Positions 1-24,053 of a DNA stretch of 24,053 nt are shown piece after piece. Every line of letters starts with the position of its first letter. Positions within the stretch are counted from its first letter, which is position 1. Source of the DNA: a virus. The notes under the pieces were generated by a model. It was not told the origin of the DNA. It saw only the letters and a program-made list of their open reading frames with translations, and made no database searches. Where the stretch lies: IMG/VR virus record IMGVR_UViG_3300043436_004323, positions 1 through 24,053 of that record, one strand, 5' to 3'. The position numbers and the translations under genes are program-made.

Positions 1-1
1 C

Positions 2-1051
2 TACACAAATACAGGAAAGTATTTTGATTTGATTGGTGGTGCTTTTCAATTGGATGAAAAATATATATTACCTAACTACGACCAAACAGTTGGTGAGGTT
101 GCGTTATTGAATGGTGGATATTTTGCTACCGTTGATAGTGCTTTAAACCTTGCACCAATCAGTCAGTTCTTAATGAGTGGACCTACACTACCTGAAGCAA
201 GTGAGGCATCAAGATTTTTAACTGATGCGCCACGCATCCAAACTATACAAACTGATGAAAATTACGTATTATATTACTTGAACGGATTAACAGGTGACAG
301 ACAATATACTGAAACTGATTGGTGTTACTTCCAATTTTATGATGAGAATAATAATCGCATACAATACTTTTCGCAGCCATTGAATTATGCAGGAACAATA
401 TACGCACCACCAACAGGATATACTGATAATTTAACTATCAACGCACTTCCTTGTGGACCTGCAGATATTAATAACATATTTGCAACAATAGATTTTTCAA
501 CGGTTGCTTATTATACAGTTCAATTATGTTATGGAAGTGGTGGACCTGTAGGACCGATTAGTGAGTTGTTCTATTTTTATGTGGAGACAAACTGTCTACC
601 ACAAAATACAAGAGTAGCGTTCTTAAATAATAGAGGTGGATATGACTACTACACATTTACTGCGTATAGACAAGACACCAAAAAAATAACAAGACAAACT
701 TATGATAGTAGATATTATCAAACCAATCCTAATACTCCCGATAGAAGTGTGGGTAGAACCATTAAAACTTTTGCAACGGATGTGGAACAAGAGATTGTAT
801 TAGAAAGTGATTTTATTTCAGTAGCTGTTGGTCAATGGTTAGAACAACTATTCTATTCACCACAAGTGTACATTATGAAGCCTGATTATATTTCACCAAT
901 AGACAGACAAGATAAAGTGTATAAAGATTTAAACCCTGTACAAATATTATCAACTGAGGTGGAGACAATTACGAAGAAGCACCAAAAATTAAATAAATAC
1001 AAAATCACGATGAAGGTTGCAAACAACTTTTTTGTGAATAAAGGTTTCTAA
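2..1051 (+). CDS. Phage tail protein, 5' end cut by window
   Basis: The frame is open from base 2 to the stop at 1049-1051, so the gene begins upstream; the TTG at 29 is not a convincing start. The visible part has about 349 residues and is rich in Tyr, Asn, Thr and Gly with alternating hydrophobic residues, as in beta-rich tail structural proteins. No signal peptide or membrane segment is seen. Its stop lies 3 nt before the start of the large tail hub gene, which suggests co-transcription and a role in the same tail-tip assembly. The specific function is not recognised; it could be a minor tail or baseplate protein. Confidence 0.7.
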   Translation, partial: YTNTGKYFDLIGGAFQLDEKYILPNYDQTVGEVALLNGGYFATVDSALNLAPISQFLMSGPTLPEASEASRFLTDAPRIQTIQTDENYVLYYLNGLTGDRQYTETDWCYFQFYDENNNRIQYFSQPLNYAGTIYAPPTGYTDNLTINALPCGPADINNIFATIDFSTVAYYTVQLCYGSGGPVGPISELFYFYVETNCLPQNTRVAFLNNRGGYDYYTFTAYRQDTKKITRQTYDSRYYQTNPNTPDRSVGRTIKTFATDVEQEIVLESDFISVAVGQWLEQLFYSPQVYIMKPDYISPIDRQDKVYKDLNPVQILSTEVETITKKHQKLNKYKITMKVANNFFVNKGF

Positions 1052-1054
1052 TAT

Positions 1055-4000
1055 ATGAGTAGTCAACAACAAACATTATTAAGGGTACAAACAAACGTAC
1101 CATCTTTAACTTTATCAGGCGCAACAACATATGAATATTTAGATTTGTATGATGATATACCTATCAAGATAAATAAATCGTTTGCAGAATTACAAGACAT
1201 ATCAAAAAAGAACACTGACTTTTCAGTAAATCTTTCTTTACCTGGTTCAAAAACAAACAACAGATTTTTTGAAAGTTTCTTTAACGTGGATGTGGATGCG
1301 TTGTATTTTTTTAGTAATAAGAAGACACCTTGTGACGTATTAATAGACAACCAATCATTCTTTAATGGTTATATGAGGTTGAATAAAGTGAATGTGTTAG
1401 ATAGTAAGGTAGAGTATGACGTAACATTATTTAGTAGTGTAGCTAATTTATTCGGTGATATAGGAAACAAGCTATTAAAAGATTTAGATTTTAGTGACCC
1501 AGAATATACTTTTAACCACACGTTCAATTTATACAACGCAGTTGAACCTTATCAAGATGAGGAAACTAATTTTGGTTTAAATCAAGAAGCACCTTATCTA
1601 TATTTTTATCCAATAGTACATAATGGTTATGAATATTCAGGTTCAACAATTAATTTAAGTGGTGGTACCACAAACGAACAAACAAGATTTTATACATCAA
1701 CAGGACCTATATCAGGATGGACAGGTAGTACAGAAATGTTTGCAGCAGGTGTTCAACATTATAGAATTAACACACCAGGCGAAGGTATATATGACAATCA
1801 ATTGAAACCTGCATTAAGTATGTGGGGATTATTAAAATTGATATTCAAGACATACGGATATAGTATTACATCGGACTTTATGAACACACCCTGGATGAAG
1901 ACCTTATATATGTATGGTTATTTTAGTTCAAGCGCAACAAAATTTAGCTACACATTAAACACAATAGAATATCTACCACGAGAAGGAGTTGAATTAATTT
2001 ATAGCGGTTCAACAAGTTATGCTACACCATTGAGTGTTATTATATGTAAGAGAGGTACAGGCATCCCTTGTTATTGTTCTGAAACAATTAATTATAGGTT
2101 TGCTAATATGTTCCCATATACTGAAAGCGGTTCAATACCGACAGGTGTAAGTGGTGCAACATTCAACGCAGTGTATGGATTTGATTTTGGCATCCCAACT
2201 GATGGGGTACCTGTTGCAGACATAAGTACGTTAAAGTATTTACCAAAAGCTGTAGGCTCACCTGTTATATTTCAGGAAGGTGATGCAGTTAATTTTAGTT
2301 TAGTGGTAGACCAAAATATTAAACAGATAGATATTATATCATCTATTGCTAAAAAGTTTAATTTAGTATTTATTCCTGACCCTAATAATCCACGCAATAT
2401 AATTATTGAACCTTATTCTTACTACATTGGAACAGGTGTGGTACACGATTGGACAAGTAAATTATCTTACGATAAAGGATTTTCAGTTGAACCTGCGTTA
2501 AACTATATTGAAAGCAATTTAATTTTTACAGATTTAGAAGATGGTGATTATGGAAATAAAGAATTTAAAGATAGAGAGAAGCAGGTTTATGGAACGCAGT
2601 TGTTTTACGGACCAACTGATTTTAAATCACAAACAGGAATTACAGAAACAATATTCTCACCTGAGGTATTAAGACAATGGGACACCGCAGACCAGCCTAA
2701 CAATGGTGGTATTAAATTACCATTAGGTATTAATTATGTGGGTTCATCAACAACGGAAGATGTTGGTGGTAATAGTCAAACATTCTACGCTTATAAAGGA
2801 TTAAAAACAAAACCTAAACTATTTTGGTTCTTAGGTTGTCATAATATGTTTTTAGACACATTAGGTGAAGTATATGAATATAATACAGGATATAGTACAT
2901 ATAAGATAAATGTCAATTCATCAGATGATGCGACGGGTTTATCTTTATTAACAGCACCAATCATATCACATACAATGCCAATGGGTATGAAAGATAGTGA
3001 TAAGATTAATAATGATAGTGCGTGTGTATTATTTAGTTCAGAATTTCCTGTTGATATTGGTGTGCAGACATACAATGTATATACAGAAAATGATGCGTAC
3101 AATTTATTTTATGAGAATAGAATAAGTAATTTATATAATTCAAATACAAGATTTGTTAATGGTATGTTTGATTTAAAATATTCAGACATTATCAATTTGG
3201 AACCTAAGGATATTATTAAAATACAAGAACAATACTTTTACGTTAATAAAATATCAGAATATAATTTAGTAAGTCCTGAATTGACAAGGGTTGAATTGGT
3301 ACAGACCAATTTAAATCCACAAACATATCCAACACGATATTTCAAATATCAGTACTGCGACCAAACAGGTTATACGTTTGCAATAGCTACTGACTTTACT
3401 AACCCTAATTTAAGAGACACAAGTTTTGGTTGGAGTATATATTACGACCAAATGATTGGAACATTTACAGGTTCAACTGTACCATCAGGATTTACAGCTT
3501 GTTTAAGAGATATAAGAACGTCAACAATCAATTTTATTCCATTTACAATAAATGAAATAACTGAAAGCGAATATCAAAACTCAGGATATATAAATTGGAC
3601 TGGTGACACGATGCTTGAACACGTATGGAATTATGTTAATCCATCATTCCCAAATACCACATATGCGTTTGGTTTAAGCCTACCATCATTTTGGATTAAC
3701 GATGCTGGTACATATACAGGTCTAAACTTATTTACGAATTGCGCTGAGTTTAATAGCACTGCAACAACATACGGAATATTAACAGGGTCATCACAATATT
3801 ATGGTGCACCATTGACAGGAAGCTGCTTTAACTATTACACACACTTTCAAACATCAGGTAACACTGCAGGAATTATAAGGGATGTATTAATTAATGATGA
3901 CTATTCAACTTATGTTGGTGGTAGTTTTAGAAAATACAATAGCGCAACGGTTGGTAGTATAACAGGTAGCACTGGACCTAATATGATTAAACTTAAATAC

Positions 4001-5482
4001 GATGGTTCGGTAGACCCATCATTTACAAATTATGGTTTTGGTCAGACAGGTGATGTATATACAATTAAAAAACAATCAACAGGTAAATTAATTGTTGCTG
4101 GTGGATTTGGGTCTTATAGTGGAAATACAAGGTTACTTATATTAAGATTAAATGTTGATGGAACATTAGACACAACATTTAACGCATCATCAATAATAGG
4201 CTTCACTGGTGGTAGTGGTGGTATAAATGATGTAGAAATATTAAGTGATGATAGTATTATTGCAGTGGGTGGCTTACAAATAAGTGGTTCAACTCAAACA
4301 TCAATAGCTAAATTTAATAGTAATGGTGGATTAGCAACAGGATTTACAAGAAACCTTGTAACTACAGGTTCAACAATATATGACGTTGAGGTTTATAATG
4401 GTCAATTAGTAGGTTCATTTGATGGTAGAATTGTAGTATGTGGTAACTTTACAACGTGGGGTGGAGTGTCAAGAAATAGAATTGCAATGCTAAATAGTGA
4501 TGGAACTTTATTTACTTTCTTTAATCCAGGAACAGGTTTTACAGGAGGTACAATATCAAATGTGGAAATACAATCTGATGGAAAAATTATTGTAGGTGGT
4601 CAATTTACATCATATAATGGAACAACAGGTCTACAAGGTATTTGTAGATTAAATTATGATGGAACATTAGACACCACATTCCAAACAAACTTTACAGGTG
4701 GAACACCATATACTTGTTTTAGACCTTTATATTTACCAACAGGAAAAATATTAACAACGCTTAGTTATAATAGTGGTACAACCATATATAAATTTGTTAG
4801 ATTAAATAGTGATGGTTCAATAGACCCAACATTTAATACGGGAACTTATGATAATTTTAATTTTAGTACAGAAAATGCAACTGCAGTACAAGAAGATGGA
4901 ACAATTTATTTTGGTAGCACATTCCAAACTTACAATGGTAGAAATTTATGGTCAATAGTTAAATTAAATCCTGATGGTTACTTCGTTGAGTGTCCTGAAG
5001 ACGCATCTTCTATACCATTACCAATTACACCTGAATTAGAACCTTTAAATCTTAACTCAAGAACAGTTAATTTAACATTAACCAAAACTCCTTTTTATGA
5101 CACTTCATTCCCTGACCAAACTTCTGTATTATTAGCAGGACAACGTTTCACTGAAATTAATAAATTATATCAATATACATTTACAGGTACAACTACTTTA
5201 ACAATGTTTGCAATAATTGGTACTATATTAGGTACAAGACGTGCAAGAGTTGATATATATCAAAAATATTTTACTCAAGATGAGGAAAATGGTGATAAGG
5301 GTATTGTAAGAGAATTAATAGAAAGCACAACTGCTATCTTATTTCAACCTCCTTATGGTTATATAGTTCCAGTAATAAGTAAAACTTTACCTGACGCTAC
5401 ACCACCATTACCACCTGCACCAGCACGTAATACGGTATATCATTTAGAATTTGATGTGGAGGTTTCATTCTATACGGTATAA
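1055..5482 (+). CDS. Large tail hub/tip protein with delta-60 beta-propeller
   Basis: This 1475-residue protein has three parts. Residues 1-150 contain a pattern I associate with Bacteroidota phage tail-tip proteins: an LYDDIPIKIN start, an SxNLSLPGSKTNNRFF-like stretch, then short beta strands. Residues up to about 930 are Tyr/Thr/Gly-rich and beta-strand-like. Residues about 939-1309 contain seven successive delta-60-type units (an xSDGKIIVGGxF core followed by RLNxDGTLDTTF), which predicts a seven-bladed propeller. Residues 1310-1475 are a C-terminal part of unknown fold. The likely role is a tail hub or adsorption protein at the tail tip, with the propeller as a candidate binding module; that role is inferred. 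The start is the ATG 3 nt after the previous stop. Confidence 0.8.
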   Translation: MSSQQQTLLRVQTNVPSLTLSGATTYEYLDLYDDIPIKINKSFAELQDISKKNTDFSVNLSLPGSKTNNRFFESFFNVDVDALYFFSNKKTPCDVLIDNQSFFNGYMRLNKVNVLDSKVEYDVTLFSSVANLFGDIGNKLLKDLDFSDPEYTFNHTFNLYNAVEPYQDEETNFGLNQEAPYLYFYPIVHNGYEYSGSTINLSGGTTNEQTRFYTSTGPISGWTGSTEMFAAGVQHYRINTPGEGIYDNQLKPALSMWGLLKLIFKTYGYSITSDFMNTPWMKTLYMYGYFSSSATKFSYTLNTIEYLPREGVELIYSGSTSYATPLSVIICKRGTGIPCYCSETINYRFANMFPYTESGSIPTGVSGATFNAVYGFDFGIPTDGVPVADISTLKYLPKAVGSPVIFQEGDAVNFSLVVDQNIKQIDIISSIAKKFNLVFIPDPNNPRNIIIEPYSYYIGTGVVHDWTSKLSYDKGFSVEPALNYIESNLIFTDLEDGDYGNKEFKDREKQVYGTQLFYGPTDFKSQTGITETIFSPEVLRQWDTADQPNNGGIKLPLGINYVGSSTTEDVGGNSQTFYAYKGLKTKPKLFWFLGCHNMFLDTLGEVYEYNTGYSTYKINVNSSDDATGLSLLTAPIISHTMPMGMKDSDKINNDSACVLFSSEFPVDIGVQTYNVYTENDAYNLFYENRISNLYNSNTRFVNGMFDLKYSDIINLEPKDIIKIQEQYFYVNKISEYNLVSPELTRVELVQTNLNPQTYPTRYFKYQYCDQTGYTFAIATDFTNPNLRDTSFGWSIYYDQMIGTFTGSTVPSGFTACLRDIRTSTINFIPFTINEITESEYQNSGYINWTGDTMLEHVWNYVNPSFPNTTYAFGLSLPSFWINDAGTYTGLNLFTNCAEFNSTATTYGILTGSSQYYGAPLTGSCFNYYTHFQTSGNTAGIIRDVLINDDYSTYVGGSFRKYNSATVGSITGSTGPNMIKLKYDGSVDPSFTNYGFGQTGDVYTIKKQSTGKLIVAGGFGSYSGNTRLLILRLNVDGTLDTTFNASSIIGFTGGSGGINDVEILSDDSIIAVGGLQISGSTQTSIAKFNSNGGLATGFTRNLVTTGSTIYDVEVYNGQLVGSFDGRIVVCGNFTTWGGVSRNRIAMLNSDGTLFTFFNPGTGFTGGTISNVEIQSDGKIIVGGQFTSYNGTTGLQGICRLNYDGTLDTTFQTNFTGGTPYTCFRPLYLPTGKILTTLSYNSGTTIYKFVRLNSDGSIDPTFNTGTYDNFNFSTENATAVQEDGTIYFGSTFQTYNGRNLWSIVKLNPDGYFVECPEDASSIPLPITPELEPLNLNSRTVNLTLTKTPFYDTSFPDQTSVLLAGQRFTEINKLYQYTFTGTTTLTMFAIIGTILGTRRARVDIYQKYFTQDEENGDKGIVRELIESTTAILFQPPYGYIVPVISKTLPDATPPLPPAPARNTVYHLEFDVEVSFYTV
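3868..4982 (+). repeat. Seven delta-60 protein repeats inside the tail hub gene
   Basis: Seven diverged repeats of about 45-65 codons encode an SDGKIIVGGxF-like strand pair followed by RLNxDGTLDTTF. The best copies are near 4051-4180, 4549-4683 and 4800-4835. The first, third and last copies are degenerate. Delta-60 repeats are known from large secreted bacterial proteins and form beta-propeller blades. Confidence 0.75.
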
Positions 5483-5507
5483 AGTTAAAAGACAATAACA
5501 AATAATT

Positions 5508-5515
5508 TATATTTA
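5508..5515 (+). promoter_or_regulatory. Candidate promoter -7-type box (TATATTTA)
   Basis: TATATTTA sits in the 38-nt gap between the hub and fibre genes, with its last base 6 nt before the fibre ATG. It matches the Bacteroidota TAnnTTTG element at seven of eight defined places. The same octamer with nearly the same spacing precedes the gene at 10283. If it is a promoter, the transcript would be almost leaderless. Confidence 0.35.
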
Positions 5516-5520
5516 ATAAT

Positions 5521-6837
5521 ATGGGTAGAAAATATATAGGACAGGTAAATAATCACAACTTCGTATATCCAAATTACGAAATGACTGAGTATGATGTAGA
5601 AATTGTACACGATATTAATAACAACTGTATATCAGGTACGGTAACAAGTTTTAGTGCAACCACTATATCAAGTTCAAGTATTACTTTTACTTATAATGGT
5701 TCGTATAATTTTAACGGTGCTGACCCATTTAAAGGTGCTATATTAACACCATTAATAACTGCACCTTATTTATCGGTGCACTGTCAAGTTCCAGGTAATA
5801 CATATATGAACACGTGGAGGGTCGTAGACACAAGAAGTACGACTTATAACCCACCAACTTTACCTACATCAGGTTCGTGGACAGGAGACACATTTACAAT
5901 TACACCTGCAACATTTGGTTTAGCAAGTTTTACAAGTGGTACATATTATTTTGAGTTTAGATTTATAGCTGAAAAATGTTTGTATAAGATTTGTACAACA
6001 TTGAATGTTACTATAACAACTCCAACGCCTACTCCTACAAGAACTGCTACACCTACGCCAACGCCTACTGCAACTGCTACACCAACTCCTACGCCTACTC
6101 CAACTGCAGGACCAATAACAAGTACACCAACCCCAACTCCTACTGCTACTCCTGCACCTGTAGGACAATGTTATTGCTTTCCAATTGTAGTAACAGGTAG
6201 CACATTACCACCACCTGAAGGTGGTGTTATTGCAACACTACAATATAACGATTGTTTTGGTACATTAACTGCACGTGCTTTTACAACAGGACCAGGAACA
6301 TATTATCAGTGCATCCAGGTTATAGATAGTGTGGTTCAATATGACCCAATTGGAACCGAAGGTATAGATGAAAGTTATTTAACATTAACATACTTAACAG
6401 GAAACTGTAATACAGGATATGATTGTTCAGGTTATACTCCTGCGAGTACACCAACCCCAACTCCTACGCCTACAGCTACAAGTGTAGGACCTACAGCAAC
6501 TCCTACTCCTACTCCGACTGCAACAGCAGTTCCACCAACCGCAACTCCTACTCCTACGCCTACGGTTACTCCTACGCCTACTCCAACTGCAACAGTAGAT
6601 TATGATTATTATACTGCGGATGTATTTGATTGTAATGATTGTAGTGCATCAATAGACACTATATTGGTAGCGTTTCCTGCAGGTTCGTCAGTAACAATAA
6701 ATAGATTTTATATACCTGTAGGTGGACCTGATGGTAATTCATATAGAATTGCGGCGTCAGCAAGTCCAGGTATTGCTTTCTTATTAACAACTTCATATGG
6801 TTCATTCACAACTTGTGCATTAGCGTGTGTCGTATAA
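5521..6837 (+). CDS. Multidomain surface/fibre protein with two Pro-Thr linkers
   Basis: This 438-residue protein appears to be three compact domains joined by two low-complexity tethers. Residues 1-165 are a beta-rich domain containing EYDVEIVHDINNN near residue 22. Residues 166-215 are a TPTPT-type linker. Residues about 216-305 are a Cys-rich domain (CYC, then CFG, CIQ, CNTGYDC). Residues 306-359 are a second TPTPT linker. Residues 360-438 are a short domain with CNDC and CALAC. There is no signal peptide, as expected for a virion protein. Its place between the tail hub and tape measure genes suggests a tail fibre or exposed decoration protein. The N-terminal domain probably anchors it and the distal domains may touch the host; this is inference. 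Confidence 0.65.
   Translation: MGRKYIGQVNNHNFVYPNYEMTEYDVEIVHDINNNCISGTVTSFSATTISSSSITFTYNGSYNFNGADPFKGAILTPLITAPYLSVHCQVPGNTYMNTWRVVDTRSTTYNPPTLPTSGSWTGDTFTITPATFGLASFTSGTYYFEFRFIAEKCLYKICTTLNVTITTPTPTPTRTATPTPTPTATATPTPTPTPTAGPITSTPTPTPTATPAPVGQCYCFPIVVTGSTLPPPEGGVIATLQYNDCFGTLTARAFTTGPGTYYQCIQVIDSVVQYDPIGTEGIDESYLTLTYLTGNCNTGYDCSGYTPASTPTPTPTPTATSVGPTATPTPTPTATAVPPTATPTPTPTVTPTPTPTATVDYDYYTADVFDCNDCSASIDTILVAFPAGSSVTINRFYIPVGGPDGNSYRIAASASPGIAFLLTTSYGSFTTCALACVV
6016..6165 (+). repeat. Pro-Thr repeat linker 1
   Basis: About 50 codons of alternating Thr (ACT/ACA/ACG) and Pro (CCT/CCA/CCG) with scattered Ala, written with degenerate codons. The repeat produces spurious open frames in other frames. 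Its length could vary by slippage or recombination. Confidence 0.9.
6436..6597 (+). repeat. Pro-Thr repeat linker 2
   Basis: A second tract of about 54 codons with the same Thr-Pro alternation, broken by short SVGPTA and AVPPTA insertions. It separates the middle Cys-rich domain from the C-terminal domain of the fibre protein. Confidence 0.9.
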
Positions 6838-6852
6838 AATAAAAAATAGAAT

Positions 6853-7038
6853 ATGAATATAGAAATGAACAACGCGGATTTGGATGTAAAAAACATTTTA
6901 TTAAATAATGAAATGGTGAAGATGAGAGAGACCCTTTTTAATATCAATTTTGATTTTACGTCAATTAAAATGTTGAGGGGAGATAAAAAGATATTGGATT
7001 TAAGTTTCAATGACACAAAAAAAGAATTGATAGATTAA
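6853..7038 (+). CDS. Small protein immediately upstream of the tape measure gene
   Basis: A 61-residue hydrophilic protein whose TAA ends 1 nt before the tape measure ATG, so the two are surely co-transcribed. The gene just before the tape measure is usually a tail assembly chaperone, and an A7 run at 7017-7023 lies near the 3' end of this frame, but the protein is shorter than known chaperones. No family is recognised. The ATG follows a purine-rich AAATAAAAAATAGAAT leader. Confidence 0.6.
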   Translation: MNIEMNNADLDVKNILLNNEMVKMRETLFNINFDFTSIKMLRGDKKILDLSFNDTKKELID

Positions 7039-7039
7039 T

Positions 7040-10000
7040 ATGGCTAAAACACTTATATTAGACACACAAGTAAAGACCGACCAGATAGATAAAGCGGTCA
7101 GTAAATTAGGTCAATTAAAAGATTTAGGTAGGGGTCTTAAAATACAATATGATATTGATAATAAACCTTTAGAAGTAGTTATTGATAAGACAAAAAATTT
7201 ACAAGAACAATTTAAGTTAGTTACTCGTGAACTTAAAAGAACTAAGGAAGGTACTGCTGAGTTTCAATTGTTGGCTAAAACACAAGGTGATATTCAAGAT
7301 GCGTTAGGAAGAACAGCAGCAAAATCAAAAGATTTATTTTCGTCTTTATCATTATTACCAGGTCCTATTGGTCAGTTTTTTAACCAGTTACAAGGTACTA
7401 TTGAATTATTAAAAACATTTTCATCATTTACCTTTAAAGATGTTGCTTTTCAATTTAAAGAAGCCGCAGGTGATATTGCTGATATTGCAGAAAATTTATC
7501 TGATGTTACAGACAATACAGGTAAAATAGCTGGACCTACAACTTCAGCAGTTAATGGTTTAGCGGAAGCAACAACCGCAGGTGCTGCTGCAACAGTAGCT
7601 TCAACAGTAGCGGTAAAATCAAATACAGTAGCAACAGTAGATAATATAGCTGCACAAGAAATAAACACTTTATCAGGTAGAAAATTATCAGCTGTAATTC
7701 AAGCAACTACAACAGCTTTAGGTGCTGTTGATGCAACATATAAAAATAATATTGTTACGATGGTTCTTGCTGATGGAACTACTGCACAATTAACTAAATC
7801 AGAAATTTTAAATCAAGCTGCAACATTAGGTATAGTACAAGCAAATACGGCTGCTGCTGCTTCAACAAGTATTTTTACAGAAACTTTAGTAGCGTTACGT
7901 GCAGTGCTTACTTCAACATTTGTTGTTATTACAAGTTTGGTTACAGCTATTGGTCTTATAGGTTTTAAGACATATCAATGGGTAACAGCAACAACTGCTG
8001 CGGAAGAAGCACAAAAATCTATTAAAGAAGCGTTAAAGAAAGGTACTGAGGAATTAGGTAAAGCACAAAACGCAGTTAATGAAGTTCGTATTGCGTTTGA
8101 ATTAGCTGCAAAAGGAACTATTACAAAAAAGGACGCGTTAGACACATATAATAAAGTATTAGGTTCATCTATTGGTCAAGCAAAAACATTTAAAGAAGCT
8201 GAAGATTTATATAACGCTAATACAGGAAACTATATTCGTGCAACAGGTCTTCGTGCGGAAGCACAAGCGTTATTTGCGGTTGCTGCAACAAAAAGTGCGG
8301 AAGCAATTGCTGCGGAACAACGAGGATTTTTTAGTTTTGAAAGAGGATTATTCCAAAATAAGACAAGTGAATTAATAGAAAGAAAGAATAAGCTAAATGA
8401 AACTGCTAATTTAATTAGAGAACAAGGTAACAAGTTGTTAGCGGACGCACTTGAATTAGAAAGTACATTTACTCCTGAAACCAAAACACCTGAAACAAAA
8501 ACTCCTGACACAAAAAAGAAAGAAATTGATATTAAAGCAGCAAACGCTTTATTACTAAAACTTCAACAAGAAAATACTGTTAATATATTAAATGAGGAAA
8601 GGAAAAGACAGGATGCGCAATTAAAAATAGATAAACAAAATGAAGAAGCGCAAATTCAACAATTATTTGAAATTGAAGGTAAAAAAGTTAAATTAACTGT
8701 AGAACAAGAAAAAATTAAATCCGATTTGCTTGAACAAGTTAGAGTTAAATACGGATTAAAAGTAATTGATTTAAATAAGAAAAGACAAGAAGAAGATAAT
8801 AAAACATTTGATGACGACCAAAAGAAATTAAAGGAATATCAAGATAAGATATTTGAAATAACAAACAACGCTGACGAAAATGAATTTTCAAGAAATAAAG
8901 CTGCAAGAACTAAAAAGTTTGAAGACGATAAAGCTGCATTAGAGAAAGACACTAACTTCCAAAAGCAATCATTAGAAGAAAAGATTAGAATATTACTTGC
9001 GTTAGAAAAGGAATATAATAGGGAGATAGAAAAAATAGATGCGGATGAAGTTGCAAGTAAAGAAGAAACAAATCAAAAACTAAGAGATAAGAACATTAAA
9101 AAATTAGAGGATGAATTAAAGTTCTTGCAGATTAGAGGTGAAGCGTTAAGAGAAGGAACTAAATCATTCTTTAATAATCAACGTGATATACTTAAAGCAG
9201 CAGAAAAGAAAGAACTTGCTGACTTAGAAGATAAAGCAATAAAAGAAAAACTTACAATTGAACAGATTGAAAAAGAAAAACTTGCAATTAAAGAAAAGTA
9301 TTTAAAAGCTGCAAAAGATATTACCAATCAGGAATTAGAACAAATATTACAAGCAGCACAAGCAACATTGGGTGTGGCACAATCTATTGCACAAGATATT
9401 GGTAAGGTTGCACAATTAGAACAACAGGTTGCACTTGAAGAAGCTAAAAAAAGATATATTGCGCAAAATGAACTTGATAAAAAGACAATCACGAATGCAG
9501 AACAACAAGAAGCTAAGTTATTAGAAAATAAGAAAAAGTTTGCTAAAGAAGAAGATGATATAAAGAGAAAAGCATTTGAGGAGAATAAGAAAATACAAAT
9601 TGCACAAGCAATTATTGCCACATTACAGTCAGCTGTAGGTGCGTTCTCATCTCTTATTGCAACACCTTTTGTTGGACCAGTAATTGCACCGATTGCAGCA
9701 GCAGCAGCGTTGGTATTTGGTTATAAACAAGTAGCAGCAATTAAAAAGACACAATATCAATCACCAATTGAATTAAGTGAAAGTGAAACTGTTACTGTAC
9801 CAAAATCAAATCCTGGTAGAAACTACGAAAAGGGTGGTATGATTGGTGGTAGAAGACACGCAGAAGGTGGTACATTGATTGAAGCGGAGAAAGGTGAGGC
9901 AATTATGACAAGAGGCAGTGTTGCAACGTTTGGTCCTTTACTATCATTAATGAACCAGGCAGGTGGTGGAGTTTCATTTAATTCAAACTTAATGACAACA

Positions 10001-10135
10001 AGACAAGATAATCCAATTGTAAATAACCCTGCACAAGAACAAGCACCATTAATAGTGAAGACATATGTAGTTTCTCAGGAATTAACAACTGAAGCACAAC
10101 GTCAAGCACGTCTTAAAAACCTATCAACAATTTAA
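7040..10135 (+). CDS. Tail tape measure protein
   Basis: This 1031-residue protein has the standard tape measure layout. An N-terminal helical region is followed by an Ala/Thr-rich region and a hydrophobic segment at about residues 285-310. Residues 490-510 have short TPETKTP repeats, and residues 510-850 are a long charged coiled-coil stretch. A second hydrophobic region spans about 853-905. The C-terminal tail has the GGMIGGRRHAEGG and IEAEKGEAIM motifs seen at the ends of many Bacteroidota phage tape measures. Tape measures fill the tail tube and set its length; the usual relation of about 0.15 nm per residue would give a tail of roughly 150 nm. It starts 1 nt after the upstream gene. Confidence 0.92.
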   Translation: MAKTLILDTQVKTDQIDKAVSKLGQLKDLGRGLKIQYDIDNKPLEVVIDKTKNLQEQFKLVTRELKRTKEGTAEFQLLAKTQGDIQDALGRTAAKSKDLFSSLSLLPGPIGQFFNQLQGTIELLKTFSSFTFKDVAFQFKEAAGDIADIAENLSDVTDNTGKIAGPTTSAVNGLAEATTAGAAATVASTVAVKSNTVATVDNIAAQEINTLSGRKLSAVIQATTTALGAVDATYKNNIVTMVLADGTTAQLTKSEILNQAATLGIVQANTAAAASTSIFTETLVALRAVLTSTFVVITSLVTAIGLIGFKTYQWVTATTAAEEAQKSIKEALKKGTEELGKAQNAVNEVRIAFELAAKGTITKKDALDTYNKVLGSSIGQAKTFKEAEDLYNANTGNYIRATGLRAEAQALFAVAATKSAEAIAAEQRGFFSFERGLFQNKTSELIERKNKLNETANLIREQGNKLLADALELESTFTPETKTPETKTPDTKKKEIDIKAANALLLKLQQENTVNILNEERKRQDAQLKIDKQNEEAQIQQLFEIEGKKVKLTVEQEKIKSDLLEQVRVKYGLKVIDLNKKRQEEDNKTFDDDQKKLKEYQDKIFEITNNADENEFSRNKAARTKKFEDDKAALEKDTNFQKQSLEEKIRILLALEKEYNREIEKIDADEVASKEETNQKLRDKNIKKLEDELKFLQIRGEALREGTKSFFNNQRDILKAAEKKELADLEDKAIKEKLTIEQIEKEKLAIKEKYLKAAKDITNQELEQILQAAQATLGVAQSIAQDIGKVAQLEQQVALEEAKKRYIAQNELDKKTITNAEQQEAKLLENKKKFAKEEDDIKRKAFEENKKIQIAQAIIATLQSAVGAFSSLIATPFVGPVIAPIAAAAALVFGYKQVAAIKKTQYQSPIELSESETVTVPKSNPGRNYEKGGMIGGRRHAEGGTLIEAEKGEAIMTRGSVATFGPLLSLMNQAGGGVSFNSNLMTTRQDNPIVNNPAQEQAPLIVKTYVVSQELTTEAQRQARLKNLSTI

Positions 10136-10136
10136 T

Positions 10137-10262
10137 ATGGCTAAGAGTAAATCATCAAACAACAATAAAGTCTCTTTTGGAAAGAGAAAATGTGGGTCTG
10201 CAAAAAAGTCCTACAATAAACACACACCGAAACCTAAACCTTATCGTTCACAAGGACGTTAA
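10137..10262 (+). CDS. 41-residue highly basic protein
   Basis: A short frame of 42 codons opens 1 nt after the tape measure stop (TTTAATATGG) and ends just before the protease promoter box. The product carries an NNKVSFGKRKCG segment and a PKPKPYRSQGR tail. It is rich in Lys and Arg with no acidic residue, so it could bind nucleic acid or an acidic virion partner. The start context is the same as that of the major genes, which makes translation likely. I have the impression that similar small basic proteins occur at this place in other Bacteroidota phages, but I cannot verify this. Confidence 0.7.
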   Translation: MAKSKSSNNNKVSFGKRKCGSAKKSYNKHTPKPKPYRSQGR

Positions 10263-10269
10263 AAATATA

Positions 10270-10277
10270 TATATTTA
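10270..10277 (+). promoter_or_regulatory. Candidate promoter -7-type box (TATATTTA)
   Basis: TATATTTATCAAT directly precedes the ATG at 10283. The box ends 6 nt from the start codon, the same spacing as at 5508. No clear TTTG element is seen about 20 nt upstream. Confidence 0.35.
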
Positions 10278-10282
10278 TCAAT

Positions 10283-11782
10283 ATGATTAAGAAAGACAAA
10301 TTATTTGAATTAAAGATAGAAGAAGATGATGACGTTAGTGGTATAGATAGTATATCACTTGTGGATGAACCCGCGATTGAAATTAATTGGATGTACTTCA
10401 ACAAGGTGAAACAACAAGAGTTTCATATTCCTGATAATGAGGATGAGAAGTATTTGGAAAAATTAAAAGCAATTGCGCAGGATGAACAAGAATTACTTAA
10501 TGAAGGTTGGGTAGTTTCAAAAGTTACACCAATGGGTAAGGAAGGTTTTATTACTGCACCAGACCCAAACGCTGCATCAGCAGAAAATGAAAAGGAATAT
10601 AGAGTAAGATATAAATACGTATTAAATCCAGCAGCAGGTACACAACCTATTATAGACACTACAAGGGATTTTTGTAGGGAATTAGTACAAAAGAATTATG
10701 TATGGAGGTTAGAAGATTTGGATGCACTTACAAACGATGAAGGTGACCCTGCAATAGTGTGGCGTGGTGGCTATAATTGTCGTCATTTATGGGCGAGAAT
10801 AGAATATAACTACGATGACACCATTAGAAATAAAGCGTCCGTAAATAGGGGTAAAATTGACCCACAAGCACCATTGGACACAAGGATATTAGGAATGGAA
10901 CAACCTTCAACAGTTGTACCATCACATCCATCGTTCAGTAAAGTAGAAATGGAAAGTGTGAGTGACTATCCTGAAAGTGTTAGTAATAACGCAAAAGCAG
11001 TATTGAAGTATGTAGAAGAAAATGGGTGGGGAAGTTGTGGAACTGAGGTAGGAAAAATACGTGCTAATCAATTAGCTAATGGTGAACCTATTAGTTTAGA
11101 AACTGTAAAACGTATGTATAGTTACTTATCAAGACACGAAGTAGATTTAGAAAGTAGTAAGTCATACGATGATGGATGTGGTAAGTTAATGTATGATAGT
11201 TGGGGTGGTAAGAGTGCTTTAAGTTGGAGTGAAAGTAAATTAAATGATTTTGGTTATGACGTAGGTTCAATTGGTGGATATGAAGACCCAAACATTAAAA
11301 AGAAAAAGAAGAAGGACCAAAAGTTTGCACAAGATGAAGAAAAACGTACAATAGTTGGACCTGCAATGGTTCCTGATTTACGCATCCGACGTAGAACAAA
11401 AGATGGTGAGATGTATGAAGTATTTTTTAGTGAAGAAACTATCAAGATGATTGCTGAAAAATATATGAAGAACCAATACACACGCAATAACGATTTGATG
11501 CACGATGGTACAGCAGTTAAAGATGTGTATGTGGTAGAGAGTTGGATTAAGGAAGATATGGAAGATAAATCCAACAAGTATGGTTATGGTGATTTACCAA
11601 TCGGTACGTGGTTTGTTGCAATGAAGGTAGCAAAAACACCTGAGGGTGATAAGGTATGGGAGATGGTAAAGTCAGGAGAATTAGCAGGATATAGCGTGTC
11701 AGGATGGTTTGAAGAAGTGGCGCAGTTCTGTCGTGAGGAGATGTTCCTGAAAAAAGTTGCGGAAATTCTAAACAAATACTAA
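10283..11782 (+). CDS. Composite head protein: XkdF-type protease with two inserted domains
   Basis: 499 residues. Residues 18-40 (SGIDSISLVDEPAIEINWMY) match the start of XkdF-like putative phage serine proteases. Residues about 350-478 match their core: IVGPAMVPD, an FFSEETI strand, NNDLMHDG with a candidate catalytic His407, VVESWI, GTWFVAMKV, and a GYSVSGWF end with candidate Ser471. Between them lie two other modules. Residues about 100-180 resemble the C-terminal part of Mu gpF-like minor head proteins (RDFCREL, GGYNCRHLW). Residues about 223-320 are a helical module found in diverse phages (ANGEPISLETVKRM, SRHEVD, WGGKSALSW). A Lys-rich hinge is at 339-344. The scaffold and capsid genes follow, as expected for a maturation protease. 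Confidence 0.75.
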   Translation: MIKKDKLFELKIEEDDDVSGIDSISLVDEPAIEINWMYFNKVKQQEFHIPDNEDEKYLEKLKAIAQDEQELLNEGWVVSKVTPMGKEGFITAPDPNAASAENEKEYRVRYKYVLNPAAGTQPIIDTTRDFCRELVQKNYVWRLEDLDALTNDEGDPAIVWRGGYNCRHLWARIEYNYDDTIRNKASVNRGKIDPQAPLDTRILGMEQPSTVVPSHPSFSKVEMESVSDYPESVSNNAKAVLKYVEENGWGSCGTEVGKIRANQLANGEPISLETVKRMYSYLSRHEVDLESSKSYDDGCGKLMYDSWGGKSALSWSESKLNDFGYDVGSIGGYEDPNIKKKKKKDQKFAQDEEKRTIVGPAMVPDLRIRRRTKDGEMYEVFFSEETIKMIAEKYMKNQYTRNNDLMHDGTAVKDVYVVESWIKEDMEDKSNKYGYGDLPIGTWFVAMKVAKTPEGDKVWEMVKSGELAGYSVSGWFEEVAQFCREEMFLKKVAEILNKY

Positions 11783-11809
11783 AATAAAATGGGAATATAT
11801 ACACATTTA

Positions 11810-11817
11810 TATATTTA
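11810..11817 (+). promoter_or_regulatory. Candidate late promoter box upstream of scaffold-capsid genes
   Basis: TATATTTAGTA lies in the 72-nt gap before the scaffold gene. Here the box is 37 nt from the ATG, leaving an A-rich leader (AATAAAATAAAAAAAATAG) of about 30 nt. The identical 11-mer recurs before the gene at 14371. Confidence 0.4.
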
Positions 11818-11854
11818 GTATTAGAATTAATAAATAAAATAAAAAAAATAGATT

Positions 11855-12619
11855 ATGTCTAATCCAAAAAAAGCTATTAACGAGATTAAGAAATTGATGG
11901 TGCAGTTTGGTTTTATGACCGAAGAAGCTACACCTCTATCTTTCAAGTTAGTAGACGGAACAAGTATTAACGCAGAAGCGTTAGAAATTGGTAAGTCAGT
12001 TGTTAAAATCAGCGAACAATTTGAAGCAGTGTCTTTAGAAGACGGTACTTACCGCACTAAGGACAATTTTGAGATTGAAGTTTCTAACGGTGAAATTACT
12101 GCTGTTAAAGAAATTTTCGTTGAAGCAAAATTAAAAGATGGTACTATCGTTAAGGTAGAAGGTGAAGGTTTGGCTGAAGGTGCTGCTGTAAAAGTAATTA
12201 CCGAAGATATGCCAGACGGCATTCCTGCACCCGATGGTGTTCATATGTTAGAAGACGGTACTGAAGTTGAAACAAAAGAAGGTTTAATCGTTTCTGTAAA
12301 AGAAGCAATTAAAGAAGGTGATGCTCAGGTAGATGCTTCAATAGATGAGATGCCAGAAGTTGAAGATGTTGACGGTGGCGACCCAATTCAAATTGAACTA
12401 ATTGAAATGTTAAAGGACTTTATGAAAAAGATGGCTGAGAAAATGTCCCAAATGGAACAAAAAATGTACTCAGTTGAAAATGATTTTAACGCTTTCAAAA
12501 AAGAACCTGCTGCTAAAAAAATAGCTGACGGTAAAACAGAATTTAATAATGTTTCTAATGTGTCTGATGACGATAAAGTGTCATCAATTATGGCTTTCAG
12601 AAACGCAAATAAAAAATAA
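11855..12619 (+). CDS. Probable capsid scaffold protein
   Basis: A 254-residue, very acidic protein just upstream of the capsid gene. Residues 28-150 hold four LxDGT-type strand repeats (at about 32, 61, 93 and 132). Residues 178-215 are a Met-rich amphipathic helix with heptad spacing (EMLKDFMKKMAEKMSQMEQK), and the tail is Lys-rich. Acidity, a C-terminal coiled coil, a basic end and position are typical of head scaffolds that are removed by the maturation protease. The A-rich leader and preferred codons suggest strong expression. It could be a decoration protein, but the coiled coil favours a scaffold. Confidence 0.7.
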   Translation: MSNPKKAINEIKKLMVQFGFMTEEATPLSFKLVDGTSINAEALEIGKSVVKISEQFEAVSLEDGTYRTKDNFEIEVSNGEITAVKEIFVEAKLKDGTIVKVEGEGLAEGAAVKVITEDMPDGIPAPDGVHMLEDGTEVETKEGLIVSVKEAIKEGDAQVDASIDEMPEVEDVDGGDPIQIELIEMLKDFMKKMAEKMSQMEQKMYSVENDFNAFKKEPAAKKIADGKTEFNNVSNVSDDDKVSSIMAFRNANKK

Positions 12620-12642
12620 TTAAAAAAACAAAAAAACGAATT

Positions 12643-13611
12643 ATGAAAATTTATTCAAAAGACGAATTTAGTTATGTAGTTTCAAGTATTACTGGTTTCA
12701 CAGACCAATCTTCTCAAGAAATTATAGCTAAAGCACTTATCGGTGCAACAACTCCTGCAAACACAACTGTAAAGTTAGGTGTTCGTGGTACTCAACAAAT
12801 TCAATTGTTAAACAGTGCGCCTGTTTATCAAACTGGTGCTTGTGGATGGGATGCAAGTGGTACAACTACTTTCACTCAAGTAAGTTTAGCTTCTCAACAC
12901 GAGAAAGTGAACGAAGAATTATGTTTCCAACAATTATGGGACACATACCAATCATTATTGTTACCTGCAGGTCAAGACCCAGAAACAGTACCTTTCTTAA
13001 CTCAAATCATTGATTTAAAAGTTAAGCAAATTCAACAACGTATTGAAACAAAATTATGGGGTGCAACAGTTGCAGGTGGTGACGCTTTCAACGGTTTCAA
13101 TTACTTAATTGCAACAGGTCAAACTTCAGTTGCTGCTTCAGCTTCAGGAACTACATTTAGTTCAACTGCTGCTTACGGTACAAACGGTAACCCAATCACT
13201 GAGGTAGACAAATTAATTTCTGCTTTATCTGATGATGCTTTAGTATTTGATGATTTAGTAGTGTTTATGTCTTACTCTAACTTCCGTCTTTACAATCAGG
13301 CGTTAGTGAAAGCAAACTTCTTCCAAAACTACATTGGTACAACTAACGTTACAAACAATATGAGTGCAATCCACCCATCAACTAACGTGAAAGTGTTACC
13401 TACATTAGGTTTGGCGAATAGTGGTAAAGTTGTAATTGGACCTGCACAATATATGTTCTGCGGATTTGATTTAATGTCAGACCACGAAAAGATGGATGCG
13501 TTTTGGTCAAGAGATTTTGACGTATTAAAATTACGTGCAAACTATTCTTATTCAGCAGCAATTGCTTCTTTCGCAGGAATTAACTACTTCGCAACTAACA
13601 ACGTAGCTTAG
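12643..13611 (+). CDS. Major capsid protein (HK97-type)
   Basis: 322 residues, placed directly after the scaffold gene and preceded by an A-rich leader. The layout fits an HK97-fold capsid: an N-terminal helical arm, a long spine-helix region around DLKVKQIQQRIETKLWGA (about residues 124-141), a DLVVFMSYSNFRL strand-turn near 206, and a C-terminal VIGPAQYMFCGFDL segment ending in KLRANYSYSAAIASFAGINY. Phe, Asn and Tyr use mainly TTC, AAC and TAC, unlike the tail genes, as expected for the most abundant protein. I base the call on fold pattern and context, not on a database match. Confidence 0.85.
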   Translation: MKIYSKDEFSYVVSSITGFTDQSSQEIIAKALIGATTPANTTVKLGVRGTQQIQLLNSAPVYQTGACGWDASGTTTFTQVSLASQHEKVNEELCFQQLWDTYQSLLLPAGQDPETVPFLTQIIDLKVKQIQQRIETKLWGATVAGGDAFNGFNYLIATGQTSVAASASGTTFSSTAAYGTNGNPITEVDKLISALSDDALVFDDLVVFMSYSNFRLYNQALVKANFFQNYIGTTNVTNNMSAIHPSTNVKVLPTLGLANSGKVVIGPAQYMFCGFDLMSDHEKMDAFWSRDFDVLKLRANYSYSAAIASFAGINYFATNNVA

Positions 13612-13635
13612 TATTAAAATAGATTAAAAAAACAT

Positions 13636-13656
13636 AAGGGGTGAAAGTCCCCTTTT
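13636..13656 (+). terminator. Hairpin after the capsid gene (terminator or attenuator)
   Basis: AAGGGG (13636-13641) pairs with CCCCTT (13649-13654) around a 7-nt loop, followed by a short T run. It lies in the 77-nt gap between capsid and tube genes and may end part of the capsid transcripts. Confidence 0.6.
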
Positions 13657-13688
13657 AATAAAAGAAAAAAAAATTAAATTAAAATATT

Positions 13689-14258
13689 ATGAGTTGTTTT
13701 ATTTCAAGTGGAGTAGCAATTGGTTGTTCTGATAGTATTGGTGGCGTTAAAAAAATCTACGTTGGTGGACAATCTGGTTATACATCAGGTTACACATACA
13801 ACACAGTAGGTTCAGTTACTGGTGCAACGGATAGCGGTGATGTTTCTTATTTTGCGTTTGATATGAAGCGTGGAGTTTCCAGCTACGTACAAACTACAAC
13901 TAAGAACTACGAAAATGGCACCGTTTATTGGGAACAAGTTCTTACTGCTGTATTAAACAAAATGGATGCTGAAAAACGCAATCAATTAAAAATCTTAGGT
14001 CAAAACGACACGTTACAAATTTTGGTTGTAGACCAAAACGATAATGTGTATGTAATGGGTCAAGTAAATTATTCTTACTTATCAGGTGGTGATGCACAAA
14101 CAGGTTTGGCATTAGCAGACAGAAATGGTATGACATTAATTTTCACTGCTCAAGAGCAAGAGCCATCAAGATTATTAGCTGCACCTTCGGGTTATACAGG
14201 TAACACACCTGAGGCTTTAATTGCTGCTGTATTTACAGGTTCAACGATTGTAGGATAA
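13689..14258 (+). CDS. Probable tail tube (major tail) protein
   Basis: A 189-residue beta-rich protein. It has a Gly/Ser-rich N-terminus, a central amphipathic helix (EQVLTAVLNKMDAEKRNQL, about residues 82-100), strands around TLQILVVDQNDNVYVMGQV, then an ADRNGMTLIFTAQEQEPS segment that I associate with tube-like structural proteins of Bacteroidota phages. Size, codon use like the capsid gene, and its place between a capsid attenuator and a strong terminator all suggest an abundant structural protein. A head decoration protein is the main alternative. Confidence 0.6.
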   Translation: MSCFISSGVAIGCSDSIGGVKKIYVGGQSGYTSGYTYNTVGSVTGATDSGDVSYFAFDMKRGVSSYVQTTTKNYENGTVYWEQVLTAVLNKMDAEKRNQLKILGQNDTLQILVVDQNDNVYVMGQVNYSYLSGGDAQTGLALADRNGMTLIFTAQEQEPSRLLAAPSGYTGNTPEALIAAVFTGSTIVG

Positions 14259-14263
14259 TATTC

Positions 14264-14275
14264 GTCCGAAAGGAC
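14264..14275 (+). other. Small GTCC-GAAA-GGAC hairpin
   Basis: A 4-bp stem closed by a GAAA (GNRA) tetraloop, 6 nt after the tube stop codon and upstream of the main terminator. It could stabilise the 3' end of the capsid-tube mRNA. Confidence 0.4.
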
Positions 14276-14303
14276 AATTTCTATATCTAAATCTAACGAA
14301 AAG

Positions 14304-14326
14304 AGGGTCTTAGGACCCTTTTTTTT
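14304..14326 (+). terminator. Intrinsic terminator of the capsid-tube unit
   Basis: AGGGTC (14304-14309) and GACCCT (14314-14319) form a 6-bp stem with a TTAG loop, followed by eight T. This is the clearest + strand terminator in the window and separates the capsid-tube unit from the portal unit. Confidence 0.85.
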
Positions 14327-14355
14327 ATGTTATACACTTCCAAATCAATTTTTTT

Positions 14356-14363
14356 TATATTTA
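14356..14363 (+). promoter_or_regulatory. Candidate promoter box for the portal unit
   Basis: TATATTTAGTA begins 30 nt after the T tract of the upstream terminator, and the octamer ends 8 nt before the ATG at 14371. A terminator followed directly by this box supports a transcription start here. Confidence 0.45.
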
Positions 14364-14370
14364 GTAGTAT

Positions 14371-14742
14371 ATGATAATATTACAAAAGGGACAAGTTAAT
14401 GAGTTGGTGCTTAATATCAATAATAACTCAAGAACCGACTTTTCGGGATATACCCTAACATTTTTACATATCTTATCGCAGGAAGAAAAATCCTACACTA
14501 TCAGCACGTCCAATCCACTACAATTTGGTGAGAACATTAGGTACTGCGAAATAGTATTAGATTTATATACTGATGATTTAAATTACGAAGGACAATATCA
14601 ATTGGATATATTTGGTAATGGTACCACAAAAGTATTTACAGGTATAGCAAGATTGAATGGTACTACTGAAAAAGGAAATACATATACATCGTACGCTTCT
14701 CCTGATGAAGATAATAGCAATTACATTTACATACAAGATTAA
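14371..14742 (+). CDS. Small beta-rich phage structural protein
   Basis: 123 residues. The N-terminus IILQKGQVNELVLNINNNS and the following FSGYTLTFLH resemble a small beta-sandwich family that I know near the head or baseplate genes of Bacteroidota phages and that recalls the N-terminal domain of baseplate upper proteins. The rest alternates strands (EIVLDLYTDDL, GQYQLDIFG). It is the first gene after a terminator and ends 2 nt before the portal gene. The exact role is unknown; a head or neck accessory protein is plausible. Confidence 0.6.
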   Translation: MIILQKGQVNELVLNINNNSRTDFSGYTLTFLHILSQEEKSYTISTSNPLQFGENIRYCEIVLDLYTDDLNYEGQYQLDIFGNGTTKVFTGIARLNGTTEKGNTYTSYASPDEDNSNYIYIQD

Positions 14743-14744
14743 TT

Positions 14745-15908
14745 ATGAGTGAAGAAAAACAAAAATACCAATTAGCAAAAAGTGATTTTAGACAAGAACC
14801 ATTACTTCCAATATTCAGTGAAGTATTAAATCGTTTGGACTACGTTCTATACGGTGAAGGTAACTTGATGCCACAATTTCTAATATCAAGGTATAACAAC
14901 TGCGCAATCCATAAAGCAATTATAACATCAAAAAAAGAACAGATATTAGGTGATGGAATTGTTTCATTAAACAACCCAATGGTAACCGTTAATTTAATTA
15001 ACGATAGTGAAGATGTTACTGACGTGCTTGAAAAGTGTGCGTTGGATTTAGTATTGTTCGGTGGATTTGCATTAAACGTAATATGGTCAAAAGACCGTAA
15101 GAGTATTGCAGAAATATACCACATTGATTTTAGTAGATTAAGAAGTGGTAAGATTAATCCTGAGACAGATAAAATTGAAAAATATTATTACTGTGCAGAC
15201 TGGTCTAACACAAAAAAGTTTAAGATTGATGAGTACCCTTGTTTCAGTCAGAAAGAGAGTAACCCAAATCAAGTTTATTACTACAAACAATATTCACCAT
15301 CGCAGTCGTACTACCCACACCCTGATTATAGTGGTGGACTTAGTGCAATTGAAATTGATGTGAACATAAAAGAATTTCACGCTAATAATTTGAAGAATGG
15401 TATGCTGCCGTCATTATGGATTAATATGAATAACGGCATCCCTGGTGAAGAAGAACAACGTCTCGTTACACGTGCATTAGAAAGCCAATTTACAAGTGTA
15501 AATAACGCAGGTAGACCAATCATCTCCTTCAACGAAAGCAAGGAATTATCCCCTGAAATAACGCAAATAGCTACATCAGGTAACGACCAATACTACCAAA
15601 CAATTTATGACGATATTGTACGTTCAATTTTGTCTGCACATCGTATTTCAAGCGGTGAGTTATTTGGTATTAGCACTGCAAACAAGTTGGGTAGCAAGGA
15701 CGAAATAAATACGCATATTGAATATATACGTAAGTCAGTAATACAACCATATCAAAAACAATTGTTGGGTGTATTTGACAAGCTATTAACACTTAAAACA
15801 GGTGTTCCAACAACATTAGAAATTAAACCAATGAGTATATACGAAGAAGGTGATATAGAACAACAACCGACAGTAGTTGACACTCCAGAAACCCCAACAC
15901 AAATATAA
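14745..15908 (+). CDS. Portal protein
   Basis: 387 residues. The features fit phage portals of the HK97/PBSX type: an N-terminal wing with HKAIITSKKEQILGDG near residue 55, the LDLVLFGGFALNVIWS strand segment near 100 with IYHIDFSRLR, a long central helix region (EEEQRLVTRALESQF), and the crown-proximal SAHRISSGELFGIST stretch near 295-310. The portal forms the dodecameric ring through which DNA enters. Unusually it lies downstream of the capsid and tube genes. No terminase precedes it here. The next gene starts 1 nt after its stop. Confidence 0.85.
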   Translation: MSEEKQKYQLAKSDFRQEPLLPIFSEVLNRLDYVLYGEGNLMPQFLISRYNNCAIHKAIITSKKEQILGDGIVSLNNPMVTVNLINDSEDVTDVLEKCALDLVLFGGFALNVIWSKDRKSIAEIYHIDFSRLRSGKINPETDKIEKYYYCADWSNTKKFKIDEYPCFSQKESNPNQVYYYKQYSPSQSYYPHPDYSGGLSAIEIDVNIKEFHANNLKNGMLPSLWINMNNGIPGEEEQRLVTRALESQFTSVNNAGRPIISFNESKELSPEITQIATSGNDQYYQTIYDDIVRSILSAHRISSGELFGISTANKLGSKDEINTHIEYIRKSVIQPYQKQLLGVFDKLLTLKTGVPTTLEIKPMSIYEEGDIEQQPTVVDTPETPTQI

Positions 15909-15909
15909 T

Positions 15910-16539
15910 ATGGCTAACGTACTACTCGTTTCAGAAAATAAAATTAAGGCTTTCACAAATTTAAATAAAAATTGTGATATTGATGCTATACGTGCTGAAA
16001 TAGGCATTGCGCAGGACATACATCTCCAACCATTATTAGGAACATTATTCTACGACCATTTATTAAATCAAGTAAGCGCAACAGGAAATACTTTTAACGC
16101 TGATGAATTAATTTTAGTAAATGATTATATCAGTAACTACCTTATACAAGTTTCTTATTACGAAATTATACCTGCATTACATTTACGTTCAATGAATGTT
16201 GGTGTTGTTAAAGCTGGTGCAGTTGATGGTGGACGTGATGGTGTGGATATTGAAACAATGAAATATCTTCGTAACATCCAAAAGCAACGTGCTGATTTTT
16301 ATATGATGAGGTTGCAGGATTATCTTATAACAGGACGTGGTCAAAACAAATTCCCTCAGTACAACACACAAACTACTATTGATGGTATGATTGCAAATCG
16401 TAGTGAAAAGTACAACTCTCCTATATACTTAAACCACACATCAAGGTATGGTTATAGTTTAGCGCAGACAATGAGAAACTTAGATGTATATTCAGACCAG
16501 GCGCATTATAACCCTCCTTGTATGGATTGCGGATATTAA
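15910..16539 (+). CDS. Head-tail connector-like protein
   Basis: 209 residues from the ATG at 15910, 1 nt after the portal stop; an in-frame TTG at 15877 inside the portal gene is less likely. The mostly helical N-terminal half (VSENKIKAFTNLNKN, IGIAQDIHLQPLLGTLFYDH) matches a family regularly found next to portals in Bacteroidota phages and thought to be head completion or adaptor proteins. The C-terminal part has an RGQNKFPQY stretch and ends in CMDCGY. An adaptor between portal and tail is the best guess from family and position. Confidence 0.65.
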   Translation: MANVLLVSENKIKAFTNLNKNCDIDAIRAEIGIAQDIHLQPLLGTLFYDHLLNQVSATGNTFNADELILVNDYISNYLIQVSYYEIIPALHLRSMNVGVVKAGAVDGGRDGVDIETMKYLRNIQKQRADFYMMRLQDYLITGRGQNKFPQYNTQTTIDGMIANRSEKYNSPIYLNHTSRYGYSLAQTMRNLDVYSDQAHYNPPCMDCGY

Positions 16540-16550
16540 AATTAATTAGA

Positions 16551-16811
16551 ATGAACGACACAATTATATTATTAATTTCAAACGTGATGACAGGTGTAGC
16601 TGCGTGGTTTGTTGGTAAGCGTAGAAGTGATGCAGAAACAGACAATCAGGTGCTGCGCAATTTAGAACTATCAGTTAATTTGTACAAGCAGATTATTGAC
16701 GACCTTAAAAAAGAAATACACGAACTTAACGTGCAGGTGCAGAACCTTGAAGCAAAAGTAGAAAGCCTAATGACGGAGAACAAAAAATTAAAAAGAAAAA
16801 ATGGATTATAG
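16551..16811 (+). CDS. Small membrane-anchored coiled-coil protein
   Basis: 86 residues from the ATG at 16551; the longer TTG start at 16518 would overlap the upstream gene. Residues 3-19 (DTIILLISNVMTGVAAWFV) form one hydrophobic segment followed by GKRR, predicting an N-in or N-out single-pass anchor. Residues 28-82 are a heptad coiled coil rich in Leu, Glu and Lys. This layout is shared by small lysis accessory proteins such as inner-membrane spanins, but no lysis enzyme is visible here, so the function remains open. The last 11 nt overlap the next gene. Confidence 0.7.
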   Translation: MNDTIILLISNVMTGVAAWFVGKRRSDAETDNQVLRNLELSVNLYKQIIDDLKKEIHELNVQVQNLEAKVESLMTENKKLKRKNGL

Positions 16812-17118
16812 TAAAAAACATTTTGAGAACATCATCAAGGTAAAGTTTGGTGTTAAAGAAGATTATATTGACCCAAATCCTTGTTGGGAAGGATATGAAG
16901 CCATTGGTACTAAAATTGACGAAAATGGGCGTGAAGTTCCCAATTGTATTCCTATCAAGGAAGAACAATCTAAGGTCAAGGAAGGCTTTCCTATACCCTC
17001 TCCTGAAGGTGAAGACGAGGACAAGTACATTAGCAGGTGTATTAGCGCAATCGTAGATGAATATCCCGAAGATGGACAGGCTTATGCGGTCTGCAAATCT
17101 AAATGGGATGAGAGATAA
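16801..17118 (+). CDS. Small acidic protein with two short phage-associated motifs
   Basis: 105 residues. It begins inside the previous gene (11-nt overlap, ATGGATTATAG). Residues about 22-50 hold DPNPCWEGYEAIGTK followed by VPNCIPI, and residues 66-105 hold SPEGEDEDKYISRC and YPEDGQAYAVCKSKW. I recognise both as short motifs that recur in Bacteroidota phage proteins near portal and protease genes, with paired Cys residues. The biochemical role is unknown. Translation is probably coupled to its neighbours. Confidence 0.7.
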   Translation: MDYSKKHFENIIKVKFGVKEDYIDPNPCWEGYEAIGTKIDENGREVPNCIPIKEEQSKVKEGFPIPSPEGEDEDKYISRCISAIVDEYPEDGQAYAVCKSKWDER

Positions 17119-17221
17119 ACTATTTAGATGGTACCTGTACTTATGTTTAGTATGGGTATTTGCTGCACTCACTTTTGATGTGGTTATGTTGGTCCACCAT
17201 TTTTACACGAACGGATGGTAG
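17108..17221 (+). CDS. 37-residue single-pass membrane peptide (holin-like size)
   Basis: The frame starts with ATGAGAGATAA, overlapping the previous gene by 11 nt, as the gene before it also does. The product has a basic start (MRDKLFRW), then about 24 mostly hydrophobic residues (YLYLCLVWVFAALTF and on to VVMLV), and a short polar end. One transmembrane helix is predicted. It is the last gene of the + strand virion operon, where lysis genes are common, so a small holin is possible but unproven. The stop is directly followed by a 15-bp inverted repeat. Confidence 0.5.
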   Translation: MRDKLFRWYLYLCLVWVFAALTFDVVMLVHHFYTNGW

Positions 17222-17268
17222 AATATTGTCTGGCAAAAATCTACCCCCAAATCTTGCCAGACAATATT
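17222..17268. repeat. Perfect 15-bp inverted repeat in the convergent intergenic region
   Basis: AATATTGTCTGGCAA at 17222-17236 is exactly complementary to 17254-17268, with a 17-nt loop carrying C5. Neither strand has a T tract after it, so it is not a standard intrinsic terminator. It sits between the convergent + and - operons. Confidence 0.9.
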
Positions 17269-17279
17269 GGTGCTGGTGC

Positions 17280-17310
17280 AAAAAAAACCCCATCCACGAA
17301 TGGACAGGGT
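17280..17310 (-). terminator. Intrinsic terminator of the - strand accessory genes
   Basis: On the - strand, AACCC pairs with GGGTT and TCCA with TGGA around a four-base TTCG loop, followed by seven T. The stem has a 2x2 internal mismatch. It lies 37 nt after the stop of the gene at 17347. Its AACCCTGT...GGGGTTTTTTT frame is shared with the hairpins near 19022. Confidence 0.75.
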
Positions 17311-17346
17311 TGTCAGGGATAAGAGTTATGAGAACTTACCACATAA

Positions 17347-17598
17347 CTATTTTGTTTTTAATGTGATGATATAGTCAGTACCTAATTCGTTTAGGTTGTC
17401 TACAATATTGTTTAAATTACCGATGCGTTCGTTTTGTGGTCTACTCATAATACACGCAATTAAACCTCTTAAATGGTCATCAAGGGTAGGCTGCGCTTTT
17501 GTCCTTGTTCTTACTCGTTTAGGTTTTTCTGTTAGTAGCCTATCTACTTTCTGCACCGTATTGACCAACTTGTTTAGGTCTGTAAAAATGTTACTCAT
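17347..17598 (-). CDS. Small hypothetical protein
   Basis: 83 residues. The N-terminal helix (DLNKLVNTVQKVDRLL) is followed by a basic stretch KPKRVRTRTKAQ and a helical C-terminal half. The basic linker could contact nucleic acid. It starts 3 nt after the stop of the upstream gene, so the pair forms an operon, and it is followed by the terminator at 17280-17310. No family is recognised. Confidence 0.7.
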   Translation of the reverse strand: MSNIFTDLNKLVNTVQKVDRLLTEKPKRVRTRTKAQPTLDDHLRGLIACIMSRPQNERIGNLNNIVDNLNELGTDYIITLKTK

Positions 17599-17601
17599 AA
17601 C

Positions 17602-17853
17602 TTATTTTTTTAATTGGTTTAACATTTGTCTTAACATCGCGTTACCCGATTGTTCCCCATCAGCTAATAACCACGTAGGGTCAAACTTAGGGTTGTAGGC
17701 GTTTAGTTGTAAAACTGACACCCAACTATCTTTTGGTAGCTTTTCATCCACACCGTAATAGTGCAGGTAATAGGTCTTCTTTTTTAGGAATATGTAACAA
17801 TCTTTTGTCTTCAACATACCCAAATTTTTTTGGTAAATTTCTTCTTGTGTCAT
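17602..17853 (-). CDS. Small hypothetical protein
   Basis: 83 residues, with a DCYIFLKKKTYYLHYYG strand pair and a helical tail (SGNAMLRQMLNQLKK). No signal peptide or known motif is seen. It is first in a two-gene unit with the gene at 17347 and is preceded by a well-formed promoter candidate. The function is unknown. Confidence 0.7.
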   Translation of the reverse strand: MTQEEIYQKNLGMLKTKDCYIFLKKKTYYLHYYGVDEKLPKDSWVSVLQLNAYNPKFDPTWLLADGEQSGNAMLRQMLNQLKK

Positions 17854-17872
17854 AACTTTTTTATTTAGAGTG

Positions 17873-17904
17873 TAAAGGTAGACACTTATATTGTGTCCAC
17901 CAAA
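17873..17904 (-). promoter_or_regulatory. Candidate host-type promoter with inverted repeat in the spacer
   Basis: On the - strand TTTG (17901-17904) is followed after 20 nt by TACCTTTA (17873-17880), matching the Bacteroidota -33 TTTG / -7 TAnnTTTG pattern with one deviation. The spacer contains GACAC (17881-17885) and GTGTC (17893-17897), a possible operator. The box is 20 nt from the ATG at 17853. The -33 part lies in the end of the acetyltransferase gene. Confidence 0.5.
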
Positions 17905-18581
17905 TTTAATTTTGAATAATAATCGTTATACCACTTGTCAATATGAAACTCCATTTCTGCGTGGTCAGAAAGTCGGTTCACCGTATTACCTTTAATTATA
18001 AGTTCTTTACTGCCTGTCTTGTGGTATTTGCTTACTCTAAACCCAAACTTCCTAAAAAACTTGCACTGCAAACTTACCTCGTTAATGTAATATTCAGGAC
18101 CTAATGTGGCGCAGCCAATACAATCCAAATGGATGGGTGGAAACTCACTTTTGTAGGTCTCAAGTAGCAAATCAAAAAAGACACCCATTAACGCAGTACC
18201 ATAACCCTTACCTTGATGTTCAGGGTAAATAGCAAGGTTCTCAAGTTCAATACCATTACCTTTAATACTAATGGTCAACATACCATAATTAGCTACAATA
18301 CGGATGTTACGAGTGACCCTTAATTCCTTATTGAACTTAAAGCGGATATTGGTGTCCCAAAACTGCAGGAACGGATAATCTTTTGCGAATATCGGTAGCT
18401 GTTCAGACAATTGTTGGAACGCCTCATTAGGTTGGATAAACACAAAATGTGAGATGGTGTCAGCAGGATTGTAGCAGAACGGTGGTTCAACCATACATTC
18501 CTTAATCGTAGCAGATTTATCTGCGGTGTACTTGTCCTTCCAAAACTGAATGTCCGAAGGAACGTGTGTGTAGTTTTTCAT
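17886..18581 (-). CDS. GNAT-family N-acetyltransferase
   Basis: 231 residues from the ATG at 18579-18581; an upstream in-frame TTG at 18602 would lie inside the promoter box. Motif A of the GNAT fold is clear: LENLAIYPEHQGKGYGTALM at residues 113-132, with QGKGYG as the acetyl-CoA pyrophosphate loop. A later CKFFRKFGF segment fits motif B (the strand-helix after the conserved Tyr). The N-terminal 100 residues are not typical and may bind the substrate, which cannot be told from sequence. A phage GNAT in an accessory block may modify a host protein, antibiotic-like molecule or tRNA; this is speculation. A strong promoter candidate precedes it. Confidence 0.88.
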   Translation of the reverse strand: MKNYTHVPSDIQFWKDKYTADKSATIKECMVEPPFCYNPADTISHFVFIQPNEAFQQLSEQLPIFAKDYPFLQFWDTNIRFKFNKELRVTRNIRIVANYGMLTISIKGNGIELENLAIYPEHQGKGYGTALMGVFFDLLLETYKSEFPPIHLDCIGCATLGPEYYINEVSLQCKFFRKFGFRVSKYHKTGSKELIIKGNTVNRLSDHAEMEFHIDKWYNDYYSKLNLVDTI

Positions 18582-18599
18582 AACTTTTAATTTAGATTG

Positions 18600-18632
18600 C
18601 AAATATACGACTATTTGTGATATTCCAAAAAA
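18600..18632 (-). promoter_or_regulatory. Candidate host-type promoter of the acetyltransferase gene
   Basis: On the - strand TATATTTG (18600-18607) is an exact TAnnTTTG box, with TTTTTTGG (18625-18632) upstream as a -33 element at a spacing of about 18 nt. The start codon is 19 nt from the box, giving a leader of about 12 nt. Confidence 0.6.
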
Positions 18633-18634
18633 TA

Positions 18635-18994
18635 TTATAAAAACTTATCCACATTTTTTTTATAGAACTTCAACAGGAAATTGTACGATAGCTTTTTAGC
18701 ACTCCTGTAATACTGATTTTCAGGGTTAGTTACCCACTGCAGATTTTCCACCCTATTGTCGTGCCTGATATGGTTAATGTGGTGTACGTCTTCCTTACCC
18801 TCTATTTTAGGAATGAACGCAGCAGCTACCAATCGGTGGACCCGAAGGAACACCTGCTTACCATTTGACCACAAACCAATACGCTTATATCCAAAATCGG
18901 TCTTCAGCTTCAAAATCTTACCAGACAAATTTCGCACACGACCAGCAGTGCTAACCTCGTAGTCGTAACCATCAATCCGTTTCCATTTTTCCAT
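18635..18994 (-). CDS. NUMOD4-HNH endonuclease (free-standing homing type)
   Basis: 119 residues. Residues 3-25 (WKRIDGYDYEVSTAGRVRNL) are a NUMOD4 DNA-recognition motif. Residues 52-95 are an HNH nuclease core: VHRLVAAAFIP, then DVHHINHIRHDNRVENLQWV, with the HH pair, the second His and the Asn visible. Such enzymes cut DNA site-specifically and spread by homing; they are common in phages as insertions between genes. No intron is evident around it. It lies between the acetyltransferase gene and a cluster of terminators, so it may be transcribed by read-through or from a weak promoter of its own. Confidence 0.92.
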   Translation of the reverse strand: MEKWKRIDGYDYEVSTAGRVRNLSGKILKLKTDFGYKRIGLWSNGKQVFLRVHRLVAAAFIPKIEGKEDVHHINHIRHDNRVENLQWVTNPENQYYRSAKKLSYNFLLKFYKKNVDKFL

Positions 18995-19021
18995 ACCATT
19001 ATTATAGGAAAAAATAATGAG

Positions 19022-19061
19022 AAAAAAAAACCCCGTAGCGTCAGTGAAAAGCTACAGGGTT
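19022..19061 (-). terminator. Terminator-like hairpin H1, tandem copy 1
   Basis: Arms 19029-19039 and 19051-19061 pair over 11 positions with one C-A mismatch around an 11-nt loop. On the - strand the stem runs into nine or more T (19022-19030). The flanks and stem are homologous to the next hairpin. Confidence 0.8.
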
Positions 19062-19084
19062 ATATTCAACATTAAAACAGATTT

Positions 19085-19124
19085 TAAAAAAAACCCTGCA
19101 GTGAACCTTATAAAGCTGCAGGGT
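19085..19124 (-). terminator. Terminator-like hairpin H2, tandem copy 2
   Basis: ACCCTGCAG (19093-19101) pairs perfectly with CTGCAGGGT (19116-19124) around 14 nt, with a - strand T tract (19086-19092). It is a diverged duplicate of H1, with a compensatory T-A to C-G change in the stem. Confidence 0.85.
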
Positions 19125-19154
19125 ATATCCAACCGTATAAAAAAGACGTAATAA

Positions 19155-19228
19155 AACAAGGGTGGGTGTATAACAAACTAACTTTAGTGAAATGGCAATA
19201 TCAAATAAAATAAATCTCCACCCTTGTT
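19155..19228. repeat. 11-bp perfect inverted repeat with 52-nt loop (H3)
   Basis: AACAAGGGTGG (19155-19165) is complementary to CCACCCTTGTT (19218-19228). On the - strand a T-rich stretch (TTTTATTACG) follows the stem, so it may be the first terminator after the ten-gene cluster, or a small structured RNA. The loop contains no open frame. The wider interval 18995-19279 holds H1, H2 and H3 and no gene. Confidence 0.7.
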
Positions 19229-19279
19229 ATTATAAATATAAGAAACGCACACCACAATTCCAAATATTTATAATTATTT

Positions 19280-19600
19280 TTATAAATTAATTTCTGTACG
19301 CAAGGTAAAGCCATTATCATCCTGCGACACAATTGTCTGCGTAACCAATCCATTATCAAACATACGTTCAATTAAAAGCACACGCTGCGCTTTACATATG
19401 TCCTCATACAATCTATCATTCATTTCGTTACGATTGGTTGGAAACGAAATAAACAGACCAGGCATCCCGTGTAGTTCAGGGTCGTAACGTGTTGTTAATG
19501 CTTGTGGGTCAGGTAGAAATTCAGAAGGAAAGTGTAGCTGCAGCATTCTTTCAAATCGTTCGTCTTGTGTTTCTTCGTTGTTAAAAAATTTAAATCCCAT
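19280..19600 (-). CDS. Small hypothetical protein, last gene of the accessory cluster
   Basis: 106 residues with a charged N-terminus (NNEETQDERFERMLQLHFP), a Pro-rich middle containing GMPGLFISFPTNRNEMNDRL, and a strand-rich end (TIVSQDDNGFTLRTEINL). It starts 1 nt after the upstream stop, so it is translated as part of the cluster. It is followed by the H3, H2 and H1 hairpins. No family is recognised. Confidence 0.7.
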   Translation of the reverse strand: MGFKFFNNEETQDERFERMLQLHFPSEFLPDPQALTTRYDPELHGMPGLFISFPTNRNEMNDRLYEDICKAQRVLLIERMFDNGLVTQTIVSQDDNGFTLRTEINL

Positions 19601-19601
19601 A

Positions 19602-19814
19602 TTAATAATAAATTTGTAACCAATCTAATGGTGGGTATTTTAATCTAACTACCAATGCAGTCCACACTTCAATCAATTCCTTTTTGTTTAGCGGCATTAA
19701 TGACTTGATGTACTCGCAATCAAAATCATCGCCTGTTTCGTTCTTTAACCATTCAATCTGTTGGATGATTAATTTCTTGTTGTCGCGTTGCAGCTTATAG
19801 CTTTTTAGTTTCAT
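19602..19814 (-). CDS. Small hypothetical protein
   Basis: 70 residues with a very basic start (MKLKSYKLQRDNKKL), a helix (IIQQIEWLKNETGDDF) and an aromatic end (PPLDWLQIYY). Its ATG overlaps the TGA of the preceding 57-residue gene as ATGA, a sign of coupled translation. The function is unknown. Confidence 0.7.
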   Translation of the reverse strand: MKLKSYKLQRDNKKLIIQQIEWLKNETGDDFDCEYIKSLMPLNKKELIEVWTALVVRLKYPPLDWLQIYY

Positions 19815-19984
19815 ATTGCTTTTTCTATTTTATGTAGCACGTTATGTAATTGTTTAAATAAATCTTCTTTTATAGGTGCAAGGTCTGCAGGTTCAGTTGC
19901 TGTGTTAGCACACACCCTTTCAAAAAAATCTATTACTCCTACGATTGCGTTTAATTCTTCCTTGTTAAATTTTAAGTTAGGCAT
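19811..19984 (-). CDS. 57-residue hypothetical protein in the accessory cluster
   Basis: A 58-codon frame from ATG (19982-19984) to TGA (19811-19813). The product begins MPNLKFNKEELNAIVGVID and ends in a Lys/His helix (LFKQLHNVLHKIEKAI), predicting a small, mostly helical protein. It overlaps the upstream gene by 8 nt and the downstream gene by the ATGA junction, which fits the packing of the cluster and supports it as a real gene. Confidence 0.65.
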   Translation of the reverse strand: MPNLKFNKEELNAIVGVIDFFERVCANTATEPADLAPIKEDLFKQLHNVLHKIEKAI

Positions 19985-20147
19985 CTTTATCGTTTTTAGT
20001 TTTAGCTACGTACATCTTCACACAGAATTGGTCAAACGTCATTTCTTCTTGATTGACTTGTGTGGTGTATATTTCGTATAGTCCGTTATAGTTGGCAGCT
20101 ACATATTCTGTAACTGCCATCAAAAGGTACTCCTCTATTTCTTTCAT
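19977..20147 (-). CDS. 56-residue hypothetical protein in the accessory cluster
   Basis: A 57-codon frame from the ATG at 20147 to TAA (19977-19979). The product starts MKEIEEYLLMAVTEYVAANY, has a middle QVNQEEMTFDQFC segment and a Lys-rich end. Its ATG lies 1 nt after the stop of the gene at 20149, with the common AATAATATG context. No family is recognised. Confidence 0.65.
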   Translation of the reverse strand: MKEIEEYLLMAVTEYVAANYNGLYEIYTTQVNQEEMTFDQFCVKMYVAKTKNDKDA

Positions 20148-20148
20148 A

Positions 20149-20388
20149 TTATTTATAATTTACATCGGTTTGTGAATAGGTTTTGACTACGGTTGTCTTA
20201 ATATCTTCTTCGCCTGTCCAATCGTACAGATAGGATGCACCAATTTCTGCAAGGTCTTCTACTTCCTTTTCATCATAACCCTGACTATCAATCAACCATT
20301 TCTTAAACTGCATTACTTGTTCATCAGTAAGTTCTACTGTTTCGTAGGTAACAATATCACGTGCTACCCTAATGTTAAATTGTTTCAT
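20149..20388 (-). CDS. Small acidic hypothetical protein
   Basis: 79 residues, clearly acidic in its centre (GYDEKEVEDLAEIGASYLYD, WTGEEDI). A strand-like start (FNIRVARDIVTYETVELTDE) leads into a helix. Small acidic phage proteins sometimes mimic DNA or bind host enzymes, but nothing specific supports this here. Its ATG overlaps the upstream TGA as ATGA. Confidence 0.72.
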   Translation of the reverse strand: MKQFNIRVARDIVTYETVELTDEQVMQFKKWLIDSQGYDEKEVEDLAEIGASYLYDWTGEEDIKTTVVKTYSQTDVNYK

Positions 20389-20717
20389 ATTTCTTTACTT
20401 ATTTTTTTGATGATGCGTGGTGTAAGGTTGTAGTGCTTAGTGAACATTTTACGTGAGTTTCCTTGTAGCTTATCACTATTAAGAACCGCAAGTCCAACAC
20501 CCTCATACCAAAAGTTAATAGCGTCAGCTAAAACGTCGCTGCAACCTCTTGAAAATTCAAATTGTGTTTCACCAGCATCAAGTGCGTCGTGTAAGTCAAT
20601 CAACATTCGTGCAGTATTAGCTTCTTGTTGTGTTCTTATTGTTTCGTGATGAACGCAACTAATTAGTATTGCGGTTATATTACGTAAAGCGTGTGCTTCA
20701 CTTACTGTTAATACCAT
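20385..20717 (-). CDS. Small helical hypothetical protein
   Basis: 110 residues, mostly helical. It has a SEAHALRNITAILISCVHHE start, a DLHDALDAGETQFEFSRG middle and a basic C-terminus (RKMFTKHYNLTPRIIKKISK). It ends in an ATGA overlap with the next gene and starts 10 nt after the upstream gene. The function is unknown. Confidence 0.72.
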   Translation of the reverse strand: MVLTVSEAHALRNITAILISCVHHETIRTQQEANTARMLIDLHDALDAGETQFEFSRGCSDVLADAINFWYEGVGLAVLNSDKLQGNSRKMFTKHYNLTPRIIKKISKEI

Positions 20718-20727
20718 ATTATTTTAT

Positions 20728-21084
20728 TTAAGGGATTTGAAATGAATAAATATTGTCAGGCTGCCAACGCACCACGTCAAAAACAATCCACTGCGTGTCA
20801 TCGTCTTCTAATGGGTCTGCGGTCAATACGAAGTTCCATAACGGCTGCAGGTTTTGATGTGACTTGTAGCGTTCAAGACCTACCACAATCGTTCTGCTGT
20901 CACCATCTTGTGCAGTGCCACCGTAATAACCTTCCACGTACCAATCAGGTGGTAAAAAGTTGTGGCACTGTTCATTAGCTTTAAGTATAAACTCAACTTG
21001 TGCGATTGGATTTTCTAATCCATCGGGGTAGTCGTTAAAGTCAAATATGACTGCACGACCTTCGTACATTTTTGTTGTTGGCAT
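20728..21084 (-). CDS. Small acidic hypothetical protein
   Basis: 118 residues, Trp- and Asp-rich, with a GRAVIFDFNDYPDGLENP start, YVEGYYGGTAQDGDSRTIVV in the middle and DPLEDDDTQWIVFDVVRW near the end. It looks like one compact alpha/beta domain. It is the largest product of the cluster, and its ATG is 1 nt after the upstream stop. No family is recognised. Confidence 0.74.
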   Translation of the reverse strand: MPTTKMYEGRAVIFDFNDYPDGLENPIAQVEFILKANEQCHNFLPPDWYVEGYYGGTAQDGDSRTIVVGLERYKSHQNLQPLWNFVLTADPLEDDDTQWIVFDVVRWQPDNIYSFQIP

Positions 21085-21085
21085 A

Positions 21086-21268
21086 TTAATTGGTTGTTTG
21101 ATTATTATATTCGGTTTCTACTTTACGCATCACGTTGGTCATTACAGTAGTGGTATGTTCTTTATTGGGTAATTCCAATTCAGGCTTTTCAGCTACTACT
21201 TCTAATATACCTTGTATAAATCCATACAACATATTATTTTCCTCAGGGGTTAAATTAATTTGTGGCAT
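21086..21268 (-). CDS. Small hypothetical protein
   Basis: 60 residues and probably helical (TPEENNMLYGFIQGILEVVA, then TVMTNVMRKVETEY). It overlaps the upstream gene by 14 nt and ends 1 nt before the next. The function is unknown. Confidence 0.68.
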   Translation of the reverse strand: MPQINLTPEENNMLYGFIQGILEVVAEKPELELPNKEHTTTVMTNVMRKVETEYNNQTTN

Positions 21269-21581
21269 CGTCAGATAATTTTGATAGTGAATAAAATACT
21301 ACGGTGTAAAGGTTGGGGTCATTTTCGTACCACGCAATTTGTTCCTCACGCATATCGTGCAGCAAGTAGCTACCGAATATTGATGTGATAAAGCAGCCAC
21401 CAAAAGTATTGGTAGGTTCGTCACTTGCATAATGTACTTCAAAATCGTCAGGGTCTGCACCGAATTGTGCATCCTCGTGCGTCATAATTTTGTCAAACGC
21501 ATCTAACATAATTTCCTTTACTTGTGGTACGCAATCAGCAAAATTAATTGCTGCATCTTTTTTGATTAACTCAATTTTCAT
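21255..21581 (-). CDS. Small acidic hypothetical protein
   Basis: 108 residues. It has a DCVPQVKEIMLDAFDKI helix, an acidic HEDAQFGADPDDFEVHY region, a hydrophobic GGCFITSIFGSYLL stretch too short and polar for a confident membrane call, and a strand-rich end. It starts 1 nt after the first gene of the cluster. No family is recognised. Confidence 0.72.
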   Translation of the reverse strand: MKIELIKKDAAINFADCVPQVKEIMLDAFDKIMTHEDAQFGADPDDFEVHYASDEPTNTFGGCFITSIFGSYLLHDMREEQIAWYENDPNLYTVVFYSLSKLSDDATN

Positions 21582-21582
21582 T

Positions 21583-21804
21583 TTAATTGTTTTTTAATTG
21601 TTTTTGAATGTGATTGGAAAAGTTTTTAAGGTCTTCGTTAGTTGTGTCCCAATTGAAGATAAATTCAGTTAGGATTTGGGATAGTCTGCACACTTCCTGC
21701 ACCGTTGGTTTAACACCTAATAATGCGTACATTTCAATTGCACGTTCCATTTGCGATTGACGGACGATAAGTTCATCCTTGTCTTTTGGACATTTGATAG
21801 CCAT
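21583..21804 (-). CDS. Small hypothetical protein, first gene of the accessory cluster
   Basis: 73 residues and helical (VRQSQMERAIEMYALLGVKP, EVCRLSQILTEFIFNW). It is the promoter-proximal gene of the ten-gene - strand cluster, with an A/T-rich leader (AATTATTAAAAATGG). A possible - strand promoter lies within 21815-21870 but has no exact box. The function is unknown. Confidence 0.7.
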   Translation of the reverse strand: MAIKCPKDKDELIVRQSQMERAIEMYALLGVKPTVQEVCRLSQILTEFIFNWDTTNEDLKNFSNHIQKQLKNN

Positions 21805-21847
21805 TTTTAATAATTTTAATTGTTAATACTAACACTAATATACACAC

Positions 21848-21855
21848 TATATTTG
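21848..21855 (+). promoter_or_regulatory. Candidate + strand promoter box in the divergent region
   Basis: TATATTTG is an exact match to the Bacteroidota -7 pattern TAnnTTTG. A TTG lies 25 nt upstream, longer than the ideal spacing. It reads towards the structured region at 21975-22290 and the gene at 22331. Confidence 0.35.
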
Positions 21856-21974
21856 ACAATAAAAAATGTTGAGGTAAGTATTTATCCACATCCAATTTAT
21901 AACTTCATTTACGAAATGCGGAATTATTTTTAAGACTATTTGGATTTTACGATTTTTTCCCTTATTTATTTTAC

Positions 21975-22290
21975 GTGGGTCACCTGACAGAAAAAGGGTG
22001 ACTATCGCCCTGGAGGAGTTTCAAGATAGCTACGTTAGTCATTTTCCGTACATCAGAAGGGGTCTTATCGGTGGATATACATTACCAACTACGCTGATTA
22101 GTTGAGGAACGTACCGACCACAAAAAAGGTCTTGAGATATAAGTAAGGTATGGGTCAAGGATTGAAGGTCATATAATCAATTTACACTGGCTTTACGAAA
22201 CCTCAGGGGTGTGTTGAGATTTATCTCATTAATCAGTAGGAGAACGAATTATGCCCTGTTGTGAACGCCTGTTGGGATTTGGTTTATTGA
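21975..22290 (+). ncRNA. Candidate structured non-coding RNA or cis element of unknown family
   Basis: This 526-nt intergenic region (21805-22330) has no convincing gene. Its part 21975-22290 is about 40% G+C, while the flanks are much lower. Local hairpins follow each other: 21979-21984/21997-22002, 22003-22006/22025-22028, 22086-22091/22099-22104, a nested pair 22111-22115/22147-22151 around 22116-22119/22128-22131, 22161-22165/22177-22181, and 22215-22219/22224-22228. I compared it by eye with RNase P RNA, tmRNA and group I/II intron cores and found no match. The strand is uncertain; + is preferred because of the upstream box. A replication origin or packaging site is an alternative. Confidence 0.45.
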
Positions 22291-22330
22291 ATTATTTTAT
22301 TTATATTACATTAATACAAACTAATACATT

Positions 22331-22519
22331 ATGGGATGGAAGTACAGGGATAATGAATTATCGTTGAAGGAATTTTATAATCTACCAAAAGAAAAACAGA
22401 ACGACTACATACTACTGGTGCGTGGACTTAAACCTGAGGAAAGAAGTAGTATGGATGAAATATTAATTAATAGATTTGGTGGTAATAAAATAATTAATAC
22501 CTTTACATTAAAAGAATAA
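22331..22519 (+). CDS. Small hypothetical protein
   Basis: 62 residues, charged (KYRDNELSLKEFYNLPKEKQ, then LKPEERSSMDEILINRFGG). It is probably a small helical protein. It is the first gene of the right-hand + operon, with an A/T-rich leader after the structured region. The next gene starts 1 nt after its stop. No family is recognised. Confidence 0.65.
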   Translation: MGWKYRDNELSLKEFYNLPKEKQNDYILLVRGLKPEERSSMDEILINRFGGNKIINTFTLKE

Positions 22520-22520
22520 T

Positions 22521-23003
22521 ATGGATAGTCAAGAAACATTAGACAAGTGGATTAACTCCTGTCTAAATCATTATAACTTAAAATCAAATATCAAAATGAA
22601 GACAACAGAAGAAAGGTTCCAGCAGTTGGAATTAGCACACGCAAGATTATTTAATCAGTTCAACACACTACATCAAGATTTTATTGTCTACAAGGATGTA
22701 ATGCAGGAACAACTAACTAACTTAAAAGGATTAATAAATCTATCCTCAACAGAAGAAGCACCAGCACTACCTGATAAGCTGCAGAACAATGTGGAGTATA
22801 AAGGTATTATTAGTGAAGTAGTAGGTAGTACTCCAACTAAATGGAAGGATATGGACTACACCAATTGGGAAGTAAGATTAGAAGGTAAGGAGAAGTATGT
22901 GATGGTAGCTTTCATTCCAACGGAATATAAATTAGCTGCAGGTGATAAGGTTAGATTTACTTACGCACAACCATTCCAACTACGTAAATTAAAATTAATA
23001 TAA
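22521..23003 (+). CDS. Hypothetical protein: N-terminal coiled coil plus possible OB-like domain
   Basis: 160 residues. Residues 1-75 are helical with heptad spacing (TEERFQQLELAHARLFNQFN). Residues 90-160 form a series of short strands (EYKGIISEVVG, NWEVRLEGKEKYVMVAF, AGDKVRFTY, FQLRKLKLI) that recall an OB-type barrel, so it may bind nucleic acid. This is a fold impression only. An internal ATG (MKTTEERF, about residue 26) is a possible alternative start. It is followed 1 nt later by the nuclease-like gene. Confidence 0.65.
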   Translation: MDSQETLDKWINSCLNHYNLKSNIKMKTTEERFQQLELAHARLFNQFNTLHQDFIVYKDVMQEQLTNLKGLINLSSTEEAPALPDKLQNNVEYKGIISEVVGSTPTKWKDMDYTNWEVRLEGKEKYVMVAFIPTEYKLAAGDKVRFTYAQPFQLRKLKLI

Positions 23004-23004
23004 G

Positions 23005-23520
23005 ATGAACTATCTAAAAACAAATAACGACTACAGGTACGATATTGATGCAGCACAAATGGAATATCAAATTGAACCGAGTGCACCAAATCCCAGGTTT
23101 CCTGATTTAGCAAGAGAACAACCGAGTATTGATTTGTTCAACAAGATATTGCGCAGTAAGATTGAAATGAAAAGTCACAACCAAACACTCAAGACAGGTA
23201 ACCTGTTTATTGAGTACGAGATTGACAACAAGGGTAATGGTAAGTTTGTACCATCAGGTCTATCAAAAAGCGAAGCTGATATGTGGTTCCTCAACATCGG
23301 TGATATGGCTATATTCTTATCGGATGAATTTCTTAAATGGATGTTCACCAATAAAGAGAAGTTGGAACTTGAAACTAAAACCAACGAGAAGACTGCTGAC
23401 GACCATATTGGTCACGGGTTAATAATTCCATTTTGGAGAATATTGGAACTGCAGATAGATTATCAATCACACTTAACTATAAAACGAATTAGACAATTAT
23501 ATATTAGCAAGAACACTTGA
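23005..23520 (+). CDS. Possible PD-(D/E)XK-fold phage nuclease
   Basis: 171 residues. The central part has the spacing of a phage nuclease pattern: IEMK near 53, TGNLFIEYEI near 64, then SGLSKSEADMWFL near 84, which resembles VKxD...TGNxxxE...SGxxxxxADxW. In that family the acidic and Lys residues bind metal and cut DNA, for example in recombination or junction processing. The candidate catalytic set is Asp43, Glu54, Lys56 and Glu70. The remaining C-terminal half is helical. Context, next to a possible OB protein, fits DNA metabolism. The call is tentative. Confidence 0.45.
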   Translation: MNYLKTNNDYRYDIDAAQMEYQIEPSAPNPRFPDLAREQPSIDLFNKILRSKIEMKSHNQTLKTGNLFIEYEIDNKGNGKFVPSGLSKSEADMWFLNIGDMAIFLSDEFLKWMFTNKEKLELETKTNEKTADDHIGHGLIIPFWRILELQIDYQSHLTIKRIRQLYISKNT

Positions 23521-23547
23521 TAATTTAAGTCAACTATAATATATTTA
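23517..23547 (+). promoter_or_regulatory. Candidate promoter before the small hairpin RNA
   Basis: TTG (23517-23519) is followed after 20 nt by TATATTTA (23540-23547). This is the best-spaced -33/-7 pair on the + strand. It reads into a 30-nt stretch and then a terminator hairpin. Confidence 0.45.
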
Positions 23548-23580
23548 TAGTAGACAAAAACGTGAAAATTTATTGTTACT

Positions 23581-23624
23581 AAGTCCTGCAGGTTGTGCCT
23601 CCCATTCCCTCGCAGGACTTTTTT
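23581..23624 (+). terminator. Intrinsic terminator, or end of a small RNA
   Basis: AAGTCCTGC (23581-23589) pairs perfectly with GCAGGACTT (23612-23620) around a 22-nt loop in which AGG and CCT can form a minor inner stem. Six T follow. It ends the operon at 22331-23520, or an RNA starting near 23553. Confidence 0.85.
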
Positions 23625-23643
23625 AGTTTAAGTAAGTATTTAT

Positions 23644-24053
23644 ATGAAGGTATGTTCTAAATGTAAGGTGGAAAAAAATGATAGTGAGTATTACACGTAC
23701 TACCATTCCAATTTCAATAAGCACTACACAAGAGGTGTCTGTCAAGATTGTATGAAGCTACAAGCTAAACAGGTCAAGTTAAGAATAAAGGAACAGAAAC
23801 AGCTTTTAAAGGAGGAAAGAAACAAAATGATAGATATACTTGCGCAGCAGAATATAAGTCAACCAGCAGTCGCAGAATTGATTGTGGAGGATTATAGCAA
23901 CAACCCTGACTACAAGAGTTGTACGATGTGCGCAGAATATAAATTATTAGAAGAATTTTACCAAAACAAGCAATCAGGGTATTACCATTCAAGATGTAAG
24001 CCTTGTCATCTACAATATTCAAGCGGTAAGTTAAACGACTACTACGAGGAAAA
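23644..24053 (+). CDS. Double zinc-ribbon protein, 3' end cut by window
   Basis: The frame opens at ATG 23644 and remains open to the window end (136 codons). Two Cys4 sites are visible: CSKC near residue 4 with CQDC near 34, and CTMC near 93 with CKPC near 117. The conserved spacing around xxEYY/xxEFY in each half shows an internal duplication. A Lys-rich helix lies between them. Such ribbons often precede HNH nuclease domains in phage proteins, but the following part is not in view. It is preceded by the terminator at 23581-23624. Confidence 0.75.
   Translation, partial: MKVCSKCKVEKNDSEYYTYYHSNFNKHYTRGVCQDCMKLQAKQVKLRIKEQKQLLKEERNKMIDILAQQNISQPAVAELIVEDYSNNPDYKSCTMCAEYKLLEEFYQNKQSGYYHSRCKPCHLQYSSGKLNDYYEE

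Follow-up and report, generated by a model that had tools for sequence, protein, structure and literature searches.

A G+C-rich gap between divergent genes in a phage genome raises the question of whether it acts as RNA, as DNA, or through a short protein, and of what it does for the phage. The gap analyzed here lies in a window of 24,053 nucleotides (the whole stretch of viral DNA under analysis, whose coordinates are used throughout). It is bordered on the left by a divergently oriented gene for a 73-residue protein (21583–21804, minus strand) and on the right by a gene for a 62-residue protein (22331–22519, plus strand), both of no known function. Homologues of the left-hand gene lie beside many of the corresponding slots in other phages; the right-hand neighbor genes, used as queries, recovered only the same phage. 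A viral record of 34,785 bases (G001) contains the window and agrees with it exactly over the stretch of interest; an overlapping piece of 3,784 bases is identical as well. G001 encodes a terminase, a portal and an XkdF-type protease. Its terminase has its nearest counterparts in Flavobacterium phage 11b and Cellulophaga phage phi10:1 (41–43% identity), which makes a member of the Bacteroidota the likely host. Elsewhere in the window, an HNH endonuclease gene (18635–18994, minus strand) lies within a leftward module of small genes without known function and adjoins a GNAT acetyltransferase gene (17886–18602). Low-complexity structural proteins encoded at 5521–6837, and at L007:6464–10081, carry proline-threonine and Gly-Ser-Ser/Gly-Thr-Ser collagen-like repeats. 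A terminator-like hairpin at 23582–23626 (AGTCCTGC...GCAGGACT, then TTTTT) precedes an endonuclease-like gene that starts in the last 410 bases of the window.

R1 is a conserved structured RNA

The first-pass annotation had described positions 21975–22290 as gene-free and richer in G+C than the surrounding DNA. Both descriptions hold: the open reading frame list shows no frame longer than 39 amino acids overlapping the stretch, and its G+C content is 42.1%, against 21.8% in the left flank (21805–21974) and 26.1% in the right. The window as a whole averages 34.4%, and an equally high G+C content is reached by 2.4% of its 316-nt stretches. Folding of the single sequence was uninformative on either strand, with energies no better than those of shuffled sequences (minimum free energy −77.1 kcal/mol, z = +1.19; 88 of 100 dinucleotide shuffles fold equally well). 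From the single sequence alone, the claim that the stretch encodes an RNA could not be settled.

Homologues provided the evidence. The first two came from relatives located via the terminase, and two DNA patterns yielded more, giving 12 aligned sequences from which a consensus structure was derived with RNAalifold and inspection. Within this set, 97.9% of cells are paired, 21 pairs show two-sided changes, and none of 500 shuffles matched the covariation score. A covariance model built from the 12 found four divergent, previously unseen members (169–244 bits), all of which keep the structure, and a final scan with a pattern yielded 14 more (155–209 bits). The resulting 27 distinct homologues, all on viral contigs, share 45 pairs in eight helices with 97.6% of cells paired; 28 of the 45 pairs show two-sided changes (16.7 in shuffles), and the covariation score is 0.402, compared with 0.147 for shuffled alignments and at most 0.10 when the partners are slid; none of 500 shuffles did as well. 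A6 and A9, which were aligned by fitting to the model, are biased towards it; A3 was aligned without such fitting. The window itself matches the model with 285.8 bits over 21965–22264. We conclude that this element, R1, is a real conserved structured RNA of related phages with one functional strand. It occurs in a group of phages of about 35 kb, sampled as metagenomic records that are mostly incomplete or lack known completeness.

R1 spans about 284 nt (21974–22257, plus strand), its limits being set by the first pair of the closing helix P0 on the 5′ side and by the last pair of P5 on the 3′ side. In the 5′ domain (21974–22122), P0 (21974–21978 with 22118–22122), which takes GC, AU and CG forms among members, closes around three helices: P1 (21979–21985/21996–22002), whose loop GACAGAAAAA is conserved and in which six of seven pairs vary on both sides, P2 (22007–22010/22060–22063) and P3 (22068–22073/22112–22117). 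A conserved A-rich linker, AAAAAAGGTC (22123–22132; alignments A3 and A5), leads to the long arm P4 (22133–22205), which is built from P4a (22133–22136/22202–22205), P4b (22143–22149/22190–22196) and P4c (22160–22165/22177–22182) and has conserved TATGG and CTGG elements in its internal loops. The 3′ domain (22206–22257) is formed by P5, pairing 22206–22211 with 22252–22257 around a variable interior. P5 is the weakest-supported helix because its changes are mostly one-sided (G-C to G-U). The row of short hairpins read by eye in the first pass was thus right in that the stretch is structured, and mostly wrong in the hairpins themselves. The nested pair proposed at 22111–22151 corresponds to no conserved helix; its bases belong to the 3′ strands of P3 and P0 and to the beginning of P4.

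Across the members, R1 tolerates 216 G·U pairs and only 2 A·C pairs, from which it follows that the plus strand acts as RNA. Palindromes acting as DNA, in an origin or a packaging site, might be expected from the AT-rich flanks, the divergent position and the DnaA-box-like sites described below. The G·U bias marks one strand as RNA, however, and P0 and P4a join distant segments, so we regard a DNA element as very improbable. A translated short gene has next to no probability: members do show chance open frames of 45–90 amino acids, but none exceeds 39 in the window's own region, many helices change in length, and the variation is accounted for by compensatory changes. The open frames in members are short and of varying length, with no conserved protein frame among them. 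Compensatory changes beyond chance on one strand, the general mark of a structured non-coding RNA, are thus present in R1, and covariation over the 27 homologues, the check that the first-pass annotation had proposed, bears out its initial suggestion of a phage-encoded RNA.

R1 is a new family in the sense that it has no Rfam 15 match; an earlier description elsewhere is possible. The Rfam 15 scan, whose families include RNase P RNA, tmRNA, group I intron, 6S RNA and phage pRNA, gave no match at gathering score in the window or in L007. An earlier comparison by eye with RNase P RNA, tmRNA and intron cores had shown no convincing likeness. At E values up to 5, only opuB appeared, with 14.5 bits where 75 are required, which we take as chance. 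No homologue was recovered from isolate phages by nucleotide search, from 72,556 plasmids within the reach of distant blastn, or from 395 Bacteroidia genomes with the RNA model, a set that held no positive control. Ten pattern matches on genome contigs (L088–L097) were dropped as chance because they come from unrelated phyla and include a single model match of 13 bits. A covarying RNA family without an Rfam relative is valuable in itself.

Promoter-like boxes around R1

Immediately upstream of R1, TTTGG (21939–21943) and TATTTAT (21963–21969) form a promoter-like element on the plus strand (21939–21969) that resembles the Bacteroidota sigma-A −7 consensus, TAnnTTTG (PMC9723704). A second promoter-like TATTTAT (22298–22304, plus strand) lies between R1 and the next gene at 22331. 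Of 22 members, 17 have a box of this kind (TATATTTAT, TATTTAT and similar) no more than 28 nt before R1 (3.7 expected), and 18 have one in the 90 nt that follow R1 (3.2 expected); these are motif matches judged against a simple mononucleotide control, and the accepted set of boxes was picked after viewing the sequences. The genes downstream of R1 differ among members, and in L166 R1 is directed away from the sigma-like operon.

These arrangements bear on whether R1 is the leader of a rightward early operon, altering its transcription in cis. The put RNA of phage HK022 is the obvious precedent, since it lies behind a promoter where the early genes begin and acts on their transcription (PMC9378689). 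Like put, R1 is a structured RNA located close to the beginning of an early region, directly behind a promoter-like box. However, put is a cis-acting antiterminator, whereas R1 is flanked on either side by an independent promoter-like box and the gene after it varies. Because of these flanking boxes and the orientation in L166, we consider a leader role improbable. With a box of its own upstream and another ahead of the next gene, R1 is probably a separate RNA gene, and its standing as an autonomous, exchangeable cassette is well supported.

The R1 members without an upstream box (L072, L080, L165, L172 and L176) are preceded by a different structured element with terminator-like hairpins. This element, present about 120 nt upstream in L080, L165, L163, L172, L176, L164 and L167, has a long-range helix (e.g., ACCACAAGCC/GGCTTGTGGT), a terminator-like hairpin (GGAGAAC/GTTCTCC) followed by a T-run, and a third helix ending TTTTTTTT directly before R1; the pairs of the element covary between members.

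Occupants of the slot in relatives without R1

Through the neighboring sigma-like protein, 80 loci were collected. Where R1 is missing, its slot mostly holds a small protein gene, and half of the 22 such cases match phage replication-initiator families. The initiator-like proteins are those of L020 (phrog_2562, 4e-27); a cluster comprising L022, L103, L114, L132 and L151 (phrog_2880 at 1e-11, 428, 270 and others, for L022, L132 and L151); a second cluster, L130 and L141 (phrog_4707, 3e-19 for L130); L110 and L057 (phrog_11233, 2e-15); and, weakly, L147 (HTH_36). The rest have no known role and belong to DUF6291 (L014, L037, L043, L109, L116 and L157) or to an unnamed family, A7 (L024, L128, L142, L143 and L161), both counted as slot proteins by judgement. 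Profile comparison of A7 with the L020 initiator gave no match, a PDB search with DUF6291 returned nothing credible, and structure predictions for two slot-protein families (mean pLDDT 41 and 61) were too poor for searching. A sub-threshold HTH_36 match in G399 (19.8 bits against 25) lies, judging from its coordinates, inside an endonuclease-like gene beside the sigma-like gene and was rejected as an initiator.

Five relatives (L028, L030, L107, L113 and L153) have neither R1 nor a slot protein and carry other conserved non-coding elements instead. In L028 (6085–6280) and L030 the slot holds another non-coding island rich in G+C, whose two copies are 88.6% identical; L113, L107 and L153 share a non-coding sequence (ACTTCAGGTAAACTCCTGTTGGAT...TTTTTTTACCCAGCA in L113, with close variants in the others). 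A second structured RNA of about 105 nt, unrelated to R1, lies just before slot-protein genes (L116:6228–6335, plus strand; also L110, L103, L114, L130, L132, L141, L143, L147, L151, L157 and L161, and further L014, L037 and L020). It is on the minus strand in L128, L142 and L071, and in L071 it precedes another gene. An 8-bp long-range helix, with two-sided changes in six of its eight pairs, joins two of its loops, and its 3′ hairpin is terminator-like; there was no gathering-level Rfam match in the loci scanned. This RNA is possibly an attenuator.

On the tree of the neighbor protein, R1 requires 10 changes. Eight independent pairs on well-supported branches differ in R1, and R1 and a slot protein never occur together. 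Over 200 random pairings, the slot protein ran opposite to R1 in a mean of 7.6 of the 8 pairs and agreed with it in no pair (sign test, p ∼0.008); when only firm initiators count, a mean of 3.7 pairs are opposite and no pair agrees (p = 0.125). A version of the tree test restricted to rows with R1 or a firm initiator was left uncounted, as it is exclusive by construction. Among whole records, a slot protein is found in 0 of 9 with R1 and 11 of 16 without (Fisher p = 0.001), and a firm initiator in 0 of 9 and 5 of 16, respectively (p = 0.12). The nine R1-bearing records, most of unstated completeness, contain no initiator of the families searched; phrog_428 is absent from 12 further R1-bearing records, and a DnaB helicase was found in 0 of 22 records. 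These observations strongly suggest that R1 is exchanged for small protein genes, of which about half encode recognizable replication initiators.

Mutual exclusion in one slot is expected for any two cassettes, whatever their role. It speaks for a shared function here only because initiators make up many of the alternatives and none turned up elsewhere. The best argument against a swap of position alone comes from two sister loci: in L142 a slot protein lies on the minus strand behind a leader RNA, and in L071 that leader is retained, R1 is present on the plus strand, and the minus-strand slot protein has been lost.

A candidate role in replication

R1 may do an initiator's job, since relatives that lack it often carry an initiator gene in the same place. 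Our tentative reading, to which we give somewhat less than an even chance, is that R1 initiates or primes replication in the way of ColE1 RNA II, without being related to it. R1 would be transcribed rightwards from its own promoter, ending before that of the next gene, and would fold into the 5′ junction domain, A-rich linker, long arm and 3′ stem. With R1 in place of the initiator, host proteins alone would suffice to start phage replication. The simplest route would have the transcript open and prime an adjacent origin, by an R-loop or as a primer in the manner of ColE1 RNA II; alternatively, R1 could recruit host initiation proteins. The wider proposal, that a tailed-phage lineage using the host replisome has repeatedly swapped an initiator protein for a structured RNA and back, through a cassette that passes among otherwise similar phages, is plausible but more tentative still. 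If true, it would represent a natural protein-for-RNA swap in the control of DNA replication that recurs within one phage group.

Precedents exist for the mechanism. ColE1 encodes no initiator, and a non-coding RNA opens its origin and primes synthesis (PMC5043065). The proposed likeness lies in a structured, host-transcribed non-coding RNA doing the work of an initiator protein. However, R1 has about 285 nt as opposed to more than 550, matches RNA II neither in sequence nor through Rfam, has no demonstrated counterpart of the antisense RNA I, and has a primer function that is putative. A ColE1-type origin has a structured transcript with a promoter of its own ahead of the origin, and its primer arises when RNase H cuts a persistent RNA-DNA hybrid; for R1, the observation bearing on the promoter is the promoter-like box seen in 17 of 22 members. 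Because no sequence relation was found, we do not class R1 as a ColE1-type member. Bacteriophage T4 differs in encoding its own replisome. T4 R-loop origins are phage origins opened and primed by a transcript (PMC3016281). This resembles the role proposed for R1, but those origins offer no conserved RNA family that R1 matches. The GOLLD and ROOL RNAs are known from phages among other places. Like R1, these RNAs (treated together with OLE in PMC12286853) are ornate and non-coding; R1 is smaller, structurally distinct and without an Rfam match.

Origin-like signals cluster at the slot. The DnaA-box sequence TTATCCACA lies in the divergent gap at 21882–21890 (plus strand), 92 nt before R1, and is one of two exact copies in the 34.8 kb of G001. 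TTWTCCACA occurs 5 times within 200 nt before R1 in 15 loci (0.09 expected) and 8 times within 330 nt before slot proteins in 18 loci (0.24 expected), with 0 of 300 shuffles as good in either case; these counts are not independent because some loci are close relatives, and matches are absent from most loci. GC skew tracks gene strand and was set aside as evidence for an origin. Of the two roles first suggested besides an RNA, replication is thus the one to which the initiator swap and the DnaA-box-like sites point, and nothing points to packaging.

The same slot can be read differently, as a recombination hot spot at which exchange is positional and R1 is a trans-acting RNA with another job, such as host takeover, counter-defence, or control of RNA polymerase or ribosomes. 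The separate promoter-like boxes of R1 and the next gene fit this account, as do the unrelated RNAs and function-unknown proteins that also occupy the slot and the five relatives with neither R1 nor a slot protein. DUF6291 and A7, half of the slot-protein set, have no demonstrated role in replication and count against the replication reading. We nevertheless consider a trans-acting RNA with another job unlikely, though worth serious weight: about half of the alternatives are recognizable initiators, R1-bearing records have no initiator of the searched families elsewhere, and the DnaA-box-like sites cluster at the slot. The preferred reading, in which R1 acts in replication, is directly testable in close pairs that differ in cassette and have a near-identical neighbor protein (L148/L147, L055/L024 and L071/L142). 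A further motif, TTTACGAAATRCGGAA, lies after the DnaA-box-like site and ahead of the R1 promoter; it is conserved in the window (21909–21923) and in the sequences upstream of R1 in L055, L084 and L099.
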